Assembly: GCF_000517625.1 (NCBI RefSeq)
Contig: NZ_CP007056.1
Location: 372,001 to 436,000, forward strand
DNA from: Halostagnicola larsenii XH-48
Lineage (GTDB): Archaea; Halobacteriota; Halobacteria; Halobacteriales; Natrialbaceae
Direction: 5' to 3'
DNA: 64,000 nt
The number at the start of each line of letters is the position of its first letter. Position 1 is the stretch's first letter. The notes beneath the pieces are model-generated. The model saw only the letters and a list, made by a program, of their open reading frames with translations. It did not search any database and was not told the DNA's origin. The position numbers were made by a program, and so were the translations under genes. Below, piece by piece: positions 1 through 64,000 of the stretch.

Positions 1-25
1 ACCAAAAGATATCCCGATCGCCGTC

Positions 26-365
26 CTAGCATTCGAGCATCGAGATCGGGAACCGACGATTCTTACTAACGATGCCGACTTCGCCACGTTCTTGCCAACT
101 GAGTACAACCTTCCAGAACTCACACTCATGCATATTGACTGAAAGCACTACACTCACTCCGCAGTCGATTCCCACGCCCAATAACTGTGTAGTGACCGTT
201 TCGATCAAGTAGGAAGCTAGCGGCGTCGAGAAGTCGGCATGCCTTCCGCAGTTGAAGGACATCTGGATCGGAGACGTACTCGAGGCCAACCTCCGGATTC
301 TCTGGCCTGCGCTGAAATGCGTCTTCAGCGTTCGCCAGCGCCTCCTCGAGTTCCGTCGAAGTCAT
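26..365 (-). pseudogene. HEPN-like partner of the nucleotidyltransferase, probably frameshifted
   Basis: The intact 79-codon frame (126..365) begins MTSTELEEALANAEDAF and contains LRKACRLLDAASFLLDRNGH, which resembles the first helices of haloarchaeal HEPN toxin-type proteins. It then ends early. A second frame on the same strand continues to position 26 and reads SWQERGEVGIVSKN, like the later SYERAxExGLxS segment of that family. The simplest reading is a gene of about 120-130 codons broken by a frameshift near 200. Its start overlaps the stop of the upstream nucleotidyltransferase gene by four bases, the usual layout of MNT/HEPN pairs. The family call rests on memory of the fold, and the window edge hides anything further downstream. 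Confidence 0.45.
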
Positions 366-1015
366 TCCGTCACCCCGAAAATGTCGCGTCTCACTCGCCG
401 AAGCGTCTCGCTCTCGAGAAGCGGGATACCCTCTTGGAAAATCGGTTGGAGGTCCGCTCCCCGATTGCGCGCACTCTCGGGTGACTCGACGAATACCTCG
501 AACTCGTATCGATCACCGTCGATCTGTTCTTCTTCGAGCTCCCGAACGATGTCTGAGATGATTCGCCGTGCGGATACCACCTCCGTGTCGGAGACGAGGA
601 CGAACACGTCAATATCGCTCGCACGGTCAGCCTCACCGCGCGCGACACTCCCAAAACAGAGGATCCCAACGACCGAAGATAGTTGATCGTTGATTTCCTC
701 GAGAAATTGCTTCACCGGTTCTCGAAACTCCGATTGCGGAATCTCGAGAATTGGATCGTCAGCGTCGTGTAGCCGCTGCTCGTCGATTCGATAGAGCGTC
801 CGATTGCCTGTGTCGCGCCTAACTAGCAACTCCATCGCCACAAGCAGTGAGAGTGCCTTCGATACGCTCGGTCCTCCATACCCGGTCAGTCGTTGTAAAT
901 CTCGATTCGAAAACTCTTCGGATGGGTTGCGAGCGAGTATCTCGAGCGTATCATCCATCGCCGCGTACCGGAAGACTTGCTCGTCCGGAAGGGGTAATCG
1001 TACTTCGACGTTCAT
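362..1015 (-). CDS. Winged-helix plus MNT-type nucleotidyltransferase protein (antitoxin-like)
   Basis: A 217-residue protein. Residues 20-80 look like a winged-helix DNA-binding domain. Residues 115-145 hold the minimal nucleotidyltransferase signature GSVARGEADRASDIDVFVLV, with the GS motif and the DxD metal-binding pair. MNT proteins of this type AMPylate or neutralise a HEPN toxin, and a HEPN-like frame overlaps the stop codon downstream. The ATG at 1015 is chosen because an AT-rich promoter region lies directly upstream. The partner appears broken, so this half may now act alone. Confidence 0.75.
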   Translation of the reverse strand: MNVEVRLPLPDEQVFRYAAMDDTLEILARNPSEEFSNRDLQRLTGYGGPSVSKALSLLVAMELLVRRDTGNRTLYRIDEQRLHDADDPILEIPQSEFREPVKQFLEEINDQLSSVVGILCFGSVARGEADRASDIDVFVLVSDTEVVSARRIISDIVRELEEEQIDGDRYEFEVFVESPESARNRGADLQPIFQEGIPLLESETLRRVRRDIFGVTE

Positions 1016-1136
1016 ACGTTATATTAGATGTAATGCGTTATCCGACATATAATGATTCCTCCAAGCATTGCGGGTCAGACAAGAAACCAAATAGCGAGGT
1101 GAGACACTCTAGAGTTCAAAGATTCAATTCACAGTA

Positions 1137-1335
1137 AAATATCTGGCTCTGTTGAAATCCTATTAGCCAGACACTATCTGCAGTGAAACAGCCGGTAAGT
1201 AGGTATGCATAGTTATCAAGAGGGATCCGATGAGTACGCCAAACGAGTCCTTTTTCGTCGCCTGACAGATTTGATTTCGACTTGTATTACGGGCCCTGGC
1301 CAAATTGCCAGCGGATTGAGGATTTCAACAGAACC

Positions 1336-1343
<8 letters not shown>
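1137..1343. mobile_element. MITE-like derivative of an ISH1-type IS5 element inserted in a tnpB remnant
   Basis: The left end at 1145 reads GGCTCTGTTGAAATCC and the right end at 1318-1335 is its imperfect inverted repeat ending in ACAGAACC. About 190 bp lie between, with no transposase. Flanking octamers AAATATCT (1137-1144) and AAATGTCC (1336-1343) match at six of eight positions, as expected for an aged 8-bp target duplication. The first 50 bp resemble the reverse complement of the right end of the complete element at 8267..9504, including a shared AACAGCCGGT motif. The element sits at the 5' edge of a tnpB fragment. Confidence 0.6.
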
Positions 1344-1593
<250 letters not shown>

Positions 1594-1606
1594 CCGAGCC
1601 CCAACG

Positions 1607-1645
<39 letters not shown>

Positions 1646-1659
1646 CGAGATTTCCCAGT

Positions 1660-3069
1660 TCAAGCGCGCGTCGGCGACGGCGTCGACAGCGAACTCGTGA
1701 GGTAACTGACGAGGACGATGAGCACGCCGGCGACTGGTGCCGCGATGATTACCGCATCCAGCCCGTAGGGACTCCCGAAAACCGTATCCCAGGAGATTGC
1801 AAGCACAGCACCGGTGACCATCCCGACGAGACCGCCGATCTTGGTCAGACGCTCTCGCATCAGGAAAATCGCGAGTAGCGGCGGCGTGATCGCAGCCCCA
1901 TAGGCCGTGTACGAGTACATCTGGATCTCGAGAATCGTCGGGAAATACTGCCCCAGGACGAACGCAAAGATACCGAGGACGACCACGAACGCGCGGGTCA
2001 GCCAGAAGACCTGTTGGTCGGACGCATCGGGATTAATGAACCCCTTGTAGAAGTCCTGGGAGAGGTTGGTACAGGCAGACAGCAGGTAGGAACTCCCCGT
2101 CGTGACGATAAACGCCGTGGCAGCGGCCAGCAAAATGCCACCGATCCAGGTCGGAATCTCTGTCGTCGTCGCGATCAGCGCCATTCCCGGATCGAGTTCG
2201 GGAAACATCGCTCGCGAGGCGAACGCGATGAGGGGGACCAGCGTCATGGTTGCGACCGCGCCCCCGAACCAGGCGATGAGTCCGGTGTTCGTCCCGTCGT
2301 CGGTTTCGCCGGCGATGATGCGCTGGTACATGTTCTGATCGGCGAGGATCAATAGCAACGGCGGGGCCCACAGCCCGAAGAACTCGAAGAACGAGAGGTT
2401 TCCGAGCGTGTCGAGGTGGGTCGCGGGGATGTTCGCGGTGATCCCGCTCCAGCCGCCGGCTTCGATGAGGACGAACGGGACTGCGACGATGAGTCCGACA
2501 AGCATCAAGAAAGCGCTGATCGCGTCCGTGTACGCGACGGACATGAGCCCGCCCATCGCAGCGAGTGCAATGATGATGACGGTTCCGATGAGCGTCCCCT
2601 GGGTAACCGGGATGCCGGTCGTGACGTTCAGTACGTATCCGAGTCCGGTGAACTGGTAGGAAACGATTCCGACGTATGCGAACGCGATGACGAGCAGGCT
2701 GATAATACGGCCCTCCTTGCCCAGCTCTTCCTCGATCATTTCGGGAACTGTCAGTTTGTTGAAGGCCCTGATACGCGGCGCGAGCGCTTTCAGGACACCG
2801 ATACCGAGGAGCGATCCCGTACCGAGGATAATCGCGGGCCACAGCCCGTTGCCGTACGCCACTGAGTTCGCGCCGCCGGTCACCGTGCCGGATCCCATCC
2901 ACGTCGCAAGCAGCGTTCCGGCAATGATCACCGCACCAAGACTTCGGCCGGCGACCATGAAGTCCTCCGCCGTGTTCGTTTTTCCGTACGCCCAGACACC
3001 GACGCCGAGCATCACGACCAGATACGCGGCGACGATGTACAGTAACGTCATGTTACTCTCGACTGCCAT
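1660..3069 (-). CDS. Sodium:solute symporter (SSS family)
   Basis: A 469-residue, very hydrophobic protein with about 13 predicted membrane segments, starting at residues 6-25 after MAVESNMTLL. Family landmarks include GRSLGAVIIAGTLLATWMGS near residue 40 and WAPPLLLILADQNMYQRI near residue 230, typical of the solute:sodium symporter superfamily that imports organic substrates with Na+. A longer frame reaches 3159, but the ATG at 3069 (or 3051) fits the membrane topology and lies about 27 bp from the TATA-like TATTTAA near 3096. It is divergent from the M24 gene across 143 bp, so the two may share a catabolic role. Substrate unknown. Confidence 0.85.
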   Translation of the reverse strand: MAVESNMTLLYIVAAYLVVMLGVGVWAYGKTNTAEDFMVAGRSLGAVIIAGTLLATWMGSGTVTGGANSVAYGNGLWPAIILGTGSLLGIGVLKALAPRIRAFNKLTVPEMIEEELGKEGRIISLLVIAFAYVGIVSYQFTGLGYVLNVTTGIPVTQGTLIGTVIIIALAAMGGLMSVAYTDAISAFLMLVGLIVAVPFVLIEAGGWSGITANIPATHLDTLGNLSFFEFFGLWAPPLLLILADQNMYQRIIAGETDDGTNTGLIAWFGGAVATMTLVPLIAFASRAMFPELDPGMALIATTTEIPTWIGGILLAAATAFIVTTGSSYLLSACTNLSQDFYKGFINPDASDQQVFWLTRAFVVVLGIFAFVLGQYFPTILEIQMYSYTAYGAAITPPLLAIFLMRERLTKIGGLVGMVTGAVLAISWDTVFGSPYGLDAVIIAAPVAGVLIVLVSYLTSSLSTPSPTRA

Positions 3070-3180
3070 GGCGTGAGAATATGAGACACGGGTGTTAAAT
3101 ACCCTACCAACCAATTGTTCCAGGTCGATACATACAGATATCAAATATAAACGCGGCAAGACCGGCCTGGTCGGGTCCGG

Positions 3181-3191
3181 TTTTAATATTG
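3181..3191 (+). promoter_or_regulatory. TATA-like box for the M24 gene
   Basis: TTTTAATATTG lies about 25-30 bp upstream of the ATG at 3213, which suggests a leaderless transcript. It is within the short divergent intergenic region shared with the symporter. Confidence 0.45.
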
Positions 3192-3212
3192 CGAGCCGTC
3201 TGATGGCGTGTG

Positions 3213-4385
3213 ATGGCAGACCTCACTATCTCCGAATCGGAACATCGCGAGCGAACGCGAACAGTGCTAGAGCGTGCCGACGCGAACGGTTACGACGGTC
3301 TCGTTCTCTTCGGATCGATAAACATTCACTACGTCAGCGGCATGTATCACCTGCCGACCGAACGGCCGGTCGCACTCGGGATCACCGACGAGCGCGTCGA
3401 GGCCGTCGTTCCGCGACTCGAACAGGAACACGCCTCCCGGGACGAGTTCATAATCGACGAGGTCACGACGTACTTCGACTATCCCCAGGGTGAGCCGATG
3501 GAGGCGGTCGCCGATATGTGTGCCCGACTTGGAATCGCCGATGGGAGCATTGCAGTCGATGTTGACGGGAGTCCGGCCCGAAACGGATACACCGGCCCCG
3601 CGCTCTCGTCGGTCGTCGCCGCGGATGTCGGTGTCGAGGAGTACATCACCGAGTTGCGCGAAACGAAAAGCGACCACGAAATCGAACTCATCCGCGAGGC
3701 GAGCGTCTGGGCCAATCTCGGCCATCGACTCCTTCAGGAGCGCATCAAGCCTGGCCGACGCCCCATCGAAGTCCGGGCGGAAGTCGAGGCCGAGGCGGTC
3801 AAGACGATGCTCGATACGCTCGGCAACCGCTACGAGATGCGGTCGTGGGCGAACCCGATGCAGTGTCTGTTCACGACCGGCGACGTGACGGCACGGCCCC
3901 ACAGCATGGACCAGACGACGCGAATCGAACACGGAGACAACATCGTCACGATCGTCAAACCAAACGTCGGCGGCTACACGACCGAACTCGAGCGGACGAT
4001 GTTCGTTGGGGAGGCCTCCGACGAGCAACAGACGTACTTCGAGATCATGAAGGAATCTCAGGAGATCGCGATCGACGCGATCGGACCGGGTGTCGAGTAC
4101 GCCGCAATCGAGGAGGCCGTCGTCGACTACTACGAAGAGCAAGGCGTGGCCGAGTTCACCCAACATCATGCCGGCCACAACATCGGTATGCAGGGCCACG
4201 AACGGCCGTTTCTCGATGTCGACAGTAACGGTGAAATCCGCCCGGGCGAACTGTTCACCGTCGAACCCGGGTTCTATGTCCCCGATCTGGGCGGCTTTCG
4301 CCACTCCGATACGGTGCTTGTGACCGACGATGGAACGGAGACGCTAACGTACTATCCCCGCGATATAGAGAGTCTGATCGTTTGA
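3213..4385 (+). CDS. Creatinase-like M24 (pita-bread fold) hydrolase
   Basis: A 390-residue protein with an N-terminal creatinase domain (about 1-150) and a C-terminal M24 domain (about 155-385). Typical M24 peptidases carry five metal ligands, Asp-Asp-His-Glu-Glu. Here the first pair lies in VGGYTTELERTMF, where the aspartates are absent, and the last ligand region reads GGFRHSDTVLV without the usual Glu. The HHAGHNIGMQGH and VEPGFYVP motifs remain. GYYTALERTLF-like sequence and missing ligands are features of creatinase, which hydrolyses creatine without metal. The substrate here could be creatine, ectoine-like compounds or another small amide. ATG 3213 is preferred over GTG 3210 because of the TATA spacing. 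Confidence 0.75.
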   Translation: MADLTISESEHRERTRTVLERADANGYDGLVLFGSINIHYVSGMYHLPTERPVALGITDERVEAVVPRLEQEHASRDEFIIDEVTTYFDYPQGEPMEAVADMCARLGIADGSIAVDVDGSPARNGYTGPALSSVVAADVGVEEYITELRETKSDHEIELIREASVWANLGHRLLQERIKPGRRPIEVRAEVEAEAVKTMLDTLGNRYEMRSWANPMQCLFTTGDVTARPHSMDQTTRIEHGDNIVTIVKPNVGGYTTELERTMFVGEASDEQQTYFEIMKESQEIAIDAIGPGVEYAAIEEAVVDYYEEQGVAEFTQHHAGHNIGMQGHERPFLDVDSNGEIRPGELFTVEPGFYVPDLGGFRHSDTVLVTDDGTETLTYYPRDIESLIV

Positions 4386-4508
4386 GAAATCGCCGATACA
4401 GCGCCGGGATTCCTCACAAATTCCGAAGGTAGCTGCCCATACTCTTTTCAATCGATCTGATTAGTGGACAAAGCGTACCATAGAAGTCCTCGCCACAGAC
4501 ACAAAGAC

Positions 4509-4634
4509 ATGAGCCTGGAGCACGAGCTATCGAGTGTTCGATTAACCCTCGACCTCTGGCATCCGGACTGCTGGGCCATCGAAGCAACGGACCGAACGGG
4601 CGGCGGCGTCCTCGCACACGCGATCTTTGACATC
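4509..4634 (+). pseudogene. N-terminal remnant of an HTH-10-type regulator, cut by an IS1341-type element
   Basis: The frame from ATG 4509 reads VRLTLDLWHPDCWAIEATDR and then GGGVLAHAIFD, like the N-terminal domain of haloarchaeal bacterio-opsin-activator-like regulators. Coding sequence ends where the CATCCTCCCGCGCCTGAAG end of a tnpB element begins at about 4631. No continuation is found on the far side, so this is a 40-codon stump. The family assignment is by resemblance only. Confidence 0.45.
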
Positions 4635-5307
4635 CTCCCGCGCCTGAAGACGCGGGAATCCCACGGTACCGCACCGCTGAGTTGGGATATTAGGGTTTGC
4701 AGTCTCCCACCGCTGTCCGAGGTCGGAATCCTCGGGAGAGGTCATGAAGGTAGACTTCGGGCTGTGCCAACCAGCCGGTACTCCTATCCTCGTCCAAACT
4801 GGACGCAGACTCGGAGTTACTTTCGTCGTTAATGTTGAGACGGATGTTCTCCGCCCCATTCACGTCAGCGTTGAACGCCGTATCACACGATTCACAGACG
4901 TACAGCCCACGTTCAACACGCTGACTATCATCTTCTCGACCGCACACACAACACGTCTTGCTCGTGTCGCGCTCAGATACTTCTACGACTTCAATACCCG
5001 CAACCTTCGCCTTGTACGTGAGAATCTTCGTGAAGCGGTCGAACGCCCAGCCGTGTAGGTCGAGATTACCGTGTCGCCCCCAGTTTTTTGACTCGCCGTT
5101 TTCGTCATCTCGAACACCAGCGAGTTTACCGATGTTGATTCGACCCACGTCACGCTCGATACACTTCTCTACGATGTGTTTGGCGAGACTGTGAAAGAAG
5201 TGGGTGCGGCGTTCCGACCACTTGTAATCGTTGATGATTGGACAAGTAAATTCCCCCGGTCTATTTATCGGGCCCTTCTTAACAATGGATCCGATTGGGG
5301 TTCGCAC
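4631..5307 (-). pseudogene. tnpB: TnpB, N-terminally truncated, with element right end
   Basis: A 205-codon frame (4690..5307) covers the C-terminal half of an IS1341-type TnpB. It has HFFHSLAKHIVEKC, then GESKNWGRHGNLDLHGWAF, the zinc finger CCVCGREDDSQ...CESC, and DVNGAENIR with the last catalytic Asp of the RuvC-like fold. Full-length relatives have about 400-430 residues, so the first half, including the first two catalytic acids, is missing. The hairpin end of the element (CCCGCGCCTGAAGACGCGGG, 4638-4657) lies downstream at its usual place. It interrupts the regulator stump on its left. Confidence 0.85.
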
Positions 5308-5362
5308 GATGGTCGAATCGCACTGTTAATACCTTAGTAGTATAATCCAGATTTTGAGTACA

Positions 5363-5752
5363 ATGAACAAACGGATTGTAATCGCATTTATCATTGGTGT
5401 ATCAAATGCTATTATCGTCTACGTCAACGGATATTATCTTCTAAACTTAACCATGGACGCCGAAGGAATACAACTGACCCTATATAAAAAATTACAAATG
5501 GGTGGGATGTTTATTTTAGGAGCAGGTTCCTCTTATCTACTTCTGCGATATACGCTCTTGCTACCAATCACACTAACAGCGATATTCACTGGATACAGCC
5601 TTTATGACCATGTTTCACCCTCAATGGAAGGCTTCACATCGCTCTATCTCGGAGTATGGTTTATATTTGTTATTTTCGTCACCATTGTTGCTATCATTGA
5701 GTATAGCACGCGAAGAGGCCTTTCTTTCTATTCACCAGGGTCGCTGATATAA
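5363..5752 (+). CDS. Small four-helix membrane protein, unknown
   Basis: A 129-residue protein with four predicted membrane segments (about residues 5-25, 40-62, 66-86 and 95-118) and a short C-terminal tail. It is rich in Ile, Leu and Tyr and poor in Asp and Glu, and the base composition is more AT-rich than its neighbours, which suggests transfer. An in-frame TTG at 5354 could add three residues, but the ATG at 5363 is simpler. Its neighbours are the tnpB stump and a long non-coding stretch. I recognise no family. Confidence 0.55.
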   Translation: MNKRIVIAFIIGVSNAIIVYVNGYYLLNLTMDAEGIQLTLYKKLQMGGMFILGAGSSYLLLRYTLLLPITLTAIFTGYSLYDHVSPSMEGFTSLYLGVWFIFVIFVTIVAIIEYSTRRGLSFYSPGSLI

Positions 5753-6385
5753 GGTGACTCCTCATCTACCTGTATTCCTGTAGACTGTTCCATAGCTCTT
5801 CAGACAATTATTCAGCAACCAGTTTCTAGGCATGTTCAGTGAGCCATAGTCGACTTACTCGTAGTAGACTGAAGACCCGAACAGTGCGACGGCGATGAGG
5901 AAACCGCATGGTTCCGGCAGCCGTGATCGGTGGTCAAGGACATCAGAAGGGGTGGCTGCGGTTTCCTGCTTGGGTCCTTGTTCGAGACAGTTGTCTTTGA
6001 GGGCACTGATAGGAGGAAAGCCTGCTAAGTCCCCACGAATGGATGGAAGACGTGGCAAAGGCTAACAACTAGACAGCGCGATAGAAGTGAAATTCACAGA
6101 AGAACGGAATCAGAGTTAGATTTCCAATAGGAATTAGTATATCAAACTGGCGAGAAGATTGATACCATTGCTCTCGAGAGTGAGATATGCGAACGGGAGG
6201 ATGGGGGGAATCTGTTGTTGCCAACAGATCGATGATCACCATATCGCCACTTCTTCCCGAACGCATCTTTCAGACACACGTTCCATCCCACTCAGACTCG
6301 AGTTCGTGCGTCCGACAGTTTATATAGGAAAGTGCGGCCAGACACCTCCATGTCCGGAGAATGAGACGATGATCTCCTGATCGCG
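5753..6385. other. Gene-poor stretch
   Basis: No convincing gene is seen here. The only structure found is the 11-bp-arm inverted repeat at 5898-5967, listed separately. The remaining sequence is AT-rich with no codon bias in any frame. Confidence 0.5.
5898..5967 (+). ncRNA. Candidate structured RNA element, copy 1
   Basis: AGGAAACCGCA at 5898-5908 pairs perfectly with TGCGGTTTCCT at 5957-5967. The interior holds GGCAGCCG and GGTGGTCAAGGACA. A second element 750 bp downstream shares the closing stem (GGAAACCGCA / GCGGTTTCC) and the internal GCAGCCG and GGTGTTCAAGG motifs in the same order and strand. No clear TATA box precedes this copy. The RNA assignment is inference from conserved structure, and a mobile-element remnant is an alternative. 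Confidence 0.35.
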
Positions 6386-6532
6386 GTGGCACTGACTCGA
6401 TTTTCCGTCCAGTTCGAAGGGGCAGATCTCGAGTTGAGCGAGTATGCATGGCAGTTAGCCGCTGACCGGCTCATTGAGTATGATGTAGAACCGTGTACTG
6501 CTATTGAGGAACTGCAGATCGGGGACCACTAG
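6386..6532 (+). CDS. Short ORF, possible remnant of a conserved haloarchaeal protein
   Basis: A 48-codon frame from GTG 6386 ends LSEYAWQLAADRLIEYDVEP, then EELQIGDH and a stop. The acidic, amphipathic composition resembles a genuine haloarchaeal small protein more than chance. The frame extends upstream to a stop at 6362 without an ATG, so this may be the 3' end of a truncated gene. No family is recognised. Confidence 0.35.
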   Translation: MALTRFSVQFEGADLELSEYAWQLAADRLIEYDVEPCTAIEELQIGDH

Positions 6533-6652
6533 TTGATGAATGAGTTTTCAGCAGAGCCAGAATCAGGTGCAGTCAGTACGAGGAACATGGTTCTGCTCTG
6601 TTTCTACCCGTTGGAACCCCAATAGTATAAGTGACTACCCGACAACAATCAA

Positions 6653-6735
6653 GATGGAAACCGCACTCCAAGCAGCCGCAGGGGGCATGCGCCGAAATGC
6701 CCCAGGTGTTCAAGGCACCTGAGGCGCGGTTTCCA
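6653..6735 (+). ncRNA. Candidate structured RNA, copy 2, with its own promoter
   Basis: TGGAAACCGC (6655-6664) pairs perfectly with GCGGTTTCCA (6726-6735). Inside, GGGGCAT pairs with ATGCCCC, and AGGTG-TTCAAGG-CACCT forms a 5-bp stem with a 7-nt loop like a tRNA T arm. A TATA-like TAGTATAAG at 6624-6632 lies about 25 bp before the first stem base, the right distance for transcription to begin at the structure. It is not a canonical tRNA because the T-arm-like hairpin is separated from the closing stem by five bases. A related element lies at 5898-5967. Confidence 0.45.
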
Positions 6736-6853
6736 ACCCACGAGGGTTCGAAACCATGTTTGCGTTGATTCTACCGAGATATAAACGTCTCGCACGACAG
6801 CCGTACCGCTATCAACTAGCTGGCGCGCCCAAAAAGCTGCGCTGGAGGGATCA

Positions 6854-7009
6854 ATGAGCGGCCAGTCACCGAACGAAGACGAGGGCAAACCGTCGTTTCT
6901 GCCGCGGTGTCCGCGGTGTGACACGCCGGTTACTCGGGTCACGAGCCGCGGGCCGATGGAGCATATCTGCTCGCCATGTGGCTGTCAGGTCGGTTCACCT
7001 GACCTCTAA
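6854..7009 (+). CDS. Small two-CxxC zinc-finger protein
   Basis: A 51-residue protein with a charged N-terminus and two metal-binding knuckles, CPRCDTPV near residue 19 and CSPCGC near residue 39, consistent with one zinc ion. Such tiny zinc-finger proteins are common in haloarchaea and several are regulatory, but no partner is visible here. The ATG at 6854 is chosen because it precedes the coding-like region, and the stop is the TAA at 7007-7009. Confidence 0.6.
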   Translation: MSGQSPNEDEGKPSFLPRCPRCDTPVTRVTSRGPMEHICSPCGCQVGSPDL

Positions 7010-7130
7010 GTAAGCGCTCGAGGATAGTCAATTAGCCTCGAGTGGTTTTGTTTGAGATGTAGCCCAACGTATCCAGCGATTTACTACCGCTATCCCAAAA
7101 GCACTTACCAAGTCATGTGAGAAGAGATGC

Positions 7131-7928
7131 ATGAAGCGACGAACTCTCTTAGCCAGTCTTGGGGTAACTTCTGCGAGCGTTGCAGGCTGTGTGAGTACTA
7201 TTGCTCCATCTAGTAGTGAAGATAGTAGCAGTGACTTTGAGGCATGTGGAGAACCGATTCTAGTCTTCAGTAAACTACCTGATGCCGTTAAACATGAAGT
7301 AGAGACTGCTTTTGAGGAGGGAGAATATCACGCAGATGGCGAGTTGCTCTATGAACAAGTAGCCGGAGACTCAGTCCAAGCACTCAGAAGAAATGATTTC
7401 TACTACGACTCGCATATAAACAAGAAGCTGCTTGGTGGGAAGACTCTCTCGTTTACACAAACGACGATGACTCATGATTCGCCTGTAGATCTTGAGATAC
7501 GGAATACGAGGGACGGTGATTGGAAAGGGACTGTGAAGGTTACTGATGTAGATGGCGGGATTCTTGTCTTGGAAGAAAACGTGACAATTGAATCGTATCC
7601 GACTGACCCAGAGAAGCGCCGTGTGGATCTCACTGATGAGCGTATCAAACAGTTCTCTGTTACCGACGAATGGGGAGAGTATAGGATTTCCCTCTCCGCG
7701 AATCAAGCGGAATATGATACGTATGACGCGTCACGCGAGGATAGCTATTTTCTGGAAGGGACCATCGGGATGTACGGAGGACACCACTTACGTGTTGTAC
7801 TCAACGAAGACGGAGCAGAACTTGATGACGAACTCGGACGGAAGTCCACCGAAGAAAACAACTCGAGTCCTGAGCAACCGTGCCTTTGGAACGAAACGAA
7901 CGAAGTCGTAATGGGTTCGGCTGAGTGA
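7131..7928 (+). CDS. Secreted lipoprotein, unknown function
   Basis: A 265-residue protein starting MKRRTLLASLG with a twin-arginine-like n-region and a lipobox ending AGC (Cys about residue 20), so it is probably exported and lipid-anchored on the outer face of the membrane. The rest is acidic, beta-rich and without motifs I recognise. It lacks paralogues in the window apart from the general lipoprotein layout shared with 17922..18353 and 31563..32033. Flanked by small genes, it seems to be its own unit. Confidence 0.65.
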   Translation: MKRRTLLASLGVTSASVAGCVSTIAPSSSEDSSSDFEACGEPILVFSKLPDAVKHEVETAFEEGEYHADGELLYEQVAGDSVQALRRNDFYYDSHINKKLLGGKTLSFTQTTMTHDSPVDLEIRNTRDGDWKGTVKVTDVDGGILVLEENVTIESYPTDPEKRRVDLTDERIKQFSVTDEWGEYRISLSANQAEYDTYDASREDSYFLEGTIGMYGGHHLRVVLNEDGAELDDELGRKSTEENNSSPEQPCLWNETNEVVMGSAE

Positions 7929-7947
7929 ACCAGCACTAGCGACGATC

Positions 7948-8180
7948 CTACTCCAACGCGCTATCAGATCCTGTGGAAAGGACGGTGACGGTATCCGATG
8001 TCACAGCGAGTCGAATGCCTTCAACAGTAAATCGGATTTCAATATCCCCATTCGAGGAAGTACACACTTGCTCGAGTGCCTCAACGTCGACGTAATCGTA
8101 CAGCTGGTAGGAATTAGGATCAAGACCACATGCTTCCAAAGTGTCGACGATTTCGATGATCAGCTCGGTTGATCGTCCCT
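7948..8180 (-). pseudogene. HalOD1-type output domain, 5' end disrupted
   Basis: The readable frame gives ELIIEIVDTLEACGLDPN, then QLYDYVDVEALEQV and RFTVEGIRLAV, the pattern of the roughly 70-residue HalOD1 domain found alone or at the end of haloarchaeal response regulators. The annotated-style start (TTG 8139) would cut the first helix. The natural N-terminus is in the preceding codons, which have no start before a stop near 8181. A frameshifted ATG frame exists around 8195. A recent IS5 insertion lies just upstream at 8267. Confidence 0.55.
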
Positions 8181-8318
8181 ATCCACTTGCCGGTGATCAT
8201 GCCATTGAATCGATGTAGACTCAGAATCTGCAATGTTTAAAGGTTTGGAGATGATTATAGAAGCTCGGCTCTGTTGAAATCCTCAGGGAGTTACATGTTT
8301 GCCGTGTAATTCGATGAG

Positions 8319-9140
8319 ATGAAGGCCCTCCCGAAGTCGCAGATTCTCCGGTTTACTGAGAAGGCGATCCATCTGGCACGCCGAGCGGTTTCTCGATACT
8401 CCTCGAAATTTTCCAAACACCGCTACACACTCCCCCAGCACGTTGTTCTGCTGTGTCTCAAAGTTCGGAAGAACACGACCTATCGTGGCCTGCTTGACGA
8501 ATTAATCGAGATGCCACGTATCCGTCGTGTTCTCGGGCTAGCTGAACTTCCTACGCCATCAACGCTCTGTAAAGCGTTCAATCGGCTTGATATGGCTGTA
8601 TGGCGTGTTATATTGACTCTCTCAGCATCGCTACCTCCGACGAGCGGCGTCGTTAGCGTTGATGCGTCAGGATTCGACCGCAGTCACGCCTCAAAACACT
8701 ACACAAAACGAGCTGAACTCACGATTCAGCAGCTCAAAGTGACGTTACTGGTCGATACGAAAGTGAATGCAATCCTCGATCTACACGTGACGACGACACG
8801 AAAACACGATAGCCAGATCGCCCCGTCGTTGATCAAGCGCAACCCCGAGGATATTGGCATTCTACTTGGTGACAAGGGCTACGACGACCAGAAGATCAGG
8901 CAACTTGCCCGGCAATACGAGGTTCGTCCACTGATCAAGCATCGTGAGTTCACATCGCTCCACAAGGCATGGAACGCACGCTTAGATACTGATCTCTACG
9001 GCCAGCGGAGTCAATCCGAGACTGTCAACTCAACGCTAAAGCGAAAATACGGTGCGTTTGTCCGGTCACGACGCTGGTGGAAACAGTTCCGTGAACTCAC
9101 AATCGCCTGCCTCATTCACAATGTAGACCGATCACTCTGA
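8319..9140 (+). CDS. IS5-family (ISH1 group) DDE transposase
   Basis: A 273-residue transposase. The N-terminal helical part (1-110) would bind the terminal repeats. The DDE acids fall in VVSVDASGFD (about residue 113), ILLGDKGYDD (about 190) and QSETVNSTLKRKYG (about 238, with the YxRR-like basic follow-up). The length is normal for the group and the frame is intact, so the element should be active. It catalyses cut-and-paste movement at the ends described above. Confidence 0.92.
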   Translation: MKALPKSQILRFTEKAIHLARRAVSRYSSKFSKHRYTLPQHVVLLCLKVRKNTTYRGLLDELIEMPRIRRVLGLAELPTPSTLCKAFNRLDMAVWRVILTLSASLPPTSGVVSVDASGFDRSHASKHYTKRAELTIQQLKVTLLVDTKVNAILDLHVTTTRKHDSQIAPSLIKRNPEDIGILLGDKGYDDQKIRQLARQYEVRPLIKHREFTSLHKAWNARLDTDLYGQRSQSETVNSTLKRKYGAFVRSRRWWKQFRELTIACLIHNVDRSL

Positions 9141-9187
9141 GCGGTCAATACAAAATAAGGACGCTTCGTTCTGTAACCTGTGAAGGC

Positions 9188-9367
9188 TCAATCCTCCGCT
9201 TGATTGTCGAGGTAGTTGTTTATCGTCATCGGAGTAATGACAGCCACCAATATTAGAAGGCCTATCCTCACTTCGTCCGGGAGTTCGGTAAAATAGAACG
9301 TAGCTGTGTGGAGAGCAAATCCTACAAGCACGAAGACTACGATTATTTTGTTTTCTCGTGAGACCAT
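9188..9367 (-). CDS. Small two-helix membrane protein carried inside the IS element
   Basis: A 59-residue protein on the strand opposite the transposase, start ATG 9367 and stop at 9188. It has two hydrophobic spans, KIIVVFVLVGFALHTATFYF (residues 7-26) and RIGLLILVAVITPMTINNYL (34-53), with an acidic end. A TATA-like TATATTTAT lies upstream near 9395-9405. It lies fully between the terminal repeats, so it is a passenger gene. Its function is unknown, and roles in regulating transposition or helping the host are only possibilities. Confidence 0.65.
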   Translation of the reverse strand: MVSRENKIIVVFVLVGFALHTATFYFTELPDEVRIGLLILVAVITPMTINNYLDNQAED

Positions 9368-9572
9368 ACTCTGTCTTGAAGTGTAAGATGAATAAATATA
9401 CTGGCTCTCTGCCTGATTAAACGACGAGCGCCCTATACCGCACTCTTCAGCGACCGGCTGTTTCAGACGATTATATGTCTGAAGAAGAGGATTTCAACAG
9501 AGCCAGAAGCTCTTAGATTCTATGGTTGACGGATCGCATCGTGGATAGGTGTCGGCGCAAGCAGCAGTGAGT

Positions 9573-9833
9573 ATGCGCTTTGATGCCGACTGGATGTCAC
9601 GCGCCGATGATCGGATTCTCGAGCATCTCGCTGATGATGGTCCTGATACGCCCAAAGAGATGGCTGACAGCGATCGTGTGCGCTTCTCCCGCCAACACAT
9701 TAACGCTCGGTGCAAAAAACTCGTCGGATATGGGCTTCTTGTTCACCTCGGGAACGGTGTCTATGATATTACTCGTGAGGGAGAACACTATCTCGCTGGC
9801 GAACTCGATGCTCGAGACCTCGAGCTCGAGTAA
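9573..9833 (+). CDS. PhiH1-repressor-like winged-helix protein
   Basis: An 86-residue protein built around one winged helix: ADDRILEHLADDGPDTPKEM, a recognition region RQHINARCKKL, and a wing ending VHLGNGVYDITREG. This is the layout of the small haloarchaeal repressors related to the phiH1 phage repressor. The ATG at 9573 is preferred to an upstream in-frame start at 9549 because family members start close to MRxDxDWMSRxDD. It may control itself or a nearby gene. Confidence 0.7.
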   Translation: MRFDADWMSRADDRILEHLADDGPDTPKEMADSDRVRFSRQHINARCKKLVGYGLLVHLGNGVYDITREGEHYLAGELDARDLELE

Positions 9834-9974
9834 TGGGGTAGCTTTCAAATTCGCTAGCCCCCTCACGCCGTCTTCTATACTGAACAGTAACTCTGTGGGT
9901 ACACCAACCGAATCAGAAATCAAGAATCGCCAGTACTTCTATACAGTTGATTGATATCGTTTGGTCCATCTACG

Positions 9975-10139
9975 ATGACTGATCAGCATTGTACAGAGGA
10001 AGTGACCATCCAATGCACGCAGTGTGGGGCGATCTATCCTGCGCTCCGACTATCTGGTGGAAAGCTAACGCGAGATTGTAATCAGTCAGTTTGTCGATGT
10101 GGGAACAAATCGTTTACCGAGTTAAACAGCGACGACTGA
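9975..10139 (+). CDS. Small zinc-binding protein, unknown
   Basis: A 54-residue protein with CTQCGAIY near residue 14 and CNQSVCRCGN near residue 35, enough cysteines for one zinc site. The acidic end and the size resemble haloarchaeal micro zinc-finger proteins. The ATG at 9975 is used, since the longer TTG frame has no coding bias. It lies just upstream of the HD-domain gene (52 bp gap). Confidence 0.5.
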   Translation: MTDQHCTEEVTIQCTQCGAIYPALRLSGGKLTRDCNQSVCRCGNKSFTELNSDD

Positions 10140-10191
10140 GTAGTATGTTCTTCAAAATTACTAAGCGCCCCGCTGTAATTTTCTGGAAGTA

Positions 10192-10857
10192 ATGCCTTCC
10201 AGATTAGGCTCCCTTGCCCGAGAGTTGTCGCTCCCATACTATGAGGACGCCTTCCCCGCACACGATATTTTCCATGCGAAACGAGTACGTGATATCTCAC
10301 TCCGGCTTGCGGACGAGCACCCTGACAGTGTTGACCGAGAAGTGCTGGCTTCAGCAGCGTGGTTTCACGATATCGGGCGTCCACTCGAACGCATCGGGGA
10401 AATTGACGACCACGACGAATGGGCGGCTAACGAAGCCACAACCCTTCTTGAGAATGAAGACGTGACAACCCGCCGGATCACAGCTATCGAGCACTGTCTG
10501 CGGGCACACAGCATCCGGGCGAGCTCTCCTGACCCAGAAACTATCGAGGCTAAATTGCTCTTCGATGCTGATAAGCTGGATGCGACTGGCGCTGTCGGAA
10601 TCGTTCGACTCGCCTGTATCATCGGTGAGCGCTCAGGGCGCACTGGTAATCAGTATGCAGTTATAGATGACAAAACGACACTTAGCGTAGATCACGCCGA
10701 AGTGCCGGATATCGATCTCGTATACGAGTGGGCACGTGAGCGCCTTGATGCGTTGCAGACTGACCCAGGCCGACGCCTTGGAGAGTCACGATGGGACTTT
10801 ATGGAGAACTTCTTTACTCAGTTCACTCACGAAATTGATGCAGGCCCAAAAAAGTAA
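10192..10857 (+). CDS. HD-domain phosphohydrolase
   Basis: A 221-residue HD-superfamily protein. Metal-binding residues are visible as HDIFHAKRV (about 24), WFHDIGRP (about 62, the HD pair), DHDEWAAN (about 74) and DADKLDATG (about 126). Such proteins cleave phosphomonoesters or nucleotides, and the arrangement resembles the YedJ/YpgQ-like group of single-domain HD hydrolases. The substrate cannot be read from the sequence. The start is the ATG at 10192, and no longer operon is evident. Confidence 0.8.
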   Translation: MPSRLGSLARELSLPYYEDAFPAHDIFHAKRVRDISLRLADEHPDSVDREVLASAAWFHDIGRPLERIGEIDDHDEWAANEATTLLENEDVTTRRITAIEHCLRAHSIRASSPDPETIEAKLLFDADKLDATGAVGIVRLACIIGERSGRTGNQYAVIDDKTTLSVDHAEVPDIDLVYEWARERLDALQTDPGRRLGESRWDFMENFFTQFTHEIDAGPKK

Positions 10858-11067
10858 GACAGCTGTACGTTCCGCAGAGGGCGTCAAACCGCTCTTTCTC
10901 TGAGAGGGTTAATAAGGCCGTTAGAGAGGTACTTCGGCTAATAGGATGGATGAAAGACCGGATATTGACAGTCAACAGCCTCGGCTAATTCGCTTCGAAC
11001 GGAGATGTTTGTCACCCCTCAAGGGCTGAGGGGCGTTCGCCGAATGGAGCATCCCTCGTCGAGAACA

Positions 11068-11918
11068 ATGACTTCGAGCGACTGCTCAGCGGTGTCCTTC
11101 GATAATTCGGATACCAGACGGGACGAGATGCATAGCACGATGGAAGCCTGGGCCGAAGACCTTGTCGAACAAATCGACGAGGCGGTCTCGAGCGACCAAT
11201 TCCAAGAATGGCTCGACATCCAGAGTCACTTCCACGATTACTCCTATCGGAACACACTCCTCATTACTCGCCAGTGTCCTGAGGCGACTCGAGTCGCGGG
11301 CTATCGGACGTGGCAGACAGAGTTCGACCGGCACGTGAAAGAAGGCGAAACGGCGATCTGGATCTGGGCGCCGATCATCGCCAAGCAATGTCCTGAGTGT
11401 GAGAACTCACCGTCGTACCATGAGCGGAGTGACTGTGAGTACGACGAGACGCCACCCGAAGCGTGGTCGAAAGGCTTGGTCGGCTTTCGGCCTGCCCCAG
11501 TCTTCGACATTTCTCAGCCCAAGGAGAACCTCTCCCCGAACTCGAGACTGACGCAACGGGGAAAGCCGACGAACTGGTGCCAGCACTCCTCGAGGGATCG
11601 AAAGCACTGGAAGTCGATGCCGAGGAAATCTCGAAACCAGCGTGGACGCACGGCGACGCTGAGGGGATTTGCCAGTATCGATCTCCTGCAGAACAGCCAC
11701 TCGTCAAAGTACAGAATCGGGAGAATAGCGCAGCTCTCGCTGTCACACTCGTTCACGAGTACGCTCATGCACTCTTACACGGTGATGTCGACGAGACCGA
11801 GCGCTCGAAACGCGAACTCGAGCTGTCGTCGTTACCCAGACGAGCGACCACTACGATTGGAGTCGATTCGAGAAAGTAAATCGCCTCGGGAAGGGCTAAT
11901 CGACATACGGTTTTTGAG
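11068..11918 (+). pseudogene. ArdC-like ssDNA-binding/zinc-peptidase gene, frameshifted
   Basis: The first frame (from ATG 11068) gives MEAWAEDLVEQIDEAVSSDQ and ATRVAGYRTWQTEFDRHVKE, the N-terminal domain of plasmid ArdC-like antirestriction proteins. After VFDISQ (about 11514) coding shifts to another frame with QGEPLPELETDATGKADELV and the zinc-peptidase motif HEYAHALLHGD (about 11756). The C-terminus is then lost in a short deletion after RSKREL, with a final scrap in a third frame (QTSDHYDWSRFEKVNRLGKG). ArdC-type proteins protect incoming plasmids. This one is decayed. Confidence 0.7.
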
Positions 11919-11971
11919 TTCACGACAGGCAGTAGACGAATCAGTTCCGGCCCGGGTCATGGTCCGTCATT

Positions 11972-12420
11972 TTACTTAGGGTATACAGTCAATGCTGGGA
12001 AATATGTCTCGTAGAAGGCGTTATCGAAGCTGACCAATGCATCTCCGTCGACAGTCGCATGTCCACCAATGACAAAGTCCGCAGCAATATGCTGACGCGG
12101 TGCAAGATCCTCACTACACTCCTCACAACGGACGGTCTGTTTCGTCCCGCAAGACGGGCATTGAAGTCCATCTGGACGCCGAACAGTATACTTGGAATTG
12201 CTCACCTGCTCGGAATAATGCCTCTCGTGATGGTTCAACGAGCTGAATACTGAAGTCCTCAAGAAACTGATCGAGTTCTGATGTGGTATCGAAGTGGCTA
12301 TCTGCTGCGAGTTCAGCGTACACCAGTAGTGTAATAACGACCCGCCCTCCCTGTAGACGCGACGAAGTTCCGCTTCACTTTTGTTGGTATATTCGTCTTC
12401 GTACAAAAGAGCGTGTCATA
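11972..12420 (-). pseudogene. PIN-domain toxin, degenerate
   Basis: Fragments in alternating frames match a haloarchaeal PIN ribonuclease with an inserted zinc ribbon: YEDEYTNKSEAELRRVYREG, then VYAELAADSHFDTTSELDQF and LVEPSREALFRAGEQF in another frame, then RRPDGLQCPSCGTKQTVRCE and ADFVIGGHATVDGDALVSFD back in the first. Two frameshifts and loss of the N-terminal DTN metal-binding strand make it inactive. It is convergent with the ArdC-like pseudogene. Confidence 0.7.
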
Positions 12421-12495
12421 GAAAGACCCAAAGGTGGTTTGTTTCAACACCTTCTGATCGAATTATCCTGCTATAAAAGAGGTAAGGTCCTGAGA

Positions 12496-13446
12496 TTACT
12501 CGGGATTGATAACGAATGTTGGGCCGCCACCTTCAACCGAGAGGTTGTCATGATTACCGACTTCAAAGGTCGTCTCATCTTCAACAAGATCCGCGAATGC
12601 GGAGATTCCGTTAATCGCTGCGTCAGCAACGAGATCTCCCTCATCACTCAATATTTCCTCACCGAAGTCAGCACCCGCCTGCAGTGCCATATACACTCGC
12701 GCGATTTTCTGAAGCGACGTAAGGTTAACAGTAGAGAGTTTGTCCGTAACCTTTACTGCCTGATCCCAGGCTTGATCAGTGAAATTGATGAGATCGACGA
12801 GGTCCTGCAGCGTATAATCAGGCGTCGCGAAATAGTATGACTGCGACACCTGATTGCCGCCACTTGGAGTGATGTCTGAATCGCTGAAATCAAATTCAAG
12901 TTCTAATTCAGTCGTTTGGAACAACGGATTGAAAGCGCTGTCATCGTAGCCGATAATGGATGTTGACGATCGGGTAGTGTTTTGTTCTGGGCTATCGATG
13001 TCAGTCCAGACTTCACCACCCATTGAGTTTGCGACCATCCCATCGTCTGTGTACGTCTTTAAGGTGTATGTGTAGGAGACCGTTCCAAATTCTGATGAAG
13101 ACGCATTCGAGTGCCATGCGTGGTCAAAGGATAGTTTCAGCCCCCAATCATTTCCTGCCACATTACTATATTGATCCACAGGTATCCATGCTCCCGAAAG
13201 ATCCCCTGGCCGTGCTATCGCCTGAGGAGTGTATTCATCATCGTCAGGAATCCAAGCCGTGTCCCCGTCTTCGATGACTAGTGGGAAAACTGCCTGGAAA
13301 TAAAAGTCGAGGTCTCCGGAAGCGCTAACAGTTGGTGCACCAGCTATGGTGAGCCCCGTCGCACTTGCTGCCCCAATACCTTTGAGGAACGTCCGACGGT
13401 TTGTATCCTCGGTCCCGCTATATTTCATGGGTTTGTTAATTCCCAT
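12496..13446 (-). CDS. Tat-exported protein, unknown function
   Basis: A 316-residue protein with a clear twin-arginine signal (NRRTFLKGIGAASATGLTIA, residues 16-35) and likely cleavage after VSASG. The mature part is Asp/Ser/Thr-rich and beta-prone for the first 200 residues, then more helical. No catalytic motif is visible. It is more AT-rich than the core genes and lies beside pseudogenes, which suggests transfer. The gene at 27086..27880 has a similar overall layout but I see no clear sequence identity. Confidence 0.65.
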   Translation of the reverse strand: MGINKPMKYSGTEDTNRRTFLKGIGAASATGLTIAGAPTVSASGDLDFYFQAVFPLVIEDGDTAWIPDDDEYTPQAIARPGDLSGAWIPVDQYSNVAGNDWGLKLSFDHAWHSNASSSEFGTVSYTYTLKTYTDDGMVANSMGGEVWTDIDSPEQNTTRSSTSIIGYDDSAFNPLFQTTELELEFDFSDSDITPSGGNQVSQSYYFATPDYTLQDLVDLINFTDQAWDQAVKVTDKLSTVNLTSLQKIARVYMALQAGADFGEEILSDEGDLVADAAINGISAFADLVEDETTFEVGNHDNLSVEGGGPTFVINPE

Positions 13447-13634
13447 GATCCTGACGTTCAGAATTACAGTAAAGTAATTTTTGTATGTATTATGGGAACA
13501 TGTTAGAAGTACTAGTATTGAATGGCTATTTCCTCTAGCAACCTTATTTTGTTTTGAGAATTGCCAGGGTCCAGGCCAGAACAGTCATAAATATTACCAC
13601 TTCGATTATGTGAGTGTCGTACATCCGGGTAGGT

Positions 13635-14116
13635 ATGATCGTGGACCAGGACGCTCTCGAGCTGAAAAAAGCAACCACCACGGAGTTAATTGTCCATCGA
13701 AACAGCGAGATCAACACGCTATTGAGTATTTTCGAACCTGTGACGAACGGCCACCAGACTAGCGGTGCGTTCATCTATGGACCGCCGGGTTTAGGCAAGA
13801 CCTGTGCCGCAAACGTACTTCTCAATGAGATCCGGAGACTACTGTTACTGAAGATGGGATAGCGGTGAGCCAATCGAAACGGCGTACATCGACTGCTACA
13901 ATGGCAAGTCCTGACGGCAACGTCTATCAAGAACTTCTCGAGACGCTCGGTGAAGGGCCAGCCCGGACGCGCCCCTCCGCTGCGACCGACCAATTGCGCC
14001 GGCAGACACTCGACACAATTGACGGGCACCTAATCGTCGTGCTTGACGAGGCCGACCAGATCGGCGAAAAGGATGTGCTCAAATCAGTGAGGTCGGTCAT
14101 CTCAACGACGTACTAG
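13635..14116 (+). pseudogene. Truncated Cdc6/Orc1 replication initiator
   Basis: The first frame carries the Orc1/Cdc6 N-terminus with Walker A GPPGLGKT (about 13783). After LLNEIRRL the frame shifts: ETAYIDCYNGKS, then GNVYQELLETLGEG in yet another frame, and Walker B LIVVLDEADQI (about 14035). Coding stops at 14116, so sensor motifs, the lid and the winged helix are absent. It is a replicon remnant. Confidence 0.75.
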
Positions 14117-14354
14117 CAACTTCACGATCAACCCGCATAAGAATATTCCCCGATAGGGAGTTAAATTGATTTGAGGAGATTCATCTCGAGGGGAGCATCT
14201 GAACACCCAAAGACCTGAATTACTGAGTGAGAGAGATCTCCTCCACACGGGTCTCTCATCTATAGGTTCCTGAAATTTTAGCCGTCAGTATCAGACGAAG
14301 TCGGCTGCTTCAGAACGTATACTTCGATACCGCCGTTTCCGCTGCTACCAACAG

Positions 14355-14500
14355 CTATTCAACCGTTACGACGACTTTCCCCTGATGCTCGCCCGCCTCG
14401 AGGTGTCGGTACGCCTCGCGGACCTCGTCGAAGTCGAACGTGCGGTCGATCACCGGTTCCATCTCCGTCGCGGCCATGGCTTGGTTCATCCGGTCGAACC
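14355..14500 (-). pseudogene. C-terminal scrap of a zinc-type alcohol dehydrogenase
   Basis: The last 48 codons read RFDRMNQAMAATEMEPVIDR, then FDFDEVREAYRHLEAGEHQG and KVVVTVE, the standard C-terminus of medium-chain dehydrogenases. The upstream part is cut off exactly where the CRISPR repeats begin at 14501, so the junction marks a deletion or rearrangement. Confidence 0.7.
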
Positions 14501-14752
14501 GTCGCAGCGGAGAGAAAACCCAGAACGGGATTGAAACTTGTGGGCCGGATCAGCCCTCACAGCCGCCAGCATGTCGCAGCGGAGAGAAAACCCAGAACGG
14601 GATTGAAACAACTTGACAACGAGGTACTGGTCCCGTTCGGCACGTCGCAGCGGAGAGAAAATCCAGAACGGGATTGAAACTTCAACGTCGTTTCATCGTC
14701 GCTCACCAAGACGACCGTCGCAGAAGGGAGAAAACCCACCAAGGATTGAAAC
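14501..14752 (+). CRISPR. Leaderless relic CRISPR array: four repeats, three spacers
   Basis: Repeats lie at 14501-14537, 14573-14609, 14644-14680 and 14717-14752. They are 37 bp, begin GTCGCAGCGGAGAGAAAACC and end GGGATTGAAAC. Repeats 1 and 2 are identical, repeat 3 has one change, and repeat 4 is degenerate and 36 bp. Spacers are 35, 34 and 36 bp. The ATTGAAAC end and the degenerate last repeat put the trailer on the right, so the leader should lie left, but a dehydrogenase scrap abuts repeat 1. No intact cas gene is in the window, though a cas3/cas4 remnant lies at 25.25 kb. Confidence 0.9.
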
Positions 14753-14983
14753 ACGGACCATGCTATGGAGCGATTGAATCTGACGATGGGGCTCAGAAGC
14801 CAACTGTACGAGCGGTATCAGGTGGCTGAGAGCGGCTTGAGGTCACTTGTGTCAAATTCTTCATTAAGATGATTCTCTTACTCTTCAGTAATCCCGAGAC
14901 AACGCATGATTCATTCGAATAAATCGCACTCCGCAAGAACAAAGTAGCGATTATAAATTGGTAAGATGCGGAATCGATTATCT

Positions 14984-15286
14984 CTACTCAGTCGATTCAA
15001 ACTCAGCATCAATAATTGCTTTAAGCTGATCAGATTCTCGATCATATTGATCGATATGATCTAACGCAATCTCACCCCGAGAAGTGATTTCATAAACGCC
15101 TCGACCGATATTGCGAACGAGGTCGTAGTCCTCCAGCTGATTTAGCCGTTTTGTGACTGTCTTCTTGTGGCGGTCGATTTCATCAGCGATGTTTGCGCCG
15201 AGATTACGGCCGTCTTGCAGCTCCTCGAGGATCAGTCGGTCTGTCGGGAGCTGCAACAGCATCATCGAATCGGAAACAGGGGACAT
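14984..15286 (-). CDS. PhiH1-repressor-like winged-helix protein
   Basis: A 100-residue protein. Residues 10-75 form a winged helix: LILEELQDGRNLGANIADEI, recognition region HKKTVTKRLNQLEDYDLVR, and wing NIGRGVYEITSRG. It resembles phage phiH1-repressor-like regulators and the gene at 9573..9833. The ATG at 15286 (MSPVSDS) is preferred to the longer frame, which has no coding bias. Two palindromes upstream (15326-15358) are candidate operators, and a virus-like gene block diverges on the other side. Confidence 0.65.
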   Translation of the reverse strand: MSPVSDSMMLLQLPTDRLILEELQDGRNLGANIADEIDRHKKTVTKRLNQLEDYDLVRNIGRGVYEITSRGEIALDHIDQYDRESDQLKAIIDAEFESTE

Positions 15287-15325
15287 ATATGATACTGTTG
15301 GTAGCATTGTACTTGGAACCATTAG

Positions 15326-15358
15326 TAGGTTACCTATCGGATGCTACTACCAGTAGTA
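15326..15358. promoter_or_regulatory. Two palindromes upstream of the winged-helix gene
   Basis: TAGGTTACCTA (15326-15336) and TACTACCAGTAGTA (15345-15358) are perfect small palindromes 8 bp apart in the divergent region. Position and symmetry fit operators for the adjacent repressor, but this is inference. Confidence 0.35.
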
Positions 15359-15482
15359 TTATTAGGAATCCGCCTAGACTGTCGCGTGGAGATCGTCCCA
15401 CAGGACTCGCGAAAGGTCCGACGTGGTGCAACACGTCGGGATGGCCTCCATCCGGCCTTCAGTCAAGGCCCTCTCAGAGACC

Positions 15483-15752
15483 ATGCGACAAGATAGCCTC
15501 CGAGCCAATAACTGTAGGGCTCATGAGTCAGGAGTATCGACTTCCCATCATAATCAGCGCGACACCCCGGACGACACGCAGAAAACGCACCCGCGTCACA
15601 CCGCAGGTGCACGGACGAGAGATCGTACACCCCCTACTCGTCCGTTTACACAGTTTTCCGCAGAGAGACCTAAAGCCCGCGCTACCGACCACGACGAGTT
15701 CATCGTCGCCGGCGAGGACGCAGTCATCCTCGAGCCAACGGGTGACCGCTGA
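15483..15752 (+). CDS. Possible small gene ahead of the AbrB-like gene
   Basis: An 89-codon frame whose last 30 codons (TDHDEFIVAGEDAVILEP) show strong haloarchaeal bias, and whose TGA overlaps the next ATG by one base, a normal operon junction. The N-terminal part is Arg/Thr-rich and less convincing, so the true start may lie further downstream. No family recognised. Confidence 0.35.
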   Translation: MRQDSLRANNCRAHESGVSTSHHNQRDTPDDTQKTHPRHTAGARTRDRTPPTRPFTQFSAERPKARATDHDEFIVAGEDAVILEPTGDR

Positions 15753-16426
15753 TGGGCCGCGATCGCTCCCAGCAGCGGCCCTCGAAATACGTCGTCCCCA
15801 CGGGTTCGGGCTACCTCGGAACCTACACCGTCAGCACTGACCGAACGGTGACGATCTCGACGGCCGCCCTCGGCGACCGCGACTGGCCGACCGACACCGC
15901 CTACGCCATCATCCACGACGACGGCGTCGTCCTTGTCCCACGCGATGACACCACCGACCCGCTCGCTGAGTACACCCTCTGCAGGCGCTTTACTGGAGCC
16001 CGCATCGCGGTCGGTCAGGCCGTCATCGATGCGCTCGAGCTATCGCGCGGCGACGACGTCCGGGTCTACGACCTCGAGATCACTGACGGGGAAGACGGCC
16101 TCCTGCTCGTTGACGCCGATGACGACCCGCGGATCGCGACCGACGGCGGACACGACACCACAGCCGAGCACGCTCTCGAACTCACGCTCGAGTATACGAC
16201 GATCAACGACCGCCGGCGTCGAATCACTATCGTCCCAGACACCGGCGGCGAAGCCTGGCGAATCACCCACGAGATCCGCAACGGGGAATGGCGCGAAACT
16301 GGCCGCGAGCCGATTTCGGAACTCGCACTCACTCTCAATTCCAGCGACTACTCGAGATCGTTTGCGACCGACCAACGCCGTCACACCGGCGACGAACTGC
16401 TCGAGCAGCGCGGTGAGAAGCAATGA
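15752..16426 (+). CDS. Plasmid/virus-type protein with AbrB-like segment
   Basis: A 224-residue acidic protein. Residues 25-40 (YTVSTDRTVTISTAALGD) and 85-105 (VIDALELSRGDDVRVYDLEI) resemble swapped-hairpin AbrB DNA-binding strands. The C-terminal half is beta-rich with WRITHEIRNGEWRETGREPI and no motif known to me. It is tightly coupled to both neighbours (1-bp overlap upstream, ATGA overlap downstream), so it belongs to an operon that probably ends with the coiled-coil gene at 16627. Confidence 0.55.
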   Translation: MGRDRSQQRPSKYVVPTGSGYLGTYTVSTDRTVTISTAALGDRDWPTDTAYAIIHDDGVVLVPRDDTTDPLAEYTLCRRFTGARIAVGQAVIDALELSRGDDVRVYDLEITDGEDGLLLVDADDDPRIATDGGHDTTAEHALELTLEYTTINDRRRRITIVPDTGGEAWRITHEIRNGEWRETGREPISELALTLNSSDYSRSFATDQRRHTGDELLEQRGEKQ

Positions 16427-16518
16427 CGGACGCAGTATCAGCACCAACGCGTTCACTCCCCGAACCGCGTCTCGAGGACGATACCCACCCTCCCACTGGG
16501 CCTGACGCTGTGGGCTAG
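16423..16518 (+). CDS. 31-codon ORF in the same operon
   Basis: The ATG overlaps the previous stop as ATGA. The peptide is short, Pro/Thr-rich and acidic. Support is only the overlap and codon bias. Confidence 0.25.
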   Translation: MTDAVSAPTRSLPEPRLEDDTHPPTGPDAVG

Positions 16519-16626
16519 CTGCCCGTTTTGGGTCGTTCCCTCCATCCCGCAGTGTCGCCGCCACCTAAGGCCGCTGTCGTCCGGTAGCGCTCGCCAACCA
16601 GTCCACCCACGATCCCCCACAGAGCG

Positions 16627-17523
16627 ATGTCTCCATCCACCAGCAATTCGACGACCGAACAGCACCCAGACCACCGCAGCGAGAGTTTCGAGGCCCTCGA
16701 GAAGCGAATCGACGCGCTCGAGGCCGAACTCGAGCGCAAAGACGACCGTCTCGCAGATCTCGAACAAGAGTGCGATCGCCTCGACAATCGAACGGCCACA
16801 CTCGAGGAGCGCGTTGCTGACCTCGAATCCGAAACCACCCGTCTCGAGAACATGGTCGAGGCCGCGTTGAAAAAGGCCAGCGCAAACAAAGAGCGCGTGT
16901 CAGAGCTCCAGTCTCGCGAACTCGAGAAGGGCGCACACCTACTTGAGGAAACGGTCGACGCGCACGCCGTCAACGTCCTCGATGGCCGACTTGAGAGATT
17001 GACGAAAGACGACGGGAATAGGTATTATCGCGTGCCCGACAGCGCGGACCCACTCGAGCGCGGTGGGACCGTGTCGCTCGCCTATGGCGACCTCCTGCCG
17101 ATTCAACAACTCGCGAAGATGGACGAAGAGATGCGTCGATCAGCAGCGAACGCGCTTCCGACGCGGTTGGCTGCGAAACTCTGGAATGCTCGAGTCGACG
17201 ACAGCGTCGGTGACAACCCGTGGAAGACCGGCTGCAAAGACGTCGCCGAGTACGTCAAAGCGAGCGACCTGAAACACTGGATCCGGCGGCAGGAAAGCGG
17301 CATCAGCGAGACGTACGCGAAGAAGTTGGTTTCGCGGACGATCGATGCTGTGCTGGATCTTTCGAAGAATCGGCTGGCCGTTCGCAAACGAACGGAGCGA
17401 AAGAACGGCCTCGAGTACACCGAACGCCGCCTCGTGTTACCTGCGGATGCTGCAATTCCTGGTGAAAGCGGGTCACGTACCGAGCAAAACGGAGACCCGA
17501 AGACAGGTGGTGTCCACGGGTAG
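16627..17523 (+). CDS. Coiled-coil plasmid/provirus protein
   Basis: A 298-residue protein. Residues 18-100 form a long heptad coiled coil (ALEKRIDALEAELERKDDRL and onward). Residues 115-290 are a helical domain with KDVAEYVKASDLKHWIRR and SETYAKKLVSRTIDAVLDLS, resembling helix-turn-helix-containing proteins found in haloarchaeal plasmids and proviruses. It is probably DNA-binding and oligomeric. Its position after the AbrB-like gene suggests a replication, partition or structural role, but the sequence does not settle which. Confidence 0.55.
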   Translation: MSPSTSNSTTEQHPDHRSESFEALEKRIDALEAELERKDDRLADLEQECDRLDNRTATLEERVADLESETTRLENMVEAALKKASANKERVSELQSRELEKGAHLLEETVDAHAVNVLDGRLERLTKDDGNRYYRVPDSADPLERGGTVSLAYGDLLPIQQLAKMDEEMRRSAANALPTRLAAKLWNARVDDSVGDNPWKTGCKDVAEYVKASDLKHWIRRQESGISETYAKKLVSRTIDAVLDLSKNRLAVRKRTERKNGLEYTERRLVLPADAAIPGESGSRTEQNGDPKTGGVHG

Positions 17524-17921
17524 GCCTGTCTCCGGCAACCGAATCCCCCTCGAGAGAGACTCCCCTCTTCAGGATTGATCCAATTACGACCCGATTGCGG
17601 ATGGTAGTATGGGTTCGGTAGCTGGTGGTCTCTCCTCGAGCGGTCATCGGCGGTTATACGCAGAGACCCAGGAGAATGCCGCTTCCAAAGACAACGGATG
17701 TCCACGGTCGGTACGGTCCCAGATACTGCCCACAGTTCGTACCCAGAGAACGTTAATGTGGTTCGTGACGATTCATCTCCACCCGACTCATAGGGATCAG
17801 CAGACTAGTTCATATCGACTCTGTTGAAACCCTCAATAGTTGATACGCACCGGAAATAACAGGTATACTATTTTCATGTATATTTGGCAAGACATTTATA
17901 TATTGTTGGGTGATTGATCAT
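17524..17921. other. Gene-free stretch with a solo IS end
   Basis: No coding frame with haloarchaeal bias is seen. GACTCTGTTGAAACCCTC at 17817-17834 is a degenerate ISH1-type terminal repeat without partner. AT-rich sequence near 17870-17900 probably holds the promoter of the lipoprotein gene. Confidence 0.5.
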
Positions 17922-18353
17922 ATGTTCACTCGCCGATCCCTACTCATCACAGTAAGCGCTCTTGGCACTGTAAGCTTGGCTGGTTGTTCTGCCTTCAGCA
18001 ATAGAGGCACCACTAACCACAAACTGAGGGTGATAAACGGAAGTCAGGAACAACATTACTTCTCAATCACTGCTACCAATGAAGATGGCGAAGCAATATT
18101 CGAGGAAACTCTTGACCTTGAGGGGGGTACTGCCGATGAAGATCTAGTAATCGAAGGGACTCCTGCAGAGATTTCGGTTACTATCGATGACAGCGAACCA
18201 GAGACACTCCCATGGGATCCCCAAACAGGTGTCGGAAATCATTCTGGAGAGTGTCCTGGAGAGAATACGCTCAGCTTGACGATATGGTATGAACAGATGG
18301 ACGGAGACGGCGTGAAACCAATTTTTGGTTGCGAATATGTTCAAGATCAGTAA
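17922..18353 (+). CDS. Small Tat-type lipoprotein, unknown
   Basis: A 143-residue protein beginning MFTRRSLLITVSALGTVSLA with lipobox LAGC (Cys about 22), so it is likely anchored outside the membrane. The mature part (LRVINGSQEQHYFSITATNE and onward) is predicted to fold as a beta sandwich of the type seen in many haloarchaeal lipoproteins. It ends with two cysteines near the C-terminus. The gene has no operon partner and is convergent with the hicB/hicA remnant. Confidence 0.65.
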   Translation: MFTRRSLLITVSALGTVSLAGCSAFSNRGTTNHKLRVINGSQEQHYFSITATNEDGEAIFEETLDLEGGTADEDLVIEGTPAEISVTIDDSEPETLPWDPQTGVGNHSGECPGENTLSLTIWYEQMDGDGVKPIFGCEYVQDQ

Positions 18354-18430
18354 AATCTCGTCAACCGATATAGCTCTGGTCTGGCAACGTCTTTCATCAC
18401 GTCGTCGCCAGAGTATGTCCGCCTCGACAT
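18347..18430 (-). pseudogene. hicA: hicA toxin, truncated to its first codons
   Basis: The frame starts MSRRTYSGDDVMK, the normal beginning of haloarchaeal HicA mRNA interferases, and then runs into unrelated sequence and a stop after 27 codons. The catalytic His-containing strand is gone. It sits just downstream of hicB. Confidence 0.6.
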
Positions 18431-18443
18431 CTCGAAATCGGGC

Positions 18444-18713
18444 CTACTGAAATTCCTCTGGCAGTGATTCCCCAGAGACGTTCTGTTCGGGATCGACATC
18501 GAGGTTCCGGAGTTCCGCGTCTGTTGGCTCTCGGCCCTCACCGTTGTAACCAGCGACCGCTTCGTCGAGGTTTTCGAGCGCTTCCGTTCGTGTCTTGCCC
18601 TGACTGGTGACGCCGGTCGCTTCGTCCGTTGCGACCCACCACTCGCCTTCCTCGGTGAGCGTGATCGTCGTCTCGGGCTCGAGGGCACCGTTCGAGCCAA
18701 TATCAGTGCTCAC
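18444..18713 (-). CDS. hicB: HicB-family antitoxin
   Basis: An 89-residue protein from GTG 18713. ITLTEEGEWWVATDEATGVT and SQGKTRTEALENLDEAVAGY are the HicB degenerate RNase-H-fold core, followed by the conserved acidic EPTDAELRNLDVDP tail. HicB neutralises HicA by direct binding. The longer frame to 18815 has no coding bias, and the GTG start gives normal family length. The toxin partner downstream is truncated, so this antitoxin is orphaned unless it covers another toxin. Confidence 0.8.
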   Translation of the reverse strand: MSTDIGSNGALEPETTITLTEEGEWWVATDEATGVTSQGKTRTEALENLDEAVAGYNGEGREPTDAELRNLDVDPEQNVSGESLPEEFQ

Positions 18714-18956
18714 GGGCTGTGATATGCTCGGTGGATGGTTAAGCGTTCGGTCGCTTGCTCTCCAGCACCGTTCAGTCCCTCGAGCGTCAGTTCCGGACTG
18801 TTCGGTGTTAACCAACGAGTTCGAATTTTTGTCTGAAATGTTGGTTAAGGCACGTCGCTGTTCTCGATCACGCCTTCACCCGATTGGTAAGGAGGACCTC
18901 AGCCTGTGGAACGTTTCCCGGCGGCCCGCAGAACACTACGTGCTGGTTGTGATGTG

Positions 18957-19265
18957 AGAAGACTACTGGTTTGAGACTGCGAAAGCGGAACGTCACATCG
19001 ACATTCACCACCAAGCCTACGACCACACCCGTACGAATACAACACTCTTGACACCAAAGAGGCCAACATCGATTCGGCGTATCAGCATCAGAAACGACTC
19101 ACCGAGTGGAAAGACAAGTGGCTCGTGTTCCCGAAGTCCATTCGAAGGTCTTGCAGAAGACCGTCAACGCTTCTACTACAACCTCTCAAACCTCTTCAAG
19201 AAGAAGCAGACTGGTCAGATGATTTAATGACAAGCCCCGCGCCACCGTGCGCGAGGCAATTGACA
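18957..19265 (+). pseudogene. tnpB: TnpB N-terminal remnant with element right end
   Basis: Pieces in shifting frames read DYWFETAKAERHIDIHHQAY, then LDTKEANIDSAYQHQKRLTE, then QKTVNAFYYNLSNLFKKKQ, the N-terminal domain of an IS1341-type TnpB. The middle and C-terminus are deleted, and a right-end-like palindromic segment (CCCGCGCCACCGTGCGCGAGG, about 19233-19253) follows directly. At least two frameshifts are present. Confidence 0.7.
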
Positions 19266-19285
19266 TAGAAATTACCGCGAGAATA

Positions 19286-20671
19286 TCACTCACTCAGTTG
19301 TGTGATATCTTCAAGATCGAATAGTCGCAGATCATCACGTTCCGACACCGCCTCCTGTACGGATCGAGTCGCACCACTTCGTGTAAACAATGCGTATTTG
19401 GTCTCGACGTCACCGGTATTCGGTGTCCAGCGGATTTCCGCAGCGTGATCTTCGAGTGTGGAGAGTGCGCTGTAGTCCAGCGGTGAATTCGTGAACTTAC
19501 ACTCTCCCACAGTCATCGTCCCGTCTGCGGTGAAGCCGACGACATCAACCTCGTGTTCCTTATACCACCAGCGGCCGAGATCAATAAATGTCTCCTCGGG
19601 GTATAGCTCTGGAAGCATCTGCTGACAGAGCGTCTCGAACTCCGGACTTACGAAGTCCGGAAGTTCCGGTTTGATGACTGCCTCGTAGACGTCTTCACCG
19701 AGCCGTTCGTACCGATCTTCCTTTCCATAGACGAAGCGGAACCAGAACCGGAACAGGGGATCGAGAATTCGATACCGGCCACGGCGTGACTTTGCTTTCT
19801 CTTCGGTGATCGGGACCTCACGCTCAATGAGCCGCAATCGCTCTAACTTCTGCGTGTACGTCGAAATTTGCTTGCCGTCGATTCCCACCGCTTGGGCAAT
19901 CTCGTTTGATGTCGTCTTCCCCGCTGCAATCGCAGTGAGGATCGCGAAGTACCGGTTCGGATCTGTAAGTTCGGTTCGGAGCACGTACTCCGGCTCGTTG
20001 TGGAGATAGCCTTTCTGCGAGAGCACCTCGTCTGTGAGGACTTTCTCGAGATTTTGACCCAGATCGATGCCATCGAGGTAGTATGGAATGCCACCGAAGA
20101 TACCCCATGTGAATATTCGCTCCTCAGGAGTGTAGTCCTCCGGAAGGAACTCCCGTGTCGCACTAAACTCAAGGGGGCGAAGGTCGAGCTTCTGAGTGAA
20201 TCGGCCGTAGAGCGGACTGTTGCCCAAAAGCGTTGCTTCTTCCATCATACTGATCGACGACCCGACCAGGATGAGCGTTCCCGCGGTGTTCTGTAATCGC
20301 TGATCCCACAACCGCTGAATGACCGAGGGAAGACTGTCGTCGGCGTCAACGAGATACGGGAATTCGTCGAGAACGACGATTCCATCTTGTTCTCCGAGGT
20401 AGCCGAGTAGCGCCTCCCAGTTTTGCTTGATCTGTGTGATTCCGGGAAAACTCTCGGATGCCACGTCGACAAACTCGTCGAGTTGTATCTGCGAAGTGGT
20501 CTCCGTAGCCTGATATATGACGGCGTCGTCCCGGTCAGAGAGTGAGTGTTGGACTAGCTGTGTCTTTCCGAGTCGTCGCCGTCCGAAGATGACGACCATC
20601 TCGGCCTCGTCCGACTCGTAGCATCCGCGAAGTCGCGAGAGTTCTTCGTCCCGATTCACGAAGCGGTTCAT
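19286..20671 (-). CDS. Archaeal ATPase with DUF234/nuclease-like C-terminus
   Basis: A 461-residue protein. The N-terminal P-loop domain (1-230) has Walker A GRRRLGKTQ (about 30), Walker B GIVVLDEFPYL (about 98) and a sensor-like GSSISMM (about 140). A winged helix follows (TSNEIAQAVGIDGKQISTYT, about 255). The C-terminal domain (350-455) has HEVDVVGF and VGECKF, a PD-(D/E)xK-like pattern. This is the archaeal ATPase family often found near mobile elements, whose members are of unknown function but resemble defence-type ATPase-nucleases. Promoter palindromes lie at 20711-20749. Confidence 0.8.
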   Translation of the reverse strand: MNRFVNRDEELSRLRGCYESDEAEMVVIFGRRRLGKTQLVQHSLSDRDDAVIYQATETTSQIQLDEFVDVASESFPGITQIKQNWEALLGYLGEQDGIVVLDEFPYLVDADDSLPSVIQRLWDQRLQNTAGTLILVGSSISMMEEATLLGNSPLYGRFTQKLDLRPLEFSATREFLPEDYTPEERIFTWGIFGGIPYYLDGIDLGQNLEKVLTDEVLSQKGYLHNEPEYVLRTELTDPNRYFAILTAIAAGKTTSNEIAQAVGIDGKQISTYTQKLERLRLIEREVPITEEKAKSRRGRYRILDPLFRFWFRFVYGKEDRYERLGEDVYEAVIKPELPDFVSPEFETLCQQMLPELYPEETFIDLGRWWYKEHEVDVVGFTADGTMTVGECKFTNSPLDYSALSTLEDHAAEIRWTPNTGDVETKYALFTRSGATRSVQEAVSERDDLRLFDLEDITQLSE

Positions 20672-20710
20672 ACGTCTACTCCGTGACCAGGATGGATAAT
20701 TCTTCCGAGT

Positions 20711-20749
20711 AGCCTATTATTGAATAGCCTAATATGAAATAGGCTATTT
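20711..20749. promoter_or_regulatory. Palindromic repeats upstream of the ATPase gene
   Basis: AATAGCCTA (20724-20732) and TAGGCTATT (20741-20749) form a perfect 9-bp inverted repeat with an 8-nt centre, and TAGCCTATT recurs directly at 20711-20719. Symmetry and location 40-75 bp upstream of the ATG suggest an operator, perhaps bound by the protein's own winged helix. Confidence 0.4.
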
Positions 20750-20848
20750 GAGAATTCATAGCTATACAGCCGAGAGGATTCAAGTTGAGATCGATCCACT
20801 GTCGAAAGCAGAGATAGTCGAGTTAGCTGGCAATTAGGATTGAGTTCC

Positions 20849-20935
20849 ATTGACATCCTCCCCACCCTAAAGGGCGAAGCTTTCGCCTCAAATTTTCCGT
20901 AACCTCGGTCGAGGGCCACCACCGGGGGATACATA
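20849..20935. repeat. Orphan IS1341-type right end
   Basis: The sequence GACATCCTCCCCACCCTAAA (20854-20873) with the adjoining hairpin GCGAAGCTTTCGC is the conserved end of haloarchaeal IS200/IS605-type elements, in inverse orientation. No transposase or tnpB remains beside it. Confidence 0.55.
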
Positions 20936-20956
20936 ATCCGTTCTAAATAAGCGTTT

Positions 20957-20962
20957 TATATA
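20957..20962 (+). promoter_or_regulatory. TATA box of the dha operon
   Basis: TATATA within GTTTTATATACG lies 26-31 bp upstream of the dhaK ATG at 20988, fitting a leaderless transcript. Confidence 0.55.
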
Positions 20963-20987
20963 CGTTCGAGAGATATGTACGTATGGT

Positions 20988-21977
20988 ATGAAGAAGCTTA
21001 TCAATGACCCGGAAAACGTAGTAGACGAGATGCTCGACGGGATGGTCTCGGCGTACCCGGACCAACTGCGTCGACTGGACGGGACGAACGTACTCGTTCG
21101 GAATGACGCCCCCGTCGACGACAAGGTCGGGATCGTCAGCGGCGGTGGGAGCGGCCACGAGCCGACCCACGCCGGCTATCTCGGCGACGGGATGCTTGAC
21201 GGCGCGGCGGCGGGGGAGGTGTTCACGTCGCCGACCGCCGACGAGATCAACGAGATGATCCAGGCCTGCGACGCCGGCGAGGGCGTTCTCTGCGTCGTCA
21301 AGAACTATGAAGGCGACGTGATGAACTTCGATACCGCGGCCGAGATGGCTGCGATGGAGGACGTCGACGTCGAGCAAGTCGTCGTCAACGACGACGTCGC
21401 CGTGGAGGACTCCACGTACACGTCCGGTCGACGCGGCGTCTGCGGCACGATCTTCGTCCACAAGGTAGCGGGGGCGGCAGCGGAGCGCGGCGAGGACCTC
21501 GACGAGGTCCGGCGCGTCGCGGAAAAAGCCGTCGACAACGTCGGGACCATGGGAATGGCGCTCACCTCGTGCGTCACCCCGGAGAAGGGCGAGCCGACGT
21601 TCGACCTCGGCGACGACGAGATCGAGCTTGGTATCGGCATCCACGGCGAACCCGGCGTCGAGCGCACCGACATGATGGACGCCGACGAGATCGCCGCGGC
21701 GCTAACGACGGCGGTCCTCGAGGACGTCGAACCCGAGGGGGAGGTCGCCACGATCGTCAACGGGATGGGCGGCACGCCGCTGTCGGAACTGTTCATCGTC
21801 AACAGGGCGGTACAGGACCTCCTGGAAGACGAGGGCATAGAGACGTGGAATACCTGGGTGGGGGAGTACATGACGTCGCTCGAGATGGCCGGCTGCTCGG
21901 TGACGGTCCTCGACCTCGACGACGAGCTCAAGGGTCTACTGAGCGACTCGGCGAATACGCCGGCGTTCAAGGTGTGA
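20988..21977 (+). CDS. dhaK: Dihydroxyacetone kinase subunit DhaK
   Basis: A 329-residue cytoplasmic subunit that binds dihydroxyacetone covalently and hands it to the phosphorylated DhaL. Landmarks are GIVSGGGSGHEPTHAGYLGD (about 48-67), NYEGDVMNFDTAAE (about 105-118) and GIGIHGEPG (about 215-223), with His219 corresponding to the residue that forms the hemiaminal in the Escherichia coli enzyme. Length is normal. It is the first gene of a five-gene run dhaK-dhaL-dhaM-ptsH-ptsI. The product, dihydroxyacetone phosphate, enters glycolysis or gluconeogenesis, giving growth on dihydroxyacetone or glycerol-derived triose. Confidence 0.95.
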   Translation: MKKLINDPENVVDEMLDGMVSAYPDQLRRLDGTNVLVRNDAPVDDKVGIVSGGGSGHEPTHAGYLGDGMLDGAAAGEVFTSPTADEINEMIQACDAGEGVLCVVKNYEGDVMNFDTAAEMAAMEDVDVEQVVVNDDVAVEDSTYTSGRRGVCGTIFVHKVAGAAAERGEDLDEVRRVAEKAVDNVGTMGMALTSCVTPEKGEPTFDLGDDEIELGIGIHGEPGVERTDMMDADEIAAALTTAVLEDVEPEGEVATIVNGMGGTPLSELFIVNRAVQDLLEDEGIETWNTWVGEYMTSLEMAGCSVTVLDLDDELKGLLSDSANTPAFKV

Positions 21978-22034
21978 TCGGTCGGGCGATCTGGACCCCA
22001 AAGATATTATTACTGAGTGGATGTACCACGGATC

Positions 22035-22748
22035 ATGGCTTCTCGAGAGACGGAGTGCGAAGCGATTCTGGAAGCGGTCGACCGGATCGCCGCCCGGATA
22101 GAGTCGGAGAAAAAGCACCTGACCGACCTCGACTCGGCGATCGGCGACGCCGACCACGGGGCGAACCTCGACCGAGGGTTCAAAGCCGTAGTCGAAACGC
22201 TCGATCAGAAGGAGGACGCCGACGCGCAGGACCTGGTGAAGACGGTGGGCACGGCGCTTATTTCCGAGGTCGGGGGGGCGTCAGGACCGCTCTACGGCGG
22301 CTCCTGTATGCACGCGAGTCAGGAACTCGAAGCGGGGATCACCGCCGAAACGACCGTCGCGTTCGCCGAAGCCTACCTCGAGAAGCTACAGGACAGGGGC
22401 GGTGCCGAGGTCGGCGACAAGACGATGGTCGACGCGCTGACGCCGGCGGTTCACACTTACAAGAAGTCGATCGAAGTGGACGACCTCCCCCCGCTGGAGG
22501 CGCTGGCGAAAGCCGTCGACGGGGCCGAACGGGGCGTCGAGTACACTGTCCCGCTCAAAGCGGCCAAGGGCCGCGCCTCCTATCTCGGCTGGCGATCCGT
22601 CGGTCACCAGGATCCCGGCGCGACGAGCACGCTACTGATTCTGGAGGAACTGCTCGCCACCGCCGAGGAGTACCTCGACGGCGATGTCGACGTCGACGCA
22701 ACGTCGCCGACGATCCCCGACGAGGATCCGGAGGAGGTGGAGGAGTAA
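22035..22748 (+). CDS. dhaL: Dihydroxyacetone kinase ADP-binding subunit DhaL
   Basis: A 237-residue subunit. SAIGDADHGANLDRGF (about 38-53) holds the Asp ligands for the two magnesium ions of the bound ADP, and LISEVGGASGPLYG (about 74) and GDKTMVDALTP (about 131) are further family signatures. In phosphotransferase-dependent kinases the nucleotide stays bound and is rephosphorylated by DhaM. The ATG at 22035 is preferred to GTG 22017 because it gives the usual length. It ends one base before DhaM starts. Confidence 0.93.
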   Translation: MASRETECEAILEAVDRIAARIESEKKHLTDLDSAIGDADHGANLDRGFKAVVETLDQKEDADAQDLVKTVGTALISEVGGASGPLYGGSCMHASQELEAGITAETTVAFAEAYLEKLQDRGGAEVGDKTMVDALTPAVHTYKKSIEVDDLPPLEALAKAVDGAERGVEYTVPLKAAKGRASYLGWRSVGHQDPGATSTLLILEELLATAEEYLDGDVDVDATSPTIPDEDPEEVEE

Positions 22749-22749
22749 A

Positions 22750-23136
22750 ATGATCGGACTACTCGTCGTCTCTCACAGCGGTAAAGCTGCAGAAGGTATC
22801 AGGGACATCGCCCTCGAGATGGGCGGCGACGACGCCCGGATCGAGGCCGTCGGCGGCGACCCCGACGGCGGGATCGGAACCTCGGTCGACGACATCAGCG
22901 CGGCGCTGGAGCGACTCGCCGACGAGACCGACGGCGTGGTCGTCATCGTCGACCTCGGCAGCGCCGTCATGAACGCGGAGGTGGCTATCGAATCCGTCGA
23001 CGACGTCGAGTGCGTCGTGGTCGACGCGCCGCTTCTCGAGGGGACGCTCAACGCGGCCGTCGAGGCGTCGAGCCCGAACGCGACCCTCGACTCCGTCGAG
23101 CGGGCCGCGGCCGAAGTGGTCGATCTCTTCGAATAG
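22750..23136 (+). CDS. dhaM: Phosphotransferase EIIA-type subunit DhaM
   Basis: A 128-residue mannose-type EIIA domain. LLVVSHSGKAAEG carries the phospho-accepting His9, and VVIVDLGSAVMNAE the conserved GSA loop. It receives phosphate from HPr and passes it to ADP bound to DhaL. Unlike the E. coli protein it is a single domain, with HPr and EI encoded separately downstream, the arrangement known in haloarchaea. Confidence 0.92.
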   Translation: MIGLLVVSHSGKAAEGIRDIALEMGGDDARIEAVGGDPDGGIGTSVDDISAALERLADETDGVVVIVDLGSAVMNAEVAIESVDDVECVVVDAPLLEGTLNAAVEASSPNATLDSVERAAAEVVDLFE

Positions 23137-23231
23137 GGAGAACCGCCGGAATTTGGTGCTGATCGTCGGGAGTGACGGACCGAAACCAACCGGGAAAGTA
23201 AAGTCACACACCGGCCAAGATTCGCACTGGT

Positions 23232-23516
23232 ATGGAGCGTATCGTAACAGTGGTCCCTGAGGCTGGCCTGCACGCCCGTCCGGCGTCCCGGTTCGTGCAG
23301 ACGGCAAACGAGTACGACAGCGAGATCACGCTAGAACCGGTCGACGACGGAAAGTCCGTCAACGCACGGAGTATGCTCGCGGTCACGGGCCTGAACGTCG
23401 AGTCCGGGGAGGACGTCCGACTCGTCGCCGAGGGGGAAGACGCCAGGGCCGCGCTTGACGCGCTGGCCGAGGTCCTCTCGTCGCCCGAAGACGGCGATGA
23501 GGGGGGCGGTGAATGA
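23232..23516 (+). CDS. ptsH: Phosphocarrier protein HPr
   Basis: A 94-residue protein with the active-site segment PEAGLHARPASRFVQ, in which His14 is the phosphorylated residue, and KSVNARSMLAVTGLNVESG around the regulatory-serine loop. It shuttles phosphate between EI and DhaM. An acidic haloarchaeal tail EDGDEGGGE follows. It overlaps ptsI by four bases (ATGA), and a 95-bp gap with a possible weak promoter separates it from dhaM. Confidence 0.94.
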   Translation: MERIVTVVPEAGLHARPASRFVQTANEYDSEITLEPVDDGKSVNARSMLAVTGLNVESGEDVRLVAEGEDARAALDALAEVLSSPEDGDEGGGE

Positions 23517-25207
23517 CCGAACTCGGTGGCGTCGGCGTCACGCCGCGCACCGGACACGGGATCGCCCGCTGGCACGACAGGACGATCGACCTGGGTGAGC
23601 CCCCGGCGCCCGAGACCGTCGACCCGGGCGACGAACTGGCGGCGTTCGAGCGAGCGCGCGACGCGGCGCGAGCGGCCCTCGAACGCGAACTGGACCGCGC
23701 CAGCGAGCGCGTCGGCGAGGCCGAAGCCGAAATCTTCGACGCCCACATCCAGTTCCTCGACGACCCCCAGATCACCGACGGCGTCGAGTCGGCGATCGAG
23801 GACGGCCTGCCGGCGACCCACGCCGTGCGGGAGACCTTCGACGGGTTCGTCGACCAGTTCGAGGGGATGGACGGGCGGATGGCCGAGCGCGCCGACGACC
23901 TGCGGGACGTCCGCGACAGGCTACTGCGCCTGCTGGTCGACGACGAGAGCGCCACGGAGCCGTCCCAGGCCGATGGGCCGGACGCCGACGAGCGGATCGT
24001 CCTGCTGGCCGATCGACTGACGCCCAGCGACACTGCCAATCTCGACCCGGACCGGGTAGCGGGCATCGTCACGAAGGCCGGCGGGCGGACTTCTCACGCG
24101 GCCATCCTCGCGCGCTCGCTCGCCATCCCGGCGATCATCCAGGTCGGAGACGCGCTCGAGACGATCGCCGACGGCGACCACGTGCTCGTCGACGGCGAGG
24201 ACGGTCGAATCGTGGTCGATCCCGACGACGAGGCGCTCGCGGCGACAGCGGAGTCAGGCCCCGAGATTCGCGAGGGGCCGGTCGAGACGACCGACGGGAA
24301 ACACGTCGAGGTGGCCGCGAACCTCGGCGGGACGGGCGAACTGACGCCGGCAGTCGAGAGCGGCGCCGACGGCGTCGGCCTGTTCCGCACGGAGTTCCTG
24401 TTTCTCGACCGGGAGACGCCCCCTACCGAGGACGAGCAGTACGACGCCGTGACCGACGTCCTCGACGCATTTGTCGGCGACCGGGTCGTCGTCCGAACGC
24501 TCGACATCGGCGGGGACAAGCCGGTCCCGTACCTGGAACTGCCGGAGGAGTCCAACCCGTTCCTCGGCGAACGGGGAATCCGACTCTCGCTCGACCGGCA
24601 CCGCGATCTCTTCGAGACCCAACTCCGCGCGCTCTTGCGCGCCGCGGCGTCCGAGCACGGCGACGGCCTGGCGGTGATGGTTCCGCTGGTTTCGACGATC
24701 CCCGAACTCGAGGGGGCGCTCGAGGCGGTTGACGACGTCGCCGCAGACCTGGCCGACGAGGGGATCGAGCACGCCAGGCCGGAGCTGGGCGTCATGATCG
24801 AGACGCCGGCAGCCGTCCTGTGTGCGGATCAGGTCGCGGAGCGCGTCGAGTTCCTCAGCATCGGCACCAACGACCTGACGCAGTACGTCATGGCCGTGGA
24901 CCGTGAGAGCGAGGCGCTCGCCGACCTCCACGACCCGCTGCACCCGCCAGTGCTCCGGGCGATCCGCCGGACGGTAGAGGCGGGGCGCGCCGAGGACGCC
25001 TGGGTCGGGATGTGCGGCGAAATGGCCGGAGACCCGGACCTGACGGAGTTGCTCGTCGGCCTCGGCCTCGACGAACTGAGCATGAGCGCGGTTACCGTCC
25101 CGGCGGTGAAGCGTCGGATCGAGGAGACCAGCACCGACGAGGCCGAGGATCTGGCCGAGCGAGCGCTCGAAGCCGAGACCCGCGACGAGGTTCGGTCGCT
25201 GCTCTGA
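23513..25207 (+). CDS. ptsI: Phosphotransferase enzyme I
   Basis: A 564-residue enzyme. The N-terminal helical HPr-binding part (about 35-145) is followed by the phosphohistidine domain with GGRTSHAAILARSLAIPAI (His195) and the C-terminal TIM barrel that binds phosphoenolpyruvate (RTEFLFLDRETPPTEDEQ, about 288; GTNDLTQYVMAVDRES, about 450; MCGEMAGDP, about 503). All catalytic motifs are intact. No sugar-specific EII gene lies nearby, so this EI/HPr pair may serve dihydroxyacetone phosphorylation mainly. Confidence 0.94.
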   Translation: MTELGGVGVTPRTGHGIARWHDRTIDLGEPPAPETVDPGDELAAFERARDAARAALERELDRASERVGEAEAEIFDAHIQFLDDPQITDGVESAIEDGLPATHAVRETFDGFVDQFEGMDGRMAERADDLRDVRDRLLRLLVDDESATEPSQADGPDADERIVLLADRLTPSDTANLDPDRVAGIVTKAGGRTSHAAILARSLAIPAIIQVGDALETIADGDHVLVDGEDGRIVVDPDDEALAATAESGPEIREGPVETTDGKHVEVAANLGGTGELTPAVESGADGVGLFRTEFLFLDRETPPTEDEQYDAVTDVLDAFVGDRVVVRTLDIGGDKPVPYLELPEESNPFLGERGIRLSLDRHRDLFETQLRALLRAAASEHGDGLAVMVPLVSTIPELEGALEAVDDVAADLADEGIEHARPELGVMIETPAAVLCADQVAERVEFLSIGTNDLTQYVMAVDRESEALADLHDPLHPPVLRAIRRTVEAGRAEDAWVGMCGEMAGDPDLTELLVGLGLDELSMSAVTVPAVKRRIEETSTDEAEDLAERALEAETRDEVRSLL

Positions 25208-25249
25208 GAAGCGAGAGAATCTCGATGTGCTCTGCTATGCGGTTGAAAA

Positions 25250-25582
25250 ACATCCACGACAGGTCAAGAATCAGTCAATCTCGGAAAGTTCCTTTTCCTC
25301 TACCCGCACACAGTTGGTGACGAACAGTGGTGTGCCGCGCTCAGAGTCGACGCGCTCTCCCTCCACTGTGCAGTCCAAGAGTCGAAGAATGCCGTCGACT
25401 TGGAGAGAGTTTGGGGATCGATCTCCGAGATGACGGGTTCAAGCTTCAAGGACGAACTGGTCTACGTGAGCGCATTGAACGAGTTCGTCTACTGTCCTCG
25501 GCGGTACTACTACCAGCGGTACTACGACGAAATCGGCAAGCCCTACGAACTCGTCGACGGCCGCTCGAAGCGTGAACAGTAG
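25250..25582 (+). pseudogene. cas4: Fused remnant of cas3 (3' end) and cas4 (5' end)
   Basis: One open frame first reads LGKFLFLYPHTVGDEQWCAA and LERVWGSISEMTGSSF, like the C-terminus of haloarchaeal type I-B Cas3. It then continues directly into DELVYVSALNEFVYCPRRYY and YDEIGKPYELVDGR, the N-terminus of Cas4 with the first cysteine of its iron-sulfur cluster. Haloarchaeal type I-B operons run cas3-cas4-cas1-cas2, so this is the junction of the two genes with the intergenic part lost. A stop follows after SKREQ, and a hairpin of an IS200-like element lies right after. No cas1, cas2 or effector gene is present. Confidence 0.65.
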
Positions 25583-25599
25583 GAGGAACAGGTGAAGTA

Positions 25600-25621
25600 C
25601 CACGGGTCGGGTGACCCGTGG
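25600..25621. repeat. IS200/IS605-type end hairpin
   Basis: CCACGGGTC and GACCCGTGG form a perfect 9-bp stem around a 4-base loop. Such hairpins next to GTGAAGTA are typical of IS200/IS605-type element ends. It adjoins the cas3/cas4 remnant and may mark the event that cut cas4. Confidence 0.5.
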
Positions 25622-25832
25622 CGTCCGTGTCTACCCTTGATCGAGGTAACGGTCTTTAATTCCTCTCGCGCTTGACCCTGAGAGTCCCGGGCCGACGTTC
25701 TGTGTCGGTGTACAATCGGAAGCAAAAACTGCTCCGTGAGAGTCGGCCTCTTCACATAGACTGATCGAGGCACTAGAGGAAAGAATAATTTCCCGAGAGA
25801 TCTATTTGGTTCTTCGATGCGTAACCTCCCCT

Positions 25833-26345
25833 ATGACCGAGACGTGGGATGACGTCAACGAGCAGGTCAAAGCAGACTGGAAAGCAGAGACCACGCCGTT
25901 CGAGCGGGTGTACGAAATCGTCGAACAAACCCACGACGGGCAGTCGGCCGCCGAGGTCGCCGACCGTGCCCTCGTGAGCGAGCCGACGGCCCGCCGCCAC
26001 TGCAAGACGCTCGTGAACACCGGGTTCGCCGAAACGGAACAGGACGGCCAAACAACGCTATACAAGCGAAACAGCGACCGAATTTTAATGTCCCGGATCC
26101 GTGAGCTGCGTGAGGAGATCACTCGGCCGGAGTTGCTCGACAGCATCAAGGAGATGAAAACCGAGATCCGGCGCTACGAGGACCGCTACGACGTAGTGTC
26201 ACCGGAAGAACTCGCCCAGCAACTCGACGCCGACGAGACGGAGGGCTGGGACGACCTGACGGCGTGGCGAACGACGCGGCAGAATCTCGCCGTCGCGCAA
26301 GCAGCACTCGCCTTCGACGAGGCCAGCCACCAGCTCGCTGTATGA
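25833..26345 (+). CDS. DUF7342-type winged-helix regulator
   Basis: A 170-residue protein. Residues 30-75 are a winged helix (AAEVADRALVSEPTARRHCK, then TGFAETEQDGQTTLYKRN), and residues 85-165 form helical pairs (RELREEITRPELLDSIKEMK). It matches the haloarchaeal DUF7342 type, which commonly precedes a TumE-like protein in a two-gene unit. ATG 25833 (MTETWDDVN) is the family start. The stop overlaps the next ATG (ATGA), so the pair is translationally coupled. Confidence 0.75.
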   Translation: MTETWDDVNEQVKADWKAETTPFERVYEIVEQTHDGQSAAEVADRALVSEPTARRHCKTLVNTGFAETEQDGQTTLYKRNSDRILMSRIRELREEITRPELLDSIKEMKTEIRRYEDRYDVVSPEELAQQLDADETEGWDDLTAWRTTRQNLAVAQAALAFDEASHQLAV

Positions 26346-26704
26346 GCGACGACGACCGCGCCGGCGAGTTCGGGCCGATCTATCTTCCGTCACTCCAACG
26401 GATTCGTGACCTCTAGCTCGAACTCGAACCGCTCGTCGACGCAACGGGGTACGACGACGTCGTCGCCCCCACGGAACTACAGATCAGTCTCAGCGATGGG
26501 CTTGGCGACGCCGAAAGCGCTCGGCTCGATATCCAGTGGAGTGAGCTGGGAATGTATTCGTATCATTACGTCGATAGTGACGGCGTCAATTGGCGCTTTG
26601 ATCGCCACCCAAATACACACTCACCTGAGATCCACTTTCATTCCCCGCCCGATGCAGCCACGACGGCAGCCGAGCCGTCCCGTATCGACGTGATCGAGGT
26701 ATAG
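26342..26704 (+). pseudogene. TumE-like (DUF6516) toxin with amber codon 25
   Basis: Read through its TAG at 26414-26416, the frame gives a 120-codon protein: LQRIRDL, stop, LELEPLVDATGYDD, then LGMYSYHYVDSDGVNWRFDR and HSPEIHFHSPPDAA. This is the DUF6516/TumE pattern, a toxin partner in archaeal and bacterial TA modules. The single amber codon at residue 25 (a Glu or Gln codon elsewhere) with the rest intact indicates recent inactivation. Confidence 0.65.
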
Positions 26705-27085
26705 GGTGATCGACGGCCCGATCGACGCCGGCCTGCGGTGGTTCGCTTTCTGATTTGGTTTCACTCGCCGTAGGCTTGTCTGTCCCGCCACTGGTGATGC
26801 TGTCCAGCGCTGGGAGGTCCGTCCGCACAAGCGAGAGCAGGAACTCAAGTTCGATGAACTCCTTGATAGCCGCTTCCTACCGGGTGGATGCATTCTGATA
26901 TTGGATCCACTCGGGTCCCTGAACGAACCGAATGAAGTACCCCGCACACGGTGGCGCGAGAATTCGACGTTTAGCCTCTCCTCAAAACGGGGAGCGTAAC
27001 AGCGGCAAACGAGTTTGATACATATAAATGAAGAATTTCCTATATGATTAGATTTAAGTCACTTCTTGATATACGGAAACAATGC
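26705..27085. other. Gene-free stretch
   Basis: No frame with clear coding bias is seen. AT-rich sequence at 27010-27050 (TACATATAAATG) probably holds the promoter of the Tat-protein gene downstream. Confidence 0.45.
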
Positions 27086-27880
27086 ATGCCAGAAGATAAT
27101 AACCAATCGACATTAGTTGGGGCGGCAACCGGTCGACGATCATTTCTTCAGACGATCGCAGCATCAAGTATATTAGGAGGCATAACTGTCTCAACGTTAC
27201 CAGGTACTGCCGCTGCAAGTGTAGACGAACCAAAGCATAACACAGACAAAGCAACAACTACACATCCATCGACGGGTGAAGTATTAGCCACTACTGAATT
27301 ATCAACAACAATTGAATATATTGGATCGGATCCTAGCGTAAACAACGCTTACAATCATACTTTCCGGATGACCTACACAGCTACAGCTTATGAACAGAAT
27401 GATGATGATCAGTACAAGTCTCTCAAAGAGCAGTCGCTCACAGTGACTGCTGAAGGTAATCAAATTGATGATATCTATCCGGGTACTAATCCTGAAGATA
27501 CTGCATTAACTCCAGCTAGCGGGGCAAAAATTGATCCAGTTGGTGCATTTACCGGACTGATTGAGGGGACGATAGGAAAACTGTCAGATACTGCCGGTGA
27601 CCTGCTTTCTGTTGCAGGAATTACTGACTCTTTCGTCTCAGTTGATGAAGAAGATACCACAGGGACCGGTTTTGAACTGTCCAAGGACTATGCCACTTTG
27701 TATGAAAAGCCAGAAGTAAGCGGCCAATGTCAGTTTATTGTCCAAGTACCCCAAAACATGAATGGAAAGGAGTCGGTTGACTGTGAGGCTTGGGTACAAT
27801 CTATTTCTACCAATGCTGTATCGGCAGGATTCACGCTCGAGATCTCTGAAGATGATTTAGTAAGTATATCCAAGTCCTAG
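27086..27880 (+). CDS. Tat-exported protein, unknown
   Basis: A 264-residue protein with a twin-arginine signal (TGRRSFLQTIAASSILGGIT, residues 15-34) and likely cleavage after AAAS. The mature part is Thr/Ser/Asp-rich with a central helical hydrophobic patch (FTGLIEGTIGKLSDTAGDLL) between beta-prone halves. It is AT-rich compared with its neighbours. The ATG at 27086 leaves a normal signal length. No family recognised. Confidence 0.6.
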   Translation: MPEDNNQSTLVGAATGRRSFLQTIAASSILGGITVSTLPGTAAASVDEPKHNTDKATTTHPSTGEVLATTELSTTIEYIGSDPSVNNAYNHTFRMTYTATAYEQNDDDQYKSLKEQSLTVTAEGNQIDDIYPGTNPEDTALTPASGAKIDPVGAFTGLIEGTIGKLSDTAGDLLSVAGITDSFVSVDEEDTTGTGFELSKDYATLYEKPEVSGQCQFIVQVPQNMNGKESVDCEAWVQSISTNAVSAGFTLEISEDDLVSISKS

Positions 27881-27889
27881 TAAGTCAAC

Positions 27890-28127
27890 GACCCCATCCT
27901 ACTTCGCTCACCCTGAAGGGTTCGCTTGTGGAGGGTGGGGCTTGTCCGTGAACTCAGCCTCGAACCCGTCCGGGTAGGCGGTAAATCCGCCACTCGGCGT
28001 CACCGTTCCAGACTTGAGGGCGAGCTGACTATCGTCCGTCCGCCGAGACGACTGTTGGCCCCGGCGGACGTACCGCATCCCGATATTCTTCGCTGCGTTG
28101 TAGTCTGCGTTCGCTTCCGACTCACAC
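27890..28127 (-). pseudogene. tnpB: TnpB C-terminal remnant with element end
   Basis: Reading leftward from 28127: CESEANADYNAAKNIGMRYV, then SSRRTDDSQLALKSGTVTPS and the tail PDGFEAEFTDKPHPP. This is the last part of an IS1341-type TnpB (second zinc-finger half, catalytic Asp in NADYNAAKN). A GC-rich hairpin near 27893-27940 marks the element end. It begins at the very 3' end of the GH68 gene. Confidence 0.7.
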
Positions 28128-28128
28128 T

Positions 28129-29484
28129 TTACCGGCCGCGTCCGTTGCCGTTTTCGTTTGGACTGCCGCCCGACGGGATAAAGTGGCCATCGTTGAGTTC
28201 GGCGACGACCCGCGTCTCGGTGCCGTCGAGTTGGACTTTCAGGCTCGGGGCGAGGGTACCACCGAACAGCTCCTTCTGTTCCTCGGCTGGTAAGAATCCG
28301 ACTTCGTCGAGACCGATCTCGCCCCGGGAGGTGTCGTCGAGGCCGCGGAAGTTCTCGAAGCTCTCGACGAGGACGTCGTTACCCTGAGGCATTGCTAACC
28401 AGGAGTAGCCCTGGAATGGCGCCGCCTCGGGGTTTGCGATGACCAATCCGCTCTCATTGAGCGGCTCGTAGTCGCCGTATAGCGAGTCGGCGACGAACCC
28501 GTACAGTGCATCAGGCCCCCAGAGGCCGGGTGCGAACGTAAACTCGTGGCTCAGCACGAACAGGTACCACTTCCCGTCCTGGAGGACGTAATGAGGACGC
28601 TCGAGCTGTTGATTGACCTCGATGGCCTCCAGGTTCGGCGGGAGCAACTCCCACTCGGTGAGTTCGTCGTTCGTCGCCCACGCTATCCCGACGTTCCCGT
28701 TGTAACTCCGCGGATCGCTCGGGTCCTCGCCGTCCGTGGGCGTGTTGCCCTCGAAGACGACCATGTCTTCGCCCGTCTCGGGGTGCCGGAAGTACCACGG
28801 GTCGCGGAACGCATAGACGATGCCCTGGTCCCGGGACTGCTCTAAGGTCTGGTAGAGTTCGCCGTCGGCCTCGGCCATGATGACGTGCTCCTGGTCTCCG
28901 ACCAGGTCGACGCCGTGCGGGCCGGTCTCGAGCGACGCACCTTTGCCGAGCGCGAGTCGCTGGCGGAACTCCGGCTCGGGACTGGTTGCGGTGTAGAAGT
29001 GGTAGATCTGGTCCTGTTCGTGGTCGTACATCGCAGAGCCAGCCCACTGATGATGACCGAGTGGGTTCTCGAATGCCGTCCCGCCCTCGGTCCAATCATG
29101 GCCGTTCCGGGAATAGAAGTACCGGATCGTCGCCTCATTGTGGCGAGCACCCGGCACGAGGTCCTTCGACGCTGTGAGAGAGAAGACAACCTGCCAGCCG
29201 TGAATCTTCGCAATCGAACCGTCGCGGTACCGAAGCGGCCACGTGTCCCAGATCCAGTAGTCGTCCGAGATCACGTCGGGATTTTCGTCGATCACCGGCG
29301 CCGTCAGGTCGTCCGTGAGTTCGATGCTGTTCGCGTGCTCTCGCGTCCACGCGCTTGCCTCACCCATCTCGACGGCAGCCCCGGTGCCAGTCCCGATCGA
29401 CAGCCCGAGACCGGCTGCACCGATCGCGCCGGTCGTTCTAAGGACGGTACGTCTGCTCAGCTCTGTCTGGTCCTGATCCGCCAT
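28129..29484 (-). CDS. GH68 levansucrase/inulosucrase-type fructosyltransferase, Tat-exported
   Basis: A 451-residue protein. The Tat signal (SRRTVLRTTGAIGAAGLGLS, residues 10-29) directs folded export. The five-bladed propeller carries GH68 hallmarks: nucleophile Asp80 in WIWDTWPLRYRDG, the transition-state Asp in AFRDPWYFRHPETGE (about 225), and the acid/base Glu in QLERPHYV (about 293). Such enzymes split sucrose and build levan or inulin outside the cell. A C-terminal Gly/Asn-rich tail follows. TATA-like TATAATAAA at 29508-29516 precedes the ATG by about 25 bp. It abuts a tnpB scar at its 3' end. Confidence 0.87.
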   Translation of the reverse strand: MADQDQTELSRRTVLRTTGAIGAAGLGLSIGTGTGAAVEMGEASAWTREHANSIELTDDLTAPVIDENPDVISDDYWIWDTWPLRYRDGSIAKIHGWQVVFSLTASKDLVPGARHNEATIRYFYSRNGHDWTEGGTAFENPLGHHQWAGSAMYDHEQDQIYHFYTATSPEPEFRQRLALGKGASLETGPHGVDLVGDQEHVIMAEADGELYQTLEQSRDQGIVYAFRDPWYFRHPETGEDMVVFEGNTPTDGEDPSDPRSYNGNVGIAWATNDELTEWELLPPNLEAIEVNQQLERPHYVLQDGKWYLFVLSHEFTFAPGLWGPDALYGFVADSLYGDYEPLNESGLVIANPEAAPFQGYSWLAMPQGNDVLVESFENFRGLDDTSRGEIGLDEVGFLPAEEQKELFGGTLAPSLKVQLDGTETRVVAELNDGHFIPSGGSPNENGNGRGR

Positions 29485-29659
29485 TGCATTTGAAATATTT
29501 ACTCATGATATAATAAAGATTTTCTAGGTTGATTATACATAAGGTACGAACAGTATATATCAAATGTATATTGGCTTTATCTTGTTGGAAAATTATCTGG
29601 TTCGATCGGTGTACGAGGTGGTAGAAAGAATATTTCTCCTGGAATGTATACGCTGAACA

Positions 29660-29697
29660 GGCGCAATACCACGGCCTTCAGGCCGTGGATACGCGCC
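29660..29697. repeat. IS200/IS605-type end hairpin
   Basis: CCACGGCC-TTCA-GGCCGTGG (29669-29688) is a perfect 8-bp stem, enclosed by GGCGC and GCGCC. It has the form of an IS200/IS605-type end, but no transposase is nearby. Confidence 0.5.
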
Positions 29698-29858
29698 ATC
29701 ACTTTGATAACAGTCGACCGTTCAAAAGCTAGCCCGAGTTTCCTACAGTAACGTCTAAGTGACAAGCCACCGTACTGTATGACAGAAATCGGTCGGAACG
29801 GAGCGGATTCTGAACCGTCCTACGGAGGCGGCCTGCCCACCCATGTAACGAGGTCGTT

Positions 29859-29902
29859 CGAAAACCCTTGGTTTTCGTGATCACGAGAGACCCCGTCTCT
29901 CG
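29859..29902. repeat. Twin perfect hairpins
   Basis: CGAAAACC-CTT-GGTTTTCG (29859-29877) and CGAGAGAC-CCC-GTCTCTCG (29884-29902) are two perfect 8-bp stems with 3-base loops, six bases apart. They could be a terminator-like RNA structure or element end. Confidence 0.45.
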
Positions 29903-30028
29903 GACGACAATATTCGAAAGACCAGTCGGTGAACGCCACATCCTCGAAGGGCGTGCCAATGTGACGACTGCTCAAAGCACACAATACCCCACTCCGCTAA
30001 CACCTGCTGGCGTCTCGCTGGCAAAAAC

Positions 30029-30142
30029 AACACTGGGACGCCGTACACGCTCGAGGAATCGAGCCTCCAGACGCTCTGTGCGGACTGTCACAGCGAGAAG
30101 ACGGTCGACGAGAACAGCGGTCGAGATCAACGCCGAACGTGA
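30029..30142 (+). pseudogene. HNH endonuclease scrap
   Basis: The frame ends GTPYTLEESSLQTLCADCHS, then EKTVDENSG. LCADCHSEKT is the second half of an HNH zinc/nuclease motif. The N-terminal CxxC and first His are not readable upstream. Confidence 0.5.
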
Positions 30143-30185
30143 CGCTTATCGACTATCTGAATCTCGAGTCCTAAGCCAGTGTCCA

Positions 30186-30253
30186 CACCCCACCGTGTCC
30201 AGTGTCTTCTCACAATCTGCGAACCGAACTGCACCCCACTATGTCCAGTGTCT
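30186..30253 (+). repeat. Two 22-bp direct repeats resembling origin recognition boxes
   Basis: CACCCCAC-NN-TGTCCAGTGTCT occurs at 30186-30207 and 30232-30253, 46 bp apart, with only the two central bases differing. The reverse complement, CACTGGACACGGTGGGG, resembles haloarchaeal ORB cores that contain CACTGGAAACG and a G-run. Relation to replication is speculative. Confidence 0.35.
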
Positions 30254-30548
30254 CGGATAGATCGAGAGAAGCAAGTCACCCCAGTGTCATCTGCGTTCGA
30301 TCCGACGAACCGTCGAACGTGAGACGACAAAGTCGGCTCGAGTAGCTAGTATATCATAATCCAGGTATTTTTCAGAGACATTTTCAGTAAGAGTTGGAAA
30401 GCAAGCTGACTCTCAAACGCCTCGGACAGCAGATATAGACCTGTCAGACCCCTACTAGTGATCGAACGTCAAGCGGTTTTAGGTCATACGAAAAATTATA
30501 TGAAAATTGAAAAGTTATATAATGGTGGCGAACCAAGTAGGAACTGTA

Positions 30549-31094
30549 ATGAGCACACAGAAAACGATTCGCCAGCAGAAAGGAACTGTCGAGGAGAACG
30601 CGCTCAGACTCGAGTCGGAAAAAGCCGAACAGATCATCGACGCGCTCAACACCGACCTCGCGGACGCGTACGTCCTCTACCACCAGCTCCACAAACACCA
30701 CTGGAACGTCGAGGGAGCGGAATTCCTCGAGCTTCACGTCTTCTTGCAGGAAGTCTACGAAGACGTCGAAGACGCGGCCGACGACCTCGCCGAACGGCTC
30801 CAGGCCCTCGGCGGCGTCCCCCACGCGAACATGACGACGCTCGCGGAGAACGCAACCGTCACCCCGGAAGACGAGGACGTCTACGACGTTCGAACGTCGC
30901 TCGCGAACGACCTCGACATGATGGGCGACATCATCGAGAGCACCCGCCAGCACATCGAACTCGCGGACGGACTCGGCGACTACGCGACGAGCGAAATGCT
31001 CCGCGAACAACTCGAGACGATCGAAGAACACGCACACCACATCGAACACTACCTCGAGGACGACACGCTGGTTCTCGAGTCGGCGACAAACTAA
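30549..31094 (+). CDS. dps: Dps-type ferritin, DNA-protecting iron storage protein
   Basis: A 181-residue four-helix protein. The ferroxidase site, formed between subunits of the 12-mer, is visible in HQLHKHHWNVEGAEFLELHV (about 60-80) and EVYEDVEDAADDLAERLQAL (about 83-102). It oxidises and stores iron and limits peroxide damage. ATG 30549 gives the usual N-terminal extension, while longer frames start inside the AT-rich promoter. A half-site-like GGTTTTAGGTCAT lies at 30475-30487. It stands just outside the iron-uptake island, fitting iron homeostasis. Confidence 0.9.
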   Translation: MSTQKTIRQQKGTVEENALRLESEKAEQIIDALNTDLADAYVLYHQLHKHHWNVEGAEFLELHVFLQEVYEDVEDAADDLAERLQALGGVPHANMTTLAENATVTPEDEDVYDVRTSLANDLDMMGDIIESTRQHIELADGLGDYATSEMLREQLETIEEHAHHIEHYLEDDTLVLESATN

Positions 31095-31207
31095 GCACCG
31101 ATTCGACAGGGTTCCAGGGCGAGGCGACCGAATTTTGATTCTGATGTCTGCAGGCTCGAACGACCCCGTACACCGGTTCGTTTACAAGCCCATCCGCCCG
31201 CGTAACG

Positions 31208-31375
31208 TTATCGAGGAACGTCGACGATCGTATCGCTGGTAATCCAGCCGTCCGTATTTCCGGTCTCGAGAAACACCGTCTTCTCCGGAGAGCTCCTGCA
31301 AACCGAAATGTCTGGAGTTGCTGGCTCCTCCGGTGTGTCGTGGGGCGAATCGGTAGACCTGGTGAGATCTGCCAT
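31208..31375 (-). CDS. Small acidic protein under a DtxR-type box
   Basis: A 55-residue protein, too short for a usual gene call. It starts MADLTRSTDSPHDTPEEP and ends VFLETGNTDGWITSDTIVDV, a pattern of small haloarchaeal proteins ending in GxW(I/V)xSD (DUF7331-like, uncertain). The box TTTTAGGATGGCCTAAAA (31383-31400) is 7 bp upstream of the ATG, so expression is likely iron-controlled. Function unknown. Confidence 0.55.
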   Translation of the reverse strand: MADLTRSTDSPHDTPEEPATPDISVCRSSPEKTVFLETGNTDGWITSDTIVDVPR

Positions 31376-31382
31376 CAGCAGG

Positions 31383-31400
31383 TTTTAGGATGGCCTAAAA
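31383..31400. promoter_or_regulatory. DtxR/SirR-type iron box
   Basis: TTTTAGGATGGCCTAAAA is a perfect 7+7 palindrome around four bases. The same pattern recurs at the starts of transcription units throughout the island. It controls the 55-residue gene on the minus strand. Confidence 0.7.
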
Positions 31401-31562
31401 TAAAAACCATGCGGTTCGTCGTCACACCGGTAATCGACGCCTCGAGCGTGTCACAGAACGATTGAGAACAGGTTCAGTGTAGCCCGATGATATCGAGCGC
31501 GACGATTGGGTGGGGTAGTTTACTTGACTCTGCTGTTGCATATGCGAAAGTGGTAGATTTGC

Positions 31563-32033
31563 TCACTCGTTAGCGAACGCACATCCACCGTTGTATTCAG
31601 GAACCGCATCACAGTTCTCCCGAATGAATATGTCCAGTGCCACGGATCGTAGGTTTCCGTAATTCACCCTCGCTGTCACACAGTCAACACTACCGTCTAT
31701 CGCCTCATCAACCGATTGTTCAACCCACTCGTTGCCGTCTACTCGTGCACGGATACGATGCGTTCCGGCGGCGTCACCCCACGTGCAGTCTACGGCCTCT
31801 CCAGGAATTACGTTGTCCTCACTTCCTCGGATCGTGTGTGACGACTCGTGGACGATGGACCCGTCACGTTCTACCTGCACCGAAAACCGGTGCGATTCGG
31901 TATCGTAGTTATTCACGCCGACCCAGCCAATCCTGCTTGAACTATCGAGCACATCCATGGCAGATTCCACACAACCGGCGCTACTCGCAGTCACACCCGC
32001 TCCGATGGAAGCGAGAACAGAGCGACGTTTCAT
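31563..32033 (-). CDS. Small lipoprotein, unknown
   Basis: A 156-residue protein starting MKRRSVLASIGAGVTASSAG with lipobox SAGC (Cys about 21), thus membrane-anchored outside. The mature part is a predicted beta sandwich (IGWVGVNNYDTESHRFSVQV), with cysteines near residues 100, 117, 145 and 151 that may form disulfides. It resembles other haloarchaeal lipoproteins of this layout, including 17922..18353. It lies downstream of the DtxR gene on the same strand. Confidence 0.6.
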   Translation of the reverse strand: MKRRSVLASIGAGVTASSAGCVESAMDVLDSSSRIGWVGVNNYDTESHRFSVQVERDGSIVHESSHTIRGSEDNVIPGEAVDCTWGDAAGTHRIRARVDGNEWVEQSVDEAIDGSVDCVTARVNYGNLRSVALDIFIRENCDAVPEYNGGCAFANE

Positions 32034-32139
32034 GACGGAATCGTTTCTATTTTGAAACTATATCTCTTATGATTGGAATACCCGTTATCCAACTGCCAAC
32101 TATATCTTGTACTCATTCTTCGATCACCACAAATATTGA

Positions 32140-32544
32140 TCATAGATAGTTTACAGTTTGTTTACTATTGTTCAGTATATCGTCTCGATCACCTTCGAGC
32201 ACCGTTTCGACGAGTCGGTCGGTGACCAGCGGGCTCACGCTCCCGACGAGTTCCATCGCCTCCCGCTCCGAGTCGTCGACCTCGAGGATGTCCCGAAAAA
32301 ATGCACGAAAAATCGCATACTGCTCGTAGTACTCTTCGCCGCCAGCACGTCCCTCCGCCGTCAGCGTCACGCCCTCGTAGGGTTCGTATGTCAGCAGTCC
32401 CTCCGACTCGAGTCGCTGTAACATTTCGGTCGTCGCCGCCGGCGATCGATCAAGTTTTTCGGCGACGTATCCCGGAGAGATCGGTTCACCTCGGCTGGTG
32501 GCGGCGAGGTAGACGACGAGCAGATACTGAAATCGGTTGCTCAT
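32140..32544 (-). CDS. DtxR/SirR-family metal-dependent repressor
   Basis: A 134-residue protein. Residues 5-65 hold a winged helix (QYLLVVYLAATSRGEPISPG, then VAEKLDRSPAATTEMLQRLE) and residues 75-130 a helical dimerisation and metal region (ILEVDDSEREAMELVGSVSP). It has the two-domain layout of Fe/Mn-dependent DtxR/SirR repressors without an SH3-like domain. Its start overlaps the stop of the upstream DUF7260 gene. It is the best candidate to bind the TTTTAGG-N4-CCTAAAA boxes of the island, as DtxR-type proteins read related sequences. Confidence 0.8.
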   Translation of the reverse strand: MSNRFQYLLVVYLAATSRGEPISPGYVAEKLDRSPAATTEMLQRLESEGLLTYEPYEGVTLTAEGRAGGEEYYEQYAIFRAFFRDILEVDDSEREAMELVGSVSPLVTDRLVETVLEGDRDDILNNSKQTVNYL

Positions 32545-33341
32545 ACGCGACGCGTAAGCTGATCCCGCATGGTCCGTTCGTACTCGAGACACGCTTCCGA
32601 GAGACACGTAATACACGACAACACCGGGTATCGAACCGAGCAGTCCTCGTACAGTGATTCGACGAACGGACGGTGAGCGAGACCGATCCGCCCATCGAAG
32701 CTGTTTGTTCCGTGGAGGACGTCCTGGCGATTACTGAGGATCGCATCGCACTCCGATCGATGCGCGGAAACGGTTTCGTGACGCTCGAAAAGGGTTTCGA
32801 ACTCGAGGGTCAACGGTGACGGTTCCGTCGCCGATTCGAGCCACTCGACGATGGGGTCGATCGCCTCCAGCGTCTCTGTGAGCGATGTTGTTTCGACATC
32901 TACCGCGTGCGTTACCGCGTCGAGTTGGGTTCGGCGGCGCTCGACGGCCGCGTGGAGTACCCGTTCGGTCTCGGCGGTATACTCGTCGGATGTCGTCGGT
33001 GCAAGCTGTTTCGAGACCATGGGACCGAACACGCGTTCGACCGTTTCGACGAGTTGGTCGTCGTTGACGGCACCGTCTTCGGAACCGAACGCCACAACGA
33101 ACGATTCCCGGATCCGGTCTATCTGATTCGGGCCGTCCACCACTCTGCGAGCTGTCGACGCCACCGAGAGACCACCGTCCCCAACCGTCGTCGGTGTTTC
33201 CAATGTGGGCACGGATTCGAGAGGCTCGATCTCGTCGATAGCGGTAGCGAATTGCTCGACAGCCGATTTCGTCTCCGAAACGGCATCTCGCGTTCGTTTG
33301 GCCACCTCGAGTGCCTCGGAAATCGGAGCGGTGGTAGTCAC
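32541..33341 (-). CDS. DUF7260-type haloarchaeal protein
   Basis: A 266-residue protein. The N-terminus SEALEVAKRTRDAVSETKSA and a long helical body lead to a C-terminus with cysteines (DCSVRYPVLSCITCLSEAC). This fits the haloarchaeal DUF7260 family, whose function is unknown. It overlaps the DtxR-family gene by four bases, so the two are translationally coupled, and could link metal sensing with another signal. No membrane segment is visible. Confidence 0.65.
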   Translation of the reverse strand: MTTTAPISEALEVAKRTRDAVSETKSAVEQFATAIDEIEPLESVPTLETPTTVGDGGLSVASTARRVVDGPNQIDRIRESFVVAFGSEDGAVNDDQLVETVERVFGPMVSKQLAPTTSDEYTAETERVLHAAVERRRTQLDAVTHAVDVETTSLTETLEAIDPIVEWLESATEPSPLTLEFETLFERHETVSAHRSECDAILSNRQDVLHGTNSFDGRIGLAHRPFVESLYEDCSVRYPVLSCITCLSEACLEYERTMRDQLTRRV

Positions 33342-33438
33342 GTTCGATCACCGCGACAGCCTGTGAGCGAGATGTGTCGAGCCGACCCCGAATTCGCTCG
33401 AGAACGTATCGGGAGCCAGCCGAAACGTTCGTCGCTCA

Positions 33439-34593
33439 TTATACGTTCCCGTCGACGATGTCAGTCACCCGCTGGCGGTCGAACAACTCCCGGTCGCCGA
33501 ACACGTCGGGGTACTGATCCTGTGCGAGTAACTCGGTCTGGAAAAGGTTCGTGATCGGCCCCTGTTCGGCCGTGCCGCCCTTGTACACTCGTCCCTCCTG
33601 GACAGCGGTGAGTCGGTTGCCCACTGGATGATTCTCCATCGGTTCGACGAACGTTTCCGCGAACTCCTCGTCGGAGTGGGTAATCCCCCAGTGGACGAAG
33701 ATCTGATCCGGATCGTACTCCAGAAGCGTCTCGTAATCGGCCTCGCCCCCCTCTTCCAGATCTGCATCCGCGAACGCGTCCCGAATACCGAGGTCGCGGT
33801 AGTGTTTCATCTCGTAGCCCGGTTCGGTCGGATCGAGAACGTAGAACGTTCCCGCGTCGGGCTCGGAGCCAGCGTTGATCAGCCCGATTTCTGGGCGGTC
33901 TTGCTCGGGCGGAAGGTCCGCTTCGACTCGGCCGATCACGTCATCGTGCAGTTCGGCGAACGCCTCGTAGCGCTGTTCTTGATCGAACAATTTCGCGGCT
34001 TTCTCGAATCCCTCGTAGAGCGAGTAGAACTCGTAGTCCTGTTCGATCGCGTATCCCCGCTCGCGGCGGATGTAACTGCCGAAAAACGGACCGACGTTTC
34101 TCGAAATTTCCTCGACGTCGGCTTCGCTCCATTCCCAGTAATTCTGGGCGACGAACAGCGGATCGACCAGGTGCACGTCCGCGTCGATCTCGTAGATGAT
34201 CTCCTTGTCGACCGTTTCACCGCCACCGCGGATGTCGGTCACACCCTCGAGCGGTAACGCGACACCCTCGAGCTCGTCGAAAAAGAGCCGATTGAGGTCC
34301 TCTTGGCTGCCGTACTCGAGGTCCGTTCCCACGAGGCCGTCGGCCTGACCGAGCGCGACCGCGATATCCGCCCAGGCTTCCTTGTACGTGATATAGGTTT
34401 CTGGCACCTCCTCGAACGAGACCGATCCAGCTGGTTCGATGGAAACGGTGTGGGAATTCGCTCCCGCCTCGTCCGCCGAGCCGTCACCGCCGAGACAGCC
34501 AGCCAGTCCGAGTCCACCCGCGATAGCCGTTCCGCCGTAGGTTACGTACTCTCGTCGAGTCGGTGCGCCGTTCGGTGTGGAGTCACGCCCCAT
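33439..34593 (-). CDS. Siderophore/iron-type substrate-binding lipoprotein, paralogue 1
   Basis: A 384-residue protein of the FepB/BtuF-like fold. Tat-lipoprotein signal (PTRREYVTYGGTAIAGGLGL, Cys33). Mature landmarks shared by all nine paralogues are IAVALGQADGLVGTDLEYGS, a DADVHLVDP stretch, YSLYEGFEKAAKLFDQEQRY, DYETLLEYDPDQIFVHWG and the C-terminal FDRQRVTDIVDGNV. Among the set it is closest to paralogues 2 and 9. ATG 34593 lies 2 bp from a DtxR-type box; the longer frame to 34668 would run through the promoter. Confidence 0.85.
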   Translation of the reverse strand: MGRDSTPNGAPTRREYVTYGGTAIAGGLGLAGCLGGDGSADEAGANSHTVSIEPAGSVSFEEVPETYITYKEAWADIAVALGQADGLVGTDLEYGSQEDLNRLFFDELEGVALPLEGVTDIRGGGETVDKEIIYEIDADVHLVDPLFVAQNYWEWSEADVEEISRNVGPFFGSYIRRERGYAIEQDYEFYSLYEGFEKAAKLFDQEQRYEAFAELHDDVIGRVEADLPPEQDRPEIGLINAGSEPDAGTFYVLDPTEPGYEMKHYRDLGIRDAFADADLEEGGEADYETLLEYDPDQIFVHWGITHSDEEFAETFVEPMENHPVGNRLTAVQEGRVYKGGTAEQGPITNLFQTELLAQDQYPDVFGDRELFDRQRVTDIVDGNV

Positions 34594-34595
34594 AT

Positions 34596-34613
34596 TTTTA
34601 GGCTGGCCTAAAA
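34596..34613. promoter_or_regulatory. DtxR-type box, paralogue 1
   Basis: TTTTAGGCTGGCCTAAAA abuts the ATG at 34593. A degenerate second copy, TTTTAGCCCAGCCTGAAA, is at 34632-34649. On the minus strand a TATA-like ACTATAGTG lies just upstream of the first box. Confidence 0.75.
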
Positions 34614-34703
34614 CACTATAGTATTTTCGTCTTTTAGCCCAGCCTGAAATATTGGTCCGACGATACACGCCGACGACTGCAAGTGAGTTTGGGAGTTGTT
34701 CGG

Positions 34704-35639
34704 TCAGGCCACGTCGGTTTCACTCGAGTGACCCTGCGCCGCGTACGCCTCGATCGCGTCGTCGTCCAGCGCATCGAGAACGCAATCGGTCCCGAGCGTT
34801 TCGAGGAGCCGGCTGAGTCCGCGACGAGATCGATCCTCCGTGACGTCGTCGGGGACACGAGTGTCGAACGCACGGTCGATGTACCGCTCGCGGAGTCGTT
34901 CGTACCGCTCGTCTACGAGCCCGTGGTCGTCGCCCGCCTCGTCGTCGTACCAGTCCCGCCAGCGGTCGCGAGTACCCCATTCGCCCGAAAATTCGGCGTC
35001 TCGGCGAAGCCAGTCGTAGTGTTGGGCGACCCCGTCGGGATACCCTTGCTCGCGCCGCCGGTCCGCGAGCACGCATCGCCCGACGTGCGCGCCGTGACCG
35101 GCGGCGATGATAGCCTGAACGCTCCGCTGGCCGGCCGGTGACGCGATGTACAACCCATCTATCGGCGTTCGTCCGTCCTCGTCGGCGTACTCCGGGTCGA
35201 AGTGTTCGTGTTCCTCGCCGTCGTGGTCGTGTTTCTCGAACATCTCGTCGCCTCCGAGTGGTCTGAGGTACTCCCCGTTGTACCACGCGGCCGCGACGAC
35301 GACCGTCGCAGTGACGCGCCGACCGTCCTGGGTCTCGACGACGAACGTTGACTCGTCGTCGACCCTATCGACGGTTTCGACCATGTCAGCGACGAGGTCA
35401 CAGCCGGCTTCCTCGGCGTGTGCGTGTATCAGGTCGTAGTAGGTTTCGATATCGATTCCCGCGGGAAAGCCGAGGTAGTTCTCGAGGTGTGCACACCGCG
35501 GGAGTGCGGCGGTTCCGCGGTCGAAAATCGTCGTCTCGAATCCGTACCGGGCGGTGAAGATCCCCGCCGCACATCCCGCAGGGCCACCTCCGATGATGAC
35601 GACATCGAAGTCGGTCGATTCGGACGTGTTTTCGTCCAT
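34704..35639 (-). CDS. Thioredoxin-reductase-like flavoprotein, copy 1
   Basis: A 311-residue protein. FAD-binding GGGPAGCAAGIFTARYG is at residues 17-33, and DGLYIASPAGQRSVQAIIAA (about 165) is the second nucleotide-binding stretch. Unlike thioredoxin reductase it has no CxxC pair, and residues 120-150 are unusually rich in His and Asp (EKHDHDGEEHEHFDP). The C-terminal 100 residues (WDWYDDEAGDDHGLVDERYE-like) are an addition. It follows paralogue 2 by one base. A role in reducing ferric ligand or chelate is plausible given the neighbours, but not shown. Confidence 0.75.
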   Translation of the reverse strand: MDENTSESTDFDVVIIGGGPAGCAAGIFTARYGFETTIFDRGTAALPRCAHLENYLGFPAGIDIETYYDLIHAHAEEAGCDLVADMVETVDRVDDESTFVVETQDGRRVTATVVVAAAWYNGEYLRPLGGDEMFEKHDHDGEEHEHFDPEYADEDGRTPIDGLYIASPAGQRSVQAIIAAGHGAHVGRCVLADRRREQGYPDGVAQHYDWLRRDAEFSGEWGTRDRWRDWYDDEAGDDHGLVDERYERLRERYIDRAFDTRVPDDVTEDRSRRGLSRLLETLGTDCVLDALDDDAIEAYAAQGHSSETDVA

Positions 35640-35640
35640 T

Positions 35641-36768
35641 TCAAAACTCCCCCGTAACGATATCGGCTACCTGCTGGCGATCGAACAGCTGCTCGTCGCC
35701 GAATTCATCCGGGTAGAGCCCCTGTGCGGCTCGCTCGAGCTGGAAGAGATGGATGATCGGTCCCTGGTAGGTCAGTCCCCCGTAGATAACGCGATCGTTC
35801 TGGACCGCCTGAAGTTCGGCTGCGATGTCGTGATTCTGTAGGTGCGACCGAATTTCGCTGTCGAAGTACTCGTCCGTGATCTCGCCTTGCAACCTGATCG
35901 CGATCGCGTCGGGATCGATCTCGAGCAACGTTTCGTAATCGATCTCGCCGCCGCCCGCCTGCGCGTCCGTGACATCGTGTTGGGCGAGCGCGTCTTCGAC
36001 GTTCAGATCGTTCCAGTGTTTGGACTGGGTGCCGGAGCCGACGAGGTACGGATGGAACGATTCGGGCGGGACACCCGCTGGATAGAGAACCGCGATCGTC
36101 GGTGTCCGTTCGGGGAGCCGTGAGTGGACATCCGCGAGGATCTCGTCGTGATACTCCTTGAACGCCTCGTAGCGGTCGGTTTCCTGGAACACCTGGGCGA
36201 CTTTCTCGAAGGACTCGTACATCGTGTAGTCGGCGTAGTCGTGCCAGTCGTAGACCCGCGAGAAAATCGTGTTCCCGACGAACGGGGCCACGTTGTCCCG
36301 GATTTCGTCGACATCGTCTCGGCTCCACTCGAGCCGGTTGATCATGAAATTCGGATCGATCAGATGGACGTCCGCGTCCAGTTCGTAGTACAGTTCCTTG
36401 GTGGTGGTTCCATCCTGCCAGAGCTCGGTGAGATCGCCTTTGTCCACGGAAACGCCGGGGAGATCGTCGTAAAGGTGGGCTCCGAACCGCCCTGGAACGC
36501 CGATGGCCGCGAGCCCGTCTCCTTGACCGAGCGCGACGCCCATATCGGCGTAATCGCCGGTGTATGGAACCCACGTTTCGGGGACCGATTCGAAGTCGAC
36601 GGTTCCGACCGGTTCCATCGTGACGGAGTGTGAGATGTCACCAGACGTCGATTCCGATCCGGGATCGTCGATACACCCGGCGAACAGTCCCCCGCCGACG
36701 ACCGCGCCGCCGTACTTGATCGCGTCCCGCCGCGTCGGTTCCTCGAGCGAACGTGCAGTTCGTCGCAT
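35641..36768 (-). CDS. Substrate-binding lipoprotein, paralogue 2
   Basis: A 375-residue protein. Signal PTRRDAIKYGGAVVGGGLFA, Cys32. Body: MGVALGQGDGLAAIGVPGRF, LDADVHLIDPNFMINRLEW, YTMYESFEKVAQVFQETDRY, DYETLLEIDPDAIAIRLQG, FDRQQVADIVTGEF. It binds an unknown ligand, by family an iron-siderophore or corrinoid. It is followed immediately by the flavoprotein copy 1 and preceded by a DtxR-type box 2 bp from the start. Confidence 0.85.
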   Translation of the reverse strand: MRRTARSLEEPTRRDAIKYGGAVVGGGLFAGCIDDPGSESTSGDISHSVTMEPVGTVDFESVPETWVPYTGDYADMGVALGQGDGLAAIGVPGRFGAHLYDDLPGVSVDKGDLTELWQDGTTTKELYYELDADVHLIDPNFMINRLEWSRDDVDEIRDNVAPFVGNTIFSRVYDWHDYADYTMYESFEKVAQVFQETDRYEAFKEYHDEILADVHSRLPERTPTIAVLYPAGVPPESFHPYLVGSGTQSKHWNDLNVEDALAQHDVTDAQAGGGEIDYETLLEIDPDAIAIRLQGEITDEYFDSEIRSHLQNHDIAAELQAVQNDRVIYGGLTYQGPIIHLFQLERAAQGLYPDEFGDEQLFDRQQVADIVTGEF

Positions 36769-36770
36769 AT

Positions 36771-36788
36771 TTTTAGGCTAGCCTAAAA
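36771..36788. promoter_or_regulatory. DtxR-type box, paralogue 2
   Basis: TTTTAGGCTAGCCTAAAA is a perfect palindrome throughout, ending 2 bp before the ATG at 36768. A TATA-like CTATATTG is just upstream on the minus strand. Confidence 0.8.
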
Positions 36789-36921
36789 CAATATAGCAGT
36801 TCCGATATTCGGAGTCGCTGGTCCGGTTCTTTCCACCGGGACAGTGGCCGACGTCGTCGAACCGACTCGGCCAGGGACCGAGGCGAACGAGACGGGACTC
36901 GAGGCGTTCGGGCTCGTGCAG

Positions 36922-38109
36922 TTACGAGTCTCCGGTAACGATATCTGCGACCCGTTCTCGGTCGAACAACCGTTCGTCCTCGTCGAAGTCGGGATACGTT
37001 TCGCCGTCGTACTCGGGCCACTCACCGAACTGCTCGGGATAGAGTTGCTTTGCCGCCATCTCGAGTTGGAACAGGTTCATGATCGGGCCCTGCACCGGAT
37101 GCCCGGACGGGTAGAACCGGTCGTTTTCGATGGCCGAAAGCTGGCCGGCAACCGAGTGATCTTCGAGCGTTTCGCGGATCCCAGCCACGTCGTACGAGGA
37201 GATCCCGAACCGGTGAAGAATGACGTCCGGATCGATCTCGAGCATCGTCTCGAAATCGTAGGTCGTCTCGTAGGTCACGTCGTCGCCCGCGAAAGCGTCC
37301 GAAACGCCGAGCGGTCGCAGGTCGGCGGTCGCGAATCCGGGCTCGTTTATCGCGGACGGATAGAACGTCTCTTCCATGTAGATAATCGAACCCACTGTCG
37401 GCCGTTCCTCTTCTGGTGGGAGATTCGACTCGATCGTGTTTAACAGTTCATCGTGAACCGTCGATAGTTGTTCGTATCGATCCTCTTCCTGAAAGACGCC
37501 AGCGACGTTCTCCGCGAGTTCCCAGAGGGTATAGTACTCGTAGTCATCCTGGCATTCTTCCGGTGGGTCGGCGTGTTCTCTGCTGAGAATGTTCCCGAAC
37601 CAGGGGGCGAGGTTTCGTTCGACCTCGTTGATGTCGGATTGCTCCCACCCGTCCATCGAAACGACAAAGCACGGATCGACGAGGTGGAGATCCGACTCCA
37701 GTTCGTAGAACAGTTCCTTGTCGATCATGATATCACCCGAACCGGTGTTTAGCTGCTCGAGGCCGCTCGGATCGAAGGAAACGCCCTCGAGGCCATCGTA
37801 GTAGGTTGCGAGCGTTTGTCCTTCCGTGTCGGCGTCGAAGCCTAGCGAATTAACCGCGTCGCCGTGTCCGTACGCGACCGCCATATCGGCGTAGATCAGG
37901 CTGTAGACCATCACGTTCTCCGGAACGCCGGAGAACGATACCTCGCCCATCGGAGCCATCGAGACAGTGTGCGTCACAGCGTCTTCCCCGTCTGTGCCGC
38001 TCGAGCCGCCATCGATACAACCGGCGAGCATCCCCCCACCGAGAACCGTACCGGCGTACTTCACGTATGTCCGCCTCGTCGTTTCGTTTCGGACAGAATC
38101 ACGCGCCAT
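36922..38109 (-). CDS. Substrate-binding lipoprotein, paralogue 3
   Basis: A 395-residue protein. Signal TTRRTYVKYAGTVLGGGMLA, Cys31. Body: MAVAYGHGDAVNSLGFDAD, LESDLHLVDPCFVVSMDGW, WELAENVAGVFQEEDRYEQL, DFETMLEIDPDVILHRFGI and C-terminal FDRERVADIVTGDS. It belongs to the subset with HG instead of GQ in the MAxAxGHG motif (with 5, 8 and in part 6). The ATG at 38109 lies 2 bp from a DtxR-type box, and it seems to be its own transcription unit. The frame upstream of it is not coding. Confidence 0.85.
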   Translation of the reverse strand: MARDSVRNETTRRTYVKYAGTVLGGGMLAGCIDGGSSGTDGEDAVTHTVSMAPMGEVSFSGVPENVMVYSLIYADMAVAYGHGDAVNSLGFDADTEGQTLATYYDGLEGVSFDPSGLEQLNTGSGDIMIDKELFYELESDLHLVDPCFVVSMDGWEQSDINEVERNLAPWFGNILSREHADPPEECQDDYEYYTLWELAENVAGVFQEEDRYEQLSTVHDELLNTIESNLPPEEERPTVGSIIYMEETFYPSAINEPGFATADLRPLGVSDAFAGDDVTYETTYDFETMLEIDPDVILHRFGISSYDVAGIRETLEDHSVAGQLSAIENDRFYPSGHPVQGPIMNLFQLEMAAKQLYPEQFGEWPEYDGETYPDFDEDERLFDRERVADIVTGDS

Positions 38110-38111
38110 GC

Positions 38112-38129
38112 TTTTAGGCAAGCCTAAAT
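38112..38129. promoter_or_regulatory. DtxR-type box, paralogue 3
   Basis: TTTTAGGCAAGCCTAAAT lies 2 bp upstream of the ATG at 38109. A TATA-like TTATCTTG precedes it on the minus strand. Confidence 0.75.
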
Positions 38130-38324
38130 CAAGATAACCGTTTCGATTCTCGAACGGGTAACAGCGATCAGCGGGACGAAACCGCCACGATCTTCGATAC
38201 CTCCGTGTAGAATTGCCTACCCAAAAAGAGCCGGGGTTTACTCGAGATCGACCTCGCGTCGAGCTACCGGATTTCGGGCCACCGGCACCCGACGAATCGA
38301 CGAACATCGATTCCGTGCGCTTCG

Positions 38325-39251
38325 TTACTCGCCGCCGATCGGTTTTTCGGCTTCGATTTCGCGTGCCGCCTCGAGAACGATATCGTCGTCGAGATGCTCG
38401 AGAAGCCGCTTATGGCCGCGTTCGCGTCGCCGATCGACCTCGTCTTCGGTGAGATACGTTGCGAGCCTGCGGTCGATCTCTCGTTCGCGTAGCCTACCGA
38501 GTTGCTCCTCGTCTAGTTCGTGTTGATCGCCCAATCGATCGTCGAAGTACTCCCGCCACCGGCTTCGGTCGCTCCACTCCCCATCGAGTTCCGCCTCCCG
38601 GCGCATCCAGTCGTAGTAGTTGGTGACAGGTTCGGGGTAGCCCCGTCCCCGTCGAACGGCTTCGACGACGGTTATTCCGACGCGCGTGCCGTGTCCAGCG
38701 GCCATGCTCGCCTGGTAGCCGGTTTCTCCGTACGGCGATGCGATGAACAGTCCGTCGACCGGCGTCGTCCCGTCGCTTTCGGCGTACCCTTTATCGAAGT
38801 GTTCGTGTTCCTCGCCGTCGTGTTCGTGAGTTTCGAACATCGCCGCATCGTCGTCGAGCCCGCGCATGTACTCGCCGTCGTACCGCGTGGCGGCGATCAC
38901 CCGTCGAGCGGTGACTTGCGTACCCTCCTGTACGCTGACGACGAATCCCCGACCATCGTCGGGGCGCTCGAGCGAGTCGACCAGATCGGAAACGATCTCA
39001 CAGCCGGCCGCTTCGGCGTGATCGTGCATCAGCCCGTAGAGCGTCTCGACGTCGATCCCCGCGGGAAAACCGAGATAGTTCTCGAGGTGTGCACACCGCT
39101 GGATCGAGGACCGACCGCGGTCGAAGATCACCGTATCCAGGTCGTATCGGGCAGTAAGGACGCCCGCTGCACAGCCAGCGGGACCGCCGCCGACGATGAC
39201 GACATCGTGGTCGAACGCCGAATCAGTGTGCAACGATTCCGTCGGGCTCAT
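38325..39251 (-). CDS. Thioredoxin-reductase-like flavoprotein, copy 2
   Basis: A 308-residue paralogue of 34704..35639 with VIVGGGPAGCAAGVLTARYD (about 16-35), ENYLGFPAGIDVETLYGLMH (about 56), a His/Asp/Glu cluster FETHEHDGEEHEHFDKGYAE (about 135), and DGLFIASPYGETGYQASMAA (about 165). The CxxC pair is again missing. It overlaps paralogue 4 by four bases (ATGA), so each flavoprotein is coupled to a specific binding protein. Confidence 0.75.
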   Translation of the reverse strand: MSPTESLHTDSAFDHDVVIVGGGPAGCAAGVLTARYDLDTVIFDRGRSSIQRCAHLENYLGFPAGIDVETLYGLMHDHAEAAGCEIVSDLVDSLERPDDGRGFVVSVQEGTQVTARRVIAATRYDGEYMRGLDDDAAMFETHEHDGEEHEHFDKGYAESDGTTPVDGLFIASPYGETGYQASMAAGHGTRVGITVVEAVRRGRGYPEPVTNYYDWMRREAELDGEWSDRSRWREYFDDRLGDQHELDEEQLGRLREREIDRRLATYLTEDEVDRRRERGHKRLLEHLDDDIVLEAAREIEAEKPIGGE

Positions 39252-40432
39252 TGTTCGAATTCCCCCTCGATGATGTTCGCGACGCGCTGGCGGTCGAACA
39301 ACCGTTCCTCGTCGGGAACGTCCGGAAACGTCTCCGGATCGAATTCGCCGAATTCGTCCGGGTACAACACTCGTGCGGTCAGTTCGGTCTGGAAGAGGTT
39401 GACGATCGGCCCTTGTTGGAAATGCGGACCCGGATAGACGTTTCCGTCACGGACCGCGGTAAGTTGGGATCCGACGGAGTCGGCTTCCATCGGGTCGATA
39501 AACTGCTCGCGGAATTTCGATGCGGAGTACTCACCGGTGTCGTCCGTGAGCCGCACGCCGCCGTGGACAATGAGAATCTCGGGATCAACCTCGAGCATCG
39601 ACTCGTAGTCGAGTTCGCCCTGATCAGCGCTGAAGGTGCTCTCCACGTCGAGGTCCCGATACGTCTTCATCTCGACGCCCTCCCCCTCGGTCGTCATCGG
39701 ATGGAACGTCCCCTCACGTGGCACCGAGCCGAAGTTCACGAGTCCGACCTCGGGTCGGTCGCTCGGCCCCGGGAGACGCGACCGAATTTCGGTCTGCATC
39801 CCGTCGTGGACGCGGGCAAACGCCTCGTAGCGCTCGCGTTCCTGAAACAGGTCGGCGAGGCGGTCGAACGCCTCGTACAACGACGGGAGTTCGTACGTGT
39901 GAAACTCCCGCCGTCGAACGATGTTGTTGCCGAAAAACGGGGCAACCGTGTCCTCTAATTCCTGCGTATCGGACTCGTCCCAGGAACTATCGAATCCCGT
40001 TCCGTGGAGGTACGTCGGATCGCAGAGGATAACATCCGGGTCCAGTTCGTAGAACAGTTCCTTGTCCCAGCCGTTAGAGAGGGGAGAACGCACGTCAGAC
40101 GGCATCGAGACGCCGACGCGGTCGAAGAAGTACGCTGGGGCGTAGAATCCGGCGGGCTCGAACCCCTCGCGCTGGCCGAGTGCGACGGCCATATCGGCCC
40201 AGGGGCCGTTGATCGCCATCCACGTCTCGGGAACCTCCTCGAGCGAGAGACAGCCGACGGGCTCGATACACGCCTCGTATGATCCGCTGCCGTCGGCCTG
40301 CTGTGTCGGATCGCCCTGACCGACTAGCTCCGAACAGCCCGCCAAGACGCTCCCTGTGACAAGCGTTCCGCCGTATTTCAGTGCATCTCTCCGTGTCGAT
40401 ACCGTTGTCGTGCTGTTGTCGTTGTTACTCAT
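39248..40432 (-). CDS. Substrate-binding lipoprotein, paralogue 4
   Basis: A 394-residue protein. Signal STRRDALKYGGTLVTGSVLA, Cys33. It forms a closely similar pair with paralogue 7: CIEPVGCLSLEEVPETWMAI, then MAVALGQREGFEPAGFYAPA, LDPDVILCDPTYLHGTGFDS, DYESMLEVDPEILIVHGGV and FDRQRVANIIEGEFEQ. It lacks a DtxR box at its start, so it may depend on read-through or an uncharacterised promoter. It overlaps the flavoprotein copy 2. Confidence 0.85.
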   Translation of the reverse strand: MSNNDNSTTTVSTRRDALKYGGTLVTGSVLAGCSELVGQGDPTQQADGSGSYEACIEPVGCLSLEEVPETWMAINGPWADMAVALGQREGFEPAGFYAPAYFFDRVGVSMPSDVRSPLSNGWDKELFYELDPDVILCDPTYLHGTGFDSSWDESDTQELEDTVAPFFGNNIVRRREFHTYELPSLYEAFDRLADLFQERERYEAFARVHDGMQTEIRSRLPGPSDRPEVGLVNFGSVPREGTFHPMTTEGEGVEMKTYRDLDVESTFSADQGELDYESMLEVDPEILIVHGGVRLTDDTGEYSASKFREQFIDPMEADSVGSQLTAVRDGNVYPGPHFQQGPIVNLFQTELTARVLYPDEFGEFDPETFPDVPDEERLFDRQRVANIIEGEFEQ

Positions 40433-40618
40433 TGATTTGGGTTGTTGTTTCGAATCTGCTGCTAGTTGACGCGCTATTCGGCTGAGATGAAACGAGGAAT
40501 TGACGACGCGGCGTTTGCGACGAGCCTCGCGAAGCGTCGAATCGTGGGGAGAGCCTCGAGACGAACCCAGCGCGGTTCCAGTCCGTTCGGCCGGAAAATG
40601 ACTCGATCATTGGTGTAT

Positions 40619-40792
40619 CTATCGTCGTACCCGCACCGGATCCTGGGCAGTAATAAACGGCTCCTCGTCCCCGACGGCGAACGCCACCCCGCCGCGTTCG
40701 GTGCGACTGACGCGCCACGACGGAAGGGCGGGGATATTGTAGTCCGTCGGATCGCGGAACGCTCCCGCAATCGCCCACTCTCGAGCGCGCAT
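40619..40792 (-). CDS. 57-residue ORF coupled to paralogue 5
   Basis: Start ATG 40792 overlaps the stop of paralogue 5 (TGATG). The protein MRAREWAIAGAFRDPTDYN, then ALPSWRVSRTERGGVAFAVG, ending QDPVRVRR, has clear coding bias, but I know no family. It could be a small partner of the binding proteins or the end of a lost gene. Between its stop and paralogue 4 lie about 185 bp with no gene. Confidence 0.5.
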   Translation of the reverse strand: MRAREWAIAGAFRDPTDYNIPALPSWRVSRTERGGVAFAVGDEEPFITAQDPVRVRR

Positions 40793-41988
40793 CACCGATC
40801 CCCCGTGATAATCGCCGCAACCTCCTGACGGTCGAACAGTTGTTCTTCCACTGGAATCTCGGGATATGGGCCGTCGGTGTAGGTCGGCCACTCTCCGAAC
40901 ACGTCGGGATAGAGCTGCTTTGCCGTCATCTCGAGCTGGAACAGATTCAGAATCGGTCCCTGGTTTCGAACCCCACCGGCGTAGACGCGATCGGTTTCGA
41001 CCGCCGTGAGCTGTCGACCGACCGGATCGTCTGTAAGCGTGTTCCGAACCTCCTCGATTCCGGACTGCCCCATCATACCGGTGACGAGTAACACGTCCGG
41101 GTCCTGCTCCAGCAGCGTCTCGTAATCGACCTGCCCGCCGATCTGCCCGCTGTCGCCCAAGGCGTCCGCAAACGCATCGATCGCACCGAGCGGTCGGGTG
41201 TGTGAGTACAGGAATCCCGGCTCGTTGAGGTGGTAGACCCAGAAGGAGCCCTGAAACGGCTGGATAACTGCCGTCGACGGGCGCTCGGCTGTCGACGGGC
41301 GACGCTCGTCGATACGTTCGAGCAGGGAGGAACGGACTGCTGTCAAGGCAGTGTACCGCTCCTCGGCTCCGAAGACCTGTGCGACCTTCTCGAAGATCTC
41401 CCAGAGCGTGTAGTACTCGTACTGATCGGCCCACTCCTCGGGCGGTTCCTTGTTCGCGTTGCTGAGCGTGTTGCCGAACCACGGAGCAACGTTCTCGCCG
41501 ATCTCCGCGATGTCTTCGCGCGTCCAGCTCTGCATGTTCGTCATGTACGCGGGGTCCGCGAGGTGGAGATCACTGTCGAGTTCGTAGAGTAATTCCTTGT
41601 CGGGGTCCCACGTTCCGGGAAGATCAGCCCAGTCCACCGAAACCCCTGGGAGTCGCTCAAGGAATTTGTTCCAGATCGTATCGTTGTACTCGGGATTGTA
41701 CAGCATCGAGGAAACGGCGTCGCCGTGGCCAGCCGCGAGCGCCATATCGGCGTGGTGGGGGAGAATCGTGAGGACGTTCTCGGGCGGCTGCTCGAGTGTG
41801 ATCTCACCGGCTGGGGACATCGTCACCGAGTAGGTCCCTGTCCCGGACGAACCGGTTCTTTCGTCCTCGTCCTGTCCGACCAGTTCTGAACAACCCGCGA
41901 ACAATCCGCCACCCACGGCTGTAGTCCCGTACTTCAAGGCGTCTCGGCGCGTTAGTGTCTCGTGCTGGATAGTGGATTCATCATTCAT
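40792..41988 (-). CDS. Substrate-binding lipoprotein, paralogue 5
   Basis: A 398-residue protein. Signal LTRRDALKYGTTAVGGGLFA, Cys33. Body: MALAAGHGDAVSSMLYNPEY, LDSDLHLADPAYMTNMQSWT, WEIFEKVAQVFGAEERYTAL, DYETLLEQDPDVLLVTGMMG, FDRQEVAAIITGDR. Close to paralogues 3 and 8. Its start at 41988 overlaps the stop of paralogue 6, and the frame extending to 42162 runs inside paralogue 6, so the shorter start is right. Confidence 0.85.
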   Translation of the reverse strand: MNDESTIQHETLTRRDALKYGTTAVGGGLFAGCSELVGQDEDERTGSSGTGTYSVTMSPAGEITLEQPPENVLTILPHHADMALAAGHGDAVSSMLYNPEYNDTIWNKFLERLPGVSVDWADLPGTWDPDKELLYELDSDLHLADPAYMTNMQSWTREDIAEIGENVAPWFGNTLSNANKEPPEEWADQYEYYTLWEIFEKVAQVFGAEERYTALTAVRSSLLERIDERRPSTAERPSTAVIQPFQGSFWVYHLNEPGFLYSHTRPLGAIDAFADALGDSGQIGGQVDYETLLEQDPDVLLVTGMMGQSGIEEVRNTLTDDPVGRQLTAVETDRVYAGGVRNQGPILNLFQLEMTAKQLYPDVFGEWPTYTDGPYPEIPVEEQLFDRQEVAAIITGDR

Positions 41989-43171
41989 CGTCGAACTCTC
42001 CGTTGATGATAGCCGCGACCTCCTGGCGGTCGAACAACTGTTCACTCTCCGGAACTGATTCGCCCGGTGCAGGTGGTCGACCGAACAGGTCGGGATAGAT
42101 CTGTTTGGCCGAAAGTTCGACCTGGAAGAGATTGAAAATCGGCCCCTGAAGCGCCGAACCACCGGCGTAGAGTCGGCCGTTCTGGACGGCCGTAATCTCG
42201 CCCCCGACGGGATGGTCGCTCAGTTCGAAGAACGACTCAGTCCGAGAGCGGACGTTGATCCAATCGAAGTTGTGGATCATCACGTCCGGATCGAACTCGA
42301 GTATCGCCTCCATCGAGTAGTTGTTCCCGTAATCCGAAGCGTAACTCTTCGATCCCTCCGCGAGCGCGTCGTTCGCACCGAGCGGGCGCGTGTGTGACTT
42401 TCCGAATCCCGGCCCGTTCAGCCGGTACGGTCCGAACGTGTCCTCGTCGGGGTTGTAGACGACGAGGGCAACTGACGGTCGCTCTTCCTGTGGTGGGAGT
42501 TCGTCTTGGATCGCCTCGAGCATTTCCTCTCGAACCTGAATCAGTGCCTGGCTCCGGCTCTGTACCTGATACACCTGTGCGTACTTGTCGAGGAGTTCCC
42601 AGAGCGTGTAGTACTCGTAGGACTGGTCGCCTTGGTAGCCGTGTGCCCGGCTGAATCGATTGCAAAAGAACGGCGCGACGTTCTGTTCGATTTCTTTAAT
42701 GTCCGCGTCGTCGAAGGTCCCTTCCCACCGGAGCGGGTCGAGATGATGGATGTCGGCGTCGAGTTCGTAGAGAATCTCCTTGTCGAGGGTCAACTGATCG
42801 GTGTAGAACGCGGTGAGCTCGCTCGTATCGAATTCGATGCCGGGGAGTTCGTCGTAGAATCCCGTGTAGTAGCGATCTGGAAAGCCCAGGGAAACGATCC
42901 TGTCCTGTTGACCCAACGCAACGAGGTGATCCGCCACCTGTGGATCGTAGAGGACCGCCGTCTCGGGAATGCTATCGAACTCGACCGTTCCGACCGGTGA
43001 GATCGTCACCGAGTACGTCTCCTCGTCGGTCGATTCGGAGCCCGAATCTCCGTCCTGTCCGACCAGTTCCGAACAGCCCGCGAGGGCGACGCCGGCCGCG
43101 AGTGCGCCGCCGTATTTTAGCGTGTCTCTGCGCGTCTGTGGCTCTGTCGCGTTTGTATTCTCGGAATTCAT
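41981..43171 (-). CDS. Substrate-binding lipoprotein, paralogue 6
   Basis: A 396-residue protein. Signal QTRRDTLKYGGALAAGVALA, Cys33. Body: LVALGQQDRIVSLGFPDRYY, LDADIHHLDPLRWEGTFDDA, WELLDKYAQVYQVQSRSQAL, SMEAILEFDPDVMIHNFDWI, FDRQEVAAIINGEFDDE. It is the most divergent of the set in the ligand-facing stretches. It starts immediately after paralogue 7 stops (0-1 bp). Confidence 0.85.
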   Translation of the reverse strand: MNSENTNATEPQTRRDTLKYGGALAAGVALAGCSELVGQDGDSGSESTDEETYSVTISPVGTVEFDSIPETAVLYDPQVADHLVALGQQDRIVSLGFPDRYYTGFYDELPGIEFDTSELTAFYTDQLTLDKEILYELDADIHHLDPLRWEGTFDDADIKEIEQNVAPFFCNRFSRAHGYQGDQSYEYYTLWELLDKYAQVYQVQSRSQALIQVREEMLEAIQDELPPQEERPSVALVVYNPDEDTFGPYRLNGPGFGKSHTRPLGANDALAEGSKSYASDYGNNYSMEAILEFDPDVMIHNFDWINVRSRTESFFELSDHPVGGEITAVQNGRLYAGGSALQGPIFNLFQVELSAKQIYPDLFGRPPAPGESVPESEQLFDRQEVAAIINGEFDDE

Positions 43172-44350
43172 TTAGCTCTCACCGCCAATGATGTCTGCAA
43201 CTCGCTGCCTGTCGAACAGCTGTTCCGCAGCAGGGAGGTCGGGGTAGCTCTCCGGGTCGAACTCGCCAAATTCGTCGGGGAACAGCAATTGGGCAGTCAA
43301 CTCAGTCTGGAAGAGGTTGACGATCGGCCCCTGCATGTAGTATGCCCCAGGGTAGACATTGCCCTCAGCAACCGCAGTGAGCTGCCTCCCTATCACGTGG
43401 TCTTCCATCGGAGCGACGAACTCCTCGTGGAACTTCGACGCGGAGAACTCACCGTCTTCGCCGGTGAGTTGAACTCCGCTATGAAGGATGATGATCTCTG
43501 GATCGATATCCAGCATCGTCTCGTAATCGATTTCCGTACCCACCTGCGCCTCGCTAAATGCGCTTTGGACGGCGAAATCGCGGTACTGTTTCATTTCAAC
43601 GCCCTCGGATTCGGTCGTCATCGCGGAGAATTGCCCCTCGCTCGGTGCCGATCCGAAGTTCACGAGTCCGATTTCCGGACGTTCGGTTTCCGGCGGAAGC
43701 CGGGATTGGATCTCGGCTTGCATTTCGTCGTGGACGGCCGCGAACGCCTCGTAGCGTTCGCGCTCCTGAAAGAGGTCAGCCAAGCGCTCGAACGCCTCGT
43801 ACAGTGAATAGAGCGTATAGTCGTTGTAGTCCATCCGGCGAAGAATCGAGTTCCCGAAGAAGGGGCCGACGGTTTCGGTGAGTTCCTGGACGTCTGACTC
43901 GCTCCACGATCCCCACCCGGTCAGGTAGTTCGGGTCGGAGAGGATCACATCCGGATCGAGTTCGTAGAACACCTCCTTGTCGTACCCATCCTCGGTAGTC
44001 AGAGCCGGGAAATCCGTGGGCATCGAAAGGCCCACGCGTTCATAGAAGTAGGCTGGACAGTAAAATCCGGAAGGTCGGAATCCGTCGCGTTGGCCAAGTG
44101 CGAACGCCATATCTGCCCACGACCCCAGAATTGCCATCCACGTCTCCGGAACCTCCTCGAGGGAGAGACAGCCGACGGGTTCGATGCAGGCTTCATACGA
44201 TCCTTGCGTATTGGTCCCCTCAGCGCCGTTGTCCCGTCCAACCAACTCCGAACAGCCGGCTAGGACACTCCCCGTGACGAGCGTGCTGCCGTATTTTAGC
44301 GTGTCTCTACGTGTGGGTGCCTCGGTCGTATCGCTCGTAGTGTCACGCAT
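43172..44350 (-). CDS. Substrate-binding lipoprotein, paralogue 7
   Basis: A 392-residue protein. Signal PTRRDTLKYGSTLVTGSVLA, Cys33. Near-duplicate of paralogue 4 (CIEPVGCLSLEEVPETWMAI; MAFALGQRDGFRPSGFYCPA; LDPDVILSDPNYLTGWGSW; FDRQRVADIIGGES). Packed end-to-start with paralogues 6 and 8, so it is part of one transcript beginning at paralogue 9. Confidence 0.85.
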   Translation of the reverse strand: MRDTTSDTTEAPTRRDTLKYGSTLVTGSVLAGCSELVGRDNGAEGTNTQGSYEACIEPVGCLSLEEVPETWMAILGSWADMAFALGQRDGFRPSGFYCPAYFYERVGLSMPTDFPALTTEDGYDKEVFYELDPDVILSDPNYLTGWGSWSESDVQELTETVGPFFGNSILRRMDYNDYTLYSLYEAFERLADLFQERERYEAFAAVHDEMQAEIQSRLPPETERPEIGLVNFGSAPSEGQFSAMTTESEGVEMKQYRDFAVQSAFSEAQVGTEIDYETMLDIDPEIIILHSGVQLTGEDGEFSASKFHEEFVAPMEDHVIGRQLTAVAEGNVYPGAYYMQGPIVNLFQTELTAQLLFPDEFGEFDPESYPDLPAAEQLFDRQRVADIIGGES

Positions 44351-44352
44351 GC

Positions 44353-45540
44353 TCAGAACTCACCGTTGATGATGTCTGCAACCCGTTGACGGTCGAACAA
44401 CTGTTCTGACTCGGAAAATTCCGGATACGCGCCGCCCTCGTATCGCGGCCACTCGCCGAACGCCTCCGGATAGAGTTCCTTCGCACCCATCTCGAGTTGG
44501 AAGAGGTGCGCGATCGGACCGCCGTACCGAATCGCCAGTGGGTAGACGCGGTCGTTTTCGACGGCGGAGATCGCTCGAGCAACGGGATCGGTCTCGAGGT
44601 GGTCTTTCGTCTCGACGAAGTTTCTCGTCGGCCCCATCGCGTGGGTGTTGAGAATGACGTCGGGATCAGCTTCGACGAGCGCCTCGAGGTCGATCGTGCC
44701 GTACGCTTCTAGGTCGGTAAACGCGTCTTCTGCACCGAGCGGACGGAGATGCGCCTGCTCGTATCCGGGGTCGTTCATCGGGAACGGCCAGATGCTCAGT
44801 TCTCCGTCCGAAAGTCCCGTCTGGAGTCGGGCCACCCGTGGCCGATCCCGCTCTGGCGGGAGATTCGCCTCGATCCGGGACAGGAGATCCGTCCGAATTT
44901 CCGTGAATTCCTGATACCGCTTTTCTTCCTGAAAGACCGCTGCGACCTTCTCGAAGATTTCCCACAGCGTGTAGTACTGGTAGTCGTCGGCCCACGCTGC
45001 CGGCGGTTCTCTGTGAGAATCGCTGTAGGCGTTGCCGAACCACGGGGAAACGTTCTCGCCGATCTCCTCGATATCGTCGCGGTCAAAGCTATCCATCACC
45101 GTCATGTACGCCGGGTCGGCCAGGTGGAGATCGCTGTCTAGCTCGTAGAGGCGTTCCTTGCCGATATTCCAGGAATTGGGCAGTGTTGCCCACTCGGTCG
45201 TGACAGCCTCGAGTCTCTCGAGAAAGAGGTCATAGAGCGTCCCGAAATTCTCCGGACTGTACAGCCCGTTGATCGATCCACCGTGTCCGAGTGCGAGCGC
45301 CATATCAGCGTGGTGAATCCGGTTGGCGAAGACGGTCTCTGGCGGCTCCTCGAGCGTGATCTCCCCAGCGGGAGCCATCGTCACCGAGTAAGAGCCACTA
45401 GCTGATGGGGTGCTCTCCTCGGCCTGACCAGTCAGGTCCGAACAGCCCGCGAGGGAAACGCCGGCTGCGAGCGCCCCGCCGTATTTCAACGTGTCTCTGC
45501 GTGTCGGTTCTTTCGTCGTACTCGTGTCGTTGTCACGCAT
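44353..45540 (-). CDS. Substrate-binding lipoprotein, paralogue 8
   Basis: A 395-residue protein. Signal PTRRDTLKYGGALAAGVSLA, Cys33, like paralogue 6. Body like paralogue 5: MALALGHGGSINGLYSPENF, LDSDLHLADPAYMTVMDSFD, WEIFEKVAAVFQEEKRYQEF, DLEALVEADPDVILNTHAM, FDRQRVADIINGEF. The combination of a paralogue-6-like signal with a paralogue-5-like body points to recombination between copies. 2-bp spacing to both neighbours. Confidence 0.85.
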   Translation of the reverse strand: MRDNDTSTTKEPTRRDTLKYGGALAAGVSLAGCSDLTGQAEESTPSASGSYSVTMAPAGEITLEEPPETVFANRIHHADMALALGHGGSINGLYSPENFGTLYDLFLERLEAVTTEWATLPNSWNIGKERLYELDSDLHLADPAYMTVMDSFDRDDIEEIGENVSPWFGNAYSDSHREPPAAWADDYQYYTLWEIFEKVAAVFQEEKRYQEFTEIRTDLLSRIEANLPPERDRPRVARLQTGLSDGELSIWPFPMNDPGYEQAHLRPLGAEDAFTDLEAYGTIDLEALVEADPDVILNTHAMGPTRNFVETKDHLETDPVARAISAVENDRVYPLAIRYGGPIAHLFQLEMGAKELYPEAFGEWPRYEGGAYPEFSESEQLFDRQRVADIINGEF

Positions 45541-45542
45541 GC

Positions 45543-46718
45543 TCAGAATTCACCATTGATCACGTCCGCAACCCGCTGGTGATCGAACAGCTGTGCATCC
45601 TCGTTCAGCAGCGTTTCGACGCCGTTCCATTCGCCGAACCGGTCCGGGTAGAACTGCTTCGCCGCCGCCTCGGTCTGGAGGAGGTTGATCACCGGGCCCT
45701 GATAGGACGTGCCGCCCCGATACAGGCGGTCTTCTTTTACCGCGGTGAGCTGCTGGCCGACCGAACTGGATCGAAGCTGTTCCATCCGATCTTCGAACTC
45801 GGCTGCAGAGACGTGTGAAAAGCCGTATGTGAACACGAGGATATCCGGATCAACCTCGAGTAACTGTTCGTAGTCCCAATTCGCGTAACTCCCGTCCATA
45901 TGCGACGCGAACCCGTCGTTGATCCCGAGGTCGCGGTACTGTTTCTTCCCGTTTCCGGCGCCGACGGGGTACGCGTGGAACGATCCGGTTTCGAAATCCG
46001 AGAACGTAGAGAGCAGTCCAATTTCCGGCCGCTCGTCCCGTGCGGGCAGGTTCGACTGCAGTTCGTCGATGAACTCGTCGTGGACGTCCTGGATCGCCTC
46101 GTAGCGTTCCTGTTCCTGAAACACCGCGGCGATCTTTTCGAACGCCTCGTACAGCGAGTAGTACGGGTAATCGTGCCACTCCTCGTCGTGGCGGCGAATG
46201 TAGTTGCCGACGAACGGGCCGAGTCCCGCTTCGATCTCGTCGAAGTCCTCACTCGAAAAGCCGTCGTGCTTCAGACTAAGGAAGTTCGGATCGAGCAGAT
46301 GAACGTCGCAATCGAGTTCGTAGAACACCTCCTTGTCGAAATTGCTCGCATTGTAGAGTTGCCGGACTCCGTCGAAAGACACGTCGACACCCGGTAGCGT
46401 CTCGTACAGTCCGGTGGGCCAGGAGTCTCGGTAGACGAGCGCCTCTAATCCGTCGAGTTGGCCGAGCGCGATTCCCATGTCCCCGTACGTGCTGAAGTAC
46501 CCCATCCACGTTTCGGGAACCGATTCGAACTCGACCTCGCCCGTCGGTGCCATCGATACCGAGTACGAACTATCGTCTTCCCCCGCGGATGACCCCGGTT
46601 CGTCCTGTTCGATGATATCCGAACACCCTGCCAACAATCCCCCGGCAACGGCCGTACCGCCGTACGTCACGAAATTCCGCCGAGTCGGTGCCTTACGTGT
46701 CGTTTTGGACTCCTCCAT
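45543..46718 (-). CDS. Substrate-binding lipoprotein, paralogue 9 (first of the five-gene run)
   Basis: A 391-residue protein. Signal PTRRNFVTYGGTAVAGGLLA, Cys32, close to paralogue 1. Body: MGIALGQLDGLEALVYRDSW, LDCDVHLLDPNFLSLKHDGF, YSLYEAFEKIAAVFQEQERY, DYEQLLEVDPDILVFTYGF, FDHQRVADVINGEF. It leads the uninterrupted run 9-8-7-6-5. ATG 46718 is 2 bp from a DtxR-type box. Confidence 0.85.
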   Translation of the reverse strand: MEESKTTRKAPTRRNFVTYGGTAVAGGLLAGCSDIIEQDEPGSSAGEDDSSYSVSMAPTGEVEFESVPETWMGYFSTYGDMGIALGQLDGLEALVYRDSWPTGLYETLPGVDVSFDGVRQLYNASNFDKEVFYELDCDVHLLDPNFLSLKHDGFSSEDFDEIEAGLGPFVGNYIRRHDEEWHDYPYYSLYEAFEKIAAVFQEQERYEAIQDVHDEFIDELQSNLPARDERPEIGLLSTFSDFETGSFHAYPVGAGNGKKQYRDLGINDGFASHMDGSYANWDYEQLLEVDPDILVFTYGFSHVSAAEFEDRMEQLRSSSVGQQLTAVKEDRLYRGGTSYQGPVINLLQTEAAAKQFYPDRFGEWNGVETLLNEDAQLFDHQRVADVINGEF

Positions 46719-46720
46719 AG

Positions 46721-46738
46721 TTTTAGGCTTACCTAAAA
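46721..46738. promoter_or_regulatory. DtxR-type box, paralogue 9
   Basis: TTTTAGGCTTACCTAAAA ends 2 bp before the ATG at 46718, with a TATA-like TTTATTATG upstream. Confidence 0.8.
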
Positions 46739-46756
46739 CATAATAAACACTCCGAT

Positions 46757-46774
46757 TATTAGGTGAGCCTAAAT
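46757..46774. promoter_or_regulatory. Second DtxR-type box in the same promoter
   Basis: TATTAGGTGAGCCTAAAT lies 36 bp from the first box, overlapping the ABC gene stop codon. The same 35-36 bp spacing separates the paired boxes at 34596/34632 and 50133/50168, suggesting cooperative binding. Confidence 0.65.
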
Positions 46775-48696
46775 TAGTGATCGTCACCGATCTGATCTTG
46801 AACAACAGTGTCGACGAACGTCTCGGGAAGGTCGTCGATTTCGCCAGCCTGGATACCCCACAGCGTGGCGTACAGGCCGTCGACTGCGAGCAGTTCCTCG
46901 TGAGTCCCTCGCTCGACGATCCGGCCGTCCTCGAGAACGAGAATCGTATCGGCATCCCTGATCGTCGAGAGCCGGTGGGCAATTGCCACTGTCGTCCGAT
47001 CGGTGGTCAGGCGCTCGAGCGAGCGCTGGATGAGGTATTCCGTTTCCGTGTCGACGCTCGCGGTCGCCTCGTCTAACAGGATGATCGCCGGATCCTGCAG
47101 GATCACTCGGGCCAGTGCGATCCGCTGGCGCTGACCGCCCGAGAGTTTGACCCCTCGTTCGCCGACTCGCGTCTCGTAGCCCGCCGAAAGCCCTCGGATG
47201 AACTCGTGGGCTTCCGCCGCTTTGGCGGCCTCCCGTACCTCCTCGTCGTCCGCATCGAAGCGCCCATAGCGGATGTTCTCGGCTACGGTTCCGTCGAAGA
47301 GGAACGTATCCTGACTCACGTACCCGATGGCTTCCCGCAGGTCCGAAACGCGGAGATCCCGCACGTCATGGCCATCCACGCGAATCTCGCCGCCGTCGAT
47401 ATCGTAGAGTCGCAACAGGAGTTTTGCGACCGTCGACTTGCCCGCGCCGGTCGCGCCGACGAGTGCGACCGTCTCCCCCGGTTCGACGTCGAAGTCGATC
47501 CCGTCGAGAACCGGCTCTTCACCCTCGTAGCTGAACCGAACGTCGTCGTACTCGATACGACCGTCGACGGTCTCGAGCGGGGCCGCGGTCGTCGCGTCCT
47601 GAATGCCGACCGGGACGTCCATCAATCCACAGATACGCCGCCCCGAGGCCTTCGCGTTCTCGTACCAGTCGACGATACTCGAGAGCTGTGCCATCGGCCC
47701 CGTCAGCCGCTGTGTCAACAGCATGAACACGACGAAATCGCCCGTGGTGAGCGTTCCCGAGAACAAAAGCGGCGGTCCGGAGAACACCCACAGGCCGCCG
47801 ATGATAAACGTCGTGAGCAGCGCCGCGCCGGTGATCAACTCCATTCCGGGTCGGTAGAAGTAACTCAGTTTCAACACGTCCATCTGGGCGTCGAACACCG
47901 ACCTCGAGACGGTTCGGATGCGGCCGTTTTCGTACTCCTCCGTGCTGGCGGTCTTGACCAGTTGAATTCCGCTGAGACCGTTCTCGATGCGCGTGTTCAG
48001 GTCGCCGATCGTCGAGCGAACGGTGGCGTACCGCGGTTCGATCACCCTGATGAACCACCAGGTGAACGCGAGCAAAAGCGGCACGGCACCGAGCGTGACC
48101 AGGGCGAGCTGCCAGTTCGTATACAGTAACGCGGCGGTTATCCCCACTACGATTACGCCGATCCGTACGCTGTCACCCAGCGCGTTATCGAAGAACACCT
48201 CCAAATTCGATGTGTCGTTGTTGAGGATCGACATGACCTCGCCGGTCTCTTTGTTGTCGAAGAAGGTCATGTCGAGACGCTGCATCTTCTCGTAGGTTTC
48301 GGTCCGAATGGTGTACATCACGCCGTGGGCGAAGAAGTTCATCGCCACGCCGCGAACCCACTGCAAGAGCGCGCCGCCGCCGAGTGCGACTCCGATAACG
48401 GTAGCTGACAGCCAGAACTGGGCGGACTCATCTGTCGGCAGCCACGCGGTAGGCACGAGCGGGAGCGTGTACGTTTCTTCCCCGAACACTGCATCGATGG
48501 TCGTCCCGAGAACGAGCGGCGTCACAAGGACCGTCCCGTAGGCGATTACGCTGGCGATCAGTCCGAGCGCGAGCCAACGGCTCTCACCGCGGCCGTAGGT
48601 CCGAAACAACCGAATCAACGGCCGCGAGACGTGCCGACGGTAGGCCTCGAGTTCCGTCCCGGCTCCCTCGGTCTTTCCATCCGCCGGATCGACCAC
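46774..48696 (-). CDS. Fused ABC permease-ATPase (type IV exporter fold)
   Basis: A 640-residue protein. Six membrane segments occupy residues 40-345; the ATPase domain occupies 375-620, with Walker A VALVGATGAGKST (about 418), signature VKLSGGQRQR (about 520), Walker B AIILLDEATAS (about 545) and the H-loop IAHRLSTI. The GTG start overlaps a small ORF by one base, and the gene is in one run with FecCD. By fold it could export a siderophore or, like mycobacterial IrtAB, import a ferric siderophore. It is the only ATPase in the island, so it may have to power something the FecCD permease cannot by itself. Confidence 0.85.
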   Translation of the reverse strand: MVDPADGKTEGAGTELEAYRRHVSRPLIRLFRTYGRGESRWLALGLIASVIAYGTVLVTPLVLGTTIDAVFGEETYTLPLVPTAWLPTDESAQFWLSATVIGVALGGGALLQWVRGVAMNFFAHGVMYTIRTETYEKMQRLDMTFFDNKETGEVMSILNNDTSNLEVFFDNALGDSVRIGVIVVGITAALLYTNWQLALVTLGAVPLLLAFTWWFIRVIEPRYATVRSTIGDLNTRIENGLSGIQLVKTASTEEYENGRIRTVSRSVFDAQMDVLKLSYFYRPGMELITGAALLTTFIIGGLWVFSGPPLLFSGTLTTGDFVVFMLLTQRLTGPMAQLSSIVDWYENAKASGRRICGLMDVPVGIQDATTAAPLETVDGRIEYDDVRFSYEGEEPVLDGIDFDVEPGETVALVGATGAGKSTVAKLLLRLYDIDGGEIRVDGHDVRDLRVSDLREAIGYVSQDTFLFDGTVAENIRYGRFDADDEEVREAAKAAEAHEFIRGLSAGYETRVGERGVKLSGGQRQRIALARVILQDPAIILLDEATASVDTETEYLIQRSLERLTTDRTTVAIAHRLSTIRDADTILVLEDGRIVERGTHEELLAVDGLYATLWGIQAGEIDDLPETFVDTVVQDQIGDDH

Positions 48697-48812
48697 TATT
48701 CGGCCTCCACGGCGGCGCGTAGCCAGACGGTCTCCTCGCCGAGAAACTCTGAGACCGGAGTTCCCGATCGACCCTGAGCCGCCTGTTGTGTGGCCTCGAG
48801 GGCGCGTTGCAT
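48696..48812 (-). CDS. 38-residue ORF between permease and ABC genes
   Basis: ATG 48812 directly follows the FecCD stop, and the TAG overlaps the ABC GTG. The peptide begins MQRALEATQQAAQGRSG and ends ETVWLRAAVEAE. Placement without spacing on either side suggests it is real or the last piece of a lost ATP-binding (FecE) gene. No motif is recognisable. Confidence 0.4.
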   Translation of the reverse strand: MQRALEATQQAAQGRSGTPVSEFLGEETVWLRAAVEAE

Positions 48813-49943
48813 TCAGATCTCACCCATGTTCTCCTGTTTTCGCATGAGATATAGAAAGTACGGGCCGCCGAGAAGACCGGTGACGATACCGACGGGAATC
48901 TGCGTGGGGCTCAACGCGAGTCGTGCGCCCACGTCGGCGCCCACCATCAACGCCGGGCCGACGAACAGACAGCCGACGATCAGCTTCTTCGAGTCGCTCC
49001 CGACGAGGTTTCGCACCATGTGCGGGACGATGAGGCCGACGAAACCGACGATGCCGGCGACGGCAATGCTCGCCGCCGCCGCGAGGACCGCGACGCCCGA
49101 CAGCGCGAACCGAACTTTCTCGATCGACATGCCCAGCGACTTCGCCGTCTGTTCGCCCAACAGGAGGACGTTCATTTGGCGCGATCCGGCAATAGAGAGC
49201 AACACGACCACGACGGTCCAGGGGAGTACGAGTCGAACCTGTTCCCAGTCCGTTCCGGTCAGCGAACCGGTGGTCCAGGCGATGGCCGACTGAACGACGC
49301 CGATGTCGTCCGCGAAGAAAAACATCGCCGTCTGCAGCGAGCCGAAGACCGCCCCGACGATGACGCCGGCGAGTACCAGCCGAACCGGCGAGGTACCGTT
49401 CTTCCAGGCGATAGCGTAGACGATGAGAAACGCGACGGCTCCCCCGACCGCTGCGATTATCGGGAGAAACGCCGTCAGGCTCCCGAACACGACGAGCGTT
49501 AACAGGATCATGAGTCCCGCACCGGAGGAGACACCGAGGATGAACGGACTCGCGAGTTCGTTCCGAGTTACCGCCTGAAAGATCGCGCCCGAGACGCCGA
49601 GGTTCATTCCGACGAGCGCCGCGACGAACACCCGAGGGAGTCGAATGTTCCAGACGATAAGGCTCTCGGGGCTCATCTCCGGAACCGTCTCGCCCAACAA
49701 GAACGCGTCCCAGGCCTGCGGGTTGAACACCACGTTCGGGTTGAACAACGCACGCCACGCCTCTACATACGTCATCGAGTAGGAACCGTAGCTCACCTGG
49801 ACCAAGCCTGAGACGAACACGATACCCAGACTGGCAAGCACGACAGTGATGAGCTTCGGGTCGAAAAGCCAGCCGAACCGCGTCTCGTCCACCATCGATC
49901 CCCCAGTCTCTCCCGTCCTGACGTTCGGCTCCGTTCCGCTCAT
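48813..49943 (-). CDS. FecCD-family siderophore/iron permease
   Basis: A 376-residue protein with about ten membrane segments, and the family landmarks LPRVFVAALVGMNLGVSGAI (about 103-122), FILGVSSGAGLMILLTLVVF (about 133-152), SAIAWTTGSLTGTDW (about 218) and GIVGFVGLIVPHMVRNLVG (about 300-318), the EAA-like loop that touches the ATPase. It imports iron-siderophore or cobalamin in type II importers. No FecE ATPase is adjacent, so the energy source is unresolved. Overlaps the upstream 62-residue ORF by four bases. Confidence 0.88.
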   Translation of the reverse strand: MSGTEPNVRTGETGGSMVDETRFGWLFDPKLITVVLASLGIVFVSGLVQVSYGSYSMTYVEAWRALFNPNVVFNPQAWDAFLLGETVPEMSPESLIVWNIRLPRVFVAALVGMNLGVSGAIFQAVTRNELASPFILGVSSGAGLMILLTLVVFGSLTAFLPIIAAVGGAVAFLIVYAIAWKNGTSPVRLVLAGVIVGAVFGSLQTAMFFFADDIGVVQSAIAWTTGSLTGTDWEQVRLVLPWTVVVVLLSIAGSRQMNVLLLGEQTAKSLGMSIEKVRFALSGVAVLAAAASIAVAGIVGFVGLIVPHMVRNLVGSDSKKLIVGCLFVGPALMVGADVGARLALSPTQIPVGIVTGLLGGPYFLYLMRKQENMGEI

Positions 49944-50128
49944 CGGACCACCATACCGATCGAATCGGTCGATAGGGTCGCTGCGGTCCCGCCGATCACT
50001 CCGGTGGATGATTTCACGTATCCGAATCCCGTATCTCGAATAACAGGCTTCTCTGCGACAGCGATACGGGTTCCGCTGTTGTGCTCTCGTCGAATCAATG
50101 CTCGAGTATCTCCGAAGTCGTCGCCCAT
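49940..50128 (-). CDS. 62-residue ORF leading the permease transcript
   Basis: ATG 50128 is 4 bp from a DtxR-type box, exactly as for the binding-protein genes, and the stop overlaps the permease ATG. The protein begins MGDDFGDTRALIRREHNSG and ends TLSTDSIGMVVR. It is not recognisable. It may be a short regulatory leader or small partner. Confidence 0.45.
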   Translation of the reverse strand: MGDDFGDTRALIRREHNSGTRIAVAEKPVIRDTGFGYVKSSTGVIGGTAATLSTDSIGMVVR

Positions 50129-50132
50129 ACAG

Positions 50133-50150
50133 TTTTAGGCTAACCTAATA
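50133..50150. promoter_or_regulatory. DtxR-type box, permease transcript
   Basis: TTTTAGGCTAACCTAATA lies 4 bp upstream of the ATG at 50128. Confidence 0.7.
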
Positions 50151-50167
50151 GACAAAACCGTTCCGAT

Positions 50168-50185
50168 TTTTAGGCCAGCCTAACA
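50168..50185. promoter_or_regulatory. Second DtxR-type box, permease transcript
   Basis: TTTTAGGCCAGCCTAACA lies 35 bp further upstream, next to the end of the HEAT-repeat gene. It completes the paired-box layout. Confidence 0.65.
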
Positions 50186-50196
50186 ACTGGGAGACA

Positions 50197-51198
50197 TCAA
50201 CGCGGACCCCCACATCGCGGGCATATCGGCGGCCCCGCACTGGGAAACGACACACCACAGTGTTTACACACCTCGCCGTCGGCAGTCACTAGTTCCCTGA
50301 CAACGTCGTCAGTTCGATCACGAATCGACCTCACTGTGCCAATCTCTACAGCGGTCCCGTCACCAGTCTCTTCGCAGGTGTCACCGGTTGCAAACCGAAC
50401 TCGATCGAGAAGGAATTGCGTAGAGTCGTCGTCTACGAGCGCCCGTCCCTCTGGAATCGACACATCCAAATCCGAGTGATCAAGTATCCCCATCGCCTCG
50501 AGCGCTCGTCCACGGACGAACGGACTCTCGTCGTTCAGACGATCGGCCAGGGCATCGATGCTCCCCGAAAGCGCGTCTGGATACGTGCAACCGACGGCAA
50601 CGATCGCAGTACAGAGGTGATAACGGACGAGTTCGTTGGGATCGTCCAACCGTCTCGCAAGGTCGCCCACGTGGTGGCTGAGTCTGTCCTGATCACCGAG
50701 CGCTATGTACTCGAGTGCTTTCGCCAGTTTCTCTCTCACCTCGGGTTCATCGAAGGTTAGTCCGATTCGCAGGTCTGCGAGCACCTCGGGAGTTGCGGCG
50801 ATCTCCGGATATTCCAGCGCCACGTACCCCAGCGCTTCCGCAGCGCGAGCACGGACGTAATAGAATTCGTCGTCGTCAGCCAACCGGTCGGCCAGCGAGG
50901 GGACGACCGGTGAAACTGCGTCGGGACTAGCCTCGGCTACGGCGACGTACAGCTTCACGGTCGTCAATCGAATTGATCGTCGCTCGTCGGTGAGAAAAGC
51001 CGCCAACACAGAGAGGACGGGCTCGAGGAGGGACGGGCGTGCCTCGGCGAGTTGACGGAGGGTACGAATCGCCGTCTTTCGGGTCTCCGTATCGGCTCCG
51101 TGGAGTTCCTCGAGTCGGGCGACAGCATCCTCGGACGAACCGTGCTCGAGCAGCGTCTCAAACCGATCGACGGACGGCGGCTGTATCGAATCATCCAT
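50197..51198 (-). CDS. HEAT-repeat protein with C-terminal zinc ribbon
   Basis: A 333-residue protein. Residues 30-240 consist of paired helices in about six HEAT-type repeats (RTLRQLAEARPSLLEPVLSV; ALGYVALEYPEIAATPEVLA; AIVAVGCTYPDALSGSIDAL). The last 30 residues hold CKHCGVSF and CPRCGG, a zinc ribbon. Such scaffold proteins bind other proteins. The ATG at 51198 gives MDDSIQPPSV as a clean N-terminus. It lies next to the iron island but is not under its boxes. Confidence 0.75.
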   Translation of the reverse strand: MDDSIQPPSVDRFETLLEHGSSEDAVARLEELHGADTETRKTAIRTLRQLAEARPSLLEPVLSVLAAFLTDERRSIRLTTVKLYVAVAEASPDAVSPVVPSLADRLADDDEFYYVRARAAEALGYVALEYPEIAATPEVLADLRIGLTFDEPEVREKLAKALEYIALGDQDRLSHHVGDLARRLDDPNELVRYHLCTAIVAVGCTYPDALSGSIDALADRLNDESPFVRGRALEAMGILDHSDLDVSIPEGRALVDDDSTQFLLDRVRFATGDTCEETGDGTAVEIGTVRSIRDRTDDVVRELVTADGEVCKHCGVSFPSAGPPICPRCGGPR

Positions 51199-51303
51199 GG
51201 AAACGGGAGGGCGTATCGTACACTCGAGCGCACTGATCAATAAAATCCATCGTTCAACGCGGCGACGCCTGTTCGCATTGGCCGGGGAGAAACAACGGGA
51301 GGA

Positions 51304-52104
51304 CTACGGTCCCGTCGAGATCGGGGATGTTTGCCGAACGAAGACGCCGATTACCGCCGCATGGAGCGCCCCAATCAGCGTCGTGCTCAGCGCCGTTCCT
51401 GCGATGGGAATCGCACCCAGCACGGCGTTCCCGAGACCGATCACGAGGATCAGGACGAAGATGCCGCCGCTGTGTCCGCGTGTTATCCGGCGACTATCGT
51501 AGATTGCAGCACCGAGTGAACGCCCCTGTACCACCAGACCAGGCGTCGCGAACAACCGGATAAATACCAGAAACCAGATCGCGAGGATCGGGATGCCGAA
51601 GAGGAGCCCCATCTCTTGTAAGGCGTTGATCGAGCCAAGCGTCCGATCAACCAGGTCGAACGCGAGCACGAGAGCACCGAACCCGACCCAGGAATCGATC
51701 GTAGGTTCGACATCGACCACTCTCGAGATTACGAGCACACCGGCGACGCTGAGGATTGTAAGAGAGAACACGTACGACCCAAGTCCCCACAACAGGTACG
51801 GCAGTCGAAGGCCCAACACCGGCTCGAGAACCAGCGATGACGACCGGTAGCCGGCCGGATAGCCGACGAATGCAACATTGATGTTCCCCTCAAGGATGGT
51901 CTCGACGTGCCGTGTCGGAATCGGATCGATGCGGTGGATCGCATTGATGGCAGACACCGCCAGTCCAGCGAGCAAGAACGGGAGGAACAGCCGCGGATTG
52001 TGGCGGAGTTCAGCCAGTGAGGCGGTGAGTACGCCTGGATCGGTATCTCGCGTTCGGGCGGCCTCTCTCTGGTTCGTCGACTCCGCCGTATTGCGGTCGG
52101 TCAT
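51304..52104 (-). CDS. Multi-pass membrane protein, unknown
   Basis: A 266-residue protein with a charged 35-residue N-terminus and five to six membrane spans (PRLFLPFLLAGLAVSAINAI; LWGLGSYVFSLTILSVAGVL; GIFVLILVIGLGNAVLGAIP). It overlaps the PQQ-propeller gene by four bases, so the two are coupled. It resembles other haloarchaeal membrane proteins of this size; no transport motif is seen. Confidence 0.65.
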   Translation of the reverse strand: MTDRNTAESTNQREAARTRDTDPGVLTASLAELRHNPRLFLPFLLAGLAVSAINAIHRIDPIPTRHVETILEGNINVAFVGYPAGYRSSSLVLEPVLGLRLPYLLWGLGSYVFSLTILSVAGVLVISRVVDVEPTIDSWVGFGALVLAFDLVDRTLGSINALQEMGLLFGIPILAIWFLVFIRLFATPGLVVQGRSLGAAIYDSRRITRGHSGGIFVLILVIGLGNAVLGAIPIAGTALSTTLIGALHAAVIGVFVRQTSPISTGP

Positions 52105-53324
52105 GGTTCCTCCAGCGCGAGCACGCCGTCAAATGTCGCGAGATAGAGAACGCCGTCTACGACGACGGGTTGTGAGGGGCCCGACGGAACCTCGCGGTCC
52201 CACAGATGGTCGCCCGTTTCGGCGTCGAAAGCGTGGAGTTCGGGCAACCAAGTATAGGCGAGATAGACGACGCCGTCGGCGATCACCGGGTCGATATCGA
52301 GTTCGTACTCCACTGTCCAGCGCTGGTCGCCAGTCTCGAGGTCGATGCCGTGGAGGGACTCCTCGCCATCGGCGACCACCACGAGTCCGTTGGCGACTGC
52401 AGCGCTTCCATCCTCGGCGGAGCCGTCGTGGACGTACCGCCACAAGCGGCTTCCGTCCTCGAGCGCACGCAAGTCGACTGCTCGTTCACCGGGGACGATA
52501 AGTCCGGCATCGGTCACCGTTGGCGCGTTCGTCGCCAGGTACTGCCGTTCGTCGTCCACTAGTGGCTCGAGGTCAGTCTCCCACTCCCGGTCACCGGTTT
52601 CAGCGTCGAGAGCGGTGACCGTCCCGATTGGGCCCGTTGCGTAGACGGTGCCGTTTCGAACCGCTGGACGATTCGGTGCGGGATGAACATCGGCAGTGAG
52701 ACGAGTGGACCACTCGACAGCTCCGCTGTTCGCGTTGAGGGCGTACAGGCTGCTTTCGTCCGGAGACGGCGCGTAGAGCATACCGTCGGCGGCGACCGTC
52801 GTGGAGGGACGGGGCCCGCCATGCACGTATGTGCTGGGTCGTCCCCCGGGCGCGTGCCACCGGTCGAAGGCGACGGTGACGCCGCCAAGGTCGTACCCGC
52901 CGTCGGCTGCCAGACCGCGGTGACCATTCTGACTCCGTGTGCAAACGACGTCGCTCCGATACGCATCAGCCCGGGCGAGAGTTGGGCCGGAGCGAAACGA
53001 GCCCTCGCGGTCGAAGCGCAATTCGCCAGTGGCACGTTCCATCACAGACAATATGTTACGCCCAATTGCAAGGACCCGATCGCCGGTGACAACGGGCGGT
53101 GCATAGCCGGCGAAGTCCTCCTCGTGGTCGGATTGCCAGCGGATCGTCGGCTCACTGACCGGACCAGCGTCATCGGTCGATCCGGTCGAAGCGGGGTCGG
53201 CTCGAGCCATCGGCCACACGAACTCGCGACCGGCGTCCTGAGCAATTTCGCTTCCGATACAGCCTGCGAGCGTGCCAGCAAGCGCTGCGCCACCGCCGGT
53301 GAGAACATTTCGTCTGGAGGGCAT
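52101..53324 (-). CDS. PQQ-like beta-propeller lipoprotein
   Basis: A 407-residue protein. Tat/lipobox signal SRRNVLTGGGAALAGTLAGC (Cys22). The mature part is a propeller with repeated VxALDAETGDxxW-type blades (TVTALDAETGDREWETDL; SLHGIDLETGDQRWTVEY; LHAFDAETGDHLWDREV), as in PQQ-dependent enzymes and BamB-like scaffolds. The quinone ligands are not evident, so a structural or binding role is likelier. Coupled to the membrane protein downstream. Confidence 0.85.
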   Translation of the reverse strand: MPSRRNVLTGGGAALAGTLAGCIGSEIAQDAGREFVWPMARADPASTGSTDDAGPVSEPTIRWQSDHEEDFAGYAPPVVTGDRVLAIGRNILSVMERATGELRFDREGSFRSGPTLARADAYRSDVVCTRSQNGHRGLAADGGYDLGGVTVAFDRWHAPGGRPSTYVHGGPRPSTTVAADGMLYAPSPDESSLYALNANSGAVEWSTRLTADVHPAPNRPAVRNGTVYATGPIGTVTALDAETGDREWETDLEPLVDDERQYLATNAPTVTDAGLIVPGERAVDLRALEDGSRLWRYVHDGSAEDGSAAVANGLVVVADGEESLHGIDLETGDQRWTVEYELDIDPVIADGVVYLAYTWLPELHAFDAETGDHLWDREVPSGPSQPVVVDGVLYLATFDGVLALEEP

Positions 53325-55212
53325 TATCGGCGGTTTGGTAGGCGCAGTGATAATACTTCAGATATCGAACGTTACTTCTCGAGCACCCATATTATTCCAT
53401 CCCTCATAAGAAGATTCAGATACAACATATACTGACATTTCTAATGATATATTTTTGATTGTTATGAGTGTGCCGAACAAACGAAGTGTCGTTTGTGCCT
53501 CTTGAAGAGAACATCCGGTTACGTAAAACCGAATGGTGAATATCTTGGTGAGCACCGCCATCCGCCCGTTTTCCCTCATTTTTCTGAATTCACGGCATGA
53601 TTCTCACTAAACATAGATATTAGTATTCTAACCAATAAATGGCCAGTCCGTTCCTCAAATAGGCTCAGTTGGACTATCCCCATGATCCCCTCGTTCTTAC
53701 TACTGCAGCCTCACGACGGCCCTAGTCGGTCAGATCCTTAGAAGGAATCGTAGTCCAAATGTAGTTATTCAATTATCACTTCCACTGGATCACGGTTACA
53801 TCATTGGGTTGGGCAGCGTCTATAGCGCAGTCACACACAGCTATACATCCGACGTTGCCGAATTTTGAACCTCATTTCGCAGAACAGTAGGTAGAGACAT
53901 TGTACCTTTATCCAACTTGTACATGACCCGATAGAAAGTATTCGACCTATATCTACTTCAGATACATTATATATAGAATGCATTTAAATTGACATAATGT
54001 TCGAATGACCGATTATCGGAACGAGACTCCAAACCGAAATCTGTAGACCACCGCAGACGGATCACTCCTTAGGCAACCCGTGTTTCACTGTGATTGGCAA
54101 TGCGAGTTGGATCGCCAATTCGACGTATCTAATTGTCCCTTGCCATGTGATGGCATGGGTATCCATTCAGACTAGTGAATGAAAAAACATTATGGATTGA
54201 GACTACATCCACCATGGTTATTTTCTGATTACATATTCCATCAACCATTCTTGTTCTTCTCTCAGATACTCTACGACAGAACTGGACGAAATCTGCAATC
54301 ACCGACATCACGTGATCGGGACCACTTCCATCACCAACGTCGAATCTGCGAGGACGATCGGGTGGGGAGCATCGTGAATAGAACGGCCCTCGAAGCTGTC
54401 CGTTCGACGCAACTTGACGGATACTACCGTCGATAGTCGATCTGGTGAGAAATCCCGGCCTCGAGGCCGGTCACAGTCCCGCTCATGAATCCTAAAACAA
54501 GGTTGTCGAGAAGTCGAGTCGGAACAGGTTTTCGCTCGACCGTGCTCGGCACCGAGTACTGCTCTATTTGATCGATACAGCAGTATCCAAGAAGGTGTGG
54601 CGTATCGATCTCCACCTCGAGGGGTAGCATGACCCAGTCGACCGTTGATTTATTTCTTCGCCCGGTTCGGCGGAGTCGTTGCGCTCGGTTCCACCGTCTC
54701 ACGACTATCGACCCTCCGTCCATGGTGTTCTAGGAAAGAAAACCTAATTCTTCATACAGGAACAGCCTTCTCCATAACTGGTTCTACTATGGTACGAGTT
54801 TCCAACACACGTTTCGAATTGCTCTGCTATCACTCGGCGGAACCGGACGCTCGATTGATCTCTGAATGGATTCACCATTGCAAAGTGAATCCATTTACAA
54901 TCATATTCCTGTATATCCATGAGGGTCGCGATACCAGACATCTGTTCTATATAGAAGAATTTTGTTTTCCACTACCATTTATATGGTATACAGCAGAGAA
55001 CGATTTGGTCAGGATTTTGGCTGCACCGTTTCAATCGATGATGACGTATCCGTCGCTCTTCGGGGAACAACTGATTCTTATCCCGTCTACAACTCACAGC
55101 TGGAGAAAGTCGTTCCAACCGACGTTGATTGCGTCGTCAAACGAAAGCGACGCGGCGACAGTCATCCACGAGTCGACTGGTTTTATCAAGACGAACGGTG
55201 CTCGAGCTGATT
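53325..55212. other. Large gene-poor stretch
   Basis: Nearly 1.9 kb with no gene I can defend. Sequence is AT-rich and without codon bias. An open frame on the minus strand at 54424..54723 has a moderately protein-like end (STVDWVMLPLEVEIDTPHLL) and could be a remnant of a transmembrane or regulatory gene. Confidence 0.5.
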
Positions 55213-57659
55213 TCACCGAGACGGGCGTCTCCGGCCCCGACGGCAGTCGGAATCACTCCCATTGAGACCGGACCACACCCCGTCGTCATCGATCGTCGCT
55301 GGGCGGCCGTGGTCGTTGTCCACGAGGAGCCGGACGACCGAAGCAGGACCTACCATAAGCGTGAGCGAGCCGTCACGGTCGACGGATTCGATGGCGGTGT
55401 CAACCGTGTAGACGTCCGGTTCCTCCCACGAGTCCTGGAAGTCGTGCGGGAGCGGTCGCTCGGACGCGGTCGCGCGGTGGCGGGTGATCGCCACCGACTT
55501 GCCGGCGTACCGCTTGGGAAGTTCGATGGTGACCTCGCTTTGCTCCCGAAGATTTCGGTTCGTAAGGAAGACGCACAGTTCCCGTCCGCGCTTGTTTTGC
55601 ATTGCGGCGGCGTCAACATATGGGACGTCCTCCATGCGTCGAATGCGCGGACCGGTGTCGGGGATGTTCCGGCCGTCGCCGCCGACGTCCGTATCGACCG
55701 CGTGCCACTCGGCGTTGGTCTCGAACACCGACGAGTAGAGGCCGAACACCGATCCCGCCGGTGCTAGCGGGTTCGGATCCGGCGGCGACTCGGTGAACTC
55801 CGGCGGGAACATGCGCACCGGCACCCACGTCTGGGAGGCCTCGACGACGGTCTCGCTCTGCCGGACGAACGAGTTGAGCATGCCCGCGATGTAGGAGCCG
55901 CCCGGCATCGTCTCCTGACCGGGATAAGGGGCGTCGTCGTCGACCGACGGGAAGAGCCCGTATTCGCCGACGTTGATCCGGAAGTCCTCGATGCCCGCCG
56001 CGGCGGCCTCGGCGCTGAGTTCGTCCATCAGGACGCCGAACTGGGTCGGGAACATGACGAGCACCTCGTTGTAGTCGATGGGATCCGCGTCGTTCTCGTC
56101 GTACCACGCGTCCCGTTCCTCCTGATCCTCGATCCCCAGTTATACCGGTGTAGGTCCAACCCGTTAAGGCGGTCGCCCGACTCCTCGAACAGCGTGCTGT
56201 TCCACTCGTCCGGATCGGGCGTGTTCGCTTCGTCGTAGCCCGGGTCCATCCCGTCCGCGAGGACGGTGATAGAGTCGTCGACGGCCATCATCGAGTCGTA
56301 GTACTCATTGAACCCGATCCGCTCCTCGGAACCGCTCGCGTACTCCGAGGGGTCGGCGGTGTGCCCGCGCTGCCACGGCCCCCACACCTCGTTGCCGACC
56401 TCCCAGTGTTCGACATTGTATGGCTCCGGATGGCCGTTCTCGGCACGCAGTGCGCCCATATCCGTGTCCACCGATCCGTTACAATACTCGACCCAATCGG
56501 CAGCGTCTTCGGGGAGGATCTGTCGCTCCGAGGCCCACTCACCCGGGTTGTCCCACCAGCCGACGGTGAGTCGCGGCGTGAGATCGGCGACCTTGCACAG
56601 CTCGAGGTACTCGTCGATGCCGAAGTAGTTCGGATTGACGCCGCCCCACGCGTGATTGAAGCGCATCGGCCGTTCGTCGAGCGGGCCGATGCCGTCTCGC
56701 CAGTTGTACTGACTCGTGAAGTTCCCTCCCGGCCACTTCAGCCAGGTCGTGTTCTGTTCTCGCATCAACTCGACGGTCGACGGGTTGAATTTCCCGTTGA
56801 TCGCGTCATCCGCTTGGAGCATGATCCAATCGAGGTCGACGTGACCGCTTCCCGCCGCGGTGAACTCGAGGACGTACTCCCCGTAGGGGGTGTCGACGTT
56901 CGCGACCGATCCGGCGACGTACTGGTCGCCGCTGGCCTCGCTCAGTTCGAGGGTGACCTCGTGGCGGTTCCAGTCGTCAGTTATGTCGACCTCGGTAGTC
57001 GCAAGAACCTCGCCGTCCAGCGTCGTGATTGCGGCGCTGACAGTCTCGAGACCGTCGCCGCGGACCGAGAACGAGAGATCGTAGCCCAGCGTGCGAAAGT
57101 CTGGAAGGACGATCTTCTGGGAAACTCCGCCGCGAGCGCCCTCGAGGGAGACCCGCTGGTAATTCGTCGTGTCGACGGCGGCAACGCCGCCCTCGCGCTG
57201 CTCGAAGGCGACGCCAGAACCGTCGACGGGCTCCCACGGAAACGGGACGTTCTCGTGTCGGGCTATCGATTCGGGATCGAAGCGCGTCTTCGGGCCGAAG
57301 TGATCGTCCGCTGACCACGTTCTGGGATAAAACGAGTTGTTCTTGACGTGTTCGGAGTAAACGCCGGGATAGATCGTCCCTGACTCGTAGTGCTCGCAAA
57401 GTCGACCGAACAACTGATCGGAAACTTCCGCCTCCGTCCGTTCCGAGAGATTCAGCGAGACGGTGTTTTGGATCACCTCACCGGATCCAACGTACGAATC
57501 GGCCGCCGCCGTCCCGGTCGCTGCTCCAGCCACGACCATCGACTGAAGGGCCAGAAACCGTCGACGAGAGACGATCCCTCGAGTGTCAGCGGCGTCAATA
57601 CGACTGTCACTGGACCTGTGGTTGTTACCATTACCCATGTAAACGTCGTTCATTTCCAT
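55213..57659 (-). pseudogene. GH51-type alpha-L-arabinofuranosidase, split by one frameshift
   Basis: The 5' part (57659 down to about 56137) carries a Tat-like signal (VSRRRFLALQSMVVAGAATG) and the catalytic acid/base Glu in WEVGNEVWGPWQ, after a carbohydrate-binding-type N-terminal domain. In DLHRYNWG the frame shifts; the next frame continues IEDQEERDAWYDENDADPID and reaches FRINVGEYGLFPSVDD with the likely nucleophile Glu. One missing base near 56133-56137 explains it. The full enzyme would remove arabinose from polymers outside the cell. A sequencing error cannot be excluded. Confidence 0.75.
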
Positions 57660-58122
57660 CCATTAAATATTCTTCGACAATCGATATTTTATGGAGAATA
57701 GTCCAAATATCATCGGTCGCTCGTATCTTCGTGTCGATATGGCCAGACCACGATTGCCCTCGTCTCACGGCTCAGATGACTCCGGCGCGAGTTCTGCGTA
57801 CATCATCCGATAACGAGATATCGCGACGGAGTGGCGAAAACGGCTCCTCTCTCGAAATGTCGTTCCCTTCTTTCGCCGTATTATGGAATCCACGCTCGAA
57901 CGGCTACGATACGGCGACACAGCCCGAATCGGATTCGAAATTGCTTCTCGAGAGTGAAAGAGCGTCGCCTCCATCCCGATGCCGTCGGGGGACATCGGAC
58001 GACCGCTGATCGCCGCGACGTCCTCGAATCGCGAAGCCGATTCGTCGGTTCTCGAATTAGTTCTTTATGACTAGATGATGAGCAAAAAATTATTATAGAC
58101 CGGTATAGATAGTTACGGCCGC
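57660..58122. other. Intergenic region between the two glycosidases
   Basis: Divergent spacer of 463 bp. TATA-like TTATTATAG at 58090-58098 fits the GH43 start, and an AATATTTAATGG stretch near 57662-57673 fits the GH51 start. No gene seen. Confidence 0.45.
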
Positions 58123-59217
58123 ATGGTTGATAGTCATGATCACACAGGCATGGAGCGGCGAAGCGTTCTGAAGACGATCGGTGCCAGCGCGCTCGGAACC
58201 GCAGGTGCGGTCGCGACGAGCGGGTCGGCGGTCGCGGACGACAGCTCAACCCATTACCACAATCCGGTCGGTCCGATCGGGTTCGGTGACGTGACCGTCA
58301 TTCAGGCCGGCGACGGCACCTACTACGCGTACGGGACCGAGACGCCGGAGGACATCGTTCCGATCGCGACTTCGGACGATCTGGCGAACTGGACGTACAT
58401 CGATTCGGCGTTCGACAGCTACCCCGACTGGCGCGACGACCCCGACGCAGGCGTCTGGGCGCCCGACATCAACTACTACAACGGCCAGTACTACCTCTAC
58501 TACTCATACTCGACGTGGGGAAGTCAGGACAACCCCGGGATCGGCGTCGCGATCGCGGACTCGCCGGCCGGTCCGTTCGAGGATCAGGGACCGGTGTTCA
58601 GGGCCGAAGATCTCGGAATGACCAATTGTATCGATTCGGAGTTCCGCGTCGTCGACGGTACCCCCTACATGGTCTGGGGGAGCTTTTACGGATTCTACGG
58701 CGTCGAACTCACGGGCGACGGGATGGACTACGTCCCGGACACGACGTTCCACTTGGCCGGTGACAACCGCGAAGGCGGGATGATCATCCAAGAGAACGGC
58801 TACTACTACCTGTTCTACTCGACCGGCCACTGCTGTGAGGGCTACGACAGCACCTACGAGGTCGAGGTCGGCCGCTCCGAGTCGTTCTTCGGCCCCTACT
58901 ACAACCAGAACGGGACCGACCTGCGCGACCTGAACGAGCACCACAGCGGCGTGGCGGTCCTCAGCGGAACGGAGGAGTTCACCGGGCCGGGCCACAACAC
59001 CGCGATTCAGGACGCGAACGGCGACTGGTGGATGCTCTACCACGTCGAGGCCACGGAGAACCGTGAAGATCGCACGATGATGATCGATCGAATTCAGTGG
59101 GAGAACGACTGGCCGGTCGTCGCCTGTGACGGGACACCGAGCACGCAGAGTCCAATGCCGGGCACCGGAAGCTACGATTGCAGCGACGTCACCAGCGGTA
59201 TCGGCATCAGCGAGTGA
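58123..59217 (+). CDS. GH43-family glycosidase, Tat-exported
   Basis: A 364-residue protein. Tat-like signal MERRSVLKTIGASALGTAGA (10-29). GH43 five-blade propeller: base Asp in IGFGDVTVIQAGDG (about 53), pKa-tuning Asp in TNCIDSEFRVVDG (about 170), acid Glu in NREGGMIIQENGYYY (about 215). GH43 members cleave arabinan, xylan or related side chains. The reading frame ends in TGA at 59215, but the same frame continues as a lectin domain to 59409, see the next entry. Confidence 0.85.
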   Translation: MVDSHDHTGMERRSVLKTIGASALGTAGAVATSGSAVADDSSTHYHNPVGPIGFGDVTVIQAGDGTYYAYGTETPEDIVPIATSDDLANWTYIDSAFDSYPDWRDDPDAGVWAPDINYYNGQYYLYYSYSTWGSQDNPGIGVAIADSPAGPFEDQGPVFRAEDLGMTNCIDSEFRVVDGTPYMVWGSFYGFYGVELTGDGMDYVPDTTFHLAGDNREGGMIIQENGYYYLFYSTGHCCEGYDSTYEVEVGRSESFFGPYYNQNGTDLRDLNEHHSGVAVLSGTEEFTGPGHNTAIQDANGDWWMLYHVEATENREDRTMMIDRIQWENDWPVVACDGTPSTQSPMPGTGSYDCSDVTSGIGISE

Positions 59218-59409
59218 ACCTACACGATCACGAACGTCAACAGCGGCAAGCGCCTCGAGGTCGCCAGCGCCGGAACGAGCGACGGCGCGACCGTCCAGCA
59301 ATATGCCGACACGGGCCACGCGACCCAGGACTGGCATATCATCGACAACGGCGACGGCACCTACCGCATCGAGAACGCCAACCAGCGGTGGACGCTCGAC
59401 CTGGTGTAA
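59218..59409 (+). pseudogene. Ricin-type beta-trefoil domain cut off from GH43 by an in-frame TGA
   Basis: In the GH43 frame after its TGA: TYTITNVNSGKRLEVASAGT, then GATVQQYADTGHATQDWHII and NGDGTYRIENANQRWTLDLV, the repeat unit of a ricin-B-like carbohydrate-binding module. It ends early with TAA after about 63 codons, while a full trefoil needs about 130. In intact relatives the linker reads GISDGTYTITN-like, so the TGA replaces a glycine codon. Confidence 0.75.
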
Positions 59410-59648
59410 CGACAGACAGACGACTCCGAAACGCTCTCTGTTAGCTACGAGCGATCGGTCGTAGTCCTCAAGTACGGGACGAACAGCTATACTGGGTCCT
59501 GCTCGCTACCGCCTTCCGTTGTGTGTCGGTCCGTACAAACCCGCTTAAGGATGACCAAACTACCTCGCTCAGTGGATTCGTGAACGGCTTCGACGATCCG
59601 CATCTCTGACCCCAATCAATATAGCACTATATGGTTTAACAGATAGCG

Positions 59649-60164
59649 TTACTCCTGAGAATACCCCATCGAGAGCAGTTCCTCGAGGACGTCGTCTTGA
59701 TTGCGTAGTGCCGCGCGGTAGACTGCCTCGCGGACATCGAACTTCGGAACGTCGCGGCCGAGTGTCGACTCGAGTTCGGTGATGAGATCGCGTTCTCCCT
59801 CGATAACGTCGTCGTGAACGAAAAACGTGAGTCGTTCGTCGCGTTCGAACTGGACGGATTTGTCCTGAATTGCGCGACGAACAATGTAAGAGTGGGACTG
59901 CTCACCCTGGGTTCGGCTCTCGGAAGTGGTGGTCGAGCGCTCTCGAGACGATTCCGAACTGCCCCCAGACGTCGATGCAGTGGCTGACGCCTCTTCTGCT
60001 GGGGAATCAGCACTACTGGACGCGCGATCGGATCGACCGGAAGCCGACGTGCGTTCGTCCGAACGATCCGCTTCGGTCGATTCCGTGTCCTGGTCCGTGT
60101 CGTCGGTTGTCTCCGTATCATCTCCCCACAGGTCGTCGCCGGAACCCGATTTAAGACCGGTCAT
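59649..60164 (-). CDS. ParA-associated plasmid partition partner
   Basis: A 171-residue protein. The N-terminal 90 residues are disordered and rich in Ser, Asp and Thr. The C-terminal 75 (SYIVRRAIQDKSVQFERDER, then LITELESTLGRDVPKFDVRE and LEELLSMGYSQE) form a compact helical domain. It overlaps parA by four bases (ATGA) and is the typical ParB-like partner downstream of parA in haloarchaeal plasmids, probably a centromere-binding protein. Confidence 0.65.
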   Translation of the reverse strand: MTGLKSGSGDDLWGDDTETTDDTDQDTESTEADRSDERTSASGRSDRASSSADSPAEEASATASTSGGSSESSRERSTTTSESRTQGEQSHSYIVRRAIQDKSVQFERDERLTFFVHDDVIEGERDLITELESTLGRDVPKFDVREAVYRAALRNQDDVLEELLSMGYSQE

Positions 60165-61057
60165 GCGCGGACCTCCGTTTCCTCGCGTTCGAGAGAGCCA
60201 GGCTGGGGTGGAGTCGGTGCTTCGATATCACCCTGTTTTTCGAGATGTCGGGCCAACCGGTCGAATTTCTCGAGCGTGTCGAGTTCGTAGTCCCGTCGGC
60301 GATCCCGGTGTTCGCGCACGTACGTAAACGCGCTACAGCGCTTGCGCCAACAGCCCTCAAGTAACGACGTCCGATCACGGAGAATCGCCGGAACGTCGAA
60401 CCCCTGCGTTTCGATCTCTTCGATGATACTGTCCTGATCGCGAGTCCCCTTGAATCGGTTCGGGACTGCGGCGAGGACACCGATGTTGATCTCGAGTTGG
60501 TCCTCGAGGTTCGAAACGAGATCGTCGAGGCCGCTGACGGAAGCCTGCCCCTTGCCCGATGGCTCGAGCGGAAGTACGAGATTCCGGGTCGCGTCGAGAG
60601 CGTTGTACAGATGCGGGCCCGAGCTGGCAGGCGGGTCGACGATTAGTACGTCGTAGTGATTGTGGATGTTCGCCTCGCGAAGCACGCGCTGTAACTGTGT
60701 CCACATCGGGAACGACTCGCCGAAGTCGCTTCGGGCCTCTTGCTCTTTTCGCAGCGCTTCGCCGAGATCCTCGAGGCGATTGTGTTCCGGAACGATATCG
60801 ACGCCGTGTTCGACCGTTTGTACGATATCGCTAAATTCACCGGTTGCACGGCCGACGAGATGGTGGACCAGCGTGTCCGTCTCGGTATCCGCCCGGTCCT
60901 GGTCGACATCAAATAAGTAACTCAGGTCACCATCCTGTGGGTCGAGTGGAACGACGAGAACGTCCAGCCCTGCACGAGCGTGTGCTACCGCCAGATTCGC
61001 ACTGAGCGTCGTTTTTCCGACGCCGCCCGCCTCGCTGTATACCGCGTATGAAAGCAT
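60161..61057 (-). CDS. parA: ParA-type partition ATPase
   Basis: A 298-residue deviant-Walker ATPase. EAGGVGKTTLSANLAVAHAR (about 9-28) has the signature Lys of ParA/MinD, LDPQDGDLSYLF (about 38) and VLIVDPPASSG (about 138) are the A' and B motifs. It segregates the replicon with its partner downstream. Start ATG 61057 is preceded by a TATA-like TTATAG about 30 bp upstream, then an array of repeats (61143-61311). Confidence 0.88.
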   Translation of the reverse strand: MLSYAVYSEAGGVGKTTLSANLAVAHARAGLDVLVVPLDPQDGDLSYLFDVDQDRADTETDTLVHHLVGRATGEFSDIVQTVEHGVDIVPEHNRLEDLGEALRKEQEARSDFGESFPMWTQLQRVLREANIHNHYDVLIVDPPASSGPHLYNALDATRNLVLPLEPSGKGQASVSGLDDLVSNLEDQLEINIGVLAAVPNRFKGTRDQDSIIEEIETQGFDVPAILRDRTSLLEGCWRKRCSAFTYVREHRDRRRDYELDTLEKFDRLARHLEKQGDIEAPTPPQPGSLEREETEVRA

Positions 61058-61142
61058 GTATGAGTTTCATTGTAGGCATCAACTATAAGTTTTCTCCAGA
61101 TCACTCGAACAGACCACACAACCGACCCACACACACGATGTA

Positions 61143-61311
61143 AACAACCACACCAAACACCTACACCAAACATTTGAATGGTGCGTTTGTAACCACCATT
61201 TGAATCAATTGTATGCACCCACCATTTGAAACAACCAATTGTATCTAACAAGTGGAGGAGATACACAAAACAAGTAGATACTTGAAACGTATGATAGAAC
61301 CATTCAAAAGA
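61143..61311. repeat. Iteron-like repeats upstream of parA
   Basis: ACACCAAACA occurs twice (about 61151 and 61164). CATTTGAATGGTG (61171-61183) faces CACCATTTGAATCAATTG (61194-61211) and CACCATTTGAAACAACC (61220-61236), each followed by CAATTGTAT. CCATTCAAAAG lies at 61300-61310. Direct and inverted copies of a CCATTTGAA word suggest a centromere (parS-like) or autoregulatory site. Confidence 0.5.
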
Positions 61312-62590
61312 TTAAAACGATACATTCGATTGGACGAAGAATACGGAAGGAACAAGCCATGGTAATAAATGCCCAATATAAATGATTGCAACACGTGACA
61401 GGTTCGATTCTACCGAACAATTATAGTTTACAGAGCAGTGGTTCAGTTCCTTGCGATGTTTGATTGTGCTCACCCGGAGCGACACTTGTTCCCACTACCA
61501 AGACAGAACAATGACAACGAGAGATAGGCGGATACAGATAAATCGGATAGGAAAATAGTTTGATAAGCTACTGACCGCCGCGGTCAATATGGTCCTTCAA
61601 TGAAAGCGGATCTATCCAACCGACGACCACGTCGACACACCCTAAATCACAGGAATCTGCGATCGGTATACGTTCTCGGGTTGGTGAAGTATATGATAGA
61701 GTGCTAAAATCAACAATACGAACCCACGGTACACAACAGAGGATCACAGAAAACCCACGAATAGCCACGGACACGGTACTCAAAGGTACCGAACGGAAAT
61801 CGATGAGGGCAATCATAGCTGGCTGCGTAGAGAATACCCGATTGGGACACTCGACCGCCAGATCCTGAACTCACACTCTAATAGCCTCTACCGCAAAGCC
61901 CGGAACCGTCACACAATTTCGCTGACCGAAGGCACCCACGAGAAGATATAGTGTATATCGCTATATCGAAGATCGGGAGGACCACAAGCAAATGTAACAA
62001 GAGCCAGCAATGATACCCCTCAAACCGAGGACCGGTTCGAAGGGAGTCCGAGTCAATCGGTTGGAAGGGATGTAAAGACGGAGGAACTCGAGAGGACGAC
62101 CAACTGAAGTGGGTTTTAGCTCCCGACCAGACCGCATGATCGATTTTGACGTGTACTGAGGAATCCAACTATCTCGCTAGTTCGATCCGACTACCATGGT
62201 CTCGTACTGCGACCGAAACGCGAAAAACAGTCCGTGACGGCCGGGTATTCGAGATGATTCTCTATCGGCCTGCTCGTGTACGAGCGCGCCGTGAGAGATG
62301 GGCCAGCGCTCGCCCGCAGAGTCCGTTGACGGGGTACTCAAGTTCCTCACAGTGTGCTCCGGGCACTGCGTCATACTCGCCCGTAGAGTGACCGTATAGA
62401 AAAACCCTCTCTCCTATCGACTTCATGTGAGTCAATCTAATAGATAAGTAGTCACAAAAATCGAGCGCGACAAGGTGTATAGTGCCCAGCAAAAAGGCAT
62501 ATAGCGCTGGGAAATAATGAGACACCTATACGGAAAGCCGGACAGTGAAGGTAAATCGTTCTATCAGCCACACCAGGGAAGTCACGATAC
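61312..62590. other. Gene-poor stretch
   Basis: About 1.3 kb with no defended gene. AT-rich at first, more neutral later. Open frames here lack haloarchaeal codon bias. It probably includes the replicon's non-coding part. Confidence 0.5.
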
Positions 62591-62983
62591 ATGACAACAA
62601 TACTACTCAGCATCGACACAGACGTCGCGCGAGCAAAAGCACAGGCCGAGTCCCTCATCTCGTTACCGATAGAAACGGCAGAAACCAACGTCGTCCTTTA
62701 TCACGTGTTCCGGGCGGACGACGAGGGCGCAGATGCAAACGCCCTCAAGTCAGTAGCGGAAGCCAAACGTCGACTCGAGAAGGAAGGATTCGATATCGAA
62801 GTGAGCCAGTCGAGCGGAGATGCCACCCGAAACATCTTGGAGAAGGCCGAGGAAATCGATGCCGACATTATCAGCCTCGCTGGGCGAAAGCGATCGCCAA
62901 CCGGGAAGGCGCTATTCGGAAGCGTCACCCAGAACGTGATTTTGAAATCGGATCGAACGGTACTACTCGAAACGGCGGAATAA
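62591..62983 (+). CDS. Universal stress protein (UspA family)
   Basis: A 130-residue alpha/beta protein. It begins MTTILLSIDTDVARAKAQAE and has the nucleotide-binding end LAGRKRSPTGKALFGSVTQN (G-x2-G-like loop followed by GS(V)T) and the last strand DRTVLLETAE. This ATP-binding UspA type is a soluble stress protein. No operon partner. Confidence 0.85.
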   Translation: MTTILLSIDTDVARAKAQAESLISLPIETAETNVVLYHVFRADDEGADANALKSVAEAKRRLEKEGFDIEVSQSSGDATRNILEKAEEIDADIISLAGRKRSPTGKALFGSVTQNVILKSDRTVLLETAE

Positions 62984-63225
62984 TCGACCAACCGCCATAT
63001 TTTCGACGAGCAAATAACACCTTCTCGAGTGGTCACTGTATCGAATCGTTCTGGACGAACCCGGTCACGCGCTGGAGGCGAAACCACACGCTGGGGAAAA
63101 CCCACCGGTGGGCGGGTACGATGGTCGTCTACACGAGGTACAGGAACGGATCACGTCGCGATGAAATAGCGGTAGTAGACGAAAGCAGGGAGAGTCTACT
63201 GCGTTCGAACGATCACACCTCGTCC

Positions 63226-64000
63226 TCAGAGTAGGCCAAGCGCCACGGCCGCGTGGACCAGTACTGCGGAGATGGGAACGAGAAGGGCGGTCCGGAGGAT
63301 CAGTAGCACGAATAGGTCACGGAACCGCATCGGAATATCATCGAACATATCGACCATCATGGGTGCCGAGGCCGCAAAGAAAATCGCCTGGCCGCTCGTA
63401 ACGACCACGACGAACACCTTCGTGAGGATATCTGCCTCGACGACGAACGTCGCCCCGATAAAGTACTCGGCGCCGCCGAGGATAATCCCGATCGCCGCCA
63501 TCTCCGGATCCGGGATGCCGAGAATGTTCATGAGCGGAACGAACGGCGCAGCAACGTACTCGAAGAATTGAGTGTTCTGTTCGACGAGGAGAACGGCCAT
63601 TGCAATCGTCAGTACGGTTCCGACGATCATTCCGGCCAGCTTCGCACCGTCGATGAAACCGGTGATGGCCGAGCGAAGGATCGAGTCGCCTTGTCTCGCG
63701 GTTCTGACGCCCTCGTTGAACGCAAAGCGGACGTAATCACCGGCCGTTCCGGCGAACTGTGGTTCCGGATCGGGCTCTGCGATGTATTCCTCGGGCACCG
63801 TCGAGAGCGGCGGCAGTCGGATGAGAATTGCTCCGACGACGAGGGTAGCGATAACGTACAGCAAGACGACGACGGGGAACAGATGCAAAATCTCGAGTAC
63901 CGCTGCGACTGCGCCGACGGTCCCCAGATTGGCAGTTGCGAAGCACGTACAGATCGCGAACACCTCTCGTTTGTTGTATCCGCCGCGGTCAAAGACGTTT
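63226..64000 (-). CDS. YjiH-type nucleoside-recognition membrane protein, 5' end beyond the window
   Basis: The coding frame reads leftward through 258 codons without stop and runs off the end of the window. GAVAAVLEILHLFPVVVLLY, KLAGMIVGTVLTIAMAVLLV, DPEMAAIGIILGGAEYFIGA and SGQAIFFAASAPMMVDMFDD are membrane or re-entrant segments of the YjiH/nucleoside-recognition (Gate-domain) type. Such proteins are of unclear transport function. In-frame codons before the first internal ATG (63963) show the start lies further right. Confidence 0.75.
   Translation of the reverse strand, partial: NVFDRGGYNKREVFAICTCFATANLGTVGAVAAVLEILHLFPVVVLLYVIATLVVGAILIRLPPLSTVPEEYIAEPDPEPQFAGTAGDYVRFAFNEGVRTARQGDSILRSAITGFIDGAKLAGMIVGTVLTIAMAVLLVEQNTQFFEYVAAPFVPLMNILGIPDPEMAAIGIILGGAEYFIGATFVVEADILTKVFVVVVTSGQAIFFAASAPMMVDMFDDIPMRFRDLFVLLILRTALLVPISAVLVHAAVALGLL

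Follow-up and report, generated by a model that had tools for sequence, protein, structure and literature searches.

Element 2, at 6655-6758 of the window (the whole stretch of 64,000 nucleotides from Halostagnicola larsenii XH-48 that was analysed), is the 5' leader of a gene pair and not a free-standing small RNA. We class the family to which it belongs as a cis-regulatory leader with riboswitch-like architecture and a putative ligand, and this family is apparently undescribed in Halobacteria. In the model that we propose here, the leader of this short polycistronic mRNA very probably operates as a two-state translational switch.

Element 2 is larger than first noted, and its fold stands at a z of -4.0 against shuffles. 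The RNA runs from a three-way junction (P1-P3) through a variable hairpin to the AUG (Table 1). The TATA box of the preliminary description is real and conserved in its spacing: the best TATA-like hexamer precedes model position 1 by 21-24 nt in 129 of 154 copies, P1 starts at position 10, and this fixed spacing places the predicted transcription start within a few nt of P1. P3 reads GGGUG/CACCC in most relatives, where the window copy carries a compensatory change of a G-C to an A-U pair. P4 varies in sequence among copies while its capacity to fold is retained, and P5 shows double-sided changes in three of its six pairs, one of which, for example, is A-U 36 times and G-C 29 times.

Table 1. 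Features of the two elements and of the genes downstream, in coordinates of the window
Feature	Position	Strand	Basis or remark
Element 1 inverted repeat	5898..5968	+	non-member of the element 2 family
TATA box (TAGTATAAGT)	6623..6632	+	read from sequence; centre about 27 nt upstream of P1
P1 5' arm, UGGAAACCGC	6655..6664	+	folding; covariation in 8/9 P1 pairs
P2 hairpin, GGGGCAU-GCGCCGAA-AUGCCCC	6682..6703	+	arms 6682-6688 / 6697-6703; double-sided changes in 4/7 pairs
P3 hairpin, AGGUG-loop-CACCU	6704..6720	+	arms 6704-6708 / 6716-6720
P1 3' arm, GCGGUUUCCA	6726..6735	+	strand common to P1 and the predicted anti-start hairpin
P4 hairpin, AACCC-ACGA-GGGUU	6735..6748	+	folding; inner part of the predicted anti-start hairpin
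Pre-start stretch GAAACC	6750..6755	+	abuts the AUG; complements GGUUUC (6728-6733) in the P1 3' arm
ORF1, 33 codons (MFALILPRYKRLARQPYRYQLAGAPKKLRWRDQ)	6756..6857	+	stop TGA overlaps the ORF2 start
P5 hairpin, CGAGA-UAUAAACG-UCUCG	6775..6792	+	within ORF1; Natrialbaceae-type copies
ORF2, 51-aa Cys-rich zinc-finger-like microprotein (CPRCD..CSPCGC)	6854..7009	+	weak sub-threshold Pfam zinc-ribbon matches

Relatives were collected with two models: R1, a covariance model from a 21-sequence alignment (A2), and R2, built with diverged relatives from other families. Compensatory base changes were abundant. Across 89 distinct sequences, 96.7% of cells were paired in an alignment whose fitting to the model favours the structure, and double-sided changes occurred in 16 of 27 pairs, a count that overstates independent events since the sequences are related. 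The covariation score was 0.273, as against 0.113 for shuffled and 0.025-0.072 for slid versions; none of 500 shuffles reached the observed value and no slid version came near it. Independently of model fitting, copies from other families have P1 arms of differing sequence that still match each other, namely GGAAGACCGGUGCC/GGCACCGGUCUUCC, GGGAAC-G-CCAGC/GCUGG-G-GUUCCC and GGAAAGCCG/CGGCUUUCC. CCGGGUG-loop-CACCCG forms a near-invariant core, and P3 also changes compensatorily in distant copies (L285, L286, L295 and L296). Wobble cells on the + strand comprised 140 G.U against 30 A.C, which argues that the constrained molecule is the + strand RNA. The family has a conserved and covarying structured domain in the 5' leader, as riboswitches do. 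Rfam 15 returned no family at the gathering threshold for element 2, the sole hit being a chance match to sR44 (E 7.5), and no prior description of the family was found in a literature search restricted to open-licence PMC papers. The earlier suggestion of an undescribed RNA family thus stands for element 2 only, with compensatory changes, no Rfam match and no description in the literature searched.

The preliminary description had joined element 2 to a second hairpin, element 1, as a related pair. Both inverted repeats exist, at 5898-5908/5957-5967 (an 11-bp perfect repeat) and 6655-6664/6726-6735, and GGAAACCGCA and GCGGTTTCC are common to the arms of both, but element 1 lies outside the family. 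Under the family model with filters off it scored 3.7 bits (+) and 7.6 bits (-), as compared to 162.5 bits for element 2. No full-length homologue of element 1 was found in its own genome (where it matched only itself), in the 125 genomes of the window's taxonomic family or on plasmids; other Natrialbaceae gave short matches, chiefly to 42 nt of the left flank, and the plasmids a single Streptomyces match ascribed to chance. Perfect 11-bp repeats with a loop of 20-80 nt number 6 in the window and 0-7 in its Markov shuffles; the repeat of element 1 is no more than chance expectation. The left flank (5860-5901) corresponds, in antisense, to a segment that codes for protein (LLIAVALTEFSVQYEAANPE...), a decayed fragment of a gene on the - strand, so that the left arm of element 1 is what this gene left behind. 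The reading of element 1 as another copy of the family was ruled out by its model score, the missing homologues and the chance-level repeat count. The internal words GCAGCCG and GGTG(G/T)TCAAGG, earlier taken as shared by the pair, turned out to be a coincidence, their positions being variable within the real family. The explanation that both hairpins are chance or unrelated repeats holds for element 1, but hundreds of covarying relatives exclude it for element 2, and as an account of both we regard its probability as negligible.

Three other observations concern the neighbouring sequence. Decayed fragments of one haloarchaeal protein family (..LLIAVALTEFSVQYEAANPELAERAWQLAADRLLEHDVEP..) lie in opposite orientations at 5860-5901 (-) and about 6391-6530 (+). 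An unannotated 80-nt intergenic stretch at 5999-6079 recurs with 75-85% identity on plasmids of seven haloarchaeal genera and may be another RNA or a binding site. The ORF at 4690-5307 (-) resembles, by eye, what we take to be the C-terminal zinc-binding part of an IS200/605-type TnpB without the N-terminus.

R1 found matches in 77 of the 125 genomes of the window's family (23 of 29 genera), including 15 strong copies in the window's own genome. R2, at E<=1e-4 and with only seven candidates scored per genome, matched 161 of 391 genomes of the class Halobacteria (65 of 86 genera); the E-values of the family are rough because the calibration was short, and lone weak matches outside Natrialbaceae (E near 1e-5) are less certain. 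When 393 genomes were drawn phylum-wide, all 24 matches came from the order to which the window belongs, a distribution that speaks against random matching. Copies at E<=0.01 numbered 16 (own genome), 21, 29, 36, 24, 27, 29, 37, 18, 21, 8 and 20 in twelve genomes that were picked for many copies. The element 2 stretch itself is present in four copies of 88-100% identity in its own genome, and more copies occur on plasmids of Natrinema, Halopiger and Halomontanus. Carriage of the family by phages was considered and set aside: one of eight viral contigs with the core word matched the family model, and none of the annotated phages did. In one genome (G377, a g87 genome), many copies (L281, L305, L310 and others) are no more than a few hundred bases from the end of a contig, which suggests long near-identical repeats around the leaders.

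Multiple copies, some of them on plasmids, at contig ends (G377) or beside an integrase, might also be expected of a transposon end or of a hairpin acting in recombination at the DNA level. However, the conserved unit is promoter-leader-AUG, with flanks that differ between copies and no inverted partner seen; the promoter stands at a fixed distance and a start codon follows. G.U exceeds A.C by 140:30 on one strand, and the divergence of copies that have kept their pairing indicates old, selected paralogues. We consider a transposon end or recombination hairpin highly improbable.

The family leads into genes. The earlier statement that neither element is coding was right in that element 2 itself is a non-coding leader, but it ends at the AUG of a 33-codon ORF that overlaps a 51-codon zinc-finger ORF. 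Across the family ORF1 is usually 30-50 codons long. Among 152 distinct copies, 101 have its stop overlapping (A/GTGA) with the start of another ORF that encodes 35 aa or more, an arrangement seen in 56 of 518 antisense control ORFs. The second ORFs were rich in Cys pairs in 70 of the 101 coupled cases and in none of the 56 controls, for which the test was slightly stricter with one alternative motif omitted. ORF1 showed equal entropies at the three codon positions (0.95/0.95/0.96), hence no codon-position signature, and had no match in Pfam or NCBIfam; as a conserved protein it was rejected, and it was kept as a translated leader ORF only, its predicted translation resting on the stop-start overlap. 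The equal variability of codon positions, together with the presence of P5 inside ORF1, suggests that the role of ORF1 may lie in coupling and not in a peptide under selection.

ORF2 belongs to more than one type: short CPxC..PCGC proteins, as in the window, and proteins with HalOD1-like N-termini (below threshold in Pfam) and the same zinc motif. Copies in other families have Cys-rich proteins read straight from the AUG, the Haladaptatus examples of which are annotated as SWIM zinc-finger. At L221 and L290 (from about 1500 onward) the leader precedes an ORF and then a tyrosine recombinase, the L221 protein matching Pfam Phage_int_SAM_1; such copies may sit in mobile elements. At L291 and L294 the leader stands before two genes, with one protein shared between the loci (..DVFVRIQTDLLVIGDSIMTDRHHASNGNYEDNDPQNQIGG..). 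An assignment of the protein downstream of L294 as type IV CRISPR Cas7 (Csf2) was a guess without support, and neither it nor the supposed transposase downstream of the g87 copies had a Pfam match.

The preliminary description implied a free-standing small RNA or tRNA-like RNA, and the own promoter of element 2, its strong fold and the T-arm-like GGGTTCGAAACC stretch are in keeping with such a molecule. The T-arm-like hairpin is coincidental, being made of P4 and the pre-start stretch; its GTTCGA word is unconserved in other copies and ARAGORN finds no tRNA. Pairing and conservation, moreover, reach the AUG, after which come an open frame and a coupled gene. This explanation is improbable, and we retain the 5' leader as our reading of element 2.

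The segment next to the AUG carries the feature on which the proposed switch depends. In the window, GAAACC can pair with GGUUUC of the P1 3' arm, with P4 sitting between them. Pre-start stretch and P1 3' arm change together by subtype, as GAAACC/GGUUUC, GAAGCC/GGCUUC, GAAGACC/GGUCUUC and GAACCC/GGGUUC. Over 154 copies, the pre-start stretch had a mean contiguous Watson-Crick run of 5.0 with its own P1 3' region; runs of 5 or more occurred in 67% of copies and runs of 6 or more in 44%, whereas 5.5% of shuffled pre-starts reached 5. The match follows the subtype: with arms of their own subtype, GAAACC, AGACC and AACCC pre-starts gave runs of 6.0, 6.5 and 5.4, respectively. With arms of other subtypes the run was 2.1 for GAAACC (AAGCC-type arms), 2.1-3.2 for AGACC and 2.0-3.0 for AACCC, except that AACCC pre-starts reached 4.7 with GAAACC arms. 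Distant copies (L283, L289, L291 and L293) form 6-8 contiguous pairs from other sequences, for instance GCCUUCU/AGAAGGC (L283), GGUUGUC/GACAACC (L291) and GCUUCUUG/CAAGAAGC (L293). The matches in subtypes and distant copies thus indicate that three segments, the two arms of P1 and the pre-start stretch, co-change, as judged from some five to eight independent subtypes. In HalOD1-type copies (GGTTGCC pre-start) the outer match is limited to 3 bp (GGC/GCC), with inner pairs beyond a UU/UU internal loop, and the exclusive pairing is correspondingly weaker.

Since the P1 3' arm complements both the P1 5' arm and the pre-start stretch, P1 and an anti-start hairpin would compete. A base at -1 or -2 was paired in 124 of 140 copies with their own segments, as compared to 48 of 140 with shuffled ones, and swapping hairpin halves between copies changed the mean energy from -11.2 to -8.3 kcal/mol. 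The two states lie close together in predicted energy: calculated, like the swap energies, with standard 37 C parameters for hosts whose cells hold molar KCl, the values favoured P1 by a mean of 6.1 kcal/mol, with 74 of 152 copies within 6. P1 was predicted to be the more stable in 140 of 152 copies; state B, the anti-start hairpin, may therefore need help. Judged by sequence and thermodynamics, the leader would possess an alternative helix that extends to the start site and excludes P1, of the kind that serves as an expression platform.

The switch would work as follows. The transcript would begin a few nt upstream of P1. State A would have the two P1 arms paired, closing a three-way junction with P2 and P3, so that the sequence ahead of the AUG stays accessible. 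State B would instead pair the P1 3' arm with the stretch abutting the AUG and extend P4 into an anti-start hairpin over the initiation site, which in many Natrialbaceae copies would also cover the AUG. A signal recognised by the conserved P1-P2-P3 domain would tip the balance, and ORF1 and, via the stop-start overlap, the zinc microprotein of ORF2 would be translated or not according to the state. Because P1 would be the first to form during transcription, we would expect expression to be ON by default, except where the junction is destabilised or depends on a partner. The sequences show the family, its RNA-level structure, the promoter spacing, the mutually exclusive complementarity with its co-change across subtypes, and the arrangement of the genes, whereas the existence of the transcript, the lowering of translation in state B and the setting of the state by a ligand are inferred.

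As to the trigger, a small molecule or ion has a slightly better than even chance; it is our first choice because very different genes sit behind one conserved core. A protein, possibly the encoded zinc protein, is appreciably less likely, and temperature, salt or ribosome traffic is unlikely. The strongest competing explanation is autogenous control by the zinc protein. The P1-P2-P3 domain would then be the binding site of a protein, either the zinc microprotein encoded downstream or some other RNA-binding protein, with no small ligand involved. Most of the downstream genes do encode small Cys-rich proteins (CPxC..PCGC, SWIM, and HalOD1-like with zinc-finger), and the P3 stem is almost invariant in sequence, as a protein site would be. 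Yet several unrelated-looking protein types share the one RNA core, and behind some copies there is an integrase or no zinc protein, both of which a common ligand fits better. We therefore rate autogenous control as rather doubtful and keep a small molecule or ion as the favoured trigger.

The sole natural archaeal riboswitch determined experimentally as of 2021 was, according to a passage in PMC8241225, the fluoride riboswitch of Thermococcus kodakarensis, and the main text of a 104-motif survey contains no word beginning Halo or Natr (PMC2864571). ORF2 resembles the C(P)XCG zinc-finger microproteins of Haloferax volcanii in size and paired C(P)XC motifs, and the titles and abstracts of the two reports on those proteins mention no structured leader for their genes (PMC11241148, PMC6562870). 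With translational riboswitches that work by P1 strand exchange, the element 2 family has in common a P1-closed junction, a P1 strand that can alternatively pair at the translation start, and a place in the 5' leader right after the promoter. It differs from them in being outside the Rfam classes, archaeal, present in up to 37 copies per genome and a candidate with a putative ligand. Haloarchaeal translation initiation does not strictly need Shine-Dalgarno sites; the element 2 family would sequester the AUG-proximal region and not a Shine-Dalgarno site. Ribosomal-protein and other autogenous protein-binding leaders likewise place a structured leader ahead of the gene or genes expected under its control, whereas the element 2 family precedes small zinc proteins and its protein partner is only putative.

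We know of almost no cis-regulatory RNA switches in haloarchaea and, to our knowledge, the functions of small haloarchaeal zinc proteins are mostly unknown. It is possible, at a little under an even chance, that the family is a new archaeal ligand-sensing riboswitch class, which may be the most abundant in any archaeon, and that one signal acts through tens of paralogous leaders in a genome, which together control a battery of zinc microproteins and some mobile-element genes. At the level of single bases, the family yields predictions of how start sites in haloarchaea could be hidden or exposed, and it links as many as tens of gene pairs in a genome, mostly unannotated, to what would be one regulon of small zinc proteins.
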